Assembly: GCA_036396535.1 (NCBI GenBank)
Contig: DASWKR010000065.1
Coordinates: 62,001 to 126,000, forward strand
Length of the DNA: 64,000 bases
Origin: Acidimicrobiia bacterium
GTDB lineage: Bacteria; Actinomycetota; Acidimicrobiia; Spongiisociales; UBA5794
Direction of reading: 5' to 3'
Below the pieces are notes generated by a model. The model was not told the DNA's origin and made no database searches. It saw only the letters and a program-made list of their open reading frames with translations. The translations under genes were made by a program, and so were the position numbers. Below are positions 1 through 64,000 of the stretch, one piece after another. Numbering within the stretch: the first letter of the stretch is position 1; every line of letters starts with the position of its first letter.

Positions 1-688
1 GCAGCAGTTCATCCTCCCCAAGCCGTCGGAGATCGTGCGCTCGTTCTTCGCCACGAGCGGCATCATCTGGGGTGCCGGCCTCCGAACGCTCCAGGAAGCC
101 ATCGGCGGACTGTTCGTCGGGGTGGTCTCGGGGGTGGCGATGGCCCTGGTGACGACCCGGTGGATCGGCTTGCGGTCGGGGCTCATGCCATTCGCCATCG
201 CAGCCAACTCGGTGCCGATCGTCGCTTTGGCGCCGATCTTCAACCAGTGGTTCTCGATCACGAGCCCGATCTCGAAGGTCGCAGTTGTGGCTGTCGTCGT
301 GTTCTTCCCGGTGATGATCAACACGGCACGCGGCCTCCTCGAGGTCGACGACTCCGAGATCGAGCTCATGAGGTCGTTTGCGGCGAGCCCGCGGACCGTG
401 ATGCTGCGCATCCGGATACCGCGGGCGTTGCCGTACTTCTTCTCGGCGCTCAAAGTGGCGAGCGCCCTGTCGCTCATCGCGGCGATCGTGTCGGAGTACT
501 TCGGCGGTCCCCAGGACGTGCTCGGCCAGTACATCGTCAACCGAGCCCAGCTCTTCCAGTTCGCAGACGCCTGGGCGGCGATCGCGGTCGCATCGATCCT
601 CGGCATCGCGATGTACGGGGCGATCCTCGTCCTGGAGCGCGTCGCCATGCCGTGGCATGTGTCCTTCCGCGAGCCGCAGAGCAGCTGA
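1..688 (+). CDS. ABC transporter permease, SsuC/ThiX type (5' truncated)
   Basis: Inner-membrane permease of a nutrient-importing ABC transporter of the sulfonate/taurine/hydroxymethylpyrimidine class. The frame is open from base 2 (QQFILPKPSEIVRSF, the usual periplasm-side motif of this family), so the true start is left of the window. About 228 residues are visible with four to five hydrophobic segments. The cytoplasmic EAA loop that contacts the ATPase is seen around SFAASPRTVMLRIRIPRALP. The ATPase subunit is not in view and is probably upstream. The next gene encodes the cognate lipoprotein. The neighbouring catabolic genes suggest pyrimidine-like cargo, which is inference. Confidence 0.85.
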   Translation, partial: QQFILPKPSEIVRSFFATSGIIWGAGLRTLQEAIGGLFVGVVSGVAMALVTTRWIGLRSGLMPFAIAANSVPIVALAPIFNQWFSITSPISKVAVVAVVVFFPVMINTARGLLEVDDSEIELMRSFAASPRTVMLRIRIPRALPYFFSALKVASALSLIAAIVSEYFGGPQDVLGQYIVNRAQLFQFADAWAAIAVASILGIAMYGAILVLERVAMPWHVSFREPQSS

Positions 689-752
689 AGGACACATGTG
701 GAATGGATAGTCTCCTGTGACGGAGGCTTGGAGGAACAAGGAAGGTGACAAC

Positions 753-1871
753 TTGAAGAGAGAGTACGTGGGAAGGGTGCTGGCGCTCGTTGCCGCACTC
801 GGCCTCGTGGCAGCGTCGTGCGGCGGCGGCGGGGACGGGCTCGGCACGGAGGAGTGCGACGGAGTAGACGATGTGCGGCTCCAGCTGCAATGGGTCGCCC
901 AGTCGCAGTTCGCCGGCTACTTCGTCGCCAACGAGCTCGGGTTCTATGCGGACGAGTGTCTCAACGTCGAGATCCTCGAGGGGGCGGTCGAGATCGTGCC
1001 CCAACAGGTGCTGGCGAGCGGAGGCGCCGAGTTCGGCCTGGCCTGGGTGCCGAAGGCGCTCGTGTCACGCCAGGGCGGCGCCGACATCGTGAACATCGCC
1101 CAGGTGTTCGAGCGCTCCGGCACGCTCGAGGTGTCGTTCAAGGAGAGCGGCATCGAAGCGCCCGAGGACTGGGCGGGCAAGACGGTCGGCAACTGGGGAT
1201 TCGGCAACGAGTTCGAGCTGACGGCAGCGATTGCGCAGTACGGCGTCGAAGACGTCACGCTCGTCGGGCAGGACTTCACCATGAACGCACTGCTCAACGG
1301 AGAGATCGACGCGGCCGAAGCGATGATCTACAACGAGTACGCCCAGGTGCTGGAGGCTGAGAACCCCGAAACGGGCGAGCTCTACCTGCCCGATGACCTC
1401 AACGTCATCGACTTCAACGAAGTCGGCACGGCAATGCTGCAGGACGCAGTGTGGGTGAACGCCGACTGGATAGCGGAGGACGGCAACGAGGACATCGCCG
1501 AGCGGTTCCTCAAGGCGTCGTTCCGCGGGTGGATCCACTGTCTCGACAACTTCGACGAGTGCGTCGAAGTCGTCCTCGACAACGGGTCGACGCTCGGCGC
1601 CAGCCATCAGGCGTGGCAGCTCAACGAGATCCTCGCCCTGATCTTCCCGGCGACGAACGGGATCGGCGTGATGAACGAGGACTTGTGGGACCAGACCGTC
1701 CAGATCGCCACGGAGCAGATCCCGGAGCTCCAAGGCGTCGACGTATCGGGCGACGCCTATCGCACCGACATCGCAGAGGCAGCCCGCGACGCATTGGAGT
1801 CCGCCGACCTCGACGTACAGGGGGACGGGTTCTCGAGGCGCGAGATCGAGCTCGCCCCGGGCGGCGAATGA
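753..1871 (+). CDS. NMT1/THI5-like ABC transporter substrate-binding lipoprotein
   Basis: Extracytoplasmic solute receptor for the permease upstream. From a TTG start at 753 (GGAAGG 8 nt upstream) the product has 372 residues and a lipoprotein signal ending VAASC, with Cys23 as lipid anchor. An in-frame GTG at 717 would add 12 charged residues before the signal, so TTG is preferred. The mature part has the family's opening (LQLQWVAQSQFAGYFVANE, a few residues before GFYADECLNVEI), as in ThiY and riboflavin/pyrimidine-precursor binders. Linkage to dihydropyrimidinase and beta-ureidopropionase suggests the ligand is a pyrimidine, dihydropyrimidine or hydantoin. Confidence 0.85.
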   Translation: MKREYVGRVLALVAALGLVAASCGGGGDGLGTEECDGVDDVRLQLQWVAQSQFAGYFVANELGFYADECLNVEILEGAVEIVPQQVLASGGAEFGLAWVPKALVSRQGGADIVNIAQVFERSGTLEVSFKESGIEAPEDWAGKTVGNWGFGNEFELTAAIAQYGVEDVTLVGQDFTMNALLNGEIDAAEAMIYNEYAQVLEAENPETGELYLPDDLNVIDFNEVGTAMLQDAVWVNADWIAEDGNEDIAERFLKASFRGWIHCLDNFDECVEVVLDNGSTLGASHQAWQLNEILALIFPATNGIGVMNEDLWDQTVQIATEQIPELQGVDVSGDAYRTDIAEAARDALESADLDVQGDGFSRREIELAPGGE

Positions 1872-1880
1872 GATGAGGCA

Positions 1881-1912
1881 GACGGCGGCCCGGCGACTGC
1901 CGGGCCGCCGTC
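1881..1912 (+). terminator. Perfect 14-bp hairpin after the transporter genes
   Basis: GACGGCGGCCCGGC at 1881-1894 pairs perfectly with 1899-1912 around a GACT loop. There is no T-tract after it, so it may act as an intrinsic terminator of the high-GC type or as an mRNA 3' end stabiliser separating transporter and enzyme transcripts. Confidence 0.6.
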
Positions 1913-1961
1913 GCATCAGCGTCGCTAGCTTTGGATTCACACGCGAACAAGGAGGAGCTGC

Positions 1962-2807
1962 ATGGCCAACGTGGTGCGTGCCGCCATCGTCCAGACGGAG
2001 TGGACGGGCGACAAGGACTCCATGATCAAGAAGAACGCCGACTACGCCCGCCAGGCGGCCAACGACGGCGCCAAGGTGATGTGCTTCCAGGAGCTGTTCT
2101 ACGCCCCGTACTTCTGCCAGGTGCAGGAGAACGAGCACTTCGACTACGCCGAGCCGATTCCGGACGGCCCGACGACGAAGCTGATGCAGGACCTCGCCAA
2201 AGAGACGGAGATGGCGATCGTCGTCCCGATCTTCGAGAAGGAGGACGACGGCTTCTACTACAACACCGCCGCCGTGATCGACTCAGACGGCACGTACCTC
2301 GGGAAGTACCGCAAGACGCACATCCCGCACGTCAACGGCTTCTGGGAGAAGTTCTACTTCCGTCCCGGCAACACAGGGTATGCCGCCTTCGACACCCGTA
2401 ACGCAGGGCGCATCGGGGTGTACATCTGCTACGACCGCCACTTCCCCGAGGGCTGGAGGGCGATCGGGCTCAAGGGCGCCAAGATCGTGTTCAACCCGTC
2501 GGCGACGAGCCGCGGCCTGTCGATGTACCTGTGGAACCTCGAGCAACCTGCTGCGGCGGTCGCCAACGAGTACTTCATCGGTGCGATCAACAGAGTCGGC
2601 AAGGAGCCGTTCGGCGACAACGACTACTACGGGTCGTCCTACTTCGTCGGCCCGCGCGGCCAGCTCGTCGGATCGGCGGCGTCCGACACGGACGAGGAGC
2701 TCGTCGTGCGCGACCTCGACCTCGACGAGATCGACCAGGTCCGCAAGACCTGGGCGTTCTACCGCGACCGTAGGCCCGACGCGTACGGCGACCTGGTGGC
2801 CCCATAG
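1962..2807 (+). CDS. Beta-ureidopropionase / N-carbamoyl amidohydrolase (nitrilase superfamily)
   Basis: Hydrolyses N-carbamoyl-beta-alanine (or a related carbamoyl amino acid) to beta-alanine, CO2 and ammonia, the last ring-derived step of reductive pyrimidine breakdown. The 281-residue protein has the nitrilase triad Glu44 (FQELFY), Lys118 (YRKTH) and Cys156 (VYICYDRHFPE), and lacks a signal peptide. An AAGGAGGAG ribosome site sits just before the ATG. It is followed with no gap by an aminotransferase and then dihydropyrimidinase. An N-carbamoyl-D-amino-acid hydrolase (hydantoin pathway) is the main alternative. Confidence 0.85.
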   Translation: MANVVRAAIVQTEWTGDKDSMIKKNADYARQAANDGAKVMCFQELFYAPYFCQVQENEHFDYAEPIPDGPTTKLMQDLAKETEMAIVVPIFEKEDDGFYYNTAAVIDSDGTYLGKYRKTHIPHVNGFWEKFYFRPGNTGYAAFDTRNAGRIGVYICYDRHFPEGWRAIGLKGAKIVFNPSATSRGLSMYLWNLEQPAAAVANEYFIGAINRVGKEPFGDNDYYGSSYFVGPRGQLVGSAASDTDEELVVRDLDLDEIDQVRKTWAFYRDRRPDAYGDLVAP

Positions 2808-4103
2808 ATGGGCAGGCACGCCGAGCTCCTGGCGCGCCACCGCCGGGTTCTTCCGTCGTGGCTGGCGCTGTACTACGACGAGCCGATCTCGCTCGTCGAC
2901 GGTGAGGGCAGGCGGGTCGTCGACGCCGAGGGAAACGAGTACCTCGACTTCTTCGGGGGAATCCTGACGACGATGACCGGTTACCGGCTGCCGGAGGTCG
3001 TGTCGGCCATCAAGGCCCAGGCGGACAAGATGCTCCACACCTCGACGCTGTACCTCATCGAATCACAGGTCGAGTTGGCCGAGAGGCTGGCAGACCTATC
3101 GGGCATCGCCGACGCCAAGGTGTTCTTCACGAACTCCGGAACTGAGGCGAACGACGCCGCCCTGCTCCTCGCCACCCAGTTCAGGACGTCCAACCAGGTC
3201 CTGGCGATGCGCAACAGCTACCACGGTCGCTCGCACTCGACGATCGCGATCACGGGCAACGAGTCGTGGTCTGCGACGTCGCTGAGCCCCTTCCAGGTGA
3301 CCTACGTGCACAGCGGGTACCGCTACCGGAGTCCGTTCGCCGACCTGCCGGACGCCGAGTACATCGCCGCTTGCTGCGACGACCTACGCGACCTGCTCCG
3401 GATCGCCACGGCCGGCGACGTCGCCTGCCTCATCGCCGAGCCGATCCAGGGGGTCGGCGGCTTTGCGACGCCTCCCGACGGCTTCTACGGAGGGATCAAG
3501 GAGGTGCTCGACGATCATGGGATCCTTTTCATCTCCGACGAGGTCCAGACCGGTTGGGGAAGGACGGGAGAGCACTTCTGGGGGTACGAGGCCCACGGGA
3601 TCGTCCCCGACATGATCACCTTCGCCAAAGGCCTCGGAAACGGACTCGCCATCGGAGGAGTGATCGCCCGGGGCGACATCATGGACGTGGTGAAAGCCAA
3701 CTCGATCTCGACGTTCGGCGGAAATCCCCTGGCGACCGCAGGCGCCCTCGCCAACCTGGATTATCTGCTCGAGCACGACCTGCAGGCGAACGCCTTCAAG
3801 GTGGGTCAGCAGCTCAGGGCGAGCCTCGACGATCTCGCAGAGCAGCTTCCCAACATCGGGGACGTCCGCGGCAAAGGGCTCATGATCGGGGTCGAGTTCG
3901 TCAGACCCGGCAGCAAGGACCCCGACTCGGGAGTGACCACCAGGGTGATGGAGGAAGCCAGGACGGGCGGGCTGCTCATCGGCAAGGGGGGCCTCTTCGG
4001 CAACGTTCTGCGGATCGCCCCACCCCTGTCGGTCACCTCGGAGGAGGCCGCCGAGGGCTACGACATCCTGAGCGCGGCGGTGCACCGCGCCATCGCCGAC
4101 TGA
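2808..4103 (+). CDS. Class III PLP-dependent aminotransferase (AGXT2/beta-alanine type)
   Basis: Fold-type I transaminase of 431 residues. PLP-binding elements are visible: TNSGTEAND for the phosphate, LFISDEVQTGWGRTG with the pyridine-contacting Asp, and the Schiff-base lysine K274 in TFAKGLGNG. The ATG follows the stop of the ureidopropionase directly, so translation is probably coupled. In this setting the expected reaction is beta-alanine (or 3-aminoisobutyrate) to malonate semialdehyde, with pyruvate or glyoxylate as acceptor. Substrate choice cannot be read from sequence; 4-aminobutyrate or alanine-glyoxylate activity are alternatives. Confidence 0.85.
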   Translation: MGRHAELLARHRRVLPSWLALYYDEPISLVDGEGRRVVDAEGNEYLDFFGGILTTMTGYRLPEVVSAIKAQADKMLHTSTLYLIESQVELAERLADLSGIADAKVFFTNSGTEANDAALLLATQFRTSNQVLAMRNSYHGRSHSTIAITGNESWSATSLSPFQVTYVHSGYRYRSPFADLPDAEYIAACCDDLRDLLRIATAGDVACLIAEPIQGVGGFATPPDGFYGGIKEVLDDHGILFISDEVQTGWGRTGEHFWGYEAHGIVPDMITFAKGLGNGLAIGGVIARGDIMDVVKANSISTFGGNPLATAGALANLDYLLEHDLQANAFKVGQQLRASLDDLAEQLPNIGDVRGKGLMIGVEFVRPGSKDPDSGVTTRVMEEARTGGLLIGKGGLFGNVLRIAPPLSVTSEEAAEGYDILSAAVHRAIAD

Positions 4104-4115
4104 AGGGAGCGAGCA

Positions 4116-5543
4116 ATGGCGAGAACACTCATCGAGGGCGGCACGATCGTCTCGGCGGACGACACCCAGACCGCAGACGTGCTCGTCGAGGGAGAGACCA
4201 TCACCGCCATCGCATCGCCCGGCAGCCACGACTGGGGACAGACCGTCGACAGGGTGATCGACGCCTCGGGCAAATACGTCATCCCCGGCGCCATCGACGT
4301 GCACACCCACTTCGAGCTGCCGTTCGGAGGCACCTTCGTCTCGGACAACTTCGAGACCGGGACGCGGGCGGCGGCGCACGGCGGTACCACCTCGATCGTC
4401 GACTTCGCCGTCCAGGTGAAGGGCGAGCGCGTCATGGACGGGTTCGCCAACTGGATGGCCAAGGCCGAAGGCAACTGTGCCATCGATTACGGCTTCCACA
4501 TGATCGTGGGCGACGTCAACGAGGCCACCCTCAAGGAGATGGACACCATCGTCGGCGAGGGCGTGACGAGCTTCAAGCTCTTCATGGCGTACCCGGGGGT
4601 CCTCTACTCCGACGACGGCCAGATCTTCCGAGCAATGCAGCAGGCGTCGGAGTCCGGCTCGACGATCATGATGCACGCCGAGAACGGCATCGCCATCGAC
4701 GTGCTGAGGGAACAGGCCGTCGCCAGGGGGCACACCGATCCGAAGTACCACACCACCACCCGGCCGCCCACGACGGAGTCGGAAGCGGTGCACAGGGCGA
4801 TCGTGCTCGCAGAGTTGGCGGGCTGCCCGCTGTACGTCGTGCACATGTCGGCCAAGGAAGCGGTCGCCGAGCTCACGAAGGCACGCGATCGGGGTGTCAA
4901 CGCCTTCGGAGAGACATGCCCGCACTACATGGTGCTGTCGTGGGAAGACCACGTGAGCGCCCCGGGATTCGAGGGGGCGAAGTACGTCTGCTCGACACCC
5001 ATCCGGCCCAAGTCGGAGGGCCACCAGGACTACCTTTGGAACGCCCTGGCTCGCAACGACCTTCAGATCGTCTCGACCGACCACGCCGGGTTCTTCTACG
5101 ACGACGACGAGGCACTCGGCAGGCAGAAGCGGCTCGGTGAAGGCAACTTCACCCTCATTCCCAACGGGCTCCCCGGCGTCGAGGAGCGTCTCAACGTGAT
5201 GTACCAGGCGGGCGTCGCCGAGGGCAGGCTGTCCCTCAATCGCTGGGTCGAGGTCTGCTCGACGAATCCGGCGAAGATGTTCGGCCTCTTCCCGAAGAAG
5301 GGGGCGATAGCCGTCGGCTCCGACGCCGACATCGTCGTGTACGACCCGAGCGCATCCTTCACGTATTCGCCCGAGACGATCCACATGAACGTCGACTACA
5401 CGGCGTACGACGGCATGGAGATCAGCGGCAACGTCGCCACCGTGCTCTCCCGAGGCAAGGTGATCGTGGAGGACGCGACCTACGTCGGCAGCAGGGGCGA
5501 CGGCCGGTACATGAAGCGCGGCCCGAGCCAGCTGCTCATCTGA
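4116..5543 (+). CDS. hydA: Dihydropyrimidinase / hydantoinase
   Basis: Zinc-dependent cyclic amidohydrolase that opens dihydrouracil or dihydrothymine to N-carbamoyl-beta-amino acids. The 475-residue length is normal for the family. Metal ligands are His63 and His65 (DVHTHFE), the carboxylated Lys154 (SFKLFMAYPG), the histidines in MMHAENG and VVHMSAK, and the Asp in STDHAGF. AGGGAGCGAGCA precedes the ATG. Together with the two genes before it this gives dihydropyrimidine to semialdehyde conversion. A dihydropyrimidine dehydrogenase (PreTA) is not in view. Confidence 0.9.
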   Translation: MARTLIEGGTIVSADDTQTADVLVEGETITAIASPGSHDWGQTVDRVIDASGKYVIPGAIDVHTHFELPFGGTFVSDNFETGTRAAAHGGTTSIVDFAVQVKGERVMDGFANWMAKAEGNCAIDYGFHMIVGDVNEATLKEMDTIVGEGVTSFKLFMAYPGVLYSDDGQIFRAMQQASESGSTIMMHAENGIAIDVLREQAVARGHTDPKYHTTTRPPTTESEAVHRAIVLAELAGCPLYVVHMSAKEAVAELTKARDRGVNAFGETCPHYMVLSWEDHVSAPGFEGAKYVCSTPIRPKSEGHQDYLWNALARNDLQIVSTDHAGFFYDDDEALGRQKRLGEGNFTLIPNGLPGVEERLNVMYQAGVAEGRLSLNRWVEVCSTNPAKMFGLFPKKGAIAVGSDADIVVYDPSASFTYSPETIHMNVDYTAYDGMEISGNVATVLSRGKVIVEDATYVGSRGDGRYMKRGPSQLLI

Positions 5544-6547
5544 TGGAACTCGGCGTCGTCTTGCAGACTGATCCACCCGCAAGCCGGGTCGTCGAGCTCG
5601 CTCGGCTCGCAGAGAGCCTCGGGTTCACACACGGATGGACGTTCGACTCCCACGTCCTCTGGCAGGAGCCATACGTCATCTTCTCGCAGATGCTGGCTGC
5701 CACGGAGCGGATGATCGTCGGGCCCATGGTGACGAACCCCGGGACCCGCGACTGGACGGTGACGGCCTCCCTCTTCGCCACCCTCAACGACATGTTCGGC
5801 GCCCGGACGATCTGCGGTATGGGGCGGGGAGACTCTGCGTTGCGGTACATCGGCCGCACGCCGACGACCCTCGAGACCATGGTCGAGGCGATGGCCGTCA
5901 TCAAGGGTCTCGTGGCGGGCGACGAGGTCGACTACCGGGGGAAGGCGCTGCAGATCCCGTGGATAGACGAAGGGTGGGACCTGCCCATGTGGGTGGCCGG
6001 GTACGGCCCGAAAGCACTGGCCACCATCGGCGCCCACGCCGACGGGTTCATCCTCCAGCTCGCCGATCCACAGATCCTCGAGTGGACCGCAGGCGCAGTG
6101 AAGCAGGCGGCAGCCGACGCCGGCCGGAACCCGGCAGACGTGAAGATCGCCGTCGTGGCGCCTGCGTATGTCGGCGACGACCTCCCGCACCAACGTGACC
6201 AGCTTCGCTGGTTCGGGGGGATGGTCGGCAACCACGTCGCCGACCTGGTGAACAGGTACGGCGACGACTCCGCCCAGGTTCCCCAGGCGCTGAGCGACTA
6301 CATCAAGGCCAGGGAGAGCTACGACTACGCCCACCACGGCCGGTCGGGCAACCCGACGACCGATTTCGTGCCGGACGAGATCGTCGATCGCTTCTGCATC
6401 CTGGGACCCGTCGAGGCCCACATCGAGAAGCTCCGGGAGCTCGAGTCTCTCGGCGTCGATCACTTCTCGATATACCTCATGCACGACCAGCAGGAGGAGA
6501 CGCTGCGGGCATATGGCGAGCTCGTCGTGCCGGCGATGCGGGGCTGA
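5543..6547 (+). CDS. LLM-class flavin oxidoreductase, probably F420-dependent
   Basis: TIM-barrel protein of 334 residues in the luciferase-like monooxygenase / methylene-tetrahydromethanopterin reductase superfamily. Family features include VEAMAVIKGLVAGDEVDY, PMWVAGYGPKALATIGAHADGFI and a C-terminal GPVEAHIEKLRELESLGVDH. Its ATG overlaps the dihydropyrimidinase stop (TGATG), so it belongs to that operon. It resembles the LLM subgroup I recall as the CPS_4043 type, whose function is unknown. It could oxidise or reduce a pyrimidine-pathway intermediate, but it is not an obvious RutA. Confidence 0.75.
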   Translation: MELGVVLQTDPPASRVVELARLAESLGFTHGWTFDSHVLWQEPYVIFSQMLAATERMIVGPMVTNPGTRDWTVTASLFATLNDMFGARTICGMGRGDSALRYIGRTPTTLETMVEAMAVIKGLVAGDEVDYRGKALQIPWIDEGWDLPMWVAGYGPKALATIGAHADGFILQLADPQILEWTAGAVKQAAADAGRNPADVKIAVVAPAYVGDDLPHQRDQLRWFGGMVGNHVADLVNRYGDDSAQVPQALSDYIKARESYDYAHHGRSGNPTTDFVPDEIVDRFCILGPVEAHIEKLRELESLGVDHFSIYLMHDQQEETLRAYGELVVPAMRG

Positions 6548-6619
6548 CCCGAGGGCAGTCCTCGTCGCCACGGGTCTCGGGGCGGCTCGTGGCTAGCCTC
6601 CGCTGATGGAGGCAGGCCG

Positions 6620-8338
6620 ATGACGGCGTTGACCCGTGAGACCTCGAAGATGCTCGTGGCGCTCAACGCCGACGTGGTCGGCTACTCGCGGCTGATGGCG
6701 GACGACCTCGAGGTGACGACGTCGGTGATGGGGGAGTATCACCGCTTGGTGGAGCGGGAGGTCGAGGCGAGCGAAGGATCGCTCGTGGCGTTCGTGGGCG
6801 ACAACTTCATGGCGGTCTTCGACGACGTCACCGCGGCGATGCGAGCCGCCATCGCAATCAGCTCCGAGGTCGAGGCGCGCAATGCAGACGTGCCTCATCA
6901 CCGCCGGGTCCGGTTCAGGATGGGTATAGACCGGGGCGAGGTGGCGATATCCGAGGACGGTCAGTACTTCGGCGAGGCGCTGAACATCGCCGCCCGGATC
7001 CAGGCGATCGCCCAGCCCGGCGGACTGAGCATCTCGGGCGAGGTCTACAAGGCGCTCGACGAACCCGAGCTGCGGTTCAAGGCGGCAGGCCCGCGCAGCT
7101 TCAAGAACATCCCGGGCACGGTTCCCGTGTACGAGTTCCTCGACCTCCCCGTCGAGGGCCACACGAAGCCTCGCCACCCGACACTCGACTCACCCACCGT
7201 GGCCGTGCTCCCGATCCACACCGAGAAGGTCGACGACGAGCTTCGCTCCATCGCAGACCTGCTGATGGCGGGCGTCGTCCATCGCCTCGCCTCGATCCCG
7301 CGCCTCGGCGTCGTTGACGCAACCGGGTCGACGGGCGAGGAGAACGGAGCCACCGTGCAGTACATGCTCGAGTCGGGCATCCACCAGTTCCGCGACAACA
7401 TACGCGTGTACTCCAAGCTCGTCGACGTGGCGACGATCAACGTCGTCTTCTCTCATCGTTGGGACGCGACGCTCGACGACGTCATCGGGCTCTCGGATCG
7501 GATGCCGGACGACATCGCCCGGTCTCTCGAGGTCGAGTTGATCGTGGGCGAGCCTGCCAGGATCTATGCCGAGCTCGCCGACCCCGCCTCTCAAGAGCAC
7601 ATCTACAAGGGCTGGTTCGAGCTCACGGCTGGAACCGCCGAAGGCTGGCGGCGCGCCATCGAGCACTTCGGCGAGGTCGTCGAGATGCACCCGGACGTCA
7701 CGACGGGCTACGCGCTGCTTGCGTTCGCTCACTGGGTCGGCGCCTCCGATCGGTTCGCAGACGATCAGCGGGCCAGTTTCCGGAAGGCGACCGAGTACGC
7801 CCGTCGCGGCATCGAGACGGGTGACCCGACGGGGCTGAGCCAGATGGTCGAGGCCGCCAGCCTGCTCTCGGAGGGCCAGATCGAGGAGGCCCTCGAGCGT
7901 CTCGAAGGCGTCGAGATCACTCGTCCGACCTGCGACGTCACGTACGCGCTCGAGGGCAGCGTGCGACGGTACCTCGGACAGTGGCAGAGGTCGCTCGAGT
8001 TGATCGATCGGGCGATGCGGCTGACGCAGGTCACGAACCCGTGGTATCCCACCGTGCAGGCGTGCGCGCTGTACATCGGTGACCGTTTCGAGGACGCCGC
8101 CTCGACCGCCGAGGCCGTGCTGGATCACCAACCGAACAACCTCGAGGCGCTGCTGGTGCTGGCGGCCGCCCAGAACCACATGGGGCTCGACCGGCGGGCG
8201 GCGGCAACGGCCGCATCGATCCGGGACCGGTACCCTGCTGTCGACATCGGGCAATGGCTGGGCTCGAATCCCTATCAAGATCCCACCGTGGTGGAACGAT
8301 GGCGCCAGGACCTGAGAGCGCTCGGCCTCGTCGGATAG
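6620..8338 (+). CDS. Class III adenylate/guanylate cyclase with C-terminal TPR region
   Basis: Soluble 572-residue signalling protein. Residues 10-175 form a class III cyclase domain with both metal-binding aspartates (D18 in NADVVGY, D61 in FVGDNFM) and the transition-state pair N122/R126 (LNIAARI), so it should be active. The middle (about 190-320) resembles the TolB/FlgO-like segment often fused to these cyclases, and 350-560 has helical TPR-like repeats. There is no membrane segment. GGAGGC precedes the ATG at 6620, with a TAGCCT box at 6594-6599. It is a single gene, and no cAMP receptor gene is nearby. Confidence 0.85.
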   Translation: MTALTRETSKMLVALNADVVGYSRLMADDLEVTTSVMGEYHRLVEREVEASEGSLVAFVGDNFMAVFDDVTAAMRAAIAISSEVEARNADVPHHRRVRFRMGIDRGEVAISEDGQYFGEALNIAARIQAIAQPGGLSISGEVYKALDEPELRFKAAGPRSFKNIPGTVPVYEFLDLPVEGHTKPRHPTLDSPTVAVLPIHTEKVDDELRSIADLLMAGVVHRLASIPRLGVVDATGSTGEENGATVQYMLESGIHQFRDNIRVYSKLVDVATINVVFSHRWDATLDDVIGLSDRMPDDIARSLEVELIVGEPARIYAELADPASQEHIYKGWFELTAGTAEGWRRAIEHFGEVVEMHPDVTTGYALLAFAHWVGASDRFADDQRASFRKATEYARRGIETGDPTGLSQMVEAASLLSEGQIEEALERLEGVEITRPTCDVTYALEGSVRRYLGQWQRSLELIDRAMRLTQVTNPWYPTVQACALYIGDRFEDAASTAEAVLDHQPNNLEALLVLAAAQNHMGLDRRAAATAASIRDRYPAVDIGQWLGSNPYQDPTVVERWRQDLRALGLVG

Positions 8339-8351
8339 TGGACGTCGCCAT

Positions 8352-8371
8352 CGGGAGCGAGGCCGCTCCCG
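8352..8371. terminator. Convergent hairpin between cyclase and minus-strand gene
   Basis: CGGGAGCG and CGCTCCCG form a perfect 8-bp stem with an AGGC loop, placed between two convergent stop codons. There is no T-run on either strand. Confidence 0.5.
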
Positions 8372-8415
8372 TATCGAGGCGATCCGGCCTCTCCCTCCGC
8401 GACGAAGGCCGCCCG

Positions 8416-8769
8416 TCAACCCGCCCGCGTGGCGTCGAGACGCTGGAGCAGTTCGTGGGCCGCCAACTCGATCTCTTTGTGGTCCCATTCGGCGGCGCGG
8501 TACCGGCAGGCGATCAAGCCCATGCGGTGGAGCCGCTTGAAGTCGCCGTAGACGAAGGCGTACCGAGCCTTGGTCTCGTCATTGGCCCCAACGGTGAGGC
8601 CGAGGTGCCAGGCGGCGTACTCATCCCAGCCGGACCGGTCGAGGAAGGCGTTCTGGTCGTCCGCGGTCGGCTGCGACGTGCCCCACTCGCTCCTCAGAAC
8701 GTACTGCCTGGCGTCGATGAGGGCTCGTGCCTTGTCGACCCCGGCGGGGTTCACCTCGTAGCGAGCCAC
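8416..8769 (-). CDS. Conserved actinobacterial hypothetical protein (117 aa)
   Basis: Starts at GTG 8769 and reads VARYEVNPAGVDKARALIDA, ending shortly after KEIELAAHELLQRLD. It lacks signal peptide or membrane segments. The central WDEYAAWHLGL..TKARYAFVYGDFKRLHR block is strongly conserved, from memory, in small uncharacterised proteins of Streptomyces, Frankia and relatives; no function is known to me. A longer in-frame reading upstream (to 9318) lies over trkA and is rejected. It is divergent from the TrkA-like gene. Confidence 0.8.
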   Translation of the reverse strand: MARYEVNPAGVDKARALIDARQYVLRSEWGTSQPTADDQNAFLDRSGWDEYAAWHLGLTVGANDETKARYAFVYGDFKRLHRMGLIACRYRAAEWDHKEIELAAHELLQRLDATRAG

Positions 8770-8795
8770 TCGGGAGAGCCTACGAGGCCGTGCCC

Positions 8796-8812
8796 TCGAG
8801 CGTGACGCTCGA
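8796..8812. promoter_or_regulatory. Perfect inverted repeat in divergent intergenic region
   Basis: TCGAGCGT-G-ACGCTCGA is an 8-bp perfect palindrome with a one-base centre, midway between the divergently transcribed 117-aa gene and the TrkA-like gene. It fits an operator for a dimeric repressor; the regulator is unknown. Confidence 0.4.
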
Positions 8813-8881
8813 AGAGTGGCCGACGCTTGGTTGGGTCCTCCCGTGATCGAACGCGATAATGCCGGCTCGACAGGAGGTTCG

Positions 8882-10324
8882 ATGCGCGCCATCGTCGTCG
8901 GTGCCGGCGGGACCGCACGGGAGCTGCTGCGCCGACTCAGTGGAATATGGGATCTGGTCCTCGTCGATACCGACGAGAACCAGATCGAGCTGGCGAGGGC
9001 GATTCGCGACGTCGAGGTGGTCGTTGGGGACGGCTCGAGCGCGCTCGTGCTGCGCAAGGCAGGTCTCGACAACGCCGACGCCCTCGTGGCGGCGACGCAG
9101 GACGACGACATCAACCTCGAGGCCGTGAGGATCGCCCAGGAGTCGGGCCTCCTCCGGGTGGTCGCGGTAGCCGCCGATCCGGAGAGGGCGGCCGAGTACC
9201 GGGAGCTCGGGGCGGAGGTGTTCTCGCCGGACTCGATCACGGCGCGCCAGGTGGAGGTGCTCCTCGAGCCTCGGCGGGTCGCCTCTACGACGTTCGCGCA
9301 GGGTAAGGCCGAGGCCATCGAGTTTCGGGTGTCTCCGGATTCGCCCGTCGCCGGGAAGCGCCTGCGCGAGCTTCACTCGGAAACCTGGGTCGTCGCCGCG
9401 GTGCTGCGCGACCAGCGGCTCATCATCCCCAAGGGTGGAACGACCCTGCGTGCCGGGGATCACGTCACGGTCGTCGGGGCGGCTGCCGATTTCGCGACGA
9501 TCGTCAAGACATTCACCGAGGGGGAGTCGCGATTCCCGCTCAACTTCGGCCGCAAGGTCGCCGTCGTGCTCGACAGCCACGCCGACCTGGACGGCTGCGT
9601 TGCGGAGGCCATCAGCATCGTCCGCAACACGTCTGCCGAGGCGCTGGCGGTCGTCTACCGCGACCTCGCCAGCGAGCCGGACGTCGCCAAGGTCGACGAG
9701 ATCGAGGAGCTCCTCGCCAAGCTGGAAACCCGTTCCGATGGCGTCGCCATCGAGCTGCGGCCGGCGGCCGGGTCACTCGTCGACGCCATGGTCGAGCTGG
9801 CGGGTCAGGAGTCGGTGGGGATGATCGTCGCCGATGCACCCGAAGGCGGCGAGTGGCTCGGGCGCCGCCGCGTCGTCAAGACGCTGGCCAGATATCGCAA
9901 GGCGGCACTGCCGATCCTCTTGGCGAGAGGCCGCCACCCGTACTCGAGCATCGTCGTTCCGGCCCGTCGCACTGTGGCGGGGGAATCCGCAGGACGGGCT
10001 GCGATCGACCTGGCGCGCACCTCGGGCGCGACGCTCACGGGCGTGTCGGTGGTTCCCCCGGCCTTCGTCGGGGGAGGAGACGCCATCGAGGATGCCAGAC
10101 GATCGGCGGCTTGGCTTCGCGAGGAGGCGGCCGTCCAGGGGGTCCCGGTGCGCCGCAGGGTGCGCCGCGGCAACCCGATACGCGTCATCGAGGAGCTGGC
10201 CGCCTCGGCGAGCCTCATCGTGCTCACCCTGCCGGACGATCCGACGACCATCCTGTTCCCGGGGATCGTCGGCCACCTGGTGCGGCGGGTGCGGAGCTCC
10301 GTGCTGCTCGTCCCCCGCTCGTGA
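8882..10324 (+). CDS. TrkA-type NAD-binding regulator fused to universal-stress-like domains
   Basis: 480-residue cytoplasmic protein. The ATG at 8882 is chosen because of the ACAGGAGG just upstream. Residues 1-120 form a Rossmann RCK/TrkA-N domain (MRAIVVGAGGTARELL; later VGDGSSALVLRKAGL). About 140-215 is a TrkA-C domain (VSPDSPVAGKRLRELH). The C-terminal half has two Usp-like alpha/beta units (GRKVAVVLDSH.. and YSSIVVPARR..ASASLIVLTLP). Its stop overlaps the start of the antiporter, so it is most likely the NAD(H)- or nucleotide-sensing gate of that transporter. Confidence 0.85.
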   Translation: MRAIVVGAGGTARELLRRLSGIWDLVLVDTDENQIELARAIRDVEVVVGDGSSALVLRKAGLDNADALVAATQDDDINLEAVRIAQESGLLRVVAVAADPERAAEYRELGAEVFSPDSITARQVEVLLEPRRVASTTFAQGKAEAIEFRVSPDSPVAGKRLRELHSETWVVAAVLRDQRLIIPKGGTTLRAGDHVTVVGAAADFATIVKTFTEGESRFPLNFGRKVAVVLDSHADLDGCVAEAISIVRNTSAEALAVVYRDLASEPDVAKVDEIEELLAKLETRSDGVAIELRPAAGSLVDAMVELAGQESVGMIVADAPEGGEWLGRRRVVKTLARYRKAALPILLARGRHPYSSIVVPARRTVAGESAGRAAIDLARTSGATLTGVSVVPPAFVGGGDAIEDARRSAAWLREEAAVQGVPVRRRVRRGNPIRVIEELAASASLIVLTLPDDPTTILFPGIVGHLVRRVRSSVLLVPRS

Positions 10325-11574
10325 TGCAACTGGTCGCGGTGGCGGCCGAGTCCGGTGAGATCCTGCCCGGAGCCGGGGGGTTCGTCCTCATCGGCCTCGG
10401 GGCGTTCACACTGCCGCTCATCGCCAGGCGGCTCGGGCTGCCGGCCATCGTTCTCGAGATCGTGTACGGGCTTCTGCTGGGCCCCGAGGTGCTCGATCTC
10501 ATCGAGCGAACGTCGGCGGACGCCGCCTTCATCGAGGTCCTCGCCGAGCTCGGGCTGCTGCTCCTGATGTTCCTGGCGGGATTCGAGGTCGACTTCGAGC
10601 GTCTCGAGCGGCAGGGGAGGGGGCCGATCGTCTTCGGCTTGACGATCTTCGTCCTCATCGTCGGATTCGCCTGGGTCGGCTTCGGCTTCCTCGACCTGGA
10701 GACCATCGAGGAGCGCATCTTCGTCACCTTGCTCACCTCGGCCGCATCCGTCGGGCTCATCATCCCTGCGTTGCGGACGACGAACCGGGCGACCACAAGG
10801 CTCGGCCAATACACCCTGGTCACCGCAGTGCTCGCCGAGTTCTTGTCGGCTCTCGGGATCGTCGTGTTCGGGGTCGTCCACGAGTCCGGGTTCGGGGTGC
10901 GCCTCCTCAGCGTTCCGGCCCTCTTCGTCATCATGGGCGTGCTGCTCGTCACCGTGCGGCGGGCCGCCTGGTGGTACCCGGAGCGGTTCGAGCGCCTCTT
11001 CGCCGCCCATGACCCCGACGAGCTCGGCATCCGCGCCAGCCTGGCCCTGCTGTTCGTGTTCGTCGGCCTCTCGCTCGCTCTCGACATCGAGGCGATCCTG
11101 GGCGCCTTTCTGGCGGGGGCCTTGTTCGCCTTCGTCTTCCGCGACACCGGGGAGCTGGAGGCAAGGCTCGGCGCCTTCGCTTTCGGCTTCTTCATCCCCG
11201 TGTTCTTCATCAACGTGGGGCTCCGCTTCCCGCTCTCGAACCTCTCCGATCGGGAGGTGCTCGGGACGGCGGTGGCTTTGATCGTCGTCGCCATCGTCGC
11301 CAAGGTGCTGCCGGCACTGCTCCTCGTGGCGAGAGGCCTCACCCTGCGTGAATCGGCGGCAGCAGGCGTTCTGCTGGCCGGCCAGCTCAGCGTGATCATC
11401 GCGCTCGCCGAGTTCGGGGTGGAGCTGGGCGTCATCGACGAGGGCCTCGAGGCAGGCGCCATCCTCCTCGTCGGCGTGACCGCCATCCTGTCGCCCATCG
11501 TCTTCAAGCTGCTCGCCCCAGCCTTGGCGTCCGAGTCGGCGACGTTCCAGGACGTCCGTGACCTCGACGCTTGA
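10324..11574 (+). CDS. CPA2-family cation:proton antiporter (KefB/NapA-like)
   Basis: 416-residue polytopic membrane protein with about 12 hydrophobic segments. The ATG at 10324 overlaps the TrkA gene stop (TGATG). Family marks include LIARRLGLPAIVLEIVYGLL, ELGLLLLMFLAGFEVDF and FLAGALFAFVFRDTG. Exchanges K+ or Na+ for H+ across the plasma membrane. It has no C-terminal RCK domain of its own, so the preceding gene supplies it. Cation specificity cannot be assigned. Confidence 0.88.
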   Translation: MQLVAVAAESGEILPGAGGFVLIGLGAFTLPLIARRLGLPAIVLEIVYGLLLGPEVLDLIERTSADAAFIEVLAELGLLLLMFLAGFEVDFERLERQGRGPIVFGLTIFVLIVGFAWVGFGFLDLETIEERIFVTLLTSAASVGLIIPALRTTNRATTRLGQYTLVTAVLAEFLSALGIVVFGVVHESGFGVRLLSVPALFVIMGVLLVTVRRAAWWYPERFERLFAAHDPDELGIRASLALLFVFVGLSLALDIEAILGAFLAGALFAFVFRDTGELEARLGAFAFGFFIPVFFINVGLRFPLSNLSDREVLGTAVALIVVAIVAKVLPALLLVARGLTLRESAAAGVLLAGQLSVIIALAEFGVELGVIDEGLEAGAILLVGVTAILSPIVFKLLAPALASESATFQDVRDLDA

Positions 11575-11601
11575 GCTCCTCGGCTGCCGGTCCGAGCGCG
11601 G

Positions 11602-11607
11602 TAGCCT
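11602..11607 (+). promoter_or_regulatory. TAGCCT -10 box for FlgM-like gene
   Basis: TANNNT hexamer whose last base is 8 nt before the ATG at 11616; no ribosome site in the gap. Confidence 0.4.
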
Positions 11608-11615
11608 GATCGACC

Positions 11616-11807
11616 ATGGATTCAAGCTACGAGTCGTCTTCTGCCGATGACTCAGTAACCGACATGGAGCCCGCCAACGTGGTGCGCATCGATCAGATCA
11701 GGACGGCGATCGCACGCGGCGATTACAGGGTCCCGGCGCTGGCCATCGCCGACGCCATCCTGGCGTTCCACCTCGTGCGGCCGTCGGTGCCTCCCCGACC
11801 GGCCTGA
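11616..11807 (+). CDS. FlgM-like anti-sigma factor peptide (63 aa)
   Basis: A 63-residue protein with an acidic, probably unstructured N-terminus and a C-terminal VRIDQIRTAIARGDYRVPAL followed by AIADAILA. This pattern (KI..LK..I..G.Y.VDA..IA..M/L) is the sigma-28-binding helix of FlgM. FlgM proteins hold back the flagellar sigma factor, yet no flagellar or sigma gene is near. It may control another sigma-28-like factor or be a borrowed fold. It is immediately followed (2 nt) by a membrane protein gene and probably cotranscribed with it. Confidence 0.55.
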   Translation: MDSSYESSSADDSVTDMEPANVVRIDQIRTAIARGDYRVPALAIADAILAFHLVRPSVPPRPA

Positions 11808-11809
11808 GG

Positions 11810-12310
11810 ATGCGTGACGCCGTCCTCGAGTGGATCGAGGCGTTGCCGCTGCCCGATCCACTCATCGTGATCGTCGTCGCCATGACGCCGATTTTCGAGC
11901 TGCGGGGCGCCATCCCGGTCGCTCGCGGCCTCTTGGACATGGGAGCCGTCGAGGCGTACCTGTGGGCCGTGCTCGGCAACTCGATCCCCGTCCCGATCAT
12001 CCTGTGGCTGTTTTCCCCATTCGTCGAGTGGACCGAGCGCAGGTGGGCGTGGCTGCACCGGATCCTGACCAGGCTGCAGGCCTACTCGCACCGCAAGCAC
12101 GCTGCCAGGGTCGAGCGCCTTCGAGACCTGGCCCTCGTGACCTTCGTGGCGATCCCGCTGCCCGTCACCGGTGCTTGGAGCGGCTGCCTCGCCGCAGTCG
12201 TCTTCGCAGTCCCGAAGCGGAGAGCGATGCTGCTCATCATCCTCGGTGTGCTCATCGCAGGCCTCGTGGTGACCCTCTTCCTCGAAGCCCTCGGCTTGGC
12301 GTTGTCCTGA
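11810..12310 (+). CDS. Small multidrug-export family membrane protein (COG2426)
   Basis: 166 residues with four to five hydrophobic segments and the family signatures [12 protein letters not shown] (20s-30s) and [15 protein letters not shown]. Proteins of this Sm_multidrug_ex family sit in the cytoplasmic membrane; the export role is weakly supported in the literature and the substrate is unknown. The gene follows the FlgM-like peptide by two bases and its stop overlaps the dtd start. Confidence 0.8.
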
Positions 12311-12765
12311 TGCGGGCGGTCGTGCAGCGCGTCTCACGCGCCGAGGTGGCCGTGGGAGGCGACGTCGTCGGCGAGATCGGCACCGGGCTCCTCGTGCTCG
12401 TCGGTGTCGCCGCCCCGGACACAGATGCCGACGCCCGGGCCGTCGCCGCCAAGATCGGCGGGATGAGGATCTTCTCCGACGAGGAGGGCAAGATGAACCG
12501 CTCTCTCGGCGAGGTTGCCGGGGGCGTGCTGCTCGTCAGCCAGTTCACCCTGCTGGCGGACACCGGGCGAGGGAGGAGGCCATCGTTCACGGGCGCCGCC
12601 GCTCCGGCCGTCGCCGAGGTGCTGGTGCGACTGGTCGCCGACGAGCTGAGGCGTGCCGGGATCCCAGTTGCGACCGGGAGCTTCGGGGCCAACATGCAGG
12701 TCACGCTGGTCAACGACGGCCCGGTGACGATCATCGTCGAGGCGGCCGGCGGGAGGGTGCTCTGA
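12310..12765 (+). CDS. dtd: D-aminoacyl-tRNA deacylase
   Basis: Removes D-tyrosine and other D-amino acids (and glycine from tRNA-Ala) mischarged on tRNA. From ATG 12310 it has 151 residues, typical for Dtd, starting [17 protein letters not shown]. The active-site motifs SQFTLLAD and the cross-subunit Gly-Pro type loop ([11 protein letters not shown]) are present, as is GSFGANMQV. It overlaps the upstream gene by one base (TGATG), and its stop is one base from the convergent helicase gene stop. Confidence 0.93.
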
Positions 12766-12766
12766 C

Positions 12767-15700
12767 TCAGGGACTGGTTGCGGCAGCCACGTGTGCCCTC
12801 CCTGCCGGGCACAGGTGCAGGAAGTCGCAGCCGCCGCACGCCGGCCCGGGGCGCGGCGCGAAGGCCTCACCCCCAGCCGCAGTCATGAGACCCTCGAGCC
12901 GTGCCCGAGCGTCCTCCATCCAGGCGTCGTCCACCCGACGGCTCACCTCGACCGCTTCGCCCGATCCGAGATACACGAACGAGACCGTGAGATCCACGGG
13001 AGGTTCCGACGAGACGGCGCCCTCGGCAGCGGCGACGGCGTACGCCTCCAGCTGGACGTCTCGCGCCGGGTCGTCGCGGTGCCTGCCGCTCTTGAAGTCG
13101 ACGATCTCCCACACGCCCGGCTCGGGCTCGTACACGGCGTCGATGCGGCCCCTCACACGCCCGGACGGCAGGCGCAGGTCGATCGGGACCTCCGTGAAGC
13201 GAGGGCGCGCATCGGCGAATCGGGATCCCAGGAAGGCGCCATACGGATCGCCACCCGACCCCGCGTCGCCCTCAGCCGGGGACAGGTCGTAGAGGTCGTC
13301 GTCGAGCTCGTCGAGCGGCAACTGGCCCCGGTTGTGGAGCTCGATGCGTCTGTGCACCTCGACGCCTCTCGTCCGTGATGCGTCGGGACGCCGCGGGAGT
13401 CGCTCGACCTCACTCCACAGGAACCTCTGGGGACACGACGCCAGGGTCACGAGACCGGTCACCGAGACGCTGAGGAGCGCCGGCCCGCGCTCGATCGTCG
13501 GTGGTTCCGGCAGGCCGTCGAGGAGGAGCTCGATCTGCTCCATGTGGGCATCGTATGCCTGCCTGCCCTGTGCGACGTGGCGCGCCGTCCATTCCGGGTC
13601 GTCGGCGATCGCCCGTAGCGCAGCCTGCCAGCCGCCCGGGAAGACAGGGTCAGGCGCCCCTTCCGGGGTCGGGAAGCGGAGCAGGTCAGGCGGCCCACCT
13701 TGGTCGTCCACGTCGACCGAGAGGGTGACTCCCTTGGTTCGCCTCGTGGTGGCGTGCAGCTCGCTCGGCTCGCGGGGCTGACCGGACGTGTACCACCAGG
13801 CCCCGGACACGTAGAGGCGCGCCTTTGCCCTCGTCACGGCGACATACGCAGTCCGCCACTCCTGGGCGACATGGCGCACCCGCAGCTCCTCTTGGTTCTC
13901 CTTGTTGCTCCGGTCGAGCCTCGGGAGTGCCTCGGCGTCGAGCCTGAGCCCGAACGGCAGGTACTGCGCCCGCTCGACGGGGTTGTCGAAGCCGAGGGAC
14001 TTGGCGGGAAACGCCTCCCGGCTCACGGCGGGTATGAAGACGGTGTCCCATTCGAGGCCTTTGGCGCGATGGACGGTTATCAGGCTGACGGCGTCTTCCT
14101 GGCCGATGCGGGCCGTGTCGAGCTCGTCCGTTGCCCGCTCCTCGGTGAGCAACCCGAGATAGCCGAGGAAGGCGTCGAGAGACGGGCGGCCCTCCAGGGG
14201 GCTCCACTCCTCGGCGAGGTCGAGGAATCGATAGAGGTTGAGCCTGCCCGTCAGGGCGCCGGCGGGGTCGAGCGCCTCGACCTCGGCCCAGGTGTCCGTG
14301 ACGTCGAGGATGCGCCTGCACAGTTCCACCAAGGCGACGGACTGGGCGTCGGTCAGGAGCTTGCGGAACGTGTCGCGGAACTCCTCGAGCCGCTCCCGGG
14401 CCTCCCCGGCCAGCCCCTCGACATCGTCGAGCCTGTCGACCGCCTCGAGGAGCGGCCAGCCGAGCCCTTCCTCTGCCGTGGAGCCGCGACCCATGGCCCC
14501 CACCCACCCCGCCAGCGGGACGAGGTCCCCGAGGCCGAGTCGGTAGCGGCCCCCGAGCAGGATCCTCGCCAACGCCGCCGAGTCGTCGGGTCGCCCCAGG
14601 ACCCGCAGCCATGCGTGCAGGTCTGCGACTCGGGGGACATCGAGGAGCCCGCCGAGCGAGGCGACCTCGTGCGGGATGGAGTGTCCCTCCAACGCCTCCC
14701 GCACGAGTCCCATGTGGCGGTTCTTCCTGAAGAGCAGGGCGATCTCGCGCCAGGCAACCCCCTCCTCGTCGTGGATCCGCCTGATCTCCTCGGCGATCGA
14801 CGCCGCCTCGTCGACGGACGTGGCGTGGTAGCTCAGGACGAGGTCGCCGTCACCTGCGGTCTCGACCGGGTGGAGGACGTTGAACCCGGCCATCGGGTCG
14901 GCTTGGCCCCGCACCCGGTTGGCGAGCTCGAGGATGATCCGCCCCGACCGCCTGTTGAGGCTGAGCGGGAGGGTCTCGGCCGGTCGACCGTCGCTGCGCC
15001 TGAAGTGCTCGGGGAACGCCTTGAAGTTCTCGAGCGAGGCGCCCCGCCACTCGTAGATCGTCTGGTCACTGTCGCCGACCGCGGTGACCGGGAAGCCGTC
15101 GCCGAACAGCTCCCGCATCAGCTCCCGCTGACCGGGGTCGGTGTCCTGGTACTCGTCGAGCAGCACGAGCGAGTACCTCGACCGCACTCGAGCCCTGATC
15201 TCCTCGAAGCCGGTGACCAGACGGTGGGCCGCTTCGACGAGGTCGGCGTAGTCGACCACCCCGAGCGATCGCTTGGCCGCCTGGAACCTGGCGATGATGC
15301 CTGCCAGCTCGATGCGCTTCTCCCAGACGGGGTCGGCCGACGGCGGCACCGAGGCGAGCAGGTCGTCCACCCCGAGAAGGTTCTCTCCGAGTTGCCTGGC
15401 GAGCATGGCCGCCTCAGCCACGCGATGGGGCGGCGAGGACATGTCGAGGGCGGCGTAGCGGGCTCCGCGCAGCGACTCCTCGAGGAGTTGGCGGGTATAT
15501 CCCCCGCCGATGACCTTGGCGTCTCGCTCGACGCCCACCAGAGCGCCGAACTCCTGGAGCAGCTTCCACGCGAACCCGTGATACGTCGTCACGTCGACCT
15601 CGCGGCCGTCATGCGCCATCTCCGGTAGGCCGGTGCGCAAACGGTCTGCGAGCTCGTCTGCGGCCTTGTTCGTGAACGTGATCCCGAGGATGCTCTCCGG

Positions 15701-15865
15701 CGCCATCCCCCCCTCGACGAGGCGAACCGCCCGCAGGACGATCGTGGTGGTCTTGCCGGTGCCCGCTCCGGCTGCGACGCGGAGCGGCTCGAGCGGGTAG
15801 TCGACGATCGCCGTCTGCTCGGCGGTCATCTCGAACGGCTGGTTCGACGCGTCGGTGGCCGTCAT
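12767..15865 (-). CDS. UvrD-family helicase-nuclease, AdnB-like
   Basis: SF1A helicase joined to a RecB-family nuclease, 1032 residues. Walker A is AAGAGTGKTTT near the N-terminus, motif II is LLDEYQDTDPG, motif III GDSDQTIYEWRGAS, motif VI AYVAVTRAKARLYV. The C-terminal nuclease has GRIDAVYEP and VDFKSGR, and four cysteines (LASCPQRF plus CGGCDFLHLC) that match an Fe-S staple. The ATG at 15865 overlaps the previous gene stop (ATGA). Two such genes in tandem are the layout of mycobacterial adnA-adnB, which resect double-strand breaks. Confidence 0.85.
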   Translation of the reverse strand: MTATDASNQPFEMTAEQTAIVDYPLEPLRVAAGAGTGKTTTIVLRAVRLVEGGMAPESILGITFTNKAADELADRLRTGLPEMAHDGREVDVTTYHGFAWKLLQEFGALVGVERDAKVIGGGYTRQLLEESLRGARYAALDMSSPPHRVAEAAMLARQLGENLLGVDDLLASVPPSADPVWEKRIELAGIIARFQAAKRSLGVVDYADLVEAAHRLVTGFEEIRARVRSRYSLVLLDEYQDTDPGQRELMRELFGDGFPVTAVGDSDQTIYEWRGASLENFKAFPEHFRRSDGRPAETLPLSLNRRSGRIILELANRVRGQADPMAGFNVLHPVETAGDGDLVLSYHATSVDEAASIAEEIRRIHDEEGVAWREIALLFRKNRHMGLVREALEGHSIPHEVASLGGLLDVPRVADLHAWLRVLGRPDDSAALARILLGGRYRLGLGDLVPLAGWVGAMGRGSTAEEGLGWPLLEAVDRLDDVEGLAGEARERLEEFRDTFRKLLTDAQSVALVELCRRILDVTDTWAEVEALDPAGALTGRLNLYRFLDLAEEWSPLEGRPSLDAFLGYLGLLTEERATDELDTARIGQEDAVSLITVHRAKGLEWDTVFIPAVSREAFPAKSLGFDNPVERAQYLPFGLRLDAEALPRLDRSNKENQEELRVRHVAQEWRTAYVAVTRAKARLYVSGAWWYTSGQPREPSELHATTRRTKGVTLSVDVDDQGGPPDLLRFPTPEGAPDPVFPGGWQAALRAIADDPEWTARHVAQGRQAYDAHMEQIELLLDGLPEPPTIERGPALLSVSVTGLVTLASCPQRFLWSEVERLPRRPDASRTRGVEVHRRIELHNRGQLPLDELDDDLYDLSPAEGDAGSGGDPYGAFLGSRFADARPRFTEVPIDLRLPSGRVRGRIDAVYEPEPGVWEIVDFKSGRHRDDPARDVQLEAYAVAAAEGAVSSEPPVDLTVSFVYLGSGEAVEVSRRVDDAWMEDARARLEGLMTAAGGEAFAPRPGPACGGCDFLHLCPAGRAHVAAATSP

Positions 15866-18831
15866 GAGAAGTCCTCCCCTCCCTGCGGCCACTTTGGACA
15901 GACCTGCCTGACCGGGCACCGATCACACTCCTCACTCACCACCGGGTCGAAGCGCTCGTCGCGGATCCCCTCGGTGATGGCCACCATGGTCGCCATGACG
16001 TCTCCCGCCCTGGCGGTGTCGAAGGAGCGCGTGGTGAGGCTTCTGCTCTCCTTCGCCGGATACCACATCTCGGCAGCCACCGGGGTGCCGTGCGAGGTGA
16101 CGTCCGGGTCTGCAGCCGCCGCGGCCAGGTAGAAGCCGAGCTGGATCGAACGCGCTGCCTGCTCGAGCGTCGGCGGATTGCGGGTCGTCTTGTAGTCGAC
16201 GATCTTGATCCGCCCGCTCGTCTCTTCGATCCTGTCTGCGTACCCCACCCAAGGCACATCTGCGATCCGGAGGTGGAGCTCTCTCTCGAGAGCGACCACG
16301 TGGCCACCCTCGGGCCAGACGTCGTAGAGACGCCTCAGCAAGTCGACTCCTCTGGCGTGCCAGGCGTGCGAGAACGGCGGCCCACCGAACGTCGCATGGT
16401 CGAATCGATCGGCGAGCAGTCCGAGGGCCTCGTCGAGCGAGCTCCTCGGCTCGCCGCGCTCGAAGGCGGCGTGCTCCGCCGCCTCGAGCACGTCATGGAC
16501 GAGCGTCCCGAACTCGGCGTAGATCGAGGTGGCATCGCCGATCTTCAATCGGCGCTCCAACGCGTAGCGGCGTGGGCATCGCTCGTACGACTCGGCCTGG
16601 CTCGGGCTCAAACGAAGCGTGGCGGCATCGACGAGGCCGCCGTCGTCACCACGGCGACGCACGCCGTGGAACGTCGATGTCTCCCGCAGGCCCCACCTCG
16701 GGCCGTTCGCCAGTGCGCTCGCGGCCGCCATTCGCTCTGGTGCGGACCGAGCAGGATCGGTGAGGATCCGTCGCAAGTGGCTCTCCGCCTCCCTGCGCGA
16801 CACGGGCCGTGCCTCGGTGTCGACCGGGGTGATGGCCCCGTCGAGCGATTCGGCTCCCGCCACGAGGGGCAGGAATCGGCTCGGCATGCCTCGCCCCTCC
16901 TCTGCGCCGGACGCCGTCGCCGTCCACACCACCCGCTTCGTTGCCCTCGTCATGGCGGTGTACGCCAGGCGGCGCTCCTCCTGGAGTCGGAAGCGGAGGT
17001 ATCCGGCCGTGTCGAGGTCGTCGTGGCGGAGGATGTGACGCACGCCGAGCAGGCTGTCGCGTCTCCTCAGATCGGGGAACACGCCCTCGACCGCATCGGC
17101 GATGAAGACGACGTCGAACTCCAGGCCCTTCGCCTGGTGAAGCGTCGTGAGGGTCACCCGATCCTCGTCGGGCCTCGTGTAGCTGAGGAGGGGACGGGCC
17201 TCGAACTCCTCCTGATCGAGGAGCGTCCGGTAGTCGACGAGCGTGACCGACGGGTTGCGCTCGCCCCAGCGGTCGATGACCTGTGCCAGAGAGCTCCATG
17301 AGCGCAGCTCCCGGCGTCGCCCGGTGCCGCTCACCAGCTCGGCGATCTGCGGGAGCGACGACCAGAGGTGCCAGAACCCACGTCGTACGGGCCACTCGGC
17401 CGCCCAACGCGGCTCGTCGAGCAGGTCGGCGAGGGCGTCGCCTTCCGGCACTAGCGCCCTGATGGCTTGCGACCAGGGTATCTCGTCGACGGCTCTTGCC
17501 CTCTCGATGTCCCGGAGCCGCCCCAGCGAGACCCTGAAGAGCGGGCCGAGGAGGATGCGGCGCACCGCCCTGTCCAGCTCGGAAGGCACGTCGGCACCGG
17601 CCGCCACAGCGGTGGCATCGAGCACGAACCGCACTGCGGGCTGCTCTGCCAGGCGACTCTCCGGCGGATCGTGGGCGATCCTCCTCCGCTCCAAGCTCCG
17701 CGACATCTCAGGCAGGAAGCGCCGCTTGCTACGCACCAGAACCCCGATGCGGCCGAGGGGGACCCCGTCGACGAGATGGATCCGTTCGATCTCGGAGGCG
17801 ATCCACTCGGCCTCCGCCGTCTGCTGGTCGAAGCGGTGCACGACGACGCTGCCACCGGACGAGGCGGGGGTGACCCGGCCCGCCGACCCCGGCAGGTCGC
17901 GCTCGGTGACCCGAACGGCAGACTCGAGTATCGCCTCGGGACACCGAAACGACGTCGTGAGGACGATCCTGCGCGCCGGGAGCCCCGCCGGGTCGCGGTG
18001 CCGGTCGGGGAACTCTGCGATGTTCTCCAGGACCGCCCCTCGAAAGCTGTAGATCGACTGGTACGGGTCGCCGGCCACCGTGAGGTTGCCGTGGGCGGCC
18101 GTCAGCTCCTCCACCAGGACCGCCTGGGACAACGTCGTGTCTTGGAACTCGTCGACGAGGACGTAGCGGGGCACGGCGTCGGGGTGCATCCGGGCGACGG
18201 CGACGGCTTCGGAGAGGAGCTCGCCGTAGTCGATGCGCCCGGCGGCGCGCAGCGCCGAGCGGTATCGGTGACGGAACTCGGGCAGGCCCCGCCAGTCGGC
18301 TCGGCCGGCGGCCAACTCCGACAGCTCGTCGTCCGTGACGAGTTGCTCGCTCGCTCGCAAGAGGAAGTCCCTGATCTCCCCGGCAAAGGTGGTCGTTCCG
18401 AGCAGTCCGCCAAAGGCTGCCGACCACGCTCCCCGGTTCTCGTCGGCGAGCAAGTCGCGCACGAGCGCCGCCTGCTCCGGGCCGGTCAAGATCTGAGGCG
18501 GCGAGCTCCAGCCGATCGAGGGTCCGTGCGCTTCGATGAGCCGGGCCGCATACGAGTGGAACGTCGACACGTCGACCTCGGCCACAGACCGATCGAGCCG
18601 GGTCCTGACGCGCTCGCGAATGTCGGCAACGCCGCGACGGCCGAAGCTCAGCACGAGAACCGCCCCGGGAGGGATTCCCCTCTGGTCGATCAGGTGTACG
18701 ACGCGCCTCACGAGGAACTCGGTCTTGCCCGCGCCCGGTCCACCGACGACGACCTGCGGGCCGTCCGTCAGCGCGATCGCATCCGGCCAATCCTCCGGGC
18801 GAATGCGCCACTCGTTCTGCACGTCCTCCAT
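15862..18831 (-). CDS. UvrD-family helicase-nuclease, AdnA-like
   Basis: First of the helicase-nuclease pair, 989 residues from the ATG at 18831, which is 7 nt after a TAGGTT box (the ATG three codons upstream would lie inside that box). Motor motifs: GGPGAGKTEF, YVLVDEFQDTTLSQ, GDPYQSIYSFRGA, YTAMTRATKRVVW. Nuclease: YADRIEETSGRIKIVDYKTTR. Cysteines in ESYERCPRRYALE and CDRCPVRQVC give the C, C-x2-C-x5-C Fe-S pattern of AddB/AdnA nucleases. It probably forms a heterodimer with the overlapping downstream product for recombinational end processing. Confidence 0.85.
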   Translation of the reverse strand: MEDVQNEWRIRPEDWPDAIALTDGPQVVVGGPGAGKTEFLVRRVVHLIDQRGIPPGAVLVLSFGRRGVADIRERVRTRLDRSVAEVDVSTFHSYAARLIEAHGPSIGWSSPPQILTGPEQAALVRDLLADENRGAWSAAFGGLLGTTTFAGEIRDFLLRASEQLVTDDELSELAAGRADWRGLPEFRHRYRSALRAAGRIDYGELLSEAVAVARMHPDAVPRYVLVDEFQDTTLSQAVLVEELTAAHGNLTVAGDPYQSIYSFRGAVLENIAEFPDRHRDPAGLPARRIVLTTSFRCPEAILESAVRVTERDLPGSAGRVTPASSGGSVVVHRFDQQTAEAEWIASEIERIHLVDGVPLGRIGVLVRSKRRFLPEMSRSLERRRIAHDPPESRLAEQPAVRFVLDATAVAAGADVPSELDRAVRRILLGPLFRVSLGRLRDIERARAVDEIPWSQAIRALVPEGDALADLLDEPRWAAEWPVRRGFWHLWSSLPQIAELVSGTGRRRELRSWSSLAQVIDRWGERNPSVTLVDYRTLLDQEEFEARPLLSYTRPDEDRVTLTTLHQAKGLEFDVVFIADAVEGVFPDLRRRDSLLGVRHILRHDDLDTAGYLRFRLQEERRLAYTAMTRATKRVVWTATASGAEEGRGMPSRFLPLVAGAESLDGAITPVDTEARPVSRREAESHLRRILTDPARSAPERMAAASALANGPRWGLRETSTFHGVRRRGDDGGLVDAATLRLSPSQAESYERCPRRYALERRLKIGDATSIYAEFGTLVHDVLEAAEHAAFERGEPRSSLDEALGLLADRFDHATFGGPPFSHAWHARGVDLLRRLYDVWPEGGHVVALERELHLRIADVPWVGYADRIEETSGRIKIVDYKTTRNPPTLEQAARSIQLGFYLAAAAADPDVTSHGTPVAAEMWYPAKESRSLTTRSFDTARAGDVMATMVAITEGIRDERFDPVVSEECDRCPVRQVCPKWPQGGEDFS

Positions 18832-18838
18832 GGACCGC

Positions 18839-18844
18839 AACCTA
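18839..18844 (-). promoter_or_regulatory. TAGGTT -10 box for the AdnAB-like operon
   Basis: Hexamer on the minus strand, with 7 nt (GCGGTCC) before the ATG at 18831. It decides between two possible starts of the helicase gene. Confidence 0.45.
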
Positions 18845-18864
18845 TCGCGCCGTCGTGACGGAAT

Positions 18865-19311
18865 TCACCAGGAGAGGCGGGGTTGGTGACGCGCCACCGA
18901 GCCGTCGCCGAGGATGTGAGCGACGCGAATGCCCCGTGCCTCGAGGGCACGTGCCAGCGTGCCGTCGCGGTGACACCCCTGGGGGTCGATCTCGGAGCAG
19001 AGCAGCACGACGTGCGACGAGGCGGCCAGTCCGAGGAGCTCGACGATCGCCGCCTCTGTCGATTCGACGCTCGGCGGGTGAGGGGACGGGAGGCCGCCGA
19101 GACGGTCGCCCAGGTACCGATAGCCGAGCCCCGAGGCGGAGCAGAGCTGCTCGAGGCTGTCCTTGGTGAACTCCGGCGCGTGCTTCGAGTAGCGCGCAGA
19201 CCGAACGTCGACGATCGTCTGGACGCCGTGGGGACGCAGCCGGTCTGCGAGGGCGTCGAAGCTCTCGCGGCCGTGGCCGATCGTGTGGACCGTTGCCGAA
19301 CGCTCCGTCAC
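18865..19311 (-). CDS. DUF488 family protein
   Basis: 148 residues from GTG 19311, chosen because CTGGAGGTGG lies 5-10 nt upstream. Family features: TIGHGRESFDALADRL near the start, TIVDVRSARYSKHAPEFTKD, and LLCSEIDPQGCHRDGTLA with the conserved Cys-His region. Soluble. DUF488 function is unknown; similarity of the layout to rhodanese or restriction-associated domains has been suggested but I would not assign one. It is divergent from the dehydrogenase gene, and the two 5' regions are only tens of bases apart. Confidence 0.8.
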   Translation of the reverse strand: MTERSATVHTIGHGRESFDALADRLRPHGVQTIVDVRSARYSKHAPEFTKDSLEQLCSASGLGYRYLGDRLGGLPSPHPPSVESTEAAIVELLGLAASSHVVLLCSEIDPQGCHRDGTLARALEARGIRVAHILGDGSVARHQPRLSW

Positions 19312-19367
19312 GTGACCCACCTCCAGCCAGCCGCGTCGGTAGGGTACCTGTGGCGCCGGAGGTGACC

Positions 19368-20651
19368 TTGGCACTGCGCACTCAGGAATCGCTGCCGACG
19401 GAATGGGAGTCCCCGCTCTTCGAGGAAGCGCTCGCTCAGTTCGAGGCCGTCGCGGAGCTCATCAACCTCGACGACAACGTCCGGGAGCGGCTCAGGACGC
19501 CCCAACGTGCGATGGTCGTCGCCTTTCCGTTCCGCAGAGACGAGTACGAGCACGTCGACACGGTGTTCGGGTACCGGGTGCAGCACCTGCTGACGATGGG
19601 GCCGACCAAGGGCGGGATCCGGTATTCGGACGACGTCAACCTCGGCGAGGTTGCCGCCCTCGCCATGCTCATGACATGGAAGTGCGCCATCGTCGGTCTC
19701 CCGTTCGGAGGCGCCAAGGGCGGTGTGCGCGTCGACCCGACCGACCTCTCGAGAGCCGAGCTGCAGCGCCTCACGCGGCGCTACACGATGGAGATCATCG
19801 ACTTCATCGGCCCGGACCGGGACATCCCTGCACCGGACCTGGGGACGAACGAGCAGGTGATGGCGTGGATCATGGACACCTACTCGACGCACGTCGGGCA
19901 TGCCGAACCCGCCGTGGTCACCGGAAAGCCGCCCGCCCTGGGCGGCTCCGTGGCAAGGCGGGAGGCTACCGGCCGGGGGCTCGTCAGCCTGATCCCGTCG
20001 GTTGCCGGTCACACCGGGGTACCCGTCGAAGGAGCCAGAGTCGTGATCCAGGGCTTCGGGAACGTAGCCAGGTACGCGGCACTCGCCGCTTCGCAACTCG
20101 GCTGCAAGGTGATCGGCGTCTCGGACATCACCGGCGCCATCCACAGCGACACAGGTCTCGACGTCGAGGCCCTCTTCCGGCATGCCGACGAGCATCGTGG
20201 GGTGAAGGGATACCCGGCAGCCGACGAGATCACCTCCGAGGAGCTGTTCGCTCTCGACTGCGAATACCTCATCCCCGCCGCCGTCGGGGGAGTGCTCAAC
20301 GCCGACAACGCAACATCGGTGCGGGCCAAGGTCATCCTCGAGGGCGCCAACGGGCCGACGACCAGGGCGGCGGATGCTGCGCTCAGGGAGGCGGGGGTGT
20401 TCATCGTCCCCGACGTGCTCGCCAACGCCGGCGGAGTGACCGTCTCGTACTTCGAGTGGGTGCAGGACCTCCAGAACTACCTGTGGTCGGAGTCCGAGAT
20501 CGTTGCCCGCCTCCGCGAGATCATGAACCGGGCATTCCAGGAGGTGCTCGAGATCTCGACGCGCGACAAGGTCGACATGCGCACCGCGGCGCTCATCAAG
20601 GGCATGCGACGGGTTGCATCCGCCAAGCTGGCACGCGGCATCTATCCCTGA
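19368..20651 (+). CDS. Glu/Leu/Phe/Val dehydrogenase (glutamate dehydrogenase type)
   Basis: NAD(P)-linked amino-acid dehydrogenase of 427 residues, interconverting glutamate and 2-oxoglutarate plus ammonia. Seen: TMGPTKGGIRYSDDVN, the catalytic lysine in PFGGAKGGVRVDP, the aspartate in DIPAPDLGTNEQVM, Rossmann VVIQGFGNVARYAA and ILEGANGPTT. Start uncertain: TTG 19368 has GGAGG at proper distance; GTG at 19362 or 19350 are alternatives. C-terminal residues match the GDH hexamer family more than leucine dehydrogenases. Confidence 0.88.
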   Translation: MALRTQESLPTEWESPLFEEALAQFEAVAELINLDDNVRERLRTPQRAMVVAFPFRRDEYEHVDTVFGYRVQHLLTMGPTKGGIRYSDDVNLGEVAALAMLMTWKCAIVGLPFGGAKGGVRVDPTDLSRAELQRLTRRYTMEIIDFIGPDRDIPAPDLGTNEQVMAWIMDTYSTHVGHAEPAVVTGKPPALGGSVARREATGRGLVSLIPSVAGHTGVPVEGARVVIQGFGNVARYAALAASQLGCKVIGVSDITGAIHSDTGLDVEALFRHADEHRGVKGYPAADEITSEELFALDCEYLIPAAVGGVLNADNATSVRAKVILEGANGPTTRAADAALREAGVFIVPDVLANAGGVTVSYFEWVQDLQNYLWSESEIVARLREIMNRAFQEVLEISTRDKVDMRTAALIKGMRRVASAKLARGIYP

Positions 20652-20660
20652 GGAGCGCTC

Positions 20661-21443
20661 TCAGCTCTCCTCGGCGAAGGCGGGGCAGATGCTCTTGTAC
20701 TGGCACCAGTCGCACAGGCTCGACGGCCTCGGTGGGAACTGGTCGCGTTCGATGGCCCGGTTGATCGCTTGCCACAGCGCCCGGAGCTGCCGCTCCATGG
20801 CGTCGAGTTGCCGGTCGTCGACGTCGATCTCGTAGACGGTCGGCCCGTTGAGGTACATGAGCCGCAGCGTCGTCGGGGTCCTACCGACTCGGCGTCGGAC
20901 GAGCAGAGCGTAGATCTTCAACGCGAAGAACGCCGGAATGGCGTACTGCTCGGGGGGCGCCTTACCCGTCTTGTAGTCGGTGATCACGAGCTCGCCTGCT
21001 CGCTCCTCGATCCTGTCCAGGATGCCGCGGATCACGATGCTGTCGAGCTCTTCGAGCATGTCGAGCTCTCGATCGAGCGGCTCGATGGCGGTGGGGTCCT
21101 CGACGCCGAAGTAGTTGGCAAGGATCTCCATGCTCTCGATTCCCCACGCGCGCTCATCGTCGACCGACGAGAACAGGTCGGCGAACTCCGTGGGGCGCAG
21201 TTCGACCCACGCTTCCCGGAAGAGGTCGAAGAGGCGCTCCGGTGTGCGCCCCTTCGAGTCCTCGTCGAACAATCGTTGGAGCGCCAGATGGGCGGTGGTG
21301 CCGCGCGCCTGATAGACCGTCGGGGGCATCTCGATGCGATCGATGGCCTTGAACTTGAAGAGCTGCGGGCACAGCTTGAAGTCGCTCGCCCGGCTGGGGG
21401 AGAGCGTCTCTAGCAGAGAGGCCTCGGTGGCTTCGACCGTCAT
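20661..21443 (-). CDS. RecB-like PD-(D/E)XK nuclease with Fe-S cysteines
   Basis: Stand-alone 260-residue nuclease domain starting at the ATG 21443, 7 nt after TATATT. Catalytic motif: GILDRIEERAGELVITDYKTG (Asp, then Asp-x-Lys). Cysteines in FKLCPQLFKFK and LCDWCQYKSIC form the C, C-x2-C-x5-C Fe-S staple seen in Cas4 and AddB. No helicase part. Similar actinobacterial proteins (the Rv2119 type) are annotated RecB-family exonucleases. No cas genes are nearby, so a Cas4 role is unlikely. Confidence 0.85.
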   Translation of the reverse strand: MTVEATEASLLETLSPSRASDFKLCPQLFKFKAIDRIEMPPTVYQARGTTAHLALQRLFDEDSKGRTPERLFDLFREAWVELRPTEFADLFSSVDDERAWGIESMEILANYFGVEDPTAIEPLDRELDMLEELDSIVIRGILDRIEERAGELVITDYKTGKAPPEQYAIPAFFALKIYALLVRRRVGRTPTTLRLMYLNGPTVYEIDVDDRQLDAMERQLRALWQAINRAIERDQFPPRPSSLCDWCQYKSICPAFAEES

Positions 21444-21450
21444 CCTCTCG

Positions 21451-21456
21451 AATATA
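21451..21456 (-). promoter_or_regulatory. TATATT -10 box for the RecB-like nuclease
   Basis: Consensus-like hexamer on the minus strand; CGAGAGG (7 nt) separates it from the ATG. The GAGAGG could still act as a weak ribosome site if transcription starts early. Confidence 0.45.
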
Positions 21457-21518
21457 GGCGGTGGCTCCGACAGAAACCACAAACGTGTAGTTCGATGTGA
21501 CGGGCGTATGCCAGCGAC

Positions 21519-21591
21519 GCTCGCCGGGCACCGGCGGTTGCTCGCCGGAAGCCGGCGGTTGCTCGCGAAACTGGTGACTGACTCGCGAAAA
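21519..21591. repeat. Phased CTCGC direct repeats upstream of RNA locus A
   Basis: CTCGC occurs at 21520, 21541, 21562 and 21582. The first two units (CTCGCCGG..CCGGCGGTTG) are near-identical 21-mers, and the last two share CTCGCGAAA. Spacing of 20-21 bp equals two DNA turns, so all boxes face the same side of the helix, ending 18 bp before the putative -35. Confidence 0.6.
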
Positions 21592-21608
21592 CGAACCACC
21601 GGATTCGG

Positions 21609-21638
21609 TTGCAGGCGCGGCGACCCGATCGTTACGGT
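21609..21638 (+). promoter_or_regulatory. Putative promoter of RNA locus A
   Basis: TTGCAG (21609-21614), 18-bp spacer, TACGGT (21633-21638). It aligns with the stronger promoter of locus B at the same distance from the CGCGAAA repeats. Confidence 0.45.
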
Positions 21639-21644
21639 TCCGGC

Positions 21645-22143
21645 CGCTTCGGGAGCTCAGGCTTCGGAAGCCACCCCGAGGCAACTCGCAAGAGGGACTC
21701 GAGGCACGCGGACGGGCTACCGGACGTGAGCCCGAAGCTCGGGGATCCGCCGCCGAGGCTTCGGTTTCGGTGCGGAGTTCGGAGCGGTCGCAAGGCCGCC
21801 CCGAGCGCCTCTCGGGCTTCGGTCCGCTGAGGCGGCGATGCCGGCGCCGGCGGGCAACCGTCGGGGCACGGGGCCACGCCTTTTCGGCAGGGCCCCGTCA
21901 GGGATCGCACCATCGGTCGGAGACGCTTCGGTGGATCCGGTCGATACCCGGAAAGGCTTCGGCCTGGATGGGGAGGTACGGGGGGTTGGCCCAGAGGGTC
22001 GGCGGCTTGCCGAAGACTCGCTGGGTCGCCGCCCGAGCCACTCGCCACGGTGAGAGCCGCGGGGAGGTGCTCGCCGGGTCTCGATCCGGTGGCGGCAAAG
22101 CCCCGAGAGGGTGAGGCTTCGGCCGAGCTTCCTCGGGGTTTTT
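21645..22143 (+). ncRNA. Candidate structured RNA A (about 0.5 kb, UUCG-hairpin rich)
   Basis: No conserved coding frame crosses this interval, yet it holds many GC stems, often capped by TTCG or cTTCGg loops: 21660-21672 (GGCTT/AAGCC), 21713-21734 (CGGGCT/AGCCCG), 21868-21898 (8-bp ACGGGGCC stem), and several GGCTTCGG sites. It runs from a promoter-like element to a T-tailed terminator. It shares upstream repeats and the final hairpin with locus B. It lacks the GAGGAAAGTCC core of RNase P RNA and the tmRNA ends. Function unknown; the transcript ends are estimates. Confidence 0.5.
22101..22143 (+). terminator. Rho-independent terminator of RNA A
   Basis: CCCCGAG(a)GG pairs with CCTCGGGG around an inner TTCG hairpin, followed by TTTTT at 22139-22143. 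It may also serve the convergent lipoprotein gene ending at 22152. Confidence 0.75.
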
Positions 22144-22151
22144 GCCGCGAC

Positions 22152-22820
22152 TCAGTCGATCGGCTCGCACCCGGGCACGCGCTCGAGGAACGTGACGCGG
22201 TCGTCGGCCTCCGGCCCCGACAAGCGGCCGGCGAGATGCGCCGGGTCGTCACCGTCGATCGAGAATCCCCACACGTCCACGTCCACGTTCCCGACCTCGG
22301 TGAGGCGATCGCCGTACGCCTGGCGCACCTCGGCGAGGCTGCTGCCGATGCCGATCCCCTCGGCGGTTGCCAGGCCGAGCTCCCACGGATCGACGCCTGC
22401 CAGTGAGGTGTCGTGGTCGAACCCGTAGGTCCACGACGAGAGCGTCCCGCTGCCGGCGCCTCCGTCGTTCGAGAGGCCTTCGTCGTTCGAGAGGCCTTCG
22501 TCGTACGAGAGGATCGCGTAGAAGCTTCCCCAGCCGACTGCGCGCACCTCGGCCCCGGGGCACGACCCGTAGACCTCCGATCGAGAGGCGATCCACCCGG
22601 AGTCCTTGTCGGGCGATCCGAGCAGCTCGGTCAGCGCCGCGATCACCTCCTCCTCCTGGTCGCCGATGGCGGTCGGCCCGATCCCGCCGGGCGACAGAAC
22701 GGGGCGCTCGAGCTGGGACGGCACGGTGCCTGCGCCACCGCCGCAGGCTGCGGCGACGATCGCCAGCGAGAGGACGAGGGTTGCGGCGACAGTGGCAGGA
22801 GGGCGCAGGGCTGCAGCCAT
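22152..22820 (-). CDS. Hypothetical lipoprotein (222 aa) with internal repeat
   Basis: Signal peptide of about 25 residues ending IVAAAC, so probably lipid-anchored outside the membrane. The mature part includes a conserved-looking C-terminus (GIGIGSSLAEVRQAYG, a motif seen in many actinobacterial secreted proteins of unknown function). Residues around 105-118 repeat DEGLSN twice. The ATG lies 6 nt after TAGATT. The gene sits between the two RNA candidates, convergent with A and divergent from B. No function assigned. Confidence 0.75.
   Translation of the reverse strand: MAAALRPPATVAATLVLSLAIVAAACGGGAGTVPSQLERPVLSPGGIGPTAIGDQEEEVIAALTELLGSPDKDSGWIASRSEVYGSCPGAEVRAVGWGSFYAILSYDEGLSNDEGLSNDGGAGSGTLSSWTYGFDHDTSLAGVDPWELGLATAEGIGIGSSLAEVRQAYGDRLTEVGNVDVDVWGFSIDGDDPAHLAGRLSGPEADDRVTFLERVPGCEPID
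22464..22513. repeat. 18-bp in-frame tandem repeat inside lipoprotein gene
   Basis: Unit GTCGTTCGAGAGGCCTTC starts at 22464 and 22482, with a third degenerate unit at 22500. It encodes DEGLSN copies; copy number may vary by slippage. Confidence 0.75.
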
Positions 22821-22826
22821 GGAGGC

Positions 22827-22832
22827 AATCTA
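22827..22832 (-). promoter_or_regulatory. TAGATT -10 box for the lipoprotein gene
   Basis: Minus-strand hexamer 6 nt before the ATG at 22820, an exact leaderless spacing; no clear -35. Confidence 0.45.
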
Positions 22833-22933
22833 GGTTGGTAGGCGAGACGGCCGTGCGGTCTCACGGACGGCTCTGGGTGGGACGGATGGCCCCGACCCGG
22901 CACTGAAAGGACGAATGGCCAGGTCAGCCACGG

Positions 22934-22961
22934 TCGCGAAACAACGCGGTGAGACGCGAAA
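22934..22961. repeat. CGCGAAA direct-repeat pair upstream of RNA locus B
   Basis: TCGCGAAAC (22934) and ACGCGAAAAC (22954) lie exactly 20 bp apart, the same arrangement as the last two repeats before RNA locus A (21562 and 21582). Confidence 0.55.
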
Positions 22962-22979
22962 ACCAAACAGCGTTTCGGC

Positions 22980-23008
22980 TTGACCCGTGATGGGCTGACG
23001 CGTACATT
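22980..23008 (+). promoter_or_regulatory. Strong sigma-70 type promoter of RNA locus B
   Basis: TTGACC (22980-22985), a 17-bp spacer and TACATT (23003-23008): the best -35/-10 match seen in the window. Predicted start is near 23015. Confidence 0.65.
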
Positions 23009-23014
23009 CCCTGC

Positions 23015-23290
23015 TGTCGCCGGGAAGGGAGACCGACCCGGGGACCCGGCAGCCCGCAAGGGCCGCAGGCGGTGGGTCTCTTCGGAGACTCCCGAGGTCC
23101 AGGAAGCTCACCTCCGCGAGGGGGTGGCGCCTACAGGGCGACCGGATTCGAGCCTTCGGGCTCGGAGTCGGCCGGAGGACCGGCCCGGTTCAGGCTTCGG
23201 CCAGGACAGGGAACATCGGCCACCGTGAGGTAGACCGATTGGTGAACCCCGAGAGGGCGAAGGTTTCGGCCGGAGCTTCCTCGGGGTTCA
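23015..23290 (+). ncRNA. Candidate structured RNA B (about 0.28 kb, UUCG-hairpin rich)
   Basis: Non-coding stretch with a run of strong stems: 23074-23093 (GGGTCTC-TTCG-GAGAC..CCC), 23145-23169 (GATTCGAGCC-TTCG-GGCTCGGAGTC), 23170-23185 (GGCCGG-AGGA-CCGGCC) and the end hairpin. It begins 7 nt after a consensus-like promoter. The next gene has its own -10 after the hairpin, so this is not simply its 5' leader. Shares control region and 3' hairpin with RNA A. No known family recognised. Confidence 0.55.
23245..23288 (+). terminator. Terminal hairpin of RNA B
   Basis: AACCCCGAG(a)GG pairs with CCTCGGGGTT around an inner TTTCGG hairpin. Sequence is close to the RNA A terminator but has no T-run beyond TT. 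Confidence 0.6.
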
Positions 23291-23335
23291 TCGCGTTGCT
23301 GCCCGAATCGCCACCGCGGCGAGCGGGACGCTCTC

Positions 23336-23341
23336 TACACT
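23336..23341 (+). promoter_or_regulatory. TACACT -10 box for PH-domain gene
   Basis: Placed 7 nt before the ATG at 23349 and after the RNA B hairpin. Confidence 0.4.
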
Positions 23342-23348
23342 CACGACC

Positions 23349-23984
23349 ATGACATTCCCGCACCGGTTCCTCACCGACGACGAGAGCATCGTCAGGCAGT
23401 TTCGCCCCCATTGGCGTCTCCTGTTCCTCCCCATGCTGTGGGTCGTGGCGGCGATCGTCGCCATCGTGCTCGTCTACCAGGTCATCCCGCCGGAGAACGG
23501 AACCGCCGACCTGATCACCTCGCTCGTCATCGCAGCCGCCCTGATCCCGCTGTCCGTCGTCCCGCTCGTCGACTGGTGGTTCACGCAATACGTGCTCACG
23601 AGTGAGCGGCTCATCACTCGCTCAGGCGTCATCAGCCGCAGCGGCATCGAGATACCGCTCGTCAACGTCAACAACGTCCTCTTCCACCAGTCGGCGTTCG
23701 AGCGAATCCTCCGTTCGGGCGACCTGCTCGTGGAGTCGGCCGGGGAGAGTGGGCAGAGCCGCTTCTCCGACATACCGCAACCGGAGGAGTTCCAGGCGCT
23801 CCTCTATCGCACCCGGGACGAGCTCGTCAAGGCGCGCGCCCGCGAGGAGGGCTCGTTGATCGGCGAAGCAGTCGCACCCGACCCGACCACCCAGCTAGAG
23901 CGCCTCGCCAAGCTCCATCGCGACGGCGTCATCACCGACGACGAATACGCCGCCAAGCGCCAGGCGCTTCTCGACCAGATCTAG
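23349..23984 (+). CDS. Bacterial PH-domain (YdbS/DUF304-like) membrane protein with SHOCT tail
   Basis: 211 residues. Two hydrophobic segments (LLFLPMLWVVAAIVAIVLVY and a second around LITSLVIAAALIPLSVVPLV) are followed by a bPH2 domain: YVLTSERLITRSGVISRSGIEIPLVNVNNV. The last 30 residues (QLERLAKLHRDGVITDDEYA) are a SHOCT motif. Anchored in the membrane with a cytoplasmic PH domain. Role unknown; such proteins are common in Actinobacteria. Confidence 0.85.
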   Translation: MTFPHRFLTDDESIVRQFRPHWRLLFLPMLWVVAAIVAIVLVYQVIPPENGTADLITSLVIAAALIPLSVVPLVDWWFTQYVLTSERLITRSGVISRSGIEIPLVNVNNVLFHQSAFERILRSGDLLVESAGESGQSRFSDIPQPEEFQALLYRTRDELVKARAREEGSLIGEAVAPDPTTQLERLAKLHRDGVITDDEYAAKRQALLDQI

Positions 23985-23990
23985 AGGAGC

Positions 23991-25235
23991 TCACCTGAGG
24001 GTGAAGGAGGCGACCGCCTCGATGTGGTAGGTCTGCGGGAACATGTCGACGGGGCGCACCCGGTCGAGCCGGTATCCCCGGGCAGCGAGGTGCCCGGCAT
24101 CCCTGGCGAGGCTGGCAGGGTCGCACGAGACGTATGCGATGGCCCGAGGAGCCGCCGAGGCGAGGACATCGATCATCTCGCGGCCCAGCCCTGAGCGGGG
24201 CGGGTCGACGACGGCGACGTCGAAGGCGGCCCCGACTTCCTCGAGCACGGCGTCGAAGTCACCCCGGTAGACGACGGCTTCGACGTCTGCGGCCTCGAGG
24301 TTGTGGCGCAGGTCGGCGACGGCAGTCGGGCTCGCCTCGATGGCGACAACCGCGGCGCACCCCGCGCCGACGGTTGCGCCGAACAGTCCCCCGCCGGCGT
24401 ACCCGTCGAGCAACACCTCGTGCGGCTGCGGACTCAGGGCCTCGGAGACGCACTCCACCAAGGCCTCGGCGCCGGCCGAGTTGACCTGGAAGAAGGACCC
24501 ACCCGTGATCCGTAGCGGTGTGCCGGCCACGACCTCGGTGATCGTGGTGCCTCCGATGATGCTGCGCAGCCCACGGCTCGACCGGTGAGCCACGGAGGCT
24601 CCCCAAGTCGCCGCTTGCTCCGGGACGTCGCCCTCGACGATCACGAGCATGTCGCCGGTCGGCGCCGCCACGCGCATCGTGAGCGACCGGGCGCCGTCGA
24701 GGGGGCCGAGGCGATCGAAGAGCTCTCCGAGCTCGGGCCGGAGCAGGAGGCACACCTCGAGAGGCTCGAGCGTCTTGCTCCTGAGCCGATGCAGGGCCGG
24801 GACGCCGGCGGCGATCTTGAAGTCCATCCGGTTCCGATAGTGGTAGGGAGGGCCGGGGACGATTGCCGCGTCGACCTGGACCGACTCGAGGCCCCCGAGG
24901 TGGGCGAGTTGGCCCGCCACGATCGAGCGCTTCCAGTCGAGCTGTGCCTCGTAGTCGGCGTGCTGCCATTGGCATCCCCCGCAGCGCGCGAAGTGCGGGC
25001 ACGGCGGCTCGACCCTGGCTGGAGACGCTGCGACGACGTCGATCAGGTCGACCCGAGCCCACGATCCCTTGTCCTTCACGACCTGCCCGACCACCCGCTC
25101 GTTCGGGAGGGCACCGGCTACGAAATGGGCCTTGCCGTCGAGGCGGGCGATTGCCTCTCCTCCGTGAACCATGTCCGTCGTGTAGAGCTCGATCACCGGT
25201 CTCCTCGATCCCGTGGCGGCGCCTGTGAGGCTCAT
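23991..25235 (-). CDS. Class I SAM-dependent RNA m5U methyltransferase (TrmA/RlmD family)
   Basis: Methylates C5 of uridine in rRNA or tRNA. From ATG 25235 it has 414 residues: an N-terminal TRAM-like domain (IARLDGKAHFVAGALPNERV), Fe-S cysteines CPHFARCGGC with a later Cys, SAM-binding LLDGYAGGGLFG, DPPRSGLGREM and the catalytic nucleophile in YVSCDPASLARD. The exact target uridine cannot be stated. The start is divergent from the acyl-CoA ligase; later in-frame starts are possible but would cut into TRAM. Confidence 0.88.
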   Translation of the reverse strand: MSLTGAATGSRRPVIELYTTDMVHGGEAIARLDGKAHFVAGALPNERVVGQVVKDKGSWARVDLIDVVAASPARVEPPCPHFARCGGCQWQHADYEAQLDWKRSIVAGQLAHLGGLESVQVDAAIVPGPPYHYRNRMDFKIAAGVPALHRLRSKTLEPLEVCLLLRPELGELFDRLGPLDGARSLTMRVAAPTGDMLVIVEGDVPEQAATWGASVAHRSSRGLRSIIGGTTITEVVAGTPLRITGGSFFQVNSAGAEALVECVSEALSPQPHEVLLDGYAGGGLFGATVGAGCAAVVAIEASPTAVADLRHNLEAADVEAVVYRGDFDAVLEEVGAAFDVAVVDPPRSGLGREMIDVLASAAPRAIAYVSCDPASLARDAGHLAARGYRLDRVRPVDMFPQTYHIEAVASFTLR

Positions 25236-25278
25236 TCTCCTACTCTCGGAGGACGCGCAGACCGAGGAGGCAGGCAGC

Positions 25279-26844
25279 ATGCGCATCCACCACAGTCCCT
25301 TCTCCGACGTGGAGATCCCAGATGTCGCGGTGACACCCTTCGTGATGCGTCACGCCGAGCGCCTCGCCGACAAGCCGGCGTTCGTCGACGGCACATCGGG
25401 ACGCACCCTGACCTACGGTGCTCTCGACGACCTGATCCATCGCCTGGCGGGAGGGCTCGCCGGAGAAGGCTTCGCCAAGGCTGGCGTGCTCGCCCTGATG
25501 GCTCCGAACATGCCCGAGTATCCGGTCGTGTTCCATGCCGTCGCCACCCTGGGGGGCGTGGTCACGACCATCAACCCGACGTACACGGCGGGCGAGGTGG
25601 CCCACCAACTCGCCGACTCCGGCGCCACGGTGCTGGTCACCATCCCGCAATTCCTCGACGTCGCCCACCAGGCCGCGGCCGCTTCGGGGGTCGAGGACAT
25701 CATCGTGCTCGGAGATGCAGACGGAGGTCGGCCGCTCGCTGAGCTGCTGGCGGCCGAGCCGGTCTTCCAGGTCGACGTCGACCCGCACAGCGATGTGGTC
25801 GTGATGCCCTACTCGTCGGGAACGACCGGCCTCTCCAAGGGCGTCATGCTCACCCATCGCAACCTCGTTGCCAATGTCGTCCAGGCAGACGCCGCGGTCG
25901 GCCTGGCAGAGGAGGACGTCATCGTGGCGGTCCTCCCGTTCTTCCACATCTACGGGATGCAGGTCCTCATGAACGGGATCCTCGCATCGGGAGGGACGGC
26001 CGTGACCCTTCCGCGGTTCGATCTCGAGCAGTTCCTCCAGTCGCTCCAGGACCACCGGGTGACGCGGGCCTACGTGGTGCCGCCCATCGTGCTGGCGCTC
26101 GCCAAGCACCCGGTCGTCGACCGATACGACCTCTCGGCGCTCGATCTCGTGTTCTCCGGCGCGGCGCCCCTCGGCGCCGACCTGGCGAGCGAGGCCAAAG
26201 CTCGGATCGGCGCCGAGGTCGTCCAGGGATACGGGCTCACCGAGACGAGTCCGGTGACCCACGCCACCCCGCGCGGGCAATACCGGGCGGGCTCCATCGG
26301 GATCGTGATCCCGAACACAGAGGTCAGGGTCGTTGACCCTGTGAGCGGGGAGGATCTCGAGGTAGCCGAAGACGGAGAGATCTGGATCAGGGGGCCCCAG
26401 GTGATGAAGGGATACCTCAACAACGAGGAAGCCACCGCGGCGACCATCGACCCGGAAGGATGGCTGCACTCGGGAGACATCGGCCACGTCGACGAGGACG
26501 GGCATTTCTACATCGTCGACCGGCTCAAGGAGCTCATCAAGTACAAGGGGTTCCAGGTGGCTCCGGCCGAGCTGGAGGCGCTGCTCCTCACCCACCCGGC
26601 CGTCGCAGACGCCGCCGTCATCGGCGTGCCGGACGACGAAGCAGGCGAGATCCCCAAGGCCTTCGTCGTGATCAGACCGGAATGCCAGGTGACGGGGGAC
26701 CAACTCATGGCTTTCGTCGCCGAGAACGTCGCCTCGTTCAAGCGAGTCAGGGAGCTCGACGTCGTCGACGCCATCCCCAAGTCGGCGTCGGGCAAGATCC
26801 TCCGCAGGGTCCTGCGCGACCAGGAGCGTGAGCGGGCTGGCTGA
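25279..26844 (+). CDS. AMP-binding acyl-CoA ligase (4-coumarate/fatty-acid CoA ligase type)
   Basis: 521 residues from ATG 25279 (GAGGAGG 9 nt upstream). It activates a carboxylic acid with ATP and loads CoA. ANL motifs: YSSGTTGLSKGVMLTHRN (P-loop), GYGLTETSPV, WLHSGDIGHVDEDGHFYIVD and the C-terminal catalytic lysine in PKSASGKILRR. Residue pattern is that of plant-type 4-coumarate-CoA ligases, so an aryl or medium-chain acid is likely. YbaK is encoded overlapping its end. Confidence 0.88.
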   Translation: MRIHHSPFSDVEIPDVAVTPFVMRHAERLADKPAFVDGTSGRTLTYGALDDLIHRLAGGLAGEGFAKAGVLALMAPNMPEYPVVFHAVATLGGVVTTINPTYTAGEVAHQLADSGATVLVTIPQFLDVAHQAAAASGVEDIIVLGDADGGRPLAELLAAEPVFQVDVDPHSDVVVMPYSSGTTGLSKGVMLTHRNLVANVVQADAAVGLAEEDVIVAVLPFFHIYGMQVLMNGILASGGTAVTLPRFDLEQFLQSLQDHRVTRAYVVPPIVLALAKHPVVDRYDLSALDLVFSGAAPLGADLASEAKARIGAEVVQGYGLTETSPVTHATPRGQYRAGSIGIVIPNTEVRVVDPVSGEDLEVAEDGEIWIRGPQVMKGYLNNEEATAATIDPEGWLHSGDIGHVDEDGHFYIVDRLKELIKYKGFQVAPAELEALLLTHPAVADAAVIGVPDDEAGEIPKAFVVIRPECQVTGDQLMAFVAENVASFKRVRELDVVDAIPKSASGKILRRVLRDQERERAG

Positions 26845-27310
26845 GCACGACACACCCGCTCTGGCGTCACTGCGGGCTGCCGGTATCCACCACGAAGTGG
26901 TTCGCACCGGTCCCGTGACAGGTGTCGAGGAGGCCGCCGCCGCCCGGGGCATCCCGGTGGCGGCCCTCGTCAAGTCGATCGTCGTGCGCATCGGAGACGA
27001 CCGGTACACCTTCGTGCTCGTCCCCGGCGACCGAGTCATCGATTGGGCCAAGCTGCGCGCCCATCTCGGGGTGCGCCGTGCATCGCTGCCCAACGCAGAC
27101 GAGGCGCTCTCCGTCACCGGGTACGAGCGCGGCGCGATAACCCCGTTCGGCTCGACGCGGGCGTGGCCCGCCGTGGTCGATGCCACGCTTCTCGAGCATC
27201 CCGTCGTGTCCCTCGGCGGAGGCGCCCACGGCGTGTCGGTGAGGGTCAGCCCGTCCGACGTGGTCGCCGGGCTCGCAGCGGAGGTCGCCGACGTCACCGC
27301 GCCCGCGTGA
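26828..27310 (+). CDS. YbaK/EbsC-family aminoacyl-tRNA deacylase
   Basis: Trans-editing factor that hydrolyses mischarged tRNA such as Cys-tRNA-Pro. The 160-residue protein starts at GTG 26828, 17 bases inside the ligase gene. Family pattern: the conserved lysine in AALVKSIVVRIGDDRYTFVLVPGD, then ALSVTGYERGAITPFG and VSLGGGAHGVSVRVSP. Soluble. Exact tRNA specificity (Pro, Thr or other) is not predictable from this alone. Confidence 0.85.
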   Translation: MSGLAEHDTPALASLRAAGIHHEVVRTGPVTGVEEAAAARGIPVAALVKSIVVRIGDDRYTFVLVPGDRVIDWAKLRAHLGVRRASLPNADEALSVTGYERGAITPFGSTRAWPAVVDATLLEHPVVSLGGGAHGVSVRVSPSDVVAGLAAEVADVTAPA

Positions 27311-27360
27311 GAGGTGACCTGTACCCTCCGGCCGGCGGCAGCAGCACGGCGCCGGACGGC

Positions 27361-27981
27361 ATGACGGGGCATGGTGATCGGCGGGTGGGCGCAACTCCGG
27401 CCATCGCCGAGCCCGGGCACATGCTCAGGGGGCTCCTCGCCGAGGAGGGCGTCCACGAGCTCTGCACGCTCGCCGGATCGGTCGGCGTCATGGCTCTCCA
27501 CGGAGGTTTGGAGGCGGGCACGTGGGAAGCGGCGCGCCGTTGCGCATCTAGGATCGGCGCCAGCACCTACGCAGTCGTGCAGCCGGACGGCCTCCGCTGG
27601 CACGTCCCGTCGTTCCAGTTCGACACGGCAGCGAGTGCGACGCTGCGACGATTCGTCCGCCACGTCTCGGTGGCCGTCTCGTTCCACGGCTTCGGGCACC
27701 CAGACCTCGACGGAGCCGTGCTCGTCGGCGGCTCGAACCGAACGCTCGCAACGGCGATCGGAGCAGCCATCGACGGGACAGGCAGGGCGACCGCCGTCAC
27801 CGACATCTCGTCGATACCGAGGCGCCTGAGGGGACTCCACCCCAAGAACCCGGTCAACCTGCCGAAACATGGCGGCGTGCAGCTCGAGCTCTCGCGCCGT
27901 GCGAGGTCGGGCGGCGCCGAGCTCCACATCGCCGACGCCGTCGCCTTCGCCATCGCCGAGGAGCTTCCTTCACTCGAGTGA
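27361..27981 (+). CDS. Poly-gamma-glutamate hydrolase family protein
   Basis: 206 residues by ATG 27361; a GTG at 27307 would give 18 more. Matches the zinc-peptidase-like PghP/PF05908 family: VMALHGGLEAGTWEAAR, YAVVQPDGLRWHVPS, HVSVAVSFHGFG and NPVNLPKHGGVQLELSRR. The conserved His/Glu pairs are the likely metal ligands. The known founder, phage PghP, cleaves poly-gamma-glutamate capsule. No signal peptide, so the substrate here may be intracellular or different. Confidence 0.8.
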   Translation: MTGHGDRRVGATPAIAEPGHMLRGLLAEEGVHELCTLAGSVGVMALHGGLEAGTWEAARRCASRIGASTYAVVQPDGLRWHVPSFQFDTAASATLRRFVRHVSVAVSFHGFGHPDLDGAVLVGGSNRTLATAIGAAIDGTGRATAVTDISSIPRRLRGLHPKNPVNLPKHGGVQLELSRRARSGGAELHIADAVAFAIAEELPSLE

Positions 27982-27984
27982 CGC

Positions 27985-28006
27985 CGCGGCGCCTCACGGC
28001 GCCGCG
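27985..28006 (+). terminator. 9-bp perfect hairpin after poly-glutamate hydrolase gene
   Basis: CGCGGCGCC and GGCGCCGCG flank a TCAC loop 3 bp after the stop codon; no T-run. Confidence 0.55.
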
Positions 28007-28035
28007 CCGCGGGCGAGCACTACGCTCCCGGTCGC

Positions 28036-28392
28036 ATGCTGGCGTTTCACGAGGCGTGGTTCTACGTGGCCGTCCTGGCGACGGGAGTGGTCGGGCTGTG
28101 GGGGGTCGCCCTCGGCGCGATGAAGTCAGAGCCGGTGCGGTGGTTCACCCTTGCCCGCAACGCGGCAATCGCGGCGATGCTCGTCCAGATCGGCGCCGGG
28201 CTCGCCGTCTACGGGCAAGGCCGCAGGCCCGGCAACGGCTTCCACGTGTTCTACGGCGTGGTCATCGCCATCACGCTCAGCTTCGCATACGTCTACCGCG
28301 CCCAGCTGGAGCGCCGGCCCGCCCTCGGCTACGGGCTCCTGTTGCTCTTCGTGATGGGTCTCGGCCTGCGTGCCTGGGCCAACGTCAACTGA
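28036..28392 (+). CDS. Hypothetical small membrane protein (118 aa)
   Basis: Four hydrophobic segments (FYVAVLATGVVGLWGVALGA, AAIAAMLVQIGAGLAVYG, VFYGVVIAITLSFAYVY, LGYGLLLLFVMGLGLRAWA) with short loops. TACGCT lies 9 nt before the ATG, so it may be leaderless. Related small actinobacterial membrane proteins are uncharacterised. Stands alone between hydrolase and enoyl reductase genes. Confidence 0.7.
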   Translation: MLAFHEAWFYVAVLATGVVGLWGVALGAMKSEPVRWFTLARNAAIAAMLVQIGAGLAVYGQGRRPGNGFHVFYGVVIAITLSFAYVYRAQLERRPALGYGLLLLFVMGLGLRAWANVN

Positions 28393-28493
28393 TCTGGTCT
28401 TCGTCACGGTGGGCCATCGCAGGCGAGGACCGGCTCCCGCCGGACACCGTTACCTCTTAGCATGCGCCCCGTTCACGCGAGGAGGGTTCATTC

Positions 28494-29273
28494 GTGCTTC
28501 TCGAAGGAAAACGCCTGCTGATCACCGGCGTCCTCACCGACGACTCGATCGCATGGCATACGGCGAGGGTCGCCCAAGAGGAGGGCGCTGCGATCCTGCT
28601 CACGGGGTTCGGCCGGGGGCTGCGCCTCACCGAGCGGGCCTCGAAGAGGCTGCCGGTCGAGGCCGAGGTCGTCGAGCTCGACATCAACGACCCGGCACAC
28701 ATGGATGCGCTCGCCTCGAGGATCGACGAGCTCTGGGGGGCGATCGACGGTGCCTTGCACGCCATCGCCTTCGCTCCCGATGACGCCCTCGGCGGCAACT
28801 TCCTGGCGACGCCTCCCGAAAGCGCCAGCACCGCCTTCTTGACCTCGGCCTACTCGTACAAGACGCTGGCGGTCGGGCTCCGTCCCCTCATGCAGAGGGC
28901 AGGCGGCGGATCGCTGGTGACGCTCGACTTCGACAACACACAGGCGTGGCCGGCGTATGACTGGATGGGAGTCGCCAAGGCCGCCCTCGAGGCTGTGACC
29001 CGTTATCTGGCGCGCGACCTCGGGGCCGACAGGATTCGGGTGAACGCCGTGTCGGCCGGGCCCCTGACGACGGTCGCCGCCAAGTCCATTCCCGGTTTCT
29101 CCGTCTTCCAGGACGTCTGGTCCGGCAGAGCTCCGCTCGGATGGGACTCTGCCGACCCGGAGCCCGTCGCCAAGATGGTGGCGGTGCTGCTGTCCGACTT
29201 CGCGCCGATGACGACCGGTGAGATCGTGCACGTCGATGGGGGCTTCCACGCCATCGCGACGGCTTCGAGCTGA
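28494..29273 (+). CDS. fabI: Enoyl-[acyl-carrier-protein] reductase (InhA-like)
   Basis: NADH-dependent reductase of the last step of fatty-acid elongation. Starts at GTG 28494 with GAGGAGGG upstream; 259 residues. The FabI-type nucleotide site is ITGVLTDDSIAWHTARVAQEEGA, and the catalytic pair is Y155 and K162 in YDWMGVAK. LRLTERASKRLP, SAYSYKTLA and RAPLGW resemble InhA more than E. coli FabI. No other fas genes are adjacent. Confidence 0.9.
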   Translation: MLLEGKRLLITGVLTDDSIAWHTARVAQEEGAAILLTGFGRGLRLTERASKRLPVEAEVVELDINDPAHMDALASRIDELWGAIDGALHAIAFAPDDALGGNFLATPPESASTAFLTSAYSYKTLAVGLRPLMQRAGGGSLVTLDFDNTQAWPAYDWMGVAKAALEAVTRYLARDLGADRIRVNAVSAGPLTTVAAKSIPGFSVFQDVWSGRAPLGWDSADPEPVAKMVAVLLSDFAPMTTGEIVHVDGGFHAIATASS

Positions 29274-29278
29274 TCCCG

Positions 29279-31102
29279 TCAGTCCGCCGGGACCCCGGCA
29301 GACGGCTCCTCGCTGCGGCTCACGGTGCCTGCCCGCACGGGCAGCGCCACGGTGAACGTCGCCCCACCACCCACGGTCGGCTCGAACCAAGTCCGGCCGC
29401 CCATCGCTTCGCTGAGCCCGCGCACGATCGAGAGGCCGAGGCCGGTGCCGCCGTAGCCGCGGGTCTCACGGCGCTCGATCTGAGTGAACCTGTCGAAGAT
29501 GTGCTCGTGGTGCTCATACGGGATGCCGGGGCCGTGGTCGATCACCGAGAGGTACACCTCGCTGCCCCGCAGCCTTGCCTGGACGTCGATCGTGACCCGC
29601 GGGGCGTACTTCAACGCGTTGTCGATGAGGTTCGTGACGATGCGACGCAAATGGCCCGGGTCGACGCGGATCTCGTCGATGGCGGGGTCGACGAGCACCG
29701 TCGCCCATTGCCTGGCGCCCGGGACGTCGCTGATGATCTCTTCGATGAACGAAAGCAGCTTGACCGCCTCCGGCCTGACCGGCAGGGCGCGGTTGTCGAG
29801 GCGGGATACGACCAGCAGGTCCTCGATGAGGGAGCGAAGCCGATCGGCCTGACGCTCTGCGGTGCCGAGCAGCTCCTGGGCATTCGGGTCGCGTGGCGCC
29901 AGCTCGGGCCTCTGGAGCGTTTTGAGCGACCCGATGATCGAGGTGAGCGGCGTCCGCAACTCGTGACTGACGACCGACACGAAGTCCGTCTTGAGCTGGG
30001 CGAGCTCCGCCATCTTGGCACTCGTCTCCTTGGCTTCCTCGTAGCGGGCCAGCTGGTTGAGCACCAGAGCAGACGGTCCGGCGAGCGACTCGAGCTGCCT
30101 GGCGTCCTGTTCGTCGAACTGGCCCTCGAGCTTGTCTGCGACCGCGAGCACGCCGAGCGACCGCGACTCGAGCTGCAGGGGAACCGCGAGCAACTGCGTG
30201 GCGTGCAGCTCGGTGAGGAACTCGCCGAGCTTGCTCCGGTTGACCGCGTTGTCGATGAGGGGCGACCCACCGGTGAACACTCGCTGCAGCGGGCCGGGAT
30301 CCGAGAGCTGGAGCTTGTAGCTGCCGGTCTTCACCGTGTGGCCCGCCACCCAGAGGGGAGACATCACCTCAAGCTGCTCCTGCTTGGGCCGGTAGAGGAG
30401 GACGAAGCCGGTCCTGGCACGAACCGTGGCGGCCACCCTGCCGACGATCTCGGGGAGCACCTCGGCGAGGTTGCGTCCGATCCCGATCGTGCGCGAGAGG
30501 TCGTAGAGCTGGGTGAGCTCCCCCTCGTGCTGCGCCAACTCCTTCTCTCGGCTGCTGAGCACCTCGAGGCGCTTCGCCGTCGAGCGCATCATGGTGCGCA
30601 GCCCCCTGGCCGCCACGAGCATGAGCAGCGCGGTGAGGACGAACGCCGAGATTCGCAGGGTCAACGCCCCATCTCGCGGCCCGGTGGCATCCGAGACGAG
30701 GGCCGTCACGTACCCGATGAGGGCAAGCCCGCTGACGAGGAGGAGCACGATCGGGCTCACCAGGATCGCAGAGGCGAACACGACGGGCGCCAGGAACGCT
30801 GCCGCGGTCGCCTCGCCGGCCGAGAGGCCTTGGACGACCAAGGTTCCGGCGACCGCAAGCCCGCACCAGAACAGGACGACGTGATCGCTCCATCTCGTGG
30901 CGAGCAGCCGCCGCCACGGGATCACGGAGACGATCAGGGCTCCGCCTCCGAGTATCGAGAGCGGCATGTAGACGGTGGCGTCGTCGAGGCCTGCATTGCG
31001 CCAACCCGTGTAGGCGAAGGCGGCGAGCGCCAGCCACGATGCCCCGAGGCCGAGCCTGACGACTCGAACCCGGTAATCGATGAAGGGGTCGCGGTCAGCC
31101 AT
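29279..31102 (-). CDS. Membrane sensor histidine kinase with GAF domain
   Basis: 607 residues from ATG 31102. About six N-terminal hydrophobic segments (to residue about 190), a coiled coil (KRLEVLSSREKELAQHEGEL), a GAF domain (TVRARTGFVLLYRPKQEQL onward), HisKA with phospho-His in VSHELRTPLTSIIGS, and a HATPase with NLIDNALKYAP, DHGPGIPYEH and GTGLGLSIV. No response regulator is adjacent, so it is an orphan kinase in this window. Signal unknown; the membrane region may sense directly. Confidence 0.88.
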   Translation of the reverse strand: MADRDPFIDYRVRVVRLGLGASWLALAAFAYTGWRNAGLDDATVYMPLSILGGGALIVSVIPWRRLLATRWSDHVVLFWCGLAVAGTLVVQGLSAGEATAAAFLAPVVFASAILVSPIVLLLVSGLALIGYVTALVSDATGPRDGALTLRISAFVLTALLMLVAARGLRTMMRSTAKRLEVLSSREKELAQHEGELTQLYDLSRTIGIGRNLAEVLPEIVGRVAATVRARTGFVLLYRPKQEQLEVMSPLWVAGHTVKTGSYKLQLSDPGPLQRVFTGGSPLIDNAVNRSKLGEFLTELHATQLLAVPLQLESRSLGVLAVADKLEGQFDEQDARQLESLAGPSALVLNQLARYEEAKETSAKMAELAQLKTDFVSVVSHELRTPLTSIIGSLKTLQRPELAPRDPNAQELLGTAERQADRLRSLIEDLLVVSRLDNRALPVRPEAVKLLSFIEEIISDVPGARQWATVLVDPAIDEIRVDPGHLRRIVTNLIDNALKYAPRVTIDVQARLRGSEVYLSVIDHGPGIPYEHHEHIFDRFTQIERRETRGYGGTGLGLSIVRGLSEAMGGRTWFEPTVGGGATFTVALPVRAGTVSRSEEPSAGVPAD

Positions 31103-31138
31103 GCCTCTCGGGCTATCGGAGGATCCTGCAGGCAACGG

Positions 31139-31144
31139 TAACCT
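31139..31144 (+). promoter_or_regulatory. TAACCT -10 box for ddl
   Basis: The last base is 5 nt before GTG 31150 and 8 nt before ATG 31153. Confidence 0.4.
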
Positions 31145-31152
31145 CTCCCGTG

Positions 31153-32166
31153 ATGGCCCGGGTACTTCTCCTCTTCGGCGGCCGCTCGGCCGAGCATGAG
31201 GTTTCCTGCGTATCTGCCGTCTCTGTTGCTGACGCCCTTGCCGAGGGTGGACACCGCGTCATCCCGGTCGGAATCGACAGATCTGGTGACTGGTTCCTGG
31301 CCGATGCGGGCGAGCGTCCCCTGCGGGCCGAGGGTCGGAGGGTGACGCTCTCACTGCCGGGGGGGTCGCTCGTGTCCGGTGAGGACGAGGTCGGCTTCGA
31401 CGTCGCCTTCCCGGTCCTGCACGGTCCATACGGCGAAGACGGCCGCATCCAGGGTGCATTCGACATGGCCGGGGTGCCGTACGTCGGCTGCGGCGTCCTC
31501 GGGAGCGCCGTGGCGATGGACAAGGACGTCGCCAAGCGGCTGGCACGCGACGCCGGGATAGCGACGACCCGGTGGCAGATGGTGCGGCACGCCGATCTCC
31601 GGGACGACGCGCCGGCGGTCGTCGACGAGGTCGCCGGGCTGCTCGGCTTTCCGGTCTTCGTCAAGCCCGCAGAGCTCGGATCCTCCATCGGTGTCGCCAA
31701 GGCATCGACAGACGCCGAGCTCAAGGATGCGTTGCTGCGGGCATTCGAGCTCTCCGACAAGGCGCTCGTGGAGGAGACCGTCACAGGGAGGGAGATCGAG
31801 GTCGGGGTGCTGGAAGGTCCGCGGGCCTCGGCGCCGGGCGAGATCGTGATCGAGGCGGAGTGGTACGACTACGAGGCCAAGTACAACGACGATGCGAGCC
31901 GTTTCGTCGCTCCGGCGAGACTGACGCGCTCCCAGGTGGCGACGGTCCAACAGCTCGCCTGCCGGGCGTTCGAGGCGCTCGAGTGCCGGGGCCTGGCGCG
32001 GGTCGATTTCTTCTTCGAGAAGCCGGGCCGCGGCTTCATACTCAACGAGGTCAACACGATGCCGGGATTCACGCCCATCTCCGGGTTTCCCCTCATGTGG
32101 CAGGCCTCAGGGATGAGCTACCCGGAGCTGTGCAACGAGCTCGTCGAGCTGGCGCTCGGCGGTTGA
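31153..32166 (+). CDS. ddl: D-alanine--D-alanine ligase
   Basis: ATP-grasp enzyme joining two D-alanines for peptidoglycan. From ATG 31153 the product has 337 residues. Typical segments: LFGGRSAEHEVSCVSA, FPVLHGPYGEDGRIQG, FVKPAELGSSIGVAK, EAEWYDYEAKYND, and the metal site DFFFEKPGRGFILNEVNTMPGFT. The Tyr in YNDDA-type loop suggests D-Ala rather than D-Lac product. GTG at 31150 is an equally close start. Confidence 0.95.
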   Translation: MARVLLLFGGRSAEHEVSCVSAVSVADALAEGGHRVIPVGIDRSGDWFLADAGERPLRAEGRRVTLSLPGGSLVSGEDEVGFDVAFPVLHGPYGEDGRIQGAFDMAGVPYVGCGVLGSAVAMDKDVAKRLARDAGIATTRWQMVRHADLRDDAPAVVDEVAGLLGFPVFVKPAELGSSIGVAKASTDAELKDALLRAFELSDKALVEETVTGREIEVGVLEGPRASAPGEIVIEAEWYDYEAKYNDDASRFVAPARLTRSQVATVQQLACRAFEALECRGLARVDFFFEKPGRGFILNEVNTMPGFTPISGFPLMWQASGMSYPELCNELVELALGG

Positions 32167-32214
32167 CCTCTCCCTCGTGAGCCGGACCAGGCCGAGTCGC
32201 CGGTCGGGTGCGAT

Positions 32215-32448
32215 TCAGAGCCGGACGACGGGACAGGTGAGGGTACGGGTGATGCCTTCGACCGCCTGGATGCGCGCCACCACGAGCTTTCCGAGCGAGT
32301 CGACGTCGTCCGCCTGGGTGTGGACGATGGCGTCGTACGGTCCGGTCACCGACTCGGCAGACGTCACCCCGGGAATGGTCGCGATCTGGGCGGCCACGGT
32401 GGCCGCCTTGCCGACCTCGGTCTGGATGAGGATGTATGCCTCGACCAC
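32215..32448 (-). CDS. Stand-alone Lrp/AsnC ligand-binding (RAM) domain protein
   Basis: 77 residues (MVEAYILIQTEVGKAATVAA..ESVTGPYDAIVHTQADD..). It is the alpha/beta RAM sensor of Lrp regulators without the DNA-binding helix-turn-helix. Begins at GTG 32448 with AAGGGA upstream and TAGGAT at 32472-32477. Such proteins often form rings and bind amino acids; they may tune full Lrp proteins or enzymes. Confidence 0.85.
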   Translation of the reverse strand: MVEAYILIQTEVGKAATVAAQIATIPGVTSAESVTGPYDAIVHTQADDVDSLGKLVVARIQAVEGITRTLTCPVVRL

Positions 32449-32502
32449 GTGCGATCCCTTCTTTTCGTGGATCCTACCCGGGCGGCGACTCGGGGTGCCG
32501 GC

Positions 32503-32715
32503 TCAGTATCCGTCCGAGCCGAACCTCAACCGGTAGGCGTACGGGTTGCCGTCGGCGTCTTGGACGTCGAACACGACGCGCTGGCCCTGTCTGAGTGTCC
32601 GAAACAGCGAGCCCGAGAGCGAGCCCGGCCGCAGCAGCACCTCGCTGCGATCGTCGTCGCGCACGATGATGCCGAAGCCGGTGGCGGGGTCGTACAGCTT
32701 CACGACTCCCTGCAC
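32503..32715 (-). CDS. Cold-shock-like small OB-fold protein
   Basis: 70 residues: MQGVVKLYDPATGFGIIVRD then DDRSEVLLRPGSLSG. The opening resembles the cold-shock domain (GxVKxFxxxxGFGFI) but the second RNP motif (VFVH) is replaced by EVLL and the aromatic residues are few. Probably binds nucleic acid or is a diverged relative. It lies 4 bp after rpmB on the same strand and is likely cotranscribed. Confidence 0.65.
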   Translation of the reverse strand: MQGVVKLYDPATGFGIIVRDDDRSEVLLRPGSLSGSLFRTLRQGQRVVFDVQDADGNPYAYRLRFGSDGY

Positions 32716-32719
32716 CGCT

Positions 32720-32908
32720 TCACACCTTCTCGATCTTGCCGGCCTTGATGCACGACGTGCACACCCTGGCGCGACGTGAGTTGCTGCCGTGCTTCACGCG
32801 CACCTTCTGGATGTTCGGGAGCCAGCGGCGGCTGGAGCGCTTGTGTGAGAAGCTCACCTGCTTGCCGACCCACGGCTCCTTGCCGCACACCTCACAGCGA
32901 TATGCCAC
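32720..32908 (-). CDS. rpmB: 50S ribosomal protein L28
   Basis: 62 residues from GTG 32908, which has GGAGGTCC upstream; longer in-frame readings lack conservation. RCEVCGKEPWVGKQVSFSHK and RRWLPNIQKVRV are typical of L28. Two CxxC pairs (CEVC, CTSC) make it a zinc-binding form. It diverges from recG, the common partner gene. Confidence 0.93.
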   Translation of the reverse strand: MAYRCEVCGKEPWVGKQVSFSHKRSSRRWLPNIQKVRVKHGSNSRRARVCTSCIKAGKIEKV

Positions 32909-32999
32909 GAAGGGACCTCCTGGGGAGGCGGCATCGTAACACGGGCACGGGATCGGGCAGCCGGACACCTGAGGTTCCAGGCGCGCATCCACGTCGTCG

Positions 33000-33005
33000 T
33001 ATCCT
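33000..33005 (+). promoter_or_regulatory. TATCCT -10 box for recG
   Basis: 7 nt (GCCGGCC) before the ATG at 33013; no ribosome site. Confidence 0.45.
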
Positions 33006-33012
33006 GCCGGCC

Positions 33013-35199
33013 ATGACCGCCACGGGCACCACGAGCCGGAGCCTGGCGTACCTCGCAGGTGTGCCGGCCGAACGGGTGAAGGGGATCGGACCGCGCTCGG
33101 CCAAGAAGCTCGGCGACAACGGCATCCACTCGGTCGCCGACCTCCTGTTGCACGTTCCCCGCCGGTATCTCGACCGCTCGCAGCTGTTCGACCTGGCGAG
33201 CGTGCCGCTCGGCGAGGAGGTGACCGTCGGCGGTACCGTTCTCGCGGTCGAGCTCAGACGCCTCTCGAAGAACAGGAAGCGCACCAGCGCCCGCATCTCC
33301 GACGGGACGAACCTGCTCACCGTCACCTGGTTCAATCCCTACGTCAAGGTCGCCAAGGGCGCCGACGTCGTGCTCTCCGGCAAGGTGGAGCGATTCAGGG
33401 GCCGCCTCCAGATGTCGAACCCCGACATCGACACCCTCGACCCAGACTCGCTGTTGATCGGCCGGGTGGTGCCGATCCACCCAGCCGTCGGCGGCCTCTC
33501 GCCGACGAAGATCAGGAGCGCCATCGCCAACGCCCTGCCGAGAGCTCGGCCGATCGAAGACCCGCTGCCTCGGGGAATGGTCGAGCGCCTCGGCCTCATG
33601 GAACGTGACGCCGCCATCGGGATGGTGCACTTCCCCGATGAGGCTTCGGACGCATCCCGCGCCAGGGAGCGCCTCGTGTTCGACGAGTTGTTCCGGCTCG
33701 AGGTGGCGCTGGCGCTCCAGAAGCACCGACAGATCGAAGGGTCGGTGGGGATCGCCCACGACGGCGACGGGACACTTGCTGCCGCCTTCCTCGATGCGCT
33801 GCCTTACAGCCTCACCGGCGCCCAGCGGCGGGCGATCGAGGAGCTCGACGCCGACATGACGCAGGCCCACCCGATGCACCGCCTCCTCCAGGGGGAGGTG
33901 GGGTCGGGGAAGACCGTGGTCGCCGCAGCGGCTCTCCTCACGGCAGTCCAGGGAGGGCACCAGGGGGCGGTGATGGCGCCGACGGAGGTTCTCGCCGTGC
34001 AGCACTACCTCGGGCTGCGCGACCTGCTCGAGGAAGCGGGGCTCGACCCGCCGCGTCATGATCCGTCGGCTCCCGAGGGCATGGTGAGCCTCTTCGGAGG
34101 CGAGACGGCGGATGGCCCCGTCGTTCGCCTCGCCCTCCTCACGTCGAGCAGCGCCGAGGTGAACTTCGTCGCCGCGGGTGCGGCGCGCCGAGCAGACGTC
34201 ATTCGCTGGATCGCAGATGGGATGGTGGACCTCGTGGTCGGGACCCACTCGCTCATCCAGGATGCGATCGAGTTCGCGGGGCTCGGGCTCGCAGTCGTCG
34301 ACGAGCAGCATCGCTTCGGGGTCCACCAGCGGGTACAGCTCAAGGAGAAGGCGGACGGGTACGCCCCCGACGTCCTCATCATGACGGCGACGCCCATCCC
34401 GAGGACGCTGTCGATGACGCTCTACGGAGACCTCGACGTGTCGGTCCTCGACGAGATGCCGCCCGGGCGCCTGCCGTGCCGCACGAGGCACGTTCGGCCG
34501 GCCGATATCGCCGAGGTCTACGACCTCATCCGCCACGAGGCCGGGGCGGGCCGCCAGGCGTTCGTGGTGTGCCCCCTCGTCGAGGACAGCGACAAGCTCG
34601 AGGCTGCATCGGCGACCGCCGAGCATGAGCGCCTCTCGTCGATCCTCGCCCCGCTCCGGGTGGGTCTGATGCATGGCCAGCTTCGGCCCTCCGAGAAGGA
34701 AGACGTGATGCGGCGCTTCCGCCGCGGGGAGCTGGATGTTCTCGTGGCGACGACCGTGATCGAGGTGGGCATCGACATCCCGAACGCCACCGTGATGGTG
34801 ATCGAGGACGCCGACCGGTTCGGCCTCAGCCAACTCCACCAGCTGCGGGGGCGGGTCGGGAGAGGAAGCGACCAGGCAACGTGCGTCCTCGTCGCCGATC
34901 CGTCGACCGACGTCGGAGAGCAGCGGATCGCTGCCATGGTGGCGACTACGGACGGATTCCGCCTCGCCGAGGAGGACCTGCGCATCCGCGGGCAGGGGAC
35001 GGTGTTCGGGGCGAGGCAGGCAGGCCTCAAGGACCTCAAGCTCGCCGACATCCTGCGCGACGCCGAGACGCTCGCGGTGGCGCGCCGCGAGGCGTTCGCC
35101 CTCGTTGCGTCCGACCCCGACCTGCGGGGGTCCGCCCCCGTCGCCGAGGAGGTGCGGGCCATGCTCGGCGCCGACGTGGAATGGCTCTTCAAGTCGTGA
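33013..35199 (+). CDS. recG: ATP-dependent DNA helicase RecG
   Basis: Branch-migration helicase that remodels stalled replication forks. 728 residues from ATG 33013. The N-terminal wedge (GIGPRSAKKLGDNGIHSVADLLLHVPRRYLD) binds the junction; motor motifs are GEVGSGKTVVAAAALL, VVDEQHRFGVHQR, MTATPIPRTLSMTLYG and the RecG-typical QLHQLRGRVGRG. Full length for the family. Followed closely by rsmD as in many Actinobacteria. Confidence 0.95.
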   Translation: MTATGTTSRSLAYLAGVPAERVKGIGPRSAKKLGDNGIHSVADLLLHVPRRYLDRSQLFDLASVPLGEEVTVGGTVLAVELRRLSKNRKRTSARISDGTNLLTVTWFNPYVKVAKGADVVLSGKVERFRGRLQMSNPDIDTLDPDSLLIGRVVPIHPAVGGLSPTKIRSAIANALPRARPIEDPLPRGMVERLGLMERDAAIGMVHFPDEASDASRARERLVFDELFRLEVALALQKHRQIEGSVGIAHDGDGTLAAAFLDALPYSLTGAQRRAIEELDADMTQAHPMHRLLQGEVGSGKTVVAAAALLTAVQGGHQGAVMAPTEVLAVQHYLGLRDLLEEAGLDPPRHDPSAPEGMVSLFGGETADGPVVRLALLTSSSAEVNFVAAGAARRADVIRWIADGMVDLVVGTHSLIQDAIEFAGLGLAVVDEQHRFGVHQRVQLKEKADGYAPDVLIMTATPIPRTLSMTLYGDLDVSVLDEMPPGRLPCRTRHVRPADIAEVYDLIRHEAGAGRQAFVVCPLVEDSDKLEAASATAEHERLSSILAPLRVGLMHGQLRPSEKEDVMRRFRRGELDVLVATTVIEVGIDIPNATVMVIEDADRFGLSQLHQLRGRVGRGSDQATCVLVADPSTDVGEQRIAAMVATTDGFRLAEEDLRIRGQGTVFGARQAGLKDLKLADILRDAETLAVARREAFALVASDPDLRGSAPVAEEVRAMLGADVEWLFKS

Positions 35200-35206
35200 C
35201 GCCGGG

Positions 35207-35749
35207 ATGAGGATCATCGCGGGACGTGCCAAGGGGCGCACTCTCGCCTCGCCGAGAGGGCCGGCGACCAGACCGCTGACCGGGCGCGCCAGGGAGGCGG
35301 TGTTCTCGTCACTCGGCGACTCGGTCATCGGCGCCACCGTCCTGGACGCCTACGCGGGGACCGGCTCGATCGGCCTCGAGGCGCTCAGCAGGGGCGCCGT
35401 CTCCGCCGTCTTCATGGAGCGGTCGAGGTCGGCGCTGGCGGTCATTCGGCGGAACGTCGAGCGAGTCGGCCTCGGCGGGACGATCGTGCCCGGCGACGTC
35501 GTCGCCAGCCTCTCGGCGGACGCCAACACGTACGACTTCGCCTTCGTCGACCCCCCCTACGACACGGGGAACCCCGAGGTCGAAGCCGTCCTGGCGGCGA
35601 TGGAAGGGCGCCTCGGGCGCGGGGCGTGGGTCGTCGTGCACAGGCGGACGGGAACACCGCTCCCGGCGCCTCCCCCATTCCTCCGGCTCGTCGACCGGCG
35701 ACGCTACGGTGATGGCGAGGTGTTGCGGTTCGTGGAGGAGCAGCCTTGA
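35207..35749 (+). CDS. rsmD: 16S rRNA (guanine966-N2)-methyltransferase
   Basis: 180 residues. MRIIAGRAKGRTLASP is the usual opening, followed by SAM-binding LDAYAGTGSIGLEALSRGA and the catalytic FAFVDPPYDTG motif. Methylates G966 in 16S rRNA. Starts 7 bp after recG and its stop overlaps the coaD TTG start. Confidence 0.92.
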   Translation: MRIIAGRAKGRTLASPRGPATRPLTGRAREAVFSSLGDSVIGATVLDAYAGTGSIGLEALSRGAVSAVFMERSRSALAVIRRNVERVGLGGTIVPGDVVASLSADANTYDFAFVDPPYDTGNPEVEAVLAAMEGRLGRGAWVVVHRRTGTPLPAPPPFLRLVDRRRYGDGEVLRFVEEQP

Positions 35750-36222
35750 TCTCCGCCCTTGTCCCCGGGAGCTTCGATCCGCCGACGAAGGGTCATCTGG
35801 ACATCGTCGAGCGTTGCGCGGGGATCTTCGATCGCGTCGTGGTGGCCGTCGTCAGGAATCCCGGGAAGTCGGCGCTCTTCACCGCCGAGGAGCGCATGGA
35901 TCTGCTGGCCGAGTGCTGCAAGTCGTGGACCAACGTCGAGGTGGCGGCGTTCTCGGGCCTCCTCGTCGACTTTGCGTCGGAGCAGGGAGCCAACGTGATC
36001 GTGAAGGGCCTCCGGGCCGTGACGGACTTCGAGTACGAGATCCAGATGTCGCAGATGAACCGTCACCTGTCGGGGATCGTGACGCTCTTCGTGGCGACGA
36101 AGCCGGAGTACGGCTACCTGTCGTCATCCCTCGTCAAACAGGTCGCCGAGCTGGGAGGGGCGGTCGGCTCGCTCGTTCCCGAGGTCGTGGCGACGGCGCT
36201 CACGGAGAAGTTCTCCCGATGA
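35746..36222 (+). CDS. coaD: Phosphopantetheine adenylyltransferase
   Basis: Fourth step of coenzyme A synthesis, 158 residues. Starts at TTG 35746 within rsmD's stop (TTGA). The T/HxGH-type nucleotidyltransferase motif is GSFDPPTKGHLDIVERC, and the substrate-binding VIVKGLRAVTDFEYEIQM and EYGYLSSSLVKQVA complete the family signature. Confidence 0.95.
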   Translation: MISALVPGSFDPPTKGHLDIVERCAGIFDRVVVAVVRNPGKSALFTAEERMDLLAECCKSWTNVEVAAFSGLLVDFASEQGANVIVKGLRAVTDFEYEIQMSQMNRHLSGIVTLFVATKPEYGYLSSSLVKQVAELGGAVGSLVPEVVATALTEKFSR

Positions 36223-36776
36223 CGGACGACCCGATGCAGGAGGAGCCGCGCCAGGAGGAGCCGCCAGAGGAGGAACCGAAGAAGCCGCCCCCGATACCAG
36301 GCAGGATCCTCGACATCGTCGACGATCTCCTCGTCATGGTGGAGGAGGCGAGGCCGGTCCCGCTGTCGAGCGCCATCCGCATCGACCGTGACCAGCTCAT
36401 CTCCCGCCTCCATGAGCTCCAGGAGATCCTCCCCGACGAGCTCAGGGCGGCGCGTTGGATGGTGCGCCAGCGCGAGACATATGTCGCCCGGACGAACGAG
36501 AAGGCCCGCACGATGCTCGCCAAGGCCAAGGCGAAGTCGGAGGACCTCGTCGCCGACTCCCACATCGTCCAGGAGGCCGTCGAAGAGGCCAACCGACTCG
36601 TGCGCAACGCCGAGAAGGACGCCGAGCGCATCCGGCTCGAGGCAGAGGATCACGCCGAGCGACGGCTCGCCGAAGCCGAGGCGGTGCTGGGAGAGCTGCT
36701 CCGCTACGTTCAGGAGGCGCGCGCCGAGCTCCACGAGGCGCTGCCGGCGCCCATCGAGGCCCCGGTGGGGGAGTGA
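36219..36776 (+). CDS. DivIVA-like coiled-coil protein
   Basis: 185 residues from ATG 36219 (ATGA overlap with coaD). An acidic proline-rich head (EEPRQEEPPEEEPKKPPP) precedes helical segments ending in a long Ala/Glu/Arg coiled coil (ANRLVRNAEKDAERIRLEAE). Comparable genes occur between coaD and DUF177 in other Actinobacteria and resemble DivIVA or ATP synthase b-subunit helices. Probably a scaffold for cell-envelope work; not established. Confidence 0.7.
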   Translation: MTDDPMQEEPRQEEPPEEEPKKPPPIPGRILDIVDDLLVMVEEARPVPLSSAIRIDRDQLISRLHELQEILPDELRAARWMVRQRETYVARTNEKARTMLAKAKAKSEDLVADSHIVQEAVEEANRLVRNAEKDAERIRLEAEDHAERRLAEAEAVLGELLRYVQEARAELHEALPAPIEAPVGE

Positions 36777-36787
36777 CCGCACTGAAA

Positions 36788-36793
36788 TAGAAT
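36788..36793 (+). promoter_or_regulatory. TAGAAT -10 box for the DUF177-rpmF-plsX operon
   Basis: The GTG start at 36800 lies 6 nt after the hexamer, so the transcript should begin at the start codon. The -35 area (GTGGGG) is poor. Confidence 0.5.
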
Positions 36794-36799
36794 CGGCTC

Positions 36800-37306
36800 G
36801 TGACCGCCGCGAACCACTTCATCGTCCCCGTCGCCGACCTGATGCGCCATCACGGATCATCCCGCCACGTCACGGTCGAAGCACCCGTCGATTGGCATGT
36901 CGAGCTCTCCGGCGTCCGGCCGGATCCTCCCCTCGTTGCCGGCCTCACCGCAACACGCGTCACCGGGGGGATCCTCTTCAGGGGTGAGGTCGCCGTGACG
37001 GTCGACCACTCCTGTCACCGCTGTCTCGAGCCGAGTGAGGAGGTGATCGTCGTCGAGGTCGCTCAGCTCTACTCCGATCGGACCGACCCGGACGGTGAGG
37101 ACTACTCACTGGACCGTGATCTCGCCGACCTCGAGCCGATGCTCCGCGACGAGGTCATGCTGGCCATGCCGCTGTTGCCGACGTGCGACCCCGAGTGCCC
37201 GCAACTTGTTGAAGGTCTCGGAAGCGACTTGAATATCGAGGCATCCGCCGGCGAGCCTGGCGGGGCTTCTCCTTTCGCCGTGCTCAAGGACCTGCTCGGC
37301 GATTGA
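36800..37306 (+). CDS. DUF177 (YceD) family protein
   Basis: 168 residues from GTG 36800. Family hallmarks: an early ELSGVRPDPPLVAG, the cysteine motif DHSCHRCLEPSEE and the C-terminal LLPTCDPECPQL. YceD proteins are tied to 23S rRNA processing in E. coli and plants. The conserved cysteines could bind zinc. It is next to rpmF in nearly all bacteria, including here. Confidence 0.88.
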   Translation: MTAANHFIVPVADLMRHHGSSRHVTVEAPVDWHVELSGVRPDPPLVAGLTATRVTGGILFRGEVAVTVDHSCHRCLEPSEEVIVVEVAQLYSDRTDPDGEDYSLDRDLADLEPMLRDEVMLAMPLLPTCDPECPQLVEGLGSDLNIEASAGEPGGASPFAVLKDLLGD

Positions 37307-37324
37307 CGCGGAAACGAGGTACCG

Positions 37325-37501
37325 ATGGCGGTTCCCAAGAAGAAGATGTCGCGGTCGCGAACGCGGCGGCGCAAGGCGAACTGGAAGGTGAGCGCACCGC
37401 ACACCATCCCGTGCGATCGTTGCGGCGCGCCTCACATGTCACATCGCGTCTGCGCCAATTGCGGCTCATACAAGGGCCGCGAGATCATCGCCGTCAAGTG
37501 A
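37325..37501 (+). CDS. rpmF: 50S ribosomal protein L32
   Basis: 58 residues: MAVPKKKMSRSRTRRRKANW is the near-invariant L32 opening. Zinc-ribbon cysteines are in CDRCG and CANCG. GAGGTACCG precedes the ATG. Lies between DUF177 and plsX in the standard order. Confidence 0.95.
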   Translation: MAVPKKKMSRSRTRRRKANWKVSAPHTIPCDRCGAPHMSHRVCANCGSYKGREIIAVK

Positions 37502-37511
37502 CCTTCCGCTG

Positions 37512-38501
37512 ATGCCGCGTATCGCCGTCGATGCCATGGGCGGGGATCACGCACCCCGCGAGGTCGTGCTCGGAGCCGTAGACGCGGCAGAGGCGGGCCA
37601 CGACATCGTTCTCGTCGGCGACAGGTCGAGGATCGAGCTCGTGCTCGGCGAGACCGGCGCCGACGTCGCCATCGCAGACGCCTCCGAAGTCATCGAGATG
37701 GGCGCCGACGCCGCCAGTGCCATACGGGAGCGAAAGGACGCCTCGATCTCGGTAGCGGCGCGCCTCGTCTCGTCGGGCGAGGCGGCAGCCCTGGTATCCG
37801 CCGGGTCCACCGGCGCTGCCATGGCGGCCGCCTCTTTCCTCATCGGGCGGATCGACGGGGTGTCTCGTCCCGCCATCGCCTCGATGTTCCCAGGGGGAAA
37901 GATCGTCCTCGACTCGGGCGCCAACCTGTCCTGCCGGCCCGAGCACCTCGTGCAGTTCGCGGTTATGGGCGCCGCCCTGGCGGCGACCAAGCTCGGGATC
38001 GACCGCCCGAGGGTCGGGCTTCTCAACATCGGCGAGGAAGCCGGCAAGGGTCGCGACCTGGAGCGGGAGGCCTATCCGCTCCTCGCCGAGGTCCCGTCCA
38101 TCGAGTTCGTCGGCAACGTCGAGGGGCGCGACGTCGGAAGCGACCGTGTCGATGTGATCGTCTCGGACGGGTTCACAGGCAACGTCCTGCTCAAGACGGC
38201 GGAGGGAGCAGCCAAGCTCCTGCTCGGCCTCGTCGTAGAGACGCTCTCGGGACCGGAGCTGGCCGACAAGATGGCCGCCATCGTCCCGGCGCTCGGAGAC
38301 GTGCGCCACCGGCTCGATCCCGAGAGCTACGGAGGGGCGCACCTCCTCGGCACGATGGGCGTCGTCGTGATCGCCCATGGATCCTCGTCGAGGCGCGCCG
38401 TCGCCAACGCCATCGGCATGGCTTCGGACGAAGCGGCCCACGGCCTCGTGGAGCGCATCACCAGGGACATCGGCGCGGTTCACTCACTCGCGGGCGCATG
38501 A
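37512..38501 (+). CDS. plsX: Phosphate acyltransferase
   Basis: Makes acyl-phosphate from acyl-ACP for phospholipid synthesis. 329 residues: RIAVDAMGGDHAPREVVLGA at the start, SAGSTGAAMAAASFLIGR, NIGEEAGKGRDLEREAY and IVSDGFTGNVLLKTAEG. Its stop overlaps the rnc start (ATGA). Peripheral membrane enzyme. Confidence 0.95.
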   Translation: MPRIAVDAMGGDHAPREVVLGAVDAAEAGHDIVLVGDRSRIELVLGETGADVAIADASEVIEMGADAASAIRERKDASISVAARLVSSGEAAALVSAGSTGAAMAAASFLIGRIDGVSRPAIASMFPGGKIVLDSGANLSCRPEHLVQFAVMGAALAATKLGIDRPRVGLLNIGEEAGKGRDLEREAYPLLAEVPSIEFVGNVEGRDVGSDRVDVIVSDGFTGNVLLKTAEGAAKLLLGLVVETLSGPELADKMAAIVPALGDVRHRLDPESYGGAHLLGTMGVVVIAHGSSSRRAVANAIGMASDEAAHGLVERITRDIGAVHSLAGA

Positions 38502-39199
38502 CGACCCAAGAGGCGAGCCTCACGGCGTTCCAACAAGCGCTCGGCTACACGTTCGACGACACCGACCTCCTTCGTCGGGCGCTCATGCATCGCTCATACG
38601 CCTCCGAGCACACGATCGACGACTCGTACGAGCGCCTCGAGTTCCTCGGAGACGCCGTGCTGCAGCTCGCAGTCACGAGGTACCTGTTCGTCGAGCACCC
38701 GGAGCTCTCCGAGGGCGAGATGGCCAAGGTGCGGGCAGCCGTGGTCAACGAGAGAGCGCTGGCGGTGCTGGCACGCCGGTTCGGGGTCGGGGACGTGATA
38801 CTCCTCGGGAGGGGAGAGGACATGACGGGGGGACGCGACAAGAGCTCGATCCTCTCGGACGTCGTCGAGTCGGTGCTCGGCGCCTTGTACGTGGAGGCGG
38901 GATTCGAGAGGGCGGCGACCGTCATCATGTCGCACTGGGCGGAGTTGGTCGAGGACCGAGCCGAGGAGCCGGGGAGGCGCGACTACAAGACCCGCCTCCA
39001 GGAGGAGCTCGCCAGGAGGGGGCTTCGCCCGGTCTACGAGGTCGACATGGCGGGCCCCGAGCACCGGAAGCACTTCACGGCCAAGGTGTACGTGAATGGC
39101 TCGGTCCTCGGGTCGGGAGATGGCACGTCGAAGAAGCGTGCCGAGCAGGCGGCCGCCCGGGACGCCTCCTCTCGTCTCGACGCGGCCCAAGATGCCTGA
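38498..39199 (+). CDS. rnc: Ribonuclease III
   Basis: Double-strand RNA endonuclease for rRNA and mRNA processing, 233 residues. Catalytic signature ERLEFLGDAVLQLAVTRYLF, the second acidic pair in SDVVESVLGALYVEAG, and a C-terminal dsRNA-binding domain (DYKTRLQEELARRGLRPVYE..KKRAEQAAARDA). Overlaps mutM by eight bases. Confidence 0.95.
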   Translation: MTTQEASLTAFQQALGYTFDDTDLLRRALMHRSYASEHTIDDSYERLEFLGDAVLQLAVTRYLFVEHPELSEGEMAKVRAAVVNERALAVLARRFGVGDVILLGRGEDMTGGRDKSSILSDVVESVLGALYVEAGFERAATVIMSHWAELVEDRAEEPGRRDYKTRLQEELARRGLRPVYEVDMAGPEHRKHFTAKVYVNGSVLGSGDGTSKKRAEQAAARDASSRLDAAQDA

Positions 39200-40022
39200 G
39201 CTCCCCGAGGTCGAGGCCACCCGCAGGGCGATTGCCGGCGAGCTCACCGGCAATCGCGTCTCCCTCGTCGAGGTAGGCCGCGACAGGATGCTCCGCCGCC
39301 AGGAGCGGCCCGGGGACTTCGCCGAGCGGCTCTCCGGAAGGCGGATCGAGCGGTGGAGGCGCCACGGCAAGTTCCTCATCGCCGACCTCGAGGGTGACGT
39401 GGCGTGGGTCACCCATCTCGGCATGTCGGGACGCGTCCAGTTGGCCGGGCCGGCGGAGGCCAGGGTGGCGCACACGAACGTCGTGGTCGCCACGGAAGGC
39501 GGGACCGAGTTCCGCCTCGTCGACCCGAGGACCTTCGGATTCGTGGCCGCCTATCTCCCCGACGAGCTGGCGGCTTCTCCCGTGGGTCGCCTCGGTCCGG
39601 ATGCCCTCGATGCGCTGCCCTCGGCCCGGCAGCTCGGCGTGCTCCTCCGAGGGAGGTCGGTCCCGATCAAGCCGGCGCTGCTCGATCAGCGGATCGTCTC
39701 CGGCATCGGGAACATCTATGCGGACGAGGCGCTCAGCAGGGCTGCCATCTCGCCGCACCGGCCCGCCGGGTCGCTCGAGACCGCCGAGCTGTCCCGCCTG
39801 CGCCGATCGATCGCAGACACGTTACAGATGGGGCTCCGTTGGGGCGGCACGTCGCTCGATGATCTGGCATACCTCCTCCCGGACGGCGCGACGGGGGACT
39901 ACACGAGGCGTTTGCGCGCCTACGGCCGGGAGGGCAAGCCGTGCCGCCGCTGCGGCCTGCCCATCCGCAGAGACGTACTCCGGCAGCGCAGCACGTTCTG
40001 GTGCGAGGGCTGCCAGCGCTGA
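39192..40022 (+). CDS. mutM: Formamidopyrimidine-DNA glycosylase
   Basis: Removes 8-oxoguanine and FapyG from DNA. 276 residues from ATG 39192. MPELPEVEATRR gives the catalytic Pro2/Glu3; the lysine is in RRHGKFLIADL; helix-two-turn-helix DQRIVSGIGNIYADEALSRA; and the C-terminal zinc finger CRRCGLPI..FWCEGCQR is complete. Confidence 0.95.
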   Translation: MPELPEVEATRRAIAGELTGNRVSLVEVGRDRMLRRQERPGDFAERLSGRRIERWRRHGKFLIADLEGDVAWVTHLGMSGRVQLAGPAEARVAHTNVVVATEGGTEFRLVDPRTFGFVAAYLPDELAASPVGRLGPDALDALPSARQLGVLLRGRSVPIKPALLDQRIVSGIGNIYADEALSRAAISPHRPAGSLETAELSRLRRSIADTLQMGLRWGGTSLDDLAYLLPDGATGDYTRRLRAYGREGKPCRRCGLPIRRDVLRQRSTFWCEGCQR

Positions 40023-40076
40023 GCGGGCGCTCCCACACAGGGGCTCCGTAATCCCAGCCCTGTAATTCGTCGCTGG

Positions 40077-40082
40077 TACACT
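40077..40082 (+). promoter_or_regulatory. TACACT -10 box for smc
   Basis: 9 nt upstream of the TTG start. Few bases remain for a ribosome site and none is visible. Confidence 0.4.
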
Positions 40083-40091
40083 GCCGCCGCC

Positions 40092-43000
40092 TTGCTGCTC
40101 AAGACGATCTCACTTGCCGGCTTCAAGTCGTTCGCCGACAGGACCCGCCTCGAATTCGACGCCGGGGTCAACGTCGTCGTCGGCCCCAATGGCTCCGGCA
40201 AGTCCAACATCCTCGACGCCTTGGCGTGGGCGATGGGCACCCAGGCGACACGCCAGCTGCGTACGGAGCGTATGGACGACGTGATCTTCGCCGGGACTGC
40301 CACCCGACCGAAGGTCGCCAGGGCCGAGGTCACCGTCACGTTCGACAACCGCGACGGGTTCCTGCCCCTCGACCTGACCGAGGTCGCCCTGACGCGGCGG
40401 CTCTTCCGGGACGGCACATCCGAGTACGAGCTGAACGGCACGCAGTGCCGGCTCCTCGATCTCCAGGAGTTGTTGAGCGATGGCGGCGTTGGCCGCCACC
40501 AGCACGTCTTGGTGGGGCAGGGCCAGATCGGGGAGATACTCAACGCCAGGCCCGACGAGCAGCGAGCCGTCATCGAAGAGGCGGCAGGCATCACCAAGCA
40601 CCGTTCCAGGCGGGACCGCTCGGTGCGGCGTCTCGAGCAGACGGCCCAGGACGTAGAGCGGCTCGTCGACATCCTCGACCAGTCGAAGAAGCGCCTCGGC
40701 CCGCTGCGCAGGCAGGCGAATGCCGCGCAGCGACACGACTCGGTGAAGGCCGAAGTGCTGGCGTTGCAGCTCTATACCGGTGGCGAGGCGCTGCGGAGGA
40801 TAAGGGCGAGGATCGAAGTTGCCGCCGCCGAGCACGCCGAGAGGCGCCGAGGCGTATCGACAGACGAGCAGGCACTCGCCGAGGTCGAATCGACACTCGA
40901 CTCGCTGCGGTCGTCTGCCGGCGCGGTCGGCCTCGAGCTCGAGCGGGCAACGGCGGCGGCCGCCCGGCTGGAGACGACGGCCGAGAGGCTGCAGCGCATC
41001 GGGATGGTGGCCAGGGAGCGCCGTTCCGGCCTCGAGAGCCGGCTGGCAGGAGCGGGGGAGCGTCGTCGCGACCTCGAGGTCGAGTACGCCGCACTCGGCG
41101 CCGAGCTCGACCGTTCAGGCGCCGACGAACACGAGGCACGGGCGTCGGCCGAGCGCACGGAAGCGATGCTGCAGCAACTCGAGGACGAGGAGCGGGCACT
41201 CGCCGAGCAGATCCAGCTCCCGGCAGAGGGCCTGGTCGCCAGCATGCGCGGCGAGCTGCGCTCGCTGGAGTCGGCGTGGGAGCGGGACCGTCGCGAGCAA
41301 GAGCAGCTCGCCCATCGCCGCCAGGTCGTACAGGCTCGCCTCGGCGACGAGAGGGGCCGGTCGGCAGGGCTCGACGACGTGATCAGACGCACCGACGTCG
41401 AGGCGGCCAAGGCAGGAGACGCCTACGAGACGGCGCGGTCGAGGCGCGCTGAAGCGCAGCGTGGCTTCGAGTCGATCGAATCCGCCAACAGCGAGGCCCA
41501 GCTGGCCCTCGCCAGGTCGACGGCCCGTCTCGAAGCGGTCGAGGCTGTCCTCGAGGGGCTCGGCGACCCCTCGGCGCGCCAGGCGGCAGCCGCCCTGGCG
41601 GCGATTCGCGGAACGGTGGCGGCCCTGCTCGACGTGCCAGCGAGCATGGCTGCCGCAGTCGACGCCGCCCTCGGCGACTGGAGGAGCGCCTTCGCCGCCC
41701 AGGGCCCCTCGGAGCTGCGGAGCGCCGTAGAGCAGCTCAAGTCTGCCGGTCTCGGCGGCGTTGCGTTCGTAGACCCCGCGCCGGTCGGCGACGACCCGCC
41801 CGCCAGGGCCGTGGCGCAGGAGTGGGGGGTCGACGCCCTCGTCGATCTGCTCGGACCCTCCGCCGATCACCAAGCCGCCAACGCCCTCCTCGGCGACGTC
41901 GTCGTTGTCGAGGGATGGACTGCAGGTTCCGATCTCGTGGCCCGCCACCCGGAGGTGCGCGCCGTCACCCCGGAAGGCGACTACATCACCGAGCTCGGCA
42001 TGAGGCTCGCCCTGCCGGACGGCGCCGGCCCCGCCGCCCTCGAGGCGGCCGCGGTCGCCGTCGAGATCGCCGAGCGTGAGGCAGCCAGAGCGGCGAGCCT
42101 CCAGGCGTCCTCGCGACGGGAGTTCGATCAAGCTCGAGCGCGGGAGCGCGAGGCCCTCGAGGCCCTCGAGGCCCTCGAAGCGCGCTTGGCCGGCAACACG
42201 GAGGCCCTCGCCATCTCGGAGCGGGCCTGCACGGAGGCCGAGGCCGAGATCGCCAGGAACGAATCGCGGCGCACCGCCATCGATGAGGCCGCCGAGGCGA
42301 GGCAGGAGCGGGCTGGAGAGCTGCGGGCCCGTCTCGCCGAGCTCGAAGGCGAGGAGCGGGTTCGCCAAGAGGCGTTCGAAGCGTTGAGCAGAAGGCGGGT
42401 TGAGGTCGCTCGCCGTCGCGACGAAGCCCGCAGGGCCCGCGAGGCGGCTGCCGGCGCTCTCGCAAGGGTGCTCGAGAGACGAGAGATGTTGCAGCGCCGC
42501 CACTCGGCGGTCCAGGCCGACCTCGAACACATCGAGACGGCGCCCACGGCGCCGGCCGACGTGGCGCGCCTCGCCGGCGTCGAAGAGCGAGCCCGTTCGG
42601 CGGTCGAGATCGTCAGGGAGCACATCGCCGAGCTGCGCCGCAGGCAGCGCGACCTCAGGGAGCGTTCGACCGCTGCAGATGCCCGCCTCGACGGCGCCCG
42701 CCAGCGTCAGGACGCTCTGGCGAGAGGCATCGCAGACGCCAAAGAGGCATTGAGCACCCTCGCCGTGGAGCTCGCCGAGCTGCGAGTGAGAGACGAGTCG
42801 GTATGCGAGGCGCTGCGGCGCGACGCCGACGCCACCGAGGAGCAGGCGCTCGCCGCGGCCCGGCCGGACGTCGACGAGGACGCCCCCGACCTGAAGGATC
42901 TCCTGGCGACGAGGGAGGCCGAGTTGCGCCGCATGGGTCCCATCAACCCGCTGGCAGCCGCTGAGTACGAGGAAGTCGCATCCGAGGCCGAGCTTCTCGA

Positions 43001-43577
43001 GACCCAGCTCGCAGACCTGGAGGAGTCGCGCACGGAGCTGCGCAAGGTGATCCGCGCCCTCGACGAGGAGATGGCGTCGATGTTCATGGTGGCCTTCGAG
43101 CAGATCGCCGCCCTCTACGAGGAGAATTTCGGGCTCGTGTTCCCCGGGGGACGGGGCTCGCTCCGCCTCACCGATCCTGGTCGCCCGCTCGAGACGGGAG
43201 TCGAGATCGAGGCGCAGCCCCTCGGCAAGAAGGTCGGCCGCCTCAGCCTGCTGTCAGGGGGCGAGCGTTCGCTTGCCGCCCTCGCCTTCCTGTTCGCGGT
43301 GTTCCGGGCTCGCCCGAGCCCCTTCTACGTCCTCGACGAGGTGGAAGCTGCGCTCGACGACGCCAACTTGCGCCGTTTCCTGAGGCTGGTCGACACGCTT
43401 CGCAACTCGGCACAGCTCGTGATCATCACCCATCAGCAACAGACGATGGAGGCCGCCGACATCCTGTACGGCGTCACCATGGAGCCGGGAGAGTCCTCGA
43501 AAGTGATCGCCAAGCGCCTCGGCGGGCGGCGGGGGGCCTTAGAGTCGCGCACCGCCGGCGCAGCCGACGCGGGGTGA
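40092..43577 (+). CDS. smc: Chromosome segregation ATPase SMC
   Basis: Condensin-like ATPase of 1161 residues starting at TTG 40092 (the codon before CTGCTCAAG). N-terminal Walker A GPNGSGKSNILDALAWAMG, long coiled coils, a hinge at about residues 490-650 (SAGLGGVAFVDPAPVGDDPP region), return coil and C-terminal LLSGGERSLAALAFLFAVFR with Walker B FYVLDEVEAALDD. A tandem EALEALEALEARL sits in the second coil (9-bp GAGGCCCTC repeats near 42152). The partner ScpA/B is not in view. Confidence 0.95.
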   Translation: MLLKTISLAGFKSFADRTRLEFDAGVNVVVGPNGSGKSNILDALAWAMGTQATRQLRTERMDDVIFAGTATRPKVARAEVTVTFDNRDGFLPLDLTEVALTRRLFRDGTSEYELNGTQCRLLDLQELLSDGGVGRHQHVLVGQGQIGEILNARPDEQRAVIEEAAGITKHRSRRDRSVRRLEQTAQDVERLVDILDQSKKRLGPLRRQANAAQRHDSVKAEVLALQLYTGGEALRRIRARIEVAAAEHAERRRGVSTDEQALAEVESTLDSLRSSAGAVGLELERATAAAARLETTAERLQRIGMVARERRSGLESRLAGAGERRRDLEVEYAALGAELDRSGADEHEARASAERTEAMLQQLEDEERALAEQIQLPAEGLVASMRGELRSLESAWERDRREQEQLAHRRQVVQARLGDERGRSAGLDDVIRRTDVEAAKAGDAYETARSRRAEAQRGFESIESANSEAQLALARSTARLEAVEAVLEGLGDPSARQAAAALAAIRGTVAALLDVPASMAAAVDAALGDWRSAFAAQGPSELRSAVEQLKSAGLGGVAFVDPAPVGDDPPARAVAQEWGVDALVDLLGPSADHQAANALLGDVVVVEGWTAGSDLVARHPEVRAVTPEGDYITELGMRLALPDGAGPAALEAAAVAVEIAEREAARAASLQASSRREFDQARAREREALEALEALEARLAGNTEALAISERACTEAEAEIARNESRRTAIDEAAEARQERAGELRARLAELEGEERVRQEAFEALSRRRVEVARRRDEARRAREAAAGALARVLERREMLQRRHSAVQADLEHIETAPTAPADVARLAGVEERARSAVEIVREHIAELRRRQRDLRERSTAADARLDGARQRQDALARGIADAKEALSTLAVELAELRVRDESVCEALRRDADATEEQALAAARPDVDEDAPDLKDLLATREAELRRMGPINPLAAAEYEEVASEAELLETQLADLEESRTELRKVIRALDEEMASMFMVAFEQIAALYEENFGLVFPGGRGSLRLTDPGRPLETGVEIEAQPLGKKVGRLSLLSGGERSLAALAFLFAVFRARPSPFYVLDEVEAALDDANLRRFLRLVDTLRNSAQLVIITHQQQTMEAADILYGVTMEPGESSKVIAKRLGGRRGALESRTAGAADAG

Positions 43578-43637
43578 CCCCAGCCGGCCGGCCGCCGACT
43601 CGCCGAGCCGCCGGAGAACCAGCCAGAGAGCCTGTCC

Positions 43638-44648
43638 ATGGACCCCGTGATCATCGCCATCATCGCCATCATCGTGCTGTTGGCGCTCGGCGCCGCCATG
43701 ACGACGGCTCGACGGCGGGGCGGTTCCTCTCCCACCCTCGAGAAGAGGGCGGCCGCTCCGGCATCGCCCGAGCTGCGCGAGCGCCTCGACAAGACGCGCC
43801 GTGCCCTCGGCGAGCGGCTCGGGGCAGCCTTCGGGCGAGCCCGCCTCGACGACGAGTTCTGGAGCGAGCTCGAGGCGATCCTCATCGGAGCGGACCTCGG
43901 CGTCGGTGCGGCCGCCTCGATCGTCGAGCGCGCCAGACGACGCAGCCCCGCCGACGGTGGGGCGGCCCGTGACGCGGTGTCGGGCGAGATGCTCGGACTC
44001 CTCGAAGGAAGAGACCGCCGGCTCGACGTCTCCGGATCGCCGGCGGTGGTGCTCGTCGTCGGAGTGAACGGCTCGGGCAAGACGACGACGATCGCCAAGC
44101 TCGCCGCCGCGCTGCAAGGTGGCGGCAAGTCGGTCGTACTCGGGGCGGCGGACACCTACCGAGCCGCCGCCGACCGACAGCTCGAGGTGTGGGCGGATCG
44201 TGTCGGCGTCGGCATCGTCACCGGCCGACCCGGAGCCGACCCGGCGTCGGTGGCGTACGACGCCCTGCTGGCAGCCAGGTCGGGCAGCGTCGACGTCCTC
44301 ATCGTCGACACGGCCGGCCGGCTCCAGACGAAGCAGAACCTCATGGACGAGCTCGGCAAGATCGCCCGCGTCCTGCAACGTGACGGCGAGCGGGTGACGG
44401 AGGTGCTGCTCGTCATCGACGGCACGACCGGCCAGAACGCGCTGTCGCAGGCGAGGCGCTTCGCCGAGTCGGTCGGGGTCACCGGTATCGTGATGACGAA
44501 GCTCGACGGCACGTCCCGCGGTGGCGTCGTCGTGGCCATCGAGCAGGAGCTCGACATCCCGGTCAAGCTGATCGGCGTCGGCGAGGGGGTCGACGACCTC
44601 GTGCCATTCGACCCGGCGCGGTTTGTCGACGCTTTGATGGGAAGGTGA
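43638..44648 (+). CDS. ftsY: Signal recognition particle receptor
   Basis: GTPase that docks SRP at the membrane. 336 residues with an N-terminal transmembrane anchor (VIIAIIAIIVLLALGAA), an N-domain bundle, and G motifs GVNGSGKTTTIAKLA, ADTYRAAADRQLEVW, DTAGRLQTKQNLMDEL and TKLDGTSRGGVV. The short N-terminal acidic domain of E. coli is missing, as in other Actinobacteria. Follows smc by 60 bp. Confidence 0.94.
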   Translation: MDPVIIAIIAIIVLLALGAAMTTARRRGGSSPTLEKRAAAPASPELRERLDKTRRALGERLGAAFGRARLDDEFWSELEAILIGADLGVGAAASIVERARRRSPADGGAARDAVSGEMLGLLEGRDRRLDVSGSPAVVLVVGVNGSGKTTTIAKLAAALQGGGKSVVLGAADTYRAAADRQLEVWADRVGVGIVTGRPGADPASVAYDALLAARSGSVDVLIVDTAGRLQTKQNLMDELGKIARVLQRDGERVTEVLLVIDGTTGQNALSQARRFAESVGVTGIVMTKLDGTSRGGVVVAIEQELDIPVKLIGVGEGVDDLVPFDPARFVDALMGR

Positions 44649-44649
44649 C

Positions 44650-45042
44650 GTGAAAGGCGCGGTAGAGCTGATGGCCGACGCCCGCGAGGCGGCGGGGCGG
44701 GCGTACGCGCCATACTCGAGATTCCGAGTCGGCGCGGTGGCGATTGCAGAGGACGGCAGGCGATTCATCGGTGTGAACGTCGAGAACGCCGCGTACGGGT
44801 CGACGATGTGTGCCGAGGCGACTGCCATCGCGGCCGCGGCGACCGAAGGGGTCCGCAAGATCGACACGGTCGTCGTGGCGTGCCTCGACGCCGACGAGTG
44901 CTACCCGTGCGGCAACTGCCGCCAGCTCATGCGCGAGTTCGACGTCGACACGGTCGTCGTCCAGGGACCAGCCGGACCGGTGGAGCACACGCTCGAGAGC
45001 CTCTTGCCACACTCCTTCGGCCCGGACGACCTGCCTGGTTGA
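44650..45042 (+). CDS. cdd: Cytidine deaminase
   Basis: 130-residue tetrameric zinc enzyme converting cytidine and deoxycytidine to uridine forms. The GTG start at 44650 is within one base of the ftsY stop. Zinc motifs VNVENAAYGSTMCAEATA (Cys, catalytic Glu) and CYPCGNCRQLM are complete. Links functionally with the phosphorylases and upp encoded on the other strand. Confidence 0.93.
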   Translation: MKGAVELMADAREAAGRAYAPYSRFRVGAVAIAEDGRRFIGVNVENAAYGSTMCAEATAIAAAATEGVRKIDTVVVACLDADECYPCGNCRQLMREFDVDTVVVQGPAGPVEHTLESLLPHSFGPDDLPG

Positions 45043-45089
45043 GCGCCCCGGCGCTCAAGCCCGGGGGCACGGACGCCGATGACATCACG

Positions 45090-45368
45090 ATGGGGCAGCG
45101 GCACGAGTTCATCCACGGTTGGCGGAGCACCGCCGGGCGCCTCCTGATCCTCACCCTCGGTTGGCTCCTCTTCGCGGCGGCTGCCGGGGCGGTCGTCGTC
45201 GGCTCGGTGCGGGGGAGCACGTCGATACTCGCCGGGGGTTTCGTGTTCGGTGCGGTGGCACGCCTCACGTCGAGCCTGGCACCCGAGCCGCTCCCCGGCC
45301 CGCACAAGCACGTGCGGCGCCGCATCGCCAGCATCGCTCGGATCAGCGGCCACGAGCTCCCGACCTGA
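45090..45368 (+). CDS. Hypothetical two-helix membrane protein (92 aa)
   Basis: From ATG 45090: two hydrophobic segments (LLILTLGWLLFAAAAGAVVV and GSTSILAGGFVFGAVARL) and a basic C-terminus with HKHVRRRIASIAR. A TTG at 45039, overlapping the cdd stop, would add 17 residues. Length and layout recall small DUF3017-type actinobacterial proteins, but I am not sure of the family. Confidence 0.55.
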   Translation: MGQRHEFIHGWRSTAGRLLILTLGWLLFAAAAGAVVVGSVRGSTSILAGGFVFGAVARLTSSLAPEPLPGPHKHVRRRIASIARISGHELPT

Positions 45369-45388
45369 GACGATCGACCCAGAGGATC

Positions 45389-45405
45389 TAGCCGGTTCCC
45401 GGCTA
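45389..45405 (+). terminator. Perfect 7-bp hairpin before the secreted-protein gene
   Basis: TAGCCGG-TTC-CCGGCTA, 20 bp after the preceding stop; no T-run. Terminator or leader structure. Confidence 0.45.
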
Positions 45406-45463
45406 CGGGCTGGCCCGAAGCGCGGCGATGTTCGCGCGTATCAGCGGCGGGCCTTCCAAATCA

Positions 45464-45491
45464 TTGCTGTCGCGGTTGCCGCCGGTATGAT
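45464..45491 (+). promoter_or_regulatory. Promoter of the large secreted protein gene
   Basis: TTGCTG, 16-bp spacer, TATGAT. Predicted start about 45498 gives a short leader containing AGGGGG before the start codon. Confidence 0.55.
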
Positions 45492-45520
45492 GCTCGCGGG
45501 CTAGGACAGGGGGCTAGAGG

Positions 45521-48496
45521 GTGATGGTCGGTACCTCCAAGAAGTTGGGGGCAGTGTTCTTTGCGGCGTTTCTCGCCGTCAGCGCGCTCGTCGTCATCGG
45601 GGGTCCGGCGTTCGCCGATCCCGTGCCCTTTCCGGAGCAGCCGCTCGACGGCTGGGACACGAACGGAACCGTGTACGGCGTCAAGATCGTGGGCGACGTC
45701 GTCTACCTCGGAGGGCAGTTCACCCAGGTCCGGGCGCCCACGGGTGGCCAGACGCAAGCTCGCACCAACGTGGCGGCCATCAACCGGGTGACCGGGAACA
45801 TCCTCCCCTTCACCGCCAACGCCAACGGGGTGGTCTACGCCATCGAATCGGACGGGACCCGTCTCTGGATCGGCGGGGCGTTCTCGACGGTCAACGGCAC
45901 GACCAGGCGCCGAGTCGTCTCCGTCGACCCGACATCCGGCAACGTCGTCGGAGCGTTCAACGTCAACGGCAGCGGGACCGTGTATGGCTTGGCGGTGCGC
46001 AACGACACGCTCTACGCCAGTGGCATCTTCACGACGTTCGGAGGCACGACGCAGCGCCGCATCGTCTCGCTGAACGCCACGACGGGAGCCGTGAACGGCG
46101 GCTTCGACGCCGACGCCAACGCTCAGGTCCGCGACGTGATCTTGTCGCCCGACGGAAGTCGCCTCTATGCCGCCGGGCAGTTCTCGCAGATCGGCGGCGC
46201 CAACCGGATCGGCCTCGCCGCTCTCAACCCGACGACCGGAGCCGCCGTCGCACCGGTGTTCTCCCAGACGGTGAACCTGATCCAGGACATCGACATCAAC
46301 GAGACGGGCTCCCAGATCTACGGTGCCCTGGCGGGGGCGCCCGCCAACGGCAACCGAGCCGCAGCCTACTCCACGGCGACCGGGGCCAGGCAGTGGGCCC
46401 AGCAGGCGATGGGCGACATGCAGGCCGTCGCCTACCACGGCGGCAACGTCTACTTCGGATTCCACGAGGGATTCCGCAACGACCTCTCGGTCCGGGTGCT
46501 CGTCGCCGACGCCGGCACGGGCAACCTCGAGAACATCTGGCGGCCGACGGTCGACAGCTTCTTCGGCGTGTGGGCGATCGATGCGACCGTCGGCGCCGCC
46601 GCCATCGGCGGGACCTTCACACAGGTCGAAGGGGTCAACACGCGCGGTATCGCCGTGTTTCCGGTGGGCGGTGGCGTCGAAGACGAGGAGCCGCCCTCCA
46701 CGCCGACGGGCCTGGCGGTGACGGGCGTGACAGGTGACTCGGTCTCGCTCGACTGGAACAACTCGACGGACAACATCGGAGTGCTCGGCTACGACATCCT
46801 GGTCGACGGGGTCCTCTCCTCCACCGTCGGCTCGTCGGACGGCACGGTCGCAGGCCTCGACGACGCCACGACCTACCAGTTCCGCGTCAGGGCCCGCGAC
46901 GCGGCCGGCAACCTCTCGGGGCTCAGCAACGCCGTCTCCGGCACGACGAACTCTGCTCTCGTGAGCGCCGGCGACGTCTGGCGCTACCTCGACAACGGAT
47001 CGAACCAGGGAACGGCGTGGCGCGAGCCGGGCTTCAACGACGCTTCCTGGGCCTCCGGTCCCGGCCAGCTCGGCTTCGGCGACGGCGACGAGGCGACCGT
47101 GCTCGACAACGGCTTCATCACCTATTACTTCCGAAGGACGATCAACGTGCCGGGCTCCGTCCTCGGGGACGCCACCCTCCAGGTGCAGCGCGACGACGGC
47201 ATCGTCGTGTATGTCAACGGCATCGAGCGGTACCGAAACAACATGCCGGGCGGGGCGGTCGCCTTCAACACGAATGCGAGCGGAACGGTGGCTGGGGCCG
47301 CCGAGTCCGCATGGCAGCAGGCGACGATCCCGGGAACCGCCTTCATCGCGGGGGGCAACACGATCGCCGTCGAGGTCCATCAAGCAGGGGCGGGCAGCTC
47401 GGATGTCTCGTTCGACATGCAGCTCGGCGCTGCGGTCCAGGCGGGCCCGGCCGACGAGGAGAACCCGTCCGTGCCGCAGAACCTGGCGGTGACCGGCGTG
47501 ACGCAGTCGACGGTTGGCCTCTCGTGGAGCTCCTCGACGGACAACGTCGGGGTGGTCGCCTATGACGTGTACATGGGAGGCTCGCTCGACGGTTCGTCGG
47601 CCGGGACGACATACACGTCCTCGGGCCTCGAGTGGGGGACGGCGTACCAGTTCACCGTGCGAGCCCGCGACGCCGCAGGAAACGTGTCCGGCAGCAGCGG
47701 CTCGGTGAATGCCACCACCGACAGCCCGGCGCCCGACAACGAAGTGCCCTCCGTGCCGACGGGGCTGGCCGTGACCGGCGTCACCGCCACCTCCGTCTCG
47801 CTCGACTGGAACAACTCGACGGACAACGTCGGCGTGACGGGGTACGACGTACTCCAGGACGGCGTCGTCGTGGGTTCCCCGGCCGCCTCGGCGTACACCG
47901 CCACCAGCCTCTCGCCCGGCGAGACATACGAGTTCCGGGTCAGAGCGAGAGACGCGGCCGGCAACGTGTCGGCGGTGAGCGGCGCAGTCAACCCGACCAC
48001 CACGACGGTGATCGACGGGGAGCTCATCGCCCCGGGATCGGTATGGCGCTACCTGGCGAACGGCTCCGACCAGGGCACTGCGTGGCGGGCGAGCGGTTTC
48101 GACGACTCGTCGTGGCCTGCGGGGGCCGCCGAGCTCGGCTTCGGAGACGGCGACGAGACCACTCTGCTACCCACAGGCGCCTTCACGTACTACTTCAGGT
48201 CGACCATCGACATCGGAGGGACGCTCTCGGCGGATCCGACGATGCGGATCATCCGCGACGACGGTGCCATCGTCTACGTGAACGGCGTCGAGGTGTGGAG
48301 GGACAACATGCCCGCCGGTGACGTCGACTTCATGACGGGTGCCTCGTCGGCCGTCTGGTTCGAGGCGAGATGGGTCGAGGTCACGCTTCCGGCTGCGGCG
48401 TTCGCCGGCGGAACGAACACCATCGCCGTCGAGATCCACAACCACACTCTTGGAAGCTCCGACCTGAGCTTCGACTTCGAGCTGACCGCCAACTGA
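45521..48496 (+). CDS. Large secreted modular protein: propeller, FN3 and duplicated carbohydrate-binding-like modules
   Basis: 991 residues from GTG 45521 (ATG 45524 possible). Sec signal peptide ending AFADP. Residues 35-390 form WD-like repeats ([52 protein letters not shown]), a delta-60-type beta-propeller. Then FN3 (about 395-480), module A ([20 protein letters not shown]..), two FN3 domains, and module A again at the C-terminus ([20 protein letters not shown]..). FN3 units keep [20 protein letters not shown]. No sortase signal. Probably an exoprotein binding or degrading polymers; no catalytic site seen. Confidence 0.8.
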
Positions 48497-48615
48497 CCGA
48501 GCCTCACCGCTCGATTGGCCGCCGACCTCGAGGACGGCGCGGGTTCTCGCCGAGAGCCGGTCTCCGAGGTCGGCGTCCGGCTGCACCCCGCCCTCCCACT
48601 TCTCGGTACCGGTCG
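48497..48615. other. Short convergent intergenic spacer, no gene found
   Basis: Between the stop of the secreted protein gene and the repeat cluster. No conserved reading frame or promoter recognised; simple GC-rich sequence. Confidence 0.5.
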
Positions 48616-48708
48616 GTGTCTCGCCTACCGGCGCGCCGTATCTGTGGTGTCGCGCCTACCGGCGCGCCGTATGTGTGGTGTCGCGCCTACCGGCGCTCCC
48701 GCAACGTG
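48616..48708. repeat. Three direct repeats, 31-bp period, at the 3' end of etfA
   Basis: GTGTCTCGCCTACCGGCG begins at 48616, GTGTCGCGCCTACCGGCG at 48647 and again at 48678. The first two units hold the near-palindrome TACCGGCGCGCCGTA. The third covers the stop codon and the last codons of etfA. Confidence 0.75.
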
Positions 48709-49643
48709 TCGACCAGTGCCGGGACCACCTTGTGGACGTCACCGACGATGCCGAGATCGGCGACACCGAAGATCGGGGCGTCGGGATCCTTGTTGATGGC
48801 GATGATCGTGGCCGAGTCCTTCATGCCGACGAGATGCTGCATGGCGCCGGAGATGCCACAGGCGATGTAGACGCTCGGCTTCACGGTCTTGCCTGTCTGG
48901 CCCACCTGATAGGAGTACGGCACCCACCCGGCGTCTACCACCGCCCGGGTGCCGCCGACGGCTCCGCCGAGGAGGCCCGCCAGCTCGTCGAGCATGGCGA
49001 ACTTGGACGGGTCCCCGAGGCCCCTACCGCCCGACACGACGATGTCGGCCGCTTCGAGCTTGGGGCCGGTCGCTTCCTCGACGTGCCGCTCTAGCACCTT
49101 CGCCGAGGAGGCATGACCCAGGTCGGGAAGCTCGACCGCGACGACCTGCGGCGCCTCGCCACCTGCCGGCTCGGCGGCGAAGGCCTTGGGCCGCACGACG
49201 ACGAGTGCCGGAGCTCCTGCCGTGATCCTGGTGACGACCCGGGTGGTCCCGCCGAGGATCTCGTTCGTGACGCGGACCCCGTCGGCGGCGTCGACGTCCG
49301 TGGCGTTGGCGAGCACGGGCCGCCCCAGACGGGCGCTGAGCCGCCCGGCGACGTCCCTGTCCGTCGGCGACATCCCGAACAGGATCAGACGGGGGGTCTC
49401 GGCTGCGGCGATCTCGGCGAGGGCGGCGGCGGCCGCCGCTCCCGGGAGGGCGTCCCCTGTATCGAGGTGGTGAACCTTGTGCGCCCCGTGGGCGCCGTAT
49501 GCGGCGAATGCTCCATCGTCGCCCTCTCCGGCGTGGAAGACGGCGACGGGACCCCAAGACCTGGCCTTGGAGATCGCCTCGAGAGCGGAAGACGCTGGTC
49601 CCTCGCCGGTCGCCTCTGCGAAGACGATGGTGGTCATGGTCAC
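48687..49643 (-). CDS. etfA: Electron transfer flavoprotein alpha subunit
   Basis: 318 residues from GTG 49643 (GTGA overlap with etfB; ATG 49637 is close). FAD-binding C-terminal signature [20 protein letters not shown] then [17 protein letters not shown] and [20 protein letters not shown]. Carries electrons from acyl-CoA dehydrogenases with EtfB to the respiratory chain. Confidence 0.95.
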
Positions 49644-50404
49644 ACCACCTTGAGCTGCTCGAGGAGGGCGACGATCCGCTCGTGGCCCGTGCCGTCGTCC
49701 TCGTGGACCGCCCCCGCTTGCCTCGCCGGGACCGGGGTCACGGACTCGATGACCTGCTGCGCATCGGCGGTGACGCCCAGGTCACCAGTCGTCAGCTCCG
49801 TCACCGGCTTCTGCTTGGCCTGCATGATCCCCTTGAACGTCGGGTAGCGCGGCTCGACGGCTCCAGCCGTGACGCTGATGACGGCCGGCATCGAGGCGAC
49901 CACGACGTCGTAGCCGCCCCTCGTTTGCCGTTCGATCGTCACCTGGTCGCCGACCACCTCCACCTTGCGGGCGAAGGTCAGCGAGGGCACTCCGAGGATC
50001 TCGGCGATCTGCTGCGGCACGACACCCGTGTAGCCGTCCGTCGACTCCGTGCCCGCGATCACCAGGTCGAAGCCGGCGCGATCGATCGCGGCGGCGAGTG
50101 CCCGCGCCGTCGTCAAGGCGTCGCTGCCTCGCAGCTGCTCGTCCTCGATGAGGACTGCCTCGTCGACCCCCATCGCCAGCGCTTGGCGTATCCCCTGGAG
50201 CGTGCCCCGAGGCGACATGGTGAAGATCGTGACGGTTGCATCGCCGCCTGCCGCCTCTGCGATCTGGAGGCCGACCTCGATGCCGTAGCGGTCGGTGTCG
50301 TCGAGCACCTGCTCCGGAGGGCGGTGCACGAAATGGGTCTCCGGATCGAGCGCGTATGGACTGGCGGGATCGGGTATCTGCTTGGCGCAGACGGCGACCT
50401 TCAT
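49640..50404 (-). CDS. etfB: Electron transfer flavoprotein beta subunit
   Basis: 254 residues: MKVAVCAKQIPDPASPY start, ALAAAIDRAGFDLVIAGTES and VPQQIAEILGVPSLTFARKV. CAGGAGT lies before the ATG. Cotranscribed with etfA on the minus strand. Confidence 0.94.
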   Translation of the reverse strand: MKVAVCAKQIPDPASPYALDPETHFVHRPPEQVLDDTDRYGIEVGLQIAEAAGGDATVTIFTMSPRGTLQGIRQALAMGVDEAVLIEDEQLRGSDALTTARALAAAIDRAGFDLVIAGTESTDGYTGVVPQQIAEILGVPSLTFARKVEVVGDQVTIERQTRGGYDVVVASMPAVISVTAGAVEPRYPTFKGIMQAKQKPVTELTTGDLGVTADAQQVIESVTPVPARQAGAVHEDDGTGHERIVALLEQLKVV

Positions 50405-50472
50405 TCGTCACTCCTGTGCTCGTGCCGGACTGGCCCCCGGCGATGTTACGGACCACGGAATGTGGCGAGAAA

Positions 50473-51303
50473 TCACGTCAGCCCGACGAGTCGAGGCAGC
50501 AGCTCGTCGAGGAGGTGGGCGAACTTCTCCTTGGCCAGCAGGGCCGTCTCGGTCACCTCGTCGTGACTGATGGGCTGGTCGGCGATGCCCGCCGCCAGGT
50601 TCGTGACGAGAGAGATGCATCCCACCTTCACGCCCATGTGTGCCAGCGCGATCGCTTCCGGCACCGTCGACATGCCGACGAGGTCGCCTCCGATCCGCTC
50701 GACCATGTCGATCTCGGCCGGCGTCTCGTACGACGGCCCGAGGAACCAGGCGTACACGCCCGTCTTGAACGTGATGCCCAGGTGCTGGGCAACGGCCTCG
50801 ATCTCGTCGCGGATCTCCTCGGAGTAGACGTCCGAGAGGTCGGGGAAACGAGGGCCGAGGCGCTCGTCGTTCGGGCCGTACAGCGGGTTGCGCCCTGCGA
50901 GGTTGATGTGGTCGCGCACCGCCACGAGGTCACCTTGGCGCAGGTACGGGCCGACCCCTCCCGCTGCGTTCGTCAGCAGGACGACGGCACAGCCCGCCAG
51001 CGCGGCACACCGTACCCCGAAGACGACGTCGTCCATGTCCCAACCTTCGTATGCGTGCACCCTGCCCGAGAGGACGAGGACCCCGCGGCCCTCGACCTCG
51101 ACGGAGTGGATGGTGCCTGCGTGGCCTTCGACCTTCGGCACGGGAAAGTGCGGGATCGTGTCGTACGGCACCTCGACGGCGCCCGGCAGCGAGGCGGCGT
51201 AGTCGCCCAACCCGCTGCCGAGCACGAGCCCAACGGAATGGCGCTCCCGGTCGGTCGCCTTGGCGATCGCCTCGGCAGCCTCGACGAGTCTCTCGTAAGT
51301 CAT
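50473..51303 (-). CDS. Purine nucleoside phosphorylase
   Basis: 276 residues. Motifs of the trimeric PNP-II family: LVLGSGLGDYAASL, FPVPKVEGHAGTIHSVEVEG, the base-pocket LGPSYETPAEIDMVERIGGD and VGMSTVPEAIALAHMGVKV. Splits inosine or guanosine with phosphate. Its ATG overlaps the upstream phosphorylase stop (ATGA), so both are one transcript. Confidence 0.92.
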   Translation of the reverse strand: MTYERLVEAAEAIAKATDRERHSVGLVLGSGLGDYAASLPGAVEVPYDTIPHFPVPKVEGHAGTIHSVEVEGRGVLVLSGRVHAYEGWDMDDVVFGVRCAALAGCAVVLLTNAAGGVGPYLRQGDLVAVRDHINLAGRNPLYGPNDERLGPRFPDLSDVYSEEIRDEIEAVAQHLGITFKTGVYAWFLGPSYETPAEIDMVERIGGDLVGMSTVPEAIALAHMGVKVGCISLVTNLAAGIADQPISHDEVTETALLAKEKFAHLLDELLPRLVGLT

Positions 51304-52595
51304 CTCACCTCTCCGATGATGAGCGGGCCAGGGTCTGCATCCACTCCCACGCCGAGTGCGGCGGTGAGCAGCGGCAGCGCAGCCTCGAACCTCTCCGTGT
51401 CGTTGTAGCCGATCCTGGCGAGGGCGTCGCCGTGTGCCACCTCGTCGCCCACCTTGGCGAGCAACTCGATCGAGACCGCATGGTCCACCGAGTCTTCCTT
51501 CCGCTGACGCCCCGCCCCCAACGCCACGGCCGCCCTGCCGACGGCGAGGGCATCACACCTCGAGACCACCCCGCTCCGGCCGGCTGTGATCTCGTGGAAA
51601 CGTCTCGGCTGTGCCAGTAGCGCTGTGTCGTGGATCACCGCCGGATCGCCTCCCTGGGCCTCCACGACCTCGACCAGCTTGTCGAGCGCCGATCCGGTAT
51701 CGATGGTCGCCTGCAGTCTCGATGAGGCGTCGTCCACGTCGCCGGCGACGCCGCCGAGGAGGAGCATCTCGACTCCGAGCCGCATGGTGATCTCGACGAG
51801 GTCGGCCGGACCTTCGCCGCGCAGCACGGCCACCGACTCGGCGATCTCGCAGGCATTGCCGACCGCCCTGCCGAGTGGCTGCTCCATCGAGGTGAGAACC
51901 GCCACGGTGGCCGTCCCATTCGAGCTCCCGATGGCGACCATCGTCTCGGCGAGCCTCCTGGCGTCCTCTTCGGCCCGCATGAAGGCCCCGGAGCCGACCT
52001 TGACGTCGAGGACCAAGCCGTCGAGGTCCTCGGCGAGCTTCTTCGACATGATCGACGAAGCGATGAGCGGCAGCGACGGCACGGTTGCCGTGGCGTCGCG
52101 CAGCGCGTAGATGCGTCTGTCGGCAGGTACGAGAGATTCGGACTGGCCGGCCAGCACGAGGCCGGTCTTCTCGAGTATCGAGGCGAATTCGGGAGGGTCG
52201 AGCGCGGTGCGAAAGCCCGGGATCGACTCGAGCTTGTCGAGGGTGCCCCCGGTGTGGCCGAGGCCGCGCCCCGACATCATGGGGACCGCGACTCCGCACG
52301 CTGCCACCATCGGCGCCAGAGGGATCGAGACCTTGTCGCCGACCCCTCCCGTCGAGTGCTTGTCGACCTTGGGTGCCGTCACGGCATCGAGGGCGAGTGT
52401 CTCGCCCGAGTGGAGCATCGCCTTGGTCCAGGCGGCGAGCTCGTCGGCGTCGAACGAACGCTGGAAGATGGCCATCAGCATGGCCGCCATCTGGTAGTCG
52501 GGGACCGCGTCTGCGGTGAACTCGCCGATGATCCACTCGATCTCGTCGGGCCTGAGCGTCCCCCCGTCCCTCTTCCGCTCGATGAGCGAGACCAT
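51300..52595 (-). CDS. Pyrimidine-nucleoside / thymidine phosphorylase
   Basis: 431 residues from ATG 52595. MVSLIERKRDGGTLRPDEIE, TAPKVDKHSTGGVGDKVSI with phosphate-binding KHSTGG, VPMMSGRGLGHTGGTLDKLE, and the lid KVGSGAFMRAEEDARRLA. Full length for DeoA/Pdp; uridine versus thymidine preference is not clear. An ATG 12 bases upstream is possible. Confidence 0.92.
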   Translation of the reverse strand: MVSLIERKRDGGTLRPDEIEWIIGEFTADAVPDYQMAAMLMAIFQRSFDADELAAWTKAMLHSGETLALDAVTAPKVDKHSTGGVGDKVSIPLAPMVAACGVAVPMMSGRGLGHTGGTLDKLESIPGFRTALDPPEFASILEKTGLVLAGQSESLVPADRRIYALRDATATVPSLPLIASSIMSKKLAEDLDGLVLDVKVGSGAFMRAEEDARRLAETMVAIGSSNGTATVAVLTSMEQPLGRAVGNACEIAESVAVLRGEGPADLVEITMRLGVEMLLLGGVAGDVDDASSRLQATIDTGSALDKLVEVVEAQGGDPAVIHDTALLAQPRRFHEITAGRSGVVSRCDALAVGRAAVALGAGRQRKEDSVDHAVSIELLAKVGDEVAHGDALARIGYNDTERFEAALPLLTAALGVGVDADPGPLIIGEVR

Positions 52596-52653
52596 GCTGT
52601 GCCCCATCGTGGCAAGTCTGGCACACGGACGGCGCTCGATCCCGAGCGACTCC

Positions 52654-52941
52654 TCAGCGGCGGGCGACCCGTCCCTTGGCGACCCGAACCCCTTCCGCCC
52701 TGAGGCGCTCGGTGTGCTCCCGCTCGTGTCCTGGGACGAGCCTCCCGCTCGACGCCACCACTCGCCACCACGGGAGGCCATCGACTTCGCGCAGCACGTT
52801 GCCGACGGCCCTGGCCGCCCCGGGTCGCCCCGCCTCGGCGGCGACCTCGCCGTACGTGACGACGTCGCCCGGCTCGAGGTTCATGAGAACGGCGATGACC
52901 GCTTCGGTGAAGTTCGCCCCGGTGAAGCTCGGCTCGGTCAT
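52654..52941 (-). CDS. Alkyltransferase-like protein (MGMT family, no catalytic Cys)
   Basis: 95 residues from ATG 52941. Resembles the C-terminal domain of O6-methylguanine-DNA methyltransferase (DVVTYGEVAAEAGRPGAARAV), but the PCHRVV active-site motif reads PWWRVV, so it cannot accept alkyl groups. Such ATL proteins bind O6-alkylguanine and flag it for nucleotide excision repair. Its ATG overlaps the methyltransferase stop. Confidence 0.9.
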   Translation of the reverse strand: MTEPSFTGANFTEAVIAVLMNLEPGDVVTYGEVAAEAGRPGAARAVGNVLREVDGLPWWRVVASSGRLVPGHEREHTERLRAEGVRVAKGRVARR

Positions 52942-53549
52942 ACCGCCGCCAGGGTCATCACCTGGGAGTGGAGCCCGTCGTCGCCCTCGTTCTCGAGGAA
53001 TCGCACGTCGGCGACCTCGAAGCCGACGAATCGGAGCGCCGCCAAGCCGGCGTCTGTGAAGAAAGAGAAGAAACGCGCCGGGACGCACCAGTCGTCGGGG
53101 ATGGTCCCTTCCATGTCGCGCCCGCCCCACACGACGATCAGCAACGATCCGCCCCGCTTCATGACCGGTCGCACACCCGCCACGACATGGGGCAAGTCGC
53201 CTTTCGGGACGTGTACGAGGGCGTTGATCGACCAGACACCGTCGAAGAGAGCGTCAGGCAGATCGAGATCGCCGAAGTCACCGACCCTGGCATCGACGCC
53301 CCGCAGCCGGCATTGCTCGACGTTCTCGGGCGAGAGGTCGATCGCCGTTACCCGGCCGCCGCGATCCGCCACATAGGCGGCCGCCTGGCCGGTGCCGGCT
53401 CCGAGCTCGAGCAGCTTCGGCTTGCCCGGCAGGCCCTCGAGCCACTCGTCGAGCACCCCTGCCCGCCACTCGAGCCCCCGCACCGCCCGTCTCGGTGCGT
53501 CGCGGTCGTAGGCGGCACGCAGGTCGGCGAGCAGCTTGGCGTCGATCAT
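52938..53549 (-). CDS. Class I SAM-dependent methyltransferase
   Basis: 203 residues. SAM-binding motif KLLELGAGTGQAAAYVAD, acidic motif II ending VTAIDLSPENVEQC, and motif IV FDGVWSINALVHVP. Resembles methyltransferase type 11/25 family; substrate unknown. ATGA overlap with upp upstream and ATL downstream suggests a cotranscribed block. Confidence 0.8.
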   Translation of the reverse strand: MIDAKLLADLRAAYDRDAPRRAVRGLEWRAGVLDEWLEGLPGKPKLLELGAGTGQAAAYVADRGGRVTAIDLSPENVEQCRLRGVDARVGDFGDLDLPDALFDGVWSINALVHVPKGDLPHVVAGVRPVMKRGGSLLIVVWGGRDMEGTIPDDWCVPARFFSFFTDAGLAALRFVGFEVADVRFLENEGDDGLHSQVMTLAAV

Positions 53550-54166
53550 CAGACCGTGCCGAAGAGCCTGTCGCCCATGTCGCCCAGGCCGGGGACGATG
53601 TAGAAGTGGTCGTTGAGCTCGCGGTCGCTGGCGGCGGCGAAGATGCGCACATCCGGATGGTCCTGGTACATCCTCGCAACTCCCTCAGGGGCGGTGACCA
53701 CGCACAGCGCCGTGATGTTCGTCGCTCCGAGCTGTTTCACCTTGTCGACCGCCCACGACAACGAGCCGCCGGTCGCCAGCATCGGCTCGAGCACGAGCAC
53801 CGTGCTGTCGCGTAGCGCCGGCATCTTGGCGTAGTACTCGAGCGGCTCTGCCGTGCTCTCGTCCCGCTGCACCCCGGCGAACCCGACCTTCACCTCGGGG
53901 ATCAGGTCGAGGACGGCGTCGAGCAGGCCGAGGCCGGCGCGCAACACGGCGACTGCGACGATGTCTCTGAGCCGGTGACCCTGCGTCGTCTCGAGCGGTG
54001 TCGTCACCTCGATCTCGTCGAGGGCGGCGTCCCGGGTCGCCTCCATGACGAGGGCATACGTGAGTCGCCGGGCTGCATTGCGGAACTCCTCCGGCTCCGT
54101 CGTGCGATCCCTCAAGATCGTGAGGTAGTGCCTGGCGAGCGGGTGGTCGATGACCGAGAGGTTCAT
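53549..54166 (-). CDS. upp: Uracil phosphoribosyltransferase
   Basis: 205 residues from ATG 54166: MNLSVIDHPLARHYLTILRD, and PRPP loop VLVLEPMLATGGSLSWAV. Salvages uracil to UMP. First gene of the minus-strand salvage block and divergent from ffh with only 90 bp between. Confidence 0.94.
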   Translation of the reverse strand: MNLSVIDHPLARHYLTILRDRTTEPEEFRNAARRLTYALVMEATRDAALDEIEVTTPLETTQGHRLRDIVAVAVLRAGLGLLDAVLDLIPEVKVGFAGVQRDESTAEPLEYYAKMPALRDSTVLVLEPMLATGGSLSWAVDKVKQLGATNITALCVVTAPEGVARMYQDHPDVRIFAAASDRELNDHFYIVPGLGDMGDRLFGTV

Positions 54167-54174
54167 TCTGCGGG

Positions 54175-54180
54175 AGCGTA
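54175..54180 (-). promoter_or_regulatory. TACGCT -10 box for upp
   Basis: Minus-strand hexamer 8 nt before the ATG. Confidence 0.4.
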
Positions 54181-54242
54181 CCGCCTCGATCCGAAGCGGG
54201 CTCACCCCAGCCGGCGGAGAGTCGTCGGCCGTGGCGGCAGAG

Positions 54243-54248
54243 TACCGT
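54243..54248 (+). promoter_or_regulatory. TACCGT -10 box for ffh
   Basis: 8 nt before the ATG, and 62 bp from the divergent upp box. Confidence 0.35.
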
Positions 54249-54256
54249 TCGACGGC

Positions 54257-55594
54257 ATGTTCGACTCGCTCAACTCCCGATTCGGCGACGTGTTCTCGCG
54301 ACTGCGTGGCAAGGGCAGGCTCTCCGAGGACGACGTCAAGGCGTCGTTGCGCGAGGTCAGGCTCGCCCTGCTCGAAGCCGACGTGAACGTCAACGTCGTG
54401 AAGTCGTTCCTCGGCCGGGTCCAAGAGCGGGCGGTCGGCTCGGACGTCCTGGGGAGCCTGACGCCCGGGCAGCAGGTCATCAAGATCGTCCACGAGGAGC
54501 TCGTGGCCACCCTCGGTGAGGAGGCGGCCCAACTGGCCCGGCCGGCGTCCCCGCCTCTCGTGATCCTGGTGGTCGGCTTGCAGGGATCCGGCAAGACGAC
54601 GACGGCAGCCAAGCTCGCCGCCCACCTCAAATCGCGGGGACGGCGCCCTCTCCTCGTCGCCGCCGACCTGCAGCGCCCTGCGGCGGTCGACCAGCTCGAG
54701 ACGCTCGGTAGGCGCGTCGGCGTGCCGGTGTTCGTCGACCGGGGAGGCAAGCCACCGAAGGTCGCCAAGGCCGCAGTGCGGCGAGCCCGCCAGGAGGGCG
54801 AGAACGTCGTCATCATCGACACGGCAGGACGCTTGCAGATCGACGAGGCTCTCATGAGGGAGCTGGCAGCCGTTCGGAAGGCGAGCGACCCCCACGAGAC
54901 GCTGCTCGTCGTCGATGCGATGACCGGCCAGGAGGCGGTCGGCGTCGCCCAAGGCTTCCTGGCGCACACCGACATCACGGGACTCGTGCTGACCAAGCTC
55001 GACGGAGATGCCAGGGGAGGCGCCGCCATCTCGGCTCGTGAGGTGACGGGGCGCCCGATCAAGTTCGTCGGCCTCGGCGAGGGACTGGGCGACCTCGACG
55101 TCTTCCATCCGGATCGGATGGCGTCCCGCATCCTCGGGATGGGTGACGTGCTCACCCTCATCGAGAAGGCGGAGGAGGCGTTCGACGAGGATCAGGCGCG
55201 GGTGGCGGCGGACAAGCTCCGCAGGGCGAGCTTCGATCTCGAGGACTTCCTCGACCAGTTCCAGCAGCTGAGGAAGATGGGGCCGCTCAAGCAACTGGTT
55301 AGTATGTTGCCCGGCATCGGGCAGGAATTGCGCGACGTCGAGGTCGACGAGCGCGACCTCAATCGGGTGGAGGCCATAATCCGCTCGATGACGCCGGCGG
55401 AGCGGCACGACCCGAGGCTGATCAACGGCAGCAGGAAGCGCCGCATCGCGACCGGGTCGGGGACGAAGCCGCAGGATGTCAACAGGGTCCTGAAGCAGTT
55501 CTCCGAGGCACAGAAGATGATGAAGGCGATCGCCGGCGGCAAGAGCCCCATACCGGGGCTTGCATTGCCGGGGATGGGCCGCAAGAAGAGGTGA
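54257..55594 (+). CDS. ffh: Signal recognition particle protein
   Basis: 445 residues. N-domain MFDSLNSRFGDVFSRLRGKG, GTPase VVGLQGSGKTTTAAKLAAHL, DTAGRLQIDEALM and TKLDGDARGGAAIS, and the M domain with its methionine-rich end (KMMKAIAGGKSPIPG). Guides secreted and membrane proteins co-translationally. Longer in-frame reading upstream overlaps upp and is not real. Confidence 0.95.
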   Translation: MFDSLNSRFGDVFSRLRGKGRLSEDDVKASLREVRLALLEADVNVNVVKSFLGRVQERAVGSDVLGSLTPGQQVIKIVHEELVATLGEEAAQLARPASPPLVILVVGLQGSGKTTTAAKLAAHLKSRGRRPLLVAADLQRPAAVDQLETLGRRVGVPVFVDRGGKPPKVAKAAVRRARQEGENVVIIDTAGRLQIDEALMRELAAVRKASDPHETLLVVDAMTGQEAVGVAQGFLAHTDITGLVLTKLDGDARGGAAISAREVTGRPIKFVGLGEGLGDLDVFHPDRMASRILGMGDVLTLIEKAEEAFDEDQARVAADKLRRASFDLEDFLDQFQQLRKMGPLKQLVSMLPGIGQELRDVEVDERDLNRVEAIIRSMTPAERHDPRLINGSRKRRIATGSGTKPQDVNRVLKQFSEAQKMMKAIAGGKSPIPGLALPGMGRKKR

Positions 55595-55598
55595 GTAG

Positions 55599-56294
55599 AT
55601 GCCGGTGAGGATCCGCCTGACGCGGTTGGGTAAGAAGAAGCAGCCGACGTACCGGGTCGTCGTCGTCGACTCGCGCCGGCCGCGCGACGGGGCCTACATC
55701 GAGCAGATCGGACGTTACGACCCGCGCCAGGACCCCTCCCTCATCGAGATCGACAACGAGAAGGCGGTCGACTGGCTCCGCAAGGGCGCCCAGCCGAGCG
55801 AGAGGGCCAGGAAGCTGCTCGAGGTGAGTGGAGCCTGGACCCAGTTCCGGGTGTCGAGAGGGGACATCCACACCATCGAACCGCCGAAGCCGGTCGTCTC
55901 TCCTGAGCGGGAGATCCACGTCGTCGGCGAGGTCGCCGAGTCGGCGGACGAGGTCGAGACCGAGCTCGCGACCGGCGTCGAGACCGATCCGGCGGAGGGC
56001 GAGGCCGAGATCACCGCGGGAGCGGCGGAGCACGGCGCCGCCGCGCAGGGCGCTGCGGCGTACAACGCCGAGCTCGAGCCGGACGGTATGGACGCCGCAG
56101 CAGAGGACGCCGCAGCAGAGGACGCCGCAGCAGAGGACACCGCAGCAGAGGACACCGGGGCGCAGGCCGGTGCGGGTGCATCCGAAGAAGCCCCCGACAT
56201 CGAGGGAGTGCTCGGCTCGATCGAGGACCAGTCGGGCGGCGACGTCGCCGACGACGCCATCGCGCAGCCTGACGAGGAGGATGAGCAGACGTGA
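55599..56294 (+). CDS. rpsP: 30S ribosomal protein S16 with long acidic tail
   Basis: 231 residues. The first 85 (MPVRIRLTRLGKKKQPTYRV..EKAVDWLRKGAQPSERARKLLE) are an ordinary S16; the remaining about 145 are Ala/Glu/Asp-rich with repeats of AAAED. Bacterial S16 is usually 80-150 residues, so this tail is long. 4-bp overlap with the next gene. Confidence 0.92.
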   Translation: MPVRIRLTRLGKKKQPTYRVVVVDSRRPRDGAYIEQIGRYDPRQDPSLIEIDNEKAVDWLRKGAQPSERARKLLEVSGAWTQFRVSRGDIHTIEPPKPVVSPEREIHVVGEVAESADEVETELATGVETDPAEGEAEITAGAAEHGAAAQGAAAYNAELEPDGMDAAAEDAAAEDAAAEDTAAEDTGAQAGAGASEEAPDIEGVLGSIEDQSGGDVADDAIAQPDEEDEQT

Positions 56295-56542
56295 GCAAAG
56301 GTGACATCGTCGAGCGGGTCGTGCGGTACATCACGGAGCAGATCGTCGACGATGCCTCGTCCGTGCAGGTCGAGGTGGTCGACGACGGCGAGGATGCCGT
56401 TCTCGCCGAGGTGAAGACGGCCAAGCCCGACATGGGGCGGGTCATCGGCCGACGGGGAAGGGTGGCGAGGGCGATCAGGCTGGTCGCCAAGGCTGCCGGT
56501 GATGAGGAGGGTCTCGACGCCCAGGTCGAGTTCCTCGACTGA
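56291..56542 (+). CDS. khpA: KH-domain RNA-binding protein KhpA
   Basis: 83 residues with the GxxG loop in GRVIGRRGRVARAIR. Small KH proteins pair with KhpB/Jag and help ribosome and small-RNA function. The position between rpsP and rimM is standard. Confidence 0.9.
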   Translation: MSKGDIVERVVRYITEQIVDDASSVQVEVVDDGEDAVLAEVKTAKPDMGRVIGRRGRVARAIRLVAKAAGDEEGLDAQVEFLD

Positions 56543-56546
56543 CGTC

Positions 56547-57068
56547 GTGTACGACCCTGACGAGGGGCGGGTCTCGGTCGGTTACGTCCGCAGGGCGCAC
56601 GGACTCCGTGGCGAGGTGCTCGTGAGGGTCCTCACGGACAACCCAGGTCGGTTCGTCTCCGGGGCGACCTTCTACACGGACGACGATCCTCCGGTCCACC
56701 TGGTGGTTTCGACCGTCCGCCAGCACACGGACGGGCTCATCGTGGCATTCGAGGAGATCCCGGGCCGCGAGCAGGCCGAGCAGCTCCAGGGCTCGACGCT
56801 CACGATCGGTGCATCGGAGCGTCGTGAGCTCGGACCGGACGAGTACTGGCCCGAAGACCTGGCGGGCCTGGCCGCCATCGACCCTTCGGGTAATCACCTC
56901 GGGTCGATCTCCGGAGTCGTGTTCGGGGATGCCCAGGACCGGCTCGTCGTGGAGACACCCGGCGGAGCCCTCGTCGACGTGCCTTTCGTCGAGGCCATCG
57001 TGCGTGACGTCCATCCGTCGCTGGGGCACGTCGTCATCGATCCGCCGGAAGGCCTCTTCGAGCTCTGA
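56547..57068 (+). CDS. rimM: 16S rRNA processing protein RimM
   Basis: 173 residues from GTG 56547. SVGYVRRAHGLRGEVLVRVL is the N-terminal domain signature; the PRC-barrel tail shows VPFVEAIVRDVHPSLGHVVI. Helps 30S assembly through S19. Start uncertain because an earlier ATG at 56499 lies in khpA. Confidence 0.9.
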   Translation: MYDPDEGRVSVGYVRRAHGLRGEVLVRVLTDNPGRFVSGATFYTDDDPPVHLVVSTVRQHTDGLIVAFEEIPGREQAEQLQGSTLTIGASERRELGPDEYWPEDLAGLAAIDPSGNHLGSISGVVFGDAQDRLVVETPGGALVDVPFVEAIVRDVHPSLGHVVIDPPEGLFEL

Positions 57069-57085
57069 GCATCTCCGGCGAGACC

Positions 57086-57091
57086 TATCCT
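57086..57091 (+). promoter_or_regulatory. TATCCT -10 box for the ATP-grasp gene
   Basis: 6 nt before the ATG at 57098, so a new transcript starts here after rimM. Confidence 0.4.
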
Positions 57092-57097
57092 CGAGCG

Positions 57098-58459
57098 ATG
57101 GAAGCAATCGACGAGGCGATGCGCCGGATCGTCCACGGACGACGCTGGATCGTCGCCTTCGACGTGTCGGCGGCCGCCGCCGACACCGTCGAGAGGCTGC
57201 GTCGTTGGGGTGCGTCGGACGTGCTCGTCGTCTCGGCGACGGAGGGCCTCGGTGACCAGCCGGCCGGGGTGCTGGTCCACCACACGAGGTCGCGCGGCGC
57301 CACCATCATCGACGGGATCCGCGCATACTTCCGGTCGATCGCGCAGCCTGCTCCGGAGTTGGCGCGCCTCGTCGACGAGTTCGACCCCGACGGAGCAGCC
57401 CTCGTCCTCGCCCCGCCATTCGCCTCAGGCGACGGCTACCTCGGTCGACGGCTCTACGGCGGCCGCCGCATCGAGTGGACGGCCCTCGAGGACAAGACGA
57501 CCGTCGACCGTCTGTGGGACGAGGCGGGTGTCCGCAGGGCGCCGAGGCGCGTGGTTGCGGTCACGGACGCCGCCCAGGCCGCCGCCGACGTCGCCGGTCC
57601 TCTCGGGACCGTGTGGGTGGCAGACAACAAGCAGGGCTGGCACGGTGGAGGGGACTACGTCAGGTGGGTACCGGACCCGGCGGCGGCCGCCGAGGCCGCC
57701 GAGTGGTTCGCCGACCGGGCAGACCTGGTGCGGGTGATGCCGTTCCTGGACGGCCTCCCATGCTCGATCCACGGCTTCGTCACGGCGAGCGGAGCCGCCG
57801 CCTTCCGGCCGGTCGAGATGGTGGTGCTGCGACGACTCGACCGAGCCGGCTTCGTGTATGCGGGTCCCTCGACCTTCTGGGATCCGCCGGCGGACGTCAG
57901 GGAGAGCATGCGCGGCATCGCCGTGCGAGTCGGACAGCACCTGGCGCGTCGCGTCGGATACCTGGGGCCCTTCTCCGTCGACGGCGTGTGCTCCGCAGAT
58001 GGATTTCTCCCCACCGAGCTCAACCCCCGCCTGTCGGCAGGAATCGGGGCTCAGACGGCCGGCATGGACATTCCGCTCGAGATGATGACCATGGCTCTCA
58101 TCGAAGGCGATCTCGACATCGACGCCGAGTGGCTCGAGCGCCGCGTCGTCGACTGGGCGGACTCTCACCGAGTCGGCGGGATGGGGCTTCCGGTCGACGT
58201 GGGGGCCGAGCCGGCATCGACCCACCTCCGCTTTGTCGGCGGCGTCGCACAGGAGACGACCGCCGAGGCGGCGGAAGCCACGATGGAGATCGGTCCGGCT
58301 CCGACCGGCGGCTTCGTCCGCATGCGCCTGCTGGCCGAACGCGTCGGCGTGGGGGGCTCGAGCGCTCCGTATGCCGTGGCTGCGGCGGCCCTGGCAGCCA
58401 CCATGTGGGGGATCACGGTGCCGCCCCTGGCCGCGGCGCTCGACCGCTGCTCAGAGTGA
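57098..58459 (+). CDS. Uncharacterised ATP-grasp superfamily protein
   Basis: 453 residues without membrane segments. An N-terminal Rossmann-like part (WIVAFDVSAAAADTVERLRR) is followed by an ATP-grasp fold (DKTTVDRLWDEAGVRRAPRR; RVMPFLDGLPCSIHGFV) and the metal site GFLPTELNPRLSAGIG, where the Glu and Asn are conserved in carboxylate-amine ligases. Substrate unknown; the phosphate-to-acyl chemistry is typical of PurK or biotin carboxylase relatives. Confidence 0.7.
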   Translation: MEAIDEAMRRIVHGRRWIVAFDVSAAAADTVERLRRWGASDVLVVSATEGLGDQPAGVLVHHTRSRGATIIDGIRAYFRSIAQPAPELARLVDEFDPDGAALVLAPPFASGDGYLGRRLYGGRRIEWTALEDKTTVDRLWDEAGVRRAPRRVVAVTDAAQAAADVAGPLGTVWVADNKQGWHGGGDYVRWVPDPAAAAEAAEWFADRADLVRVMPFLDGLPCSIHGFVTASGAAAFRPVEMVVLRRLDRAGFVYAGPSTFWDPPADVRESMRGIAVRVGQHLARRVGYLGPFSVDGVCSADGFLPTELNPRLSAGIGAQTAGMDIPLEMMTMALIEGDLDIDAEWLERRVVDWADSHRVGGMGLPVDVGAEPASTHLRFVGGVAQETTAEAAEATMEIGPAPTGGFVRMRLLAERVGVGGSSAPYAVAAAALAATMWGITVPPLAAALDRCSE

Positions 58460-58795
58460 GGTCTTGGGCTCCGCCCATCCGCCCATCATGTGAAAGTGCA
58501 GGTGGAACACCGTCTGGCCGGCGTTGGCGCCGACGTTGCTGACGAGCCGCCATCCGTCATCGACCCCTTCCGACCCTGCAACACCGGCTGCCACCGCCAG
58601 GATCTCGGCGAGCAGCTCGCCGTGTTCGGGGGCTACGTCGCCCGCCGAGTCGGCGACGTGCTCCTTCGGGATCACGAGGACGTGAACCGGGGCCGCCGGG
58701 TTGATGTCGCGAAAGGCGAGCACCCGATCGGTCTCGGCAACCCGGTCGCAAGGGATCTGGCCGGCCACGATCTTGCAGAAGATGCAGTCCCTCAT
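58451..58795 (-). CDS. HIT-family nucleotide hydrolase
   Basis: 114 residues from ATG 58795: MRDCIFCKIVAGQIPCDRVA and the histidine triad QTVFHLHFHMMGGW. CxxC after the start is typical of Hint-like proteins. Hydrolyses AMP-lysine or similar nucleotides. Last codons overlap the ATP-grasp gene end on the other strand. Confidence 0.9.
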   Translation of the reverse strand: MRDCIFCKIVAGQIPCDRVAETDRVLAFRDINPAAPVHVLVIPKEHVADSAGDVAPEHGELLAEILAVAAGVAGSEGVDDGWRLVSNVGANAGQTVFHLHFHMMGGWAEPKTSL

Positions 58796-58831
58796 CGCTC
58801 TACCTCGGTCGTGCTCCCGGGACACCCCGGC

Positions 58832-59827
58832 TCAAGTTCGCTTCCTCTCGGGTAAGCGGTAGTACCACGTGCCCTCGTCGGAGAAGCGGGCGAGCTCGTC
58901 GCGACGACGCAGGTACGCCACGTGTGCCAGCGTCTCGGAGAACGCCAGGCGGGTCTCGAGAGGGTTGAGGTTGGGTCTGAAGATCGCCTCGAGGATCTCC
59001 CACGCCGTCGCCGGGCCTGCCCGTAGGAATTGGAGGATGCCGCCGAGTCTCCGCTCGTGGTGGAGCGCGATCTGCCTGGCGCGCAGGCTGCCGCGGTCGA
59101 GGACGGCGACATGGGCGGGATACGTGAGGCCGATCTCCATGCGCTCGATGAGCGCCAGCGATGACAAGTAGTCGCCGAGCGGATCCTCGTCACGGTGGTA
59201 CTGGATGACGGGAGTGATCCTCGAGAGGACGTGGTCACCCGAGAAGAGGGCCCCGGTCAGAGAGTCGACGAGGCAGATGTGGGTCCGCTCGTGGCCGGGG
59301 GTGTGGATGACGTCGAGCCGTCTCCCGTCGGCCACGGGGATCTCGTCGCCGCCGGCAACCATGGCATCCGGCTCGACCATCGTGCCCGCCCAGTCGGGCC
59401 GCGGCTCGTCGGCGCCGATCATCTCCCTGACGTCGTCGGGGACACCGTGCTCGCCGGCGAAGTCGTGGAGCTCGGCCCGGTACAGCGACCAGTCGTTGTA
59501 GAAGGGCAAGGCGTCTGCTGCGCTCTCGTGCATGACGAGGCGGCATCCGATCTCGTCGACGAGCTCTGCGGCGAGCCCGATGTGATCGGGGTGCATGTGA
59601 GTCCCGACCAGCGTCACCACGTCTCCCAGGTCGTGACCGACGGCCGCGACGCCTCGCTCGAGTGCCGCCTTGCCGTCTCTCGTCGCAACGCCGCAGTCGA
59701 CGAGGGTCAGGCCGCCCCCGCCTTCGATGACGTATGCGTTCGTCCATCGGAGGGCAGGGAAGGGAAGGGGGAGCGGGATCGACCACACCCCGTGGCCGAG
59801 CGGCGTCGCGACGCCTTCTTGGCTCAC
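58832..59827 (-). CDS. Metallo-beta-lactamase fold hydrolase
   Basis: 331 residues from GTG 59827. Zinc ligands: THMHPDHIGLAAEL, HTPGHERTHICLV and the aspartate in FSGDHVLSR; the C-terminal His is in THVAVLDR-type position (YPAHVAVLD). The C-terminal 80 residues form a wing-helix-like tail seen in GloB-type family members. Substrate unknown. Confidence 0.85.
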   Translation of the reverse strand: MSQEGVATPLGHGVWSIPLPLPFPALRWTNAYVIEGGGGLTLVDCGVATRDGKAALERGVAAVGHDLGDVVTLVGTHMHPDHIGLAAELVDEIGCRLVMHESAADALPFYNDWSLYRAELHDFAGEHGVPDDVREMIGADEPRPDWAGTMVEPDAMVAGGDEIPVADGRRLDVIHTPGHERTHICLVDSLTGALFSGDHVLSRITPVIQYHRDEDPLGDYLSSLALIERMEIGLTYPAHVAVLDRGSLRARQIALHHERRLGGILQFLRAGPATAWEILEAIFRPNLNPLETRLAFSETLAHVAYLRRRDELARFSDEGTWYYRLPERKRT

Positions 59828-60045
59828 CCGTGCACGCTCTCGCGAACCCCGAAGGTGATGTCGAGCGTGACGTCGTAAGACTCGGGGAGGCCGGAGTCCG
59901 AGACCGTCCCGCCGAGCTTCACGACCTCGAACGATGCGATGTCCGCGATGGTGAGGGCTGCCCTGCCGAGGACGGTCGTGATGGCGTCTTCTATCGAGTT
60001 GCTCGACCCGCCGCTGAGGCGAATCGTCTTGGTGACCCCCGTCAT
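59824..60045 (-). CDS. Dodecin family flavin-binding protein
   Basis: 73 residues from ATG 60045 (AAAGGA upstream). TKTIRLSGGSSNSIEDAI and TLDITFGVR are dodecin-like. Dodecins form 12-mers storing flavins. GTGA overlap with the hydrolase gene. Confidence 0.85.
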   Translation of the reverse strand: MTGVTKTIRLSGGSSNSIEDAITTVLGRAALTIADIASFEVVKLGGTVSDSGLPESYDVTLDITFGVRESVHG

Positions 60046-60109
60046 GGCAATCCTTTCTCGGTGACGGCCTGCCCGATGCACCCCCAGGCTAATGGGCGTC
60101 GATTCCGGT

Positions 60110-61030
60110 TCACCGAACGTCGAGGGTGACCCCGACCCCGACGAAGGAACCGTCCTCGGGGTCGTCCGAGCCGACGGTGAGCTCGGCTGCTCCGAATGGG
60201 CCGTCCTCCGGTAGGCCGATCGTCGCCTCGAACTCACCCCAGGTCTCGGCCCAGTCGGCCGCCGTGGCGACCACTTCCTGCGTGAGCGTCCCGTCCGTCA
60301 ACCTGGCGACGACGTTGCCCTCGAACGTCCTGGCGTATCCGTGAACGACGATCGGATACTCCGCAGGGCCCGGGAGCGGCGACAAGAGGACGAGCTCGGG
60401 CGTCACCTCCGGGGAGCCGAGCAGCGGGGCGCCGTCCTCGACGGGCCGCACGTCGACCACGAGGCGCGCCGGATCGAGCACGAGGAGGCCGCGTGCTGCG
60501 ACCGCCTCCGCCATGTGGAGATCGACGGCGAGGGCACCGCCGAGTGTCCGGTAGACGAACGCCCTGGTCACGAGGGAACCTTCGAAGAGCGTGTCCGCCA
60601 CGGCCGTCGTGGTCATCTCGGGCGGCAGGGCCACCGTGACGACCCCGAGCCCGGCATCGACTGCCACCTCGGAAGCGCCGAGCATGGCTGCGGGTGAGCC
60701 TCCTGCCGTCTGAAGGTCGATCACGATGCGCTCACATCCGCCGTGGGCGGCGAAGCGGATGCCGCCGACCACTGCGGCATCTCCGGTGCCCGACCCGAAC
60801 GTCCCGGCGATGCCGGATGACGAGAATGGGGTGTCGCCGTCGAGGCACGGGGGCGGGCCCTCGCTCGTAGACGACGCCTGGACCACGGTGGTGTCGACCG
60901 GTGGGGTGGTGGTCGATGTCGGCTCGGGGGAGGCGGTCGTCGGAGGAGGCGTCGTCACGGTCTCCGTCGGCTCGGCGCACCCGACGAGGGCGATTGCCGC
61001 CACGACGACGATCGGGAGAGCGCGCAGCAT
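60110..61030 (-). CDS. AMIN-like and Gmad2-domain lipoprotein
   Basis: 306 residues. Lipoprotein signal ends LVGCAEP (Cys18), followed by a Thr/Pro linker. The middle is an AMIN-like beta domain (CERIVIDLQTAG.. and LVVDVRPVED). The last 85 residues resemble Gmad2 immunoglobulin-like domains (VVHGYARTFEGNVVARL..). Cell-surface role, perhaps with peptidoglycan. Confidence 0.75.
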   Translation of the reverse strand: MLRALPIVVVAAIALVGCAEPTETVTTPPPTTASPEPTSTTTPPVDTTVVQASSTSEGPPPCLDGDTPFSSSGIAGTFGSGTGDAAVVGGIRFAAHGGCERIVIDLQTAGGSPAAMLGASEVAVDAGLGVVTVALPPEMTTTAVADTLFEGSLVTRAFVYRTLGGALAVDLHMAEAVAARGLLVLDPARLVVDVRPVEDGAPLLGSPEVTPELVLLSPLPGPAEYPIVVHGYARTFEGNVVARLTDGTLTQEVVATAADWAETWGEFEATIGLPEDGPFGAAELTVGSDDPEDGSFVGVGVTLDVR

Positions 61031-61038
61031 CGGTATCG

Positions 61039-61044
61039 AGGATA
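61039..61044 (-). promoter_or_regulatory. TATCCT -10 box for the lipoprotein gene
   Basis: Minus-strand hexamer 8 nt before the ATG at 61030. Confidence 0.4.
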
Positions 61045-61070
61045 GGCAGGGGTCCGGATTGCGCCCTTGA

Positions 61071-61802
61071 TCAGGCTCGGTCGCGCAGCGTCACTGCCGT
61101 TCCCGAGAACGTCACGAGCAGCCGTTCCCCGACCGTGGTGTACTGCATCGACGTGCCGAGCACCGCGTGGGCACCTCGCTCGACCGCCTCCTCGACGAGT
61201 CCCTCGATCCCGAGCTCTCGGGCCCTGGCGAGTGCCGCGCCCAGCGTGCGAGCATCCGACGTGTCGTGGTCGACTGCCACCTCGGAGTTCACGACGCCGA
61301 GGTAGGTGTCGATCGCCCACACCTCGAGCTGATCGGTCGTGGCGACGATCGGGCGCCACACCGGTCGCCCCGTCTCGGCGCCGATCCACCCTTGGCGCGA
61401 AGTCGACCACTCGGCGCCCCATCGGCTACCGAGCCCGTATTCGCCACCTGCCACCGCCGGTACCGGGCCGCGGGCGCCGGTGCGCCCGGGGCGCAGGTCG
61501 ACGAGGGTCGCTCGGGACGCCCGGATCGCCACCGCCAGACCGGGAGAAGGCGACGCGTCCGCCATCGGAGGCGTCACCATGTTCTCGTCGAGTCCGAGGT
61601 CGACCGTGATGATCGGCTCGTCGCTCTCCGTCTCGTCGAATGGTTCGACAGGACGCCGGCGGCTCCCGTTCCACGGATCGCCCGGGTCGTAGCGGTGGCC
61701 CACGGCCGAGATCGCCTGGCGCAGCCTGCTCCCCGGCCTGGGCGACTCGTGGTGCGGAGGGGCCACATCCCCGGTCCCCCTCTTCTTCTGCCCCTGGCTC
61801 AT
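61071..61802 (-). CDS. YbjQ-like heavy-metal-binding domain protein
   Basis: 243 residues from ATG 61802. A charged, probably unstructured N-terminus (MSQGQKKRGTGDVAPPHHE; DPWNGSRRRPVEPFDETESD) precedes a C-terminal YbjQ domain (RARELGIEGLVEEAVERGAH then AVLGTSMQYTTVGERLLVTF). A stretch in between (RPGRTGARGPVPAVAGGEYG) has no match I know. Divergent from trmD. Confidence 0.7.
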   Translation of the reverse strand: MSQGQKKRGTGDVAPPHHESPRPGSRLRQAISAVGHRYDPGDPWNGSRRRPVEPFDETESDEPIITVDLGLDENMVTPPMADASPSPGLAVAIRASRATLVDLRPGRTGARGPVPAVAGGEYGLGSRWGAEWSTSRQGWIGAETGRPVWRPIVATTDQLEVWAIDTYLGVVNSEVAVDHDTSDARTLGAALARARELGIEGLVEEAVERGAHAVLGTSMQYTTVGERLLVTFSGTAVTLRDRA

Positions 61803-61830
61803 GCCGCTCCGTCCCGCTAGCGGTCGAGGA

Positions 61831-61836
61831 TACTCT
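61831..61836 (+). promoter_or_regulatory. TACTCT -10 box for trmD
   Basis: 6 nt before the ATG at 61843; lies between divergent starts at 61802 and 61843. Confidence 0.4.
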
Positions 61837-61842
61837 TCCGCC

Positions 61843-62511
61843 ATGCGGATCAACATCATCTCGATGTTCCCCGAGTACTTCGTCTCGCCTCTCGGCGTGA
61901 GCCTCGTCGCCCGGGCGATCGAGGACGGCCGGCTCGACGTGCACCTGATCGACCTGCGCGAGCACGGCATGGGACCCCACCGCAAGCTCGACGATGCTCC
62001 GTTCGGAGGCGGGCCCGGAATGGTGATGATGGTCGAGCCCCTGGCGGCGGCACTCGATCCGCTGGCGGGCACCCAGCGGGTTCTTCTCTCGGCGGCGGGA
62101 CCCCCGCTCCGCCAGGAGGCTCTCGACCGGTGGGCGGGCCTTGCCGAGCTCACCATCGTGTGCGGCCGCTACGAAGGGGTCGACGAGCGGGTCGTCGACC
62201 ACCTAGTCGACGAAGAGGTCTCGATCGGCGAGTTCGTCATGCTCGGCGGCGAGGCAGGTGCGCTGGCGATCGTCGAGGGCGTCACCCGGCTACTCCCGGG
62301 GGTCGTGGGCAACCCGGACTCGATCGTCGCCGAGAGCTTCCGGTCCGGGCTGCTCGAAGAGCCGCACTACACCAGGCCTGCCGAGTTCCGGGGCTGGCGC
62401 GTGCCCGACGTGCTGCTCTCCGGAGACCACGGCAAGATCGAGGAGTGGCGACGCGCCAGGCGGGCAGAGCGCACCGCAGAGCGCAGGCCGGGGATGGCGC
62501 ACGGCGGCTGA
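61843..62511 (+). CDS. trmD: tRNA (guanine37-N1)-methyltransferase
   Basis: 222 residues: [38 protein letters not shown], the knot-forming [11 protein letters not shown], and [19 protein letters not shown]. Prevents +1 frameshifts. Usually next to rimM but here separated by the 4.7-kb gene block. Confidence 0.95.
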
Positions 62512-62573
62512 GGATCGTCCCAGCCATGGCGACGTGGGGCGGGCGGGCTTTTGGCGCAGTCGCGACCGAGGCC

Positions 62574-62579
62574 TATCAT
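62574..62579 (+). promoter_or_regulatory. TATCAT -10 box for rplS-lepB
   Basis: Predicted start about 62586 gives a 32-nt leader with GGAGCGG before the GTG start. Confidence 0.4.
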
Positions 62580-62617
62580 CCATGGCCCAGTTCAGCTCTC
62601 CAGAACCCGGAGCGGTC

Positions 62618-62962
62618 GTGAACACCCTGGATCACATCGAGTCCCGATACATGCGCGACGACCTGCCCGACTTCGGGCCGGGTGACACCGTGCGCGTGCA
62701 CGTCAGGGTCATCGAGGGCGGCCGGGAGCGGGTCCAGCTCTACGAGGGCATCGTCATCGCACGCAGCGGCGGCGGGGTTCGAGAGACGTTCACGGTGCGC
62801 AAGCTGAGCTTCGGGGTCGGGGTCGAGCGCATCTTCCCGATCCACGCTCCGATCGTGCACAAGATCGAGGTGGCGAGGCGCGGCAACGTACGTCGCGCCA
62901 AGCTGTACTACCTGCGCGATCGTGTCGGCAAAGCCACGAGGATCAAGGAAAAGCGGGACTGA
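62618..62962 (+). CDS. rplS: 50S ribosomal protein L19
   Basis: 114 residues from GTG 62618 (CCGGAGCGG upstream). [34 protein letters not shown] and [20 protein letters not shown] are L19 marks. Precedes two signal peptidase genes. Confidence 0.94.
62945..62949 (+). promoter_or_regulatory. Ribosome site supporting a CTG start of lepB
   Basis: AAGGA 9 nt upstream of the CTG at 62959, which overlaps the rplS stop as CTGA. Confidence 0.45.
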
Positions 62963-63630
62963 CCGACCCGAACGACGCCGGGCGGCCCTCCCGGGACGCG
63001 TCCCAGCCGGAGGAAGGGCCCGGCACGGAGCCCGACCAGGAATCCGCCGACGACGAATCTCCCAGGCCCTTCTGGCGCGAGCTGCCCGTGCTCGTGCTCG
63101 TCGCCCTCGTCATCGCGGTGGTCGTCAAGACCTTCCTGTTCCAGGCCTTCTACATCCCGTCCGGGTCGATGCTCGAGACCTTGCAGATCAACGACAGGGT
63201 GATGGTGAACAAGCTGTCGTATCGATTCGGCGACGTTCACCGGGGCGACGTCGTCGTCTTCGACAGGCGCAACCGGCCGGAGGAGGGCGTGCCGGAAGCG
63301 CTCCTCCGAAACCTGCTCGAGTCCGTGGGCCTGCGGACACCCGAGGCGGACCTCATCAAACGGGTCATCGGCCTGCCGGGTGAGACGATCGAGATCCACG
63401 ACAACACCGTCCACATCGACGGGGTCCCGCTCGACGAGCCGTACCTCCGACGGGGGACCCGCATGCCGGACTTCCCCGCCCAGGAAGTGCCGGACGGGAC
63501 GTACTTCGTCATGGGCGACAACCGCAACTCCAGCCGGGACAGCCGCGTCGACGGGCCCGTCGCCGACGAGCACATCGTGGGTCGGGCCTTCGTCCTCGTG
63601 TGGCCGCCGAGCCGATGGGGCGGCCTCTGA
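62959..63630 (+). CDS. lepB: Signal peptidase I (first copy), probable CTG start
   Basis: Cleaves signal peptides at the outer face of the membrane. From CTG 62959 it has 223 residues: an acidic disordered head, one TM ([20 protein letters not shown]), the nucleophilic serine in [14 protein letters not shown], the general-base lysine in [13 protein letters not shown] and box [12 protein letters not shown]. No ATG, GTG or TTG is in frame before the GTG at 63088, which lies inside the TM; homology with the second copy ([14 protein letters not shown]) shows that translation begins earlier. Confidence 0.85.
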
Positions 63631-63707
63631 CGTCCACGACCGTGGTGCGATCGAGTCGGCCGGCACTCCCGAGCTATCGACCCGCCTGCGGTAACGTCCA
63701 AGGCGTC

Positions 63708-64000
63708 GTGACACACCCGCCCGGGACCGGAGGCCAGGAGATCGACGCCGACCCGTTCGCGCCGGCGCACGTCGCCGTTCGCGAGCTGCGTGCCGAGGCC
63801 GCCGAAAAGGCAGAGGACGAGGTCGTGAGGCGATCCTTCTGGCGAGAGCTTCCAGTTCTCGTGCTCGTCGCCCTCGTCGTCGCCATCGTCATCAAGACCT
63901 TCCTGTTCCAGGCGTTCTACATCCCGTCGTCGTCGATGGAGGACACCCTCGAAGTCAACGACAGGGTCATGGTGAACAAGCTGGCATACCGCATCGGTGA
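63708..64000 (+). CDS. lepB: Signal peptidase I (second copy, truncated by window end)
   Basis: 97 residues visible from GTG 63708. An acidic head with [20 protein letters not shown] and AFYIPSSSMEDTLEVNDRVM, about 80% identical to the first copy in the shared region. Has the active serine; the lysine and box E fall beyond the window. TAACGT at 63692-63697 may be its own -10 box. Confidence 0.9.
   Translation, partial: MTHPPGTGGQEIDADPFAPAHVAVRELRAEAAEKAEDEVVRRSFWRELPVLVLVALVVAIVIKTFLFQAFYIPSSSMEDTLEVNDRVMVNKLAYRIG

Follow-up and report, generated by a model that had tools for sequence, protein, structure and literature searches.

Two intergenic regions in the genome of an Acidimicrobiia bacterium are almost certainly genes for paralogous structured noncoding RNAs, predicted here by sequence comparison, whose family extends across the class and forms tandem arrays in the order to which this genome belongs. 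In that order, the RNAs are very probably part of a replication regulon that is marked by a paired CGCGAAA site and also includes dnaA, nrdJ and dnaB, with ftsK added in some genomes. The two regions lie in a stretch of 64,000 nucleotides, all of which was analysed (the window). They had been singled out in an initial annotation as gene-less regions carrying a promoter, a run of hairpins and a near-identical closing hairpin, and had been read as a pair of paralogous structured RNAs that keep similar ends and differ in the middle. The window contains both regions as described, and comparison with relatives, which uncovered abundant compensatory changes, bears out this reading. The family, undescribed, class-wide and not in Rfam, is an addition to the bacterial noncoding RNAs. 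No published account of these RNAs, of the CGCGAAA pair or of noncoding RNAs in Acidimicrobiia was found in a literature search with thin coverage of subscription journals.

The features of the locus are collected in Table 1, where RNA starts are inferred from promoter position and RNA ends from the 3' hairpin. The nuclease gene, divergent from RNA1, is regularly found beside the array in this order, and its true start is probably near 21442. The stem of the RNA1 3' hairpin reaches approximately from 22091 to 22149 (GCGGCAAAG...TTTTTGCCGC), the 5' hairpin of RNA2 is GUCGCCGGGAAGGGAGACCGACCCGGGGAC, and both regions end in a closing hairpin CCCCGAGAGGG...CTTCCTCGGGG. The upstream block that the initial annotation held to be shared by both regions is indeed present at each, as CGCGAAA-N13-CGCGAAA followed, at a constant distance, by a promoter of sigma-70-like type; what had been missed is that it contains a regulon site, found also before dnaA, nrdJ, dnaB and ftsK. 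The predicted lipoprotein gene between the RNAs is real: relatives at 33-35% identity occur in three related loci. It lacks conservation at most loci, and a Pfam search detected no domain in its product. A short tandem repeat with a CGTTCGAGAGGCCTTCGT-type unit lies inside this gene at 22463-22512, and is probably the source of a sub-threshold mir-1896 match in the window.

Table 1. Features of the RNA locus (positions in the window) and the evidence for each
Feature	Position	Strand	Evidence
Two UvrD-type helicase genes with C-terminal PDDEXK_1 nuclease domains	12770..18840	-	Pfam; conserved context
PD-(D/E)XK (PDDEXK_1) nuclease gene	20661..21599	-	Pfam (1.8e-33) and synteny
Paired control site 1, CGCGAAA-N13-CGCGAAA	21564..21590	+	Sequence; reversed-pattern control, 0/59 genomes
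Predicted RNA1 promoter, TTGCAG-N18-TACGGT	21609..21638	+	Sequence; fixed TTG position after paired site
Predicted RNA1, ~505 nt, ~12 hairpins	21645..22152	+	Folding z -6.27; hairpin count; tetraloop density
Conserved 3' hairpin of RNA1	22101..22138	+	R1 E-value 1.4e-11; covariation
Lipoprotein gene between RNA1 and RNA2	22152..22820	-	33-35% identical relatives
Paired control site 2, CGCGAAA-N13-CGCGAAA	22935..22961	+	Sequence
Predicted RNA2 promoter, TTGACC-N17-TACATT	22980..23008	+	Sequence; geometry as at nrdJ promoters
Predicted RNA2, ~280 nt, ~9 hairpins	23016..23298	+	Folding z -3.68; alignment; hairpin count
Conserved 3' hairpin of RNA2	23247..23286	+	R1 E-value 5.5e-14; covariation
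bPH_2 and SHOCT protein gene, downstream of RNA2	23349..23984	+	Pfam; synteny

Both RNAs are predicted to fold into rows of hairpins. Strong hairpins capped by GNRA or UUCG loops occur at 13.8 per kb in RNA1 and 14.1 per kb in RNA2, compared with 0.82 per kb on the rest of the plus strand of the window, and none was found on the minus strand of the two RNA stretches. Positions 21601-22100 are the top 500-nt stretch of the window for the density of such hairpins, and the folding z-scores, relative to dinucleotide shuffles, are -6.3 for RNA1 and -3.7 for RNA2. In 46 full-length predicted RNAs, which are 149 to 835 nt long with 4 to 22 hairpins each, 298 of the 431 sense hairpins end in a GNRA or UUCG loop, as against 5 of 374 hairpins of the complementary strand (antisense control) and ~5% GNRA caps in shuffled sequences. 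Bulges are rare in these RNAs, and their internal loops are symmetric and rich in purines (GA/GA, A/A, GAA/GGA). Unpaired runs of at least 8 nt outside loops are absent in 37 of the 46, which disfavours an antisense-like action. The middle sequences have diverged between relatives, and the number and sequence of the hairpins vary freely, an unusual architecture in which hairpins are conserved in form. Selection on the DNA or on the complementary strand was rejected, since the tetraloops and G-U pairs suit only a plus-strand RNA. A protein-coding reading was also rejected because the ORFs inside both regions have no homologue in 20 related regions, where the flanking genes do have homologues.

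Compensatory base changes, sought in relatives as the initial annotation had proposed, are abundant in the 3' hairpin and in the minimal RNAs. The class-wide 3' hairpin contains 57 double-changed cells, where shuffles give 19.6 and slid-partner controls no more than 21; because such cell counts depend on relatedness, the slid controls carry more weight than the shuffles. The alignment underlying R1, a covariance model of the 3' hairpin, has 23 double-changed cells against 9.7 in shuffles, in the shortest RNAs (four hairpins in ~160 nt) both sides have changed at 14 pairs against 6.7, and a five-genome alignment of a 460-nt form agrees with the covariation elsewhere. Taken with the strand-specific tetraloops that run through the middle, these compensatory changes argue for selection on the RNA itself. 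The seven CCCCGAG/CUCGGGG pairs are invariant in 24 divergent sequences from across the class, so that selection at this position extends beyond pairing. A general terminator hairpin was considered and rejected, as R1 matches nothing in the window's genome except the two RNAs. Where one genome has tandem RNA copies, their 3' hairpins are often the same or almost the same in sequence (L018, L101, L102), which suggests that the copies duplicated recently or evolve in concert.

A DNA search with RNA2 matched 57 of 99 relatives, mostly at the 3' hairpin and often as two or three clustered copies. R1 finds the hairpin in 98 of the 110 genomes from the window's order, where copy number runs from one to five (two in the window's genome), and exact-pattern matches in named records fall mostly in metagenome-assembled genomes of Acidimicrobiia or Actinomycetota. 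In all 17 order genomes that were mapped (six families), a stand-alone nuclease gene adjoins the array; a bPH_2-SHOCT gene is near it in 15 of the 17, and the neighbourhood also includes the two genes for UvrD-type helicases that carry nuclease domains. In family f6 the nuclease gene is still beside the RNA, the 3' hairpin is shortened and GCAA-capped, and no PH gene was found in the stretches fetched. An exclusive link between nuclease and RNA was rejected, since adjacency is no proof of a functional pair and the whole gene block is syntenic. The initial annotation had also offered a mobile element as a candidate role. This suggestion was abandoned, together with a viral or repeat-derived origin, in view of the two copies in the genome, the constant neighbours in the 17 genomes and the lack of any match in the viral contigs searched.

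Beyond the order, weak R1 matches in other families have the sequence CCCCGAGRRGC...GGUYACUCGGGG in common. Chance was rejected as their explanation after construction of a second model, R2, from the order sequences together with sequences from other families. R2 matches 204 of the 394 Acidimicrobiia genomes, spread over more than 30 families. These include genomes that contributed sequences to the model and so match by construction, and R2 reaches E-values of ~1e-11 in families that contributed none; both models were calibrated briefly, making the E-values rough, and the genomes surveyed are mostly metagenome bins. Orthologues of the nuclease and PH genes both flank the RNA in family f13, and a PH gene is nearby in family f19. 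Among 396 genomes of the phylum, R1 gave one match outside the class. The 3' hairpin match is missing in six of six genomes of genus g47 (G187, G207, G229, G250, G262, G269), suggesting that the RNA has been lost, is dispensable or has strongly diverged in this genus, and a few other genomes also have no R1 match; these gaps count against the overall explanation given below. The RNA of family f23 holds an extra conserved hairpin with the sequence GUCCGACAC (L252-L255, L260-L263, L265).

Of 59 genomes of the order, 58 carry the pattern CGCGAAA-N13/14-CGCGAAA, with between one and six occurrences apiece, and none carries the reversed pattern that served as a control. The paired site is present at nearly every RNA copy for which a promoter was identified; in these promoters nt 19-21 after the site form the -35 TTG, whose G is invariant (43 of 43). 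Among 60 paired sites fetched mostly from outside the main RNA locus, 44 lie upstream of dnaA (23), nrdJ (16), dnaB (3) or ftsK (2), and others precede a small ORF (4) or a gene with LexA-like boxes (3) or belong to a further RNA (1), with 8 unassigned. The window's own genome has two sites away from the locus, one before dnaA and one before nrdJ. The distance from site to TTG equals that of the RNAs in 14 of 16 nrdJ promoters. The sites at dnaA have no such fixed promoter spacing, which counts against the overall explanation given below. The fixed spacing between site and promoter points to a putative activator at the CGCGAAA pair and suggests activation, not repression. From the regulon as a whole, the RNA genes are probably replication-regulated. 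An origin-proximal location was rejected, as the RNAs lie ~0.73 Mb from dnaA in a 2.2-Mb single-contig genome (G069). The sites before dnaA, nrdJ, dnaB, ftsK and the RNAs reveal a candidate replication regulon in a class for whose cell-cycle control no published description was found, and offer a direct handle for finding the putative regulator.

The CGCGAAA pair is absent from RNA promoters outside the window's order, a further point against the overall explanation. In families f23, f42 and f18, usually two to five TGTGGATAA-like repeats occur within the 150 nt that precede the RNA promoter, compared with a local background of ~0.04-0.21; three f23 loci have at most one repeat, f52 has one, and the RNA promoters of f13 and f19 have none. 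The repeats, often spaced ~20 bp apart (L253-L266), look like DnaA boxes, for example the ones that precede dnaA in the window's genome. As a sequence feature, DnaA-box-like repeats before RNA promoters are suggestive of a connection with replication in these families also.

Searches of the window with Rfam 15 at curated gathering scores yielded no match, and the RNAs in relatives and in other families had none either, tRNAs being the only matches found; sub-threshold matches, for example to F6 and PtaRNA1, were far below the cut-offs. The comparison with known families that the initial annotation had called for is thus negative at the locus and in relatives. Its view that the RNAs are not RNase P RNA, tmRNA or 6S RNA also holds. 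RNase P RNA (RF00010), which has a single essential gene in each genome, and tmRNA (RF00023) were rejected because the genome's copies are at C30:94934-95251 and C61:9745-10100, respectively, and 6S RNA (RF00013) because it has no match in the genome and the predicted fold is a hairpin array, not a rod. Three further systems invite comparison. In the Ro60/Y-RNA system a structured noncoding RNA is bound by a protein; the window RNAs are likewise structured, but this system was rejected because the TROVE domain of the partner is absent from the window's genome and from 56 of 59 genomes. CsrB/RsmY-type sponge RNAs carry many repeated hairpins with GGA loops and titrate a protein, as the many hairpins of the window RNAs could also do, but such a sponge was rejected on the majority of the caps, 298 of 431 being GNRA or UUCG. 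The nucleoid-associated RNAs, including naRNA4, are hairpin-rich and repeat-derived; the window RNAs are also hairpin-rich and could act at the nucleoid, but are not repeat-derived, and have their own promoter and regulon site.

The best overall explanation, which combines the RNA family, the replication regulon and a scaffold or decoy function, is on balance a probable one. Taken on its own, the last part, inferred from architecture alone, is a fair prospect short of probable: the RNA may act as a stable scaffold or decoy that binds protein multivalently. The array of hairpins would then present many similar rods, each consisting of a helix, a symmetric purine-rich internal loop and a GNRA or UUCG cap, and their number and sequence would be free to drift. 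The invariant CCCCGAG...CUCGGGG 3' hairpin would act both as recognition element and as stable 3' end, and co-production with dnaA and nrdJ would allow the free amount or the place of the protein to be set by replication state. This reading is drawn from hairpins whose form persists while their sequence and number change, from the scarcity of stretches for base pairing, and from the sequence invariance of the 3' hairpin. Against a scaffold stands the more than fivefold range of RNA lengths (149 to 835 nt), which is not obviously tolerable for a specific one. More tentative is a broader proposal of a class-wide replication-coupled RNA with interchangeable tetraloop hairpins, in which architecture and not sequence is selected. 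It would share its production signal with dnaA and nrdJ, under a putative CGCGAAA-binding regulator of replication genes, and serve as a multivalent scaffold in the chromosome cycle. Such a role, if borne out, would place the RNA among the rare noncoding RNA components of that machinery.

Several other explanations were weighed against the scaffold or decoy. Ms1-type RNAs are ~230-300 nt long, are widespread in Actinobacteria, diverge beyond sequence similarity and accumulate in stationary phase, and their genes are neighboured by a HAD hydrolase with oxidoreductase, CpaE, 'PH' and other annotations (PMC9130861). The window RNAs resemble Ms1 and 6S RNA in being independent noncoding RNA genes of similar length, in Actinobacteria, with fast divergence outside a few elements, and they could be a far-diverged analogue or homologue, a putative RNA polymerase binder that tunes transcription with growth state. 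The absence of a 6S match from the window's genome and the bPH_2 gene flanking the locus fit this idea, which is nevertheless unlikely: a chain of individual hairpins is predicted instead of one rod with a central bubble, the copies are in tandem with a replication-type site, Rfam gives no match at the locus, and the lengths range from 149 to 835 nt. Moreover, the usual HAD-hydrolase neighbour of Ms1 is not among the neighbouring genes identified, and the regulon consists of replication genes, in contrast to stationary-phase accumulation. Large ornate bacterial RNAs form protein-free oligomers, GOLLD and ROOL assembling into cages (PMC12286853), and with these and OLE the window RNAs share a large, highly folded form without conserved coding capacity. 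Contacts of tetraloop hairpins within or between molecules, giving a homo-oligomer, would suit the very high GNRA content and the purine-rich symmetric internal loops. Such an RNA-only assembly is improbable, since hairpin number and sequence vary freely among relatives, unlike a cage of fixed contacts, and minimal members have only four hairpins; the window RNAs also differ in having no Rfam match, no set length and a chromosomal locus where the neighbours stay constant.

It could also be argued that the RNA is a by-product, and that selection acts on transcription through the locus or on a strong terminator between the nuclease and PH genes, conservation being highest in the 3' hairpin and in the promoter together with its control site. 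The strand-specific tetraloops across the middle and the compensatory changes, which indicate selection on RNA, and the restriction of the R1 hairpin to the two RNAs in the window's genome make this very improbable. Equally remote is a base-pairing regulatory or small-protein-encoding RNA. Trans-acting small RNAs can control cell-cycle genes, at least as outlined in the report on EcpR1 of Sinorhizobium (PMC4414408), which gives a precedent for the former; but accessible single-stranded stretches are few, the inner ORFs lack homologues in related regions, and the middle sequences are not conserved.

Some of the remaining CGCGAAA sites have features of their own. At L161, L166, L186 and L194 the paired site precedes a small conserved ORF (MDPFGHPDL...), which at L194 is followed by a SAF/CpaB-like gene, a hint that pilus genes may be in the CGCGAAA regulon. 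At L156, L176 and L177 it precedes a coiled-coil-like gene that has no Pfam match, with a promoter that also contains LexA-like boxes. The nrdJ gene of the window's genome (L146, C36), which encodes a class II ribonucleotide reductase, apparently contains two inteins, at ORF residues 219-364 and 574-745, one with a Hint-type match and one with a LAGLIDADG domain.
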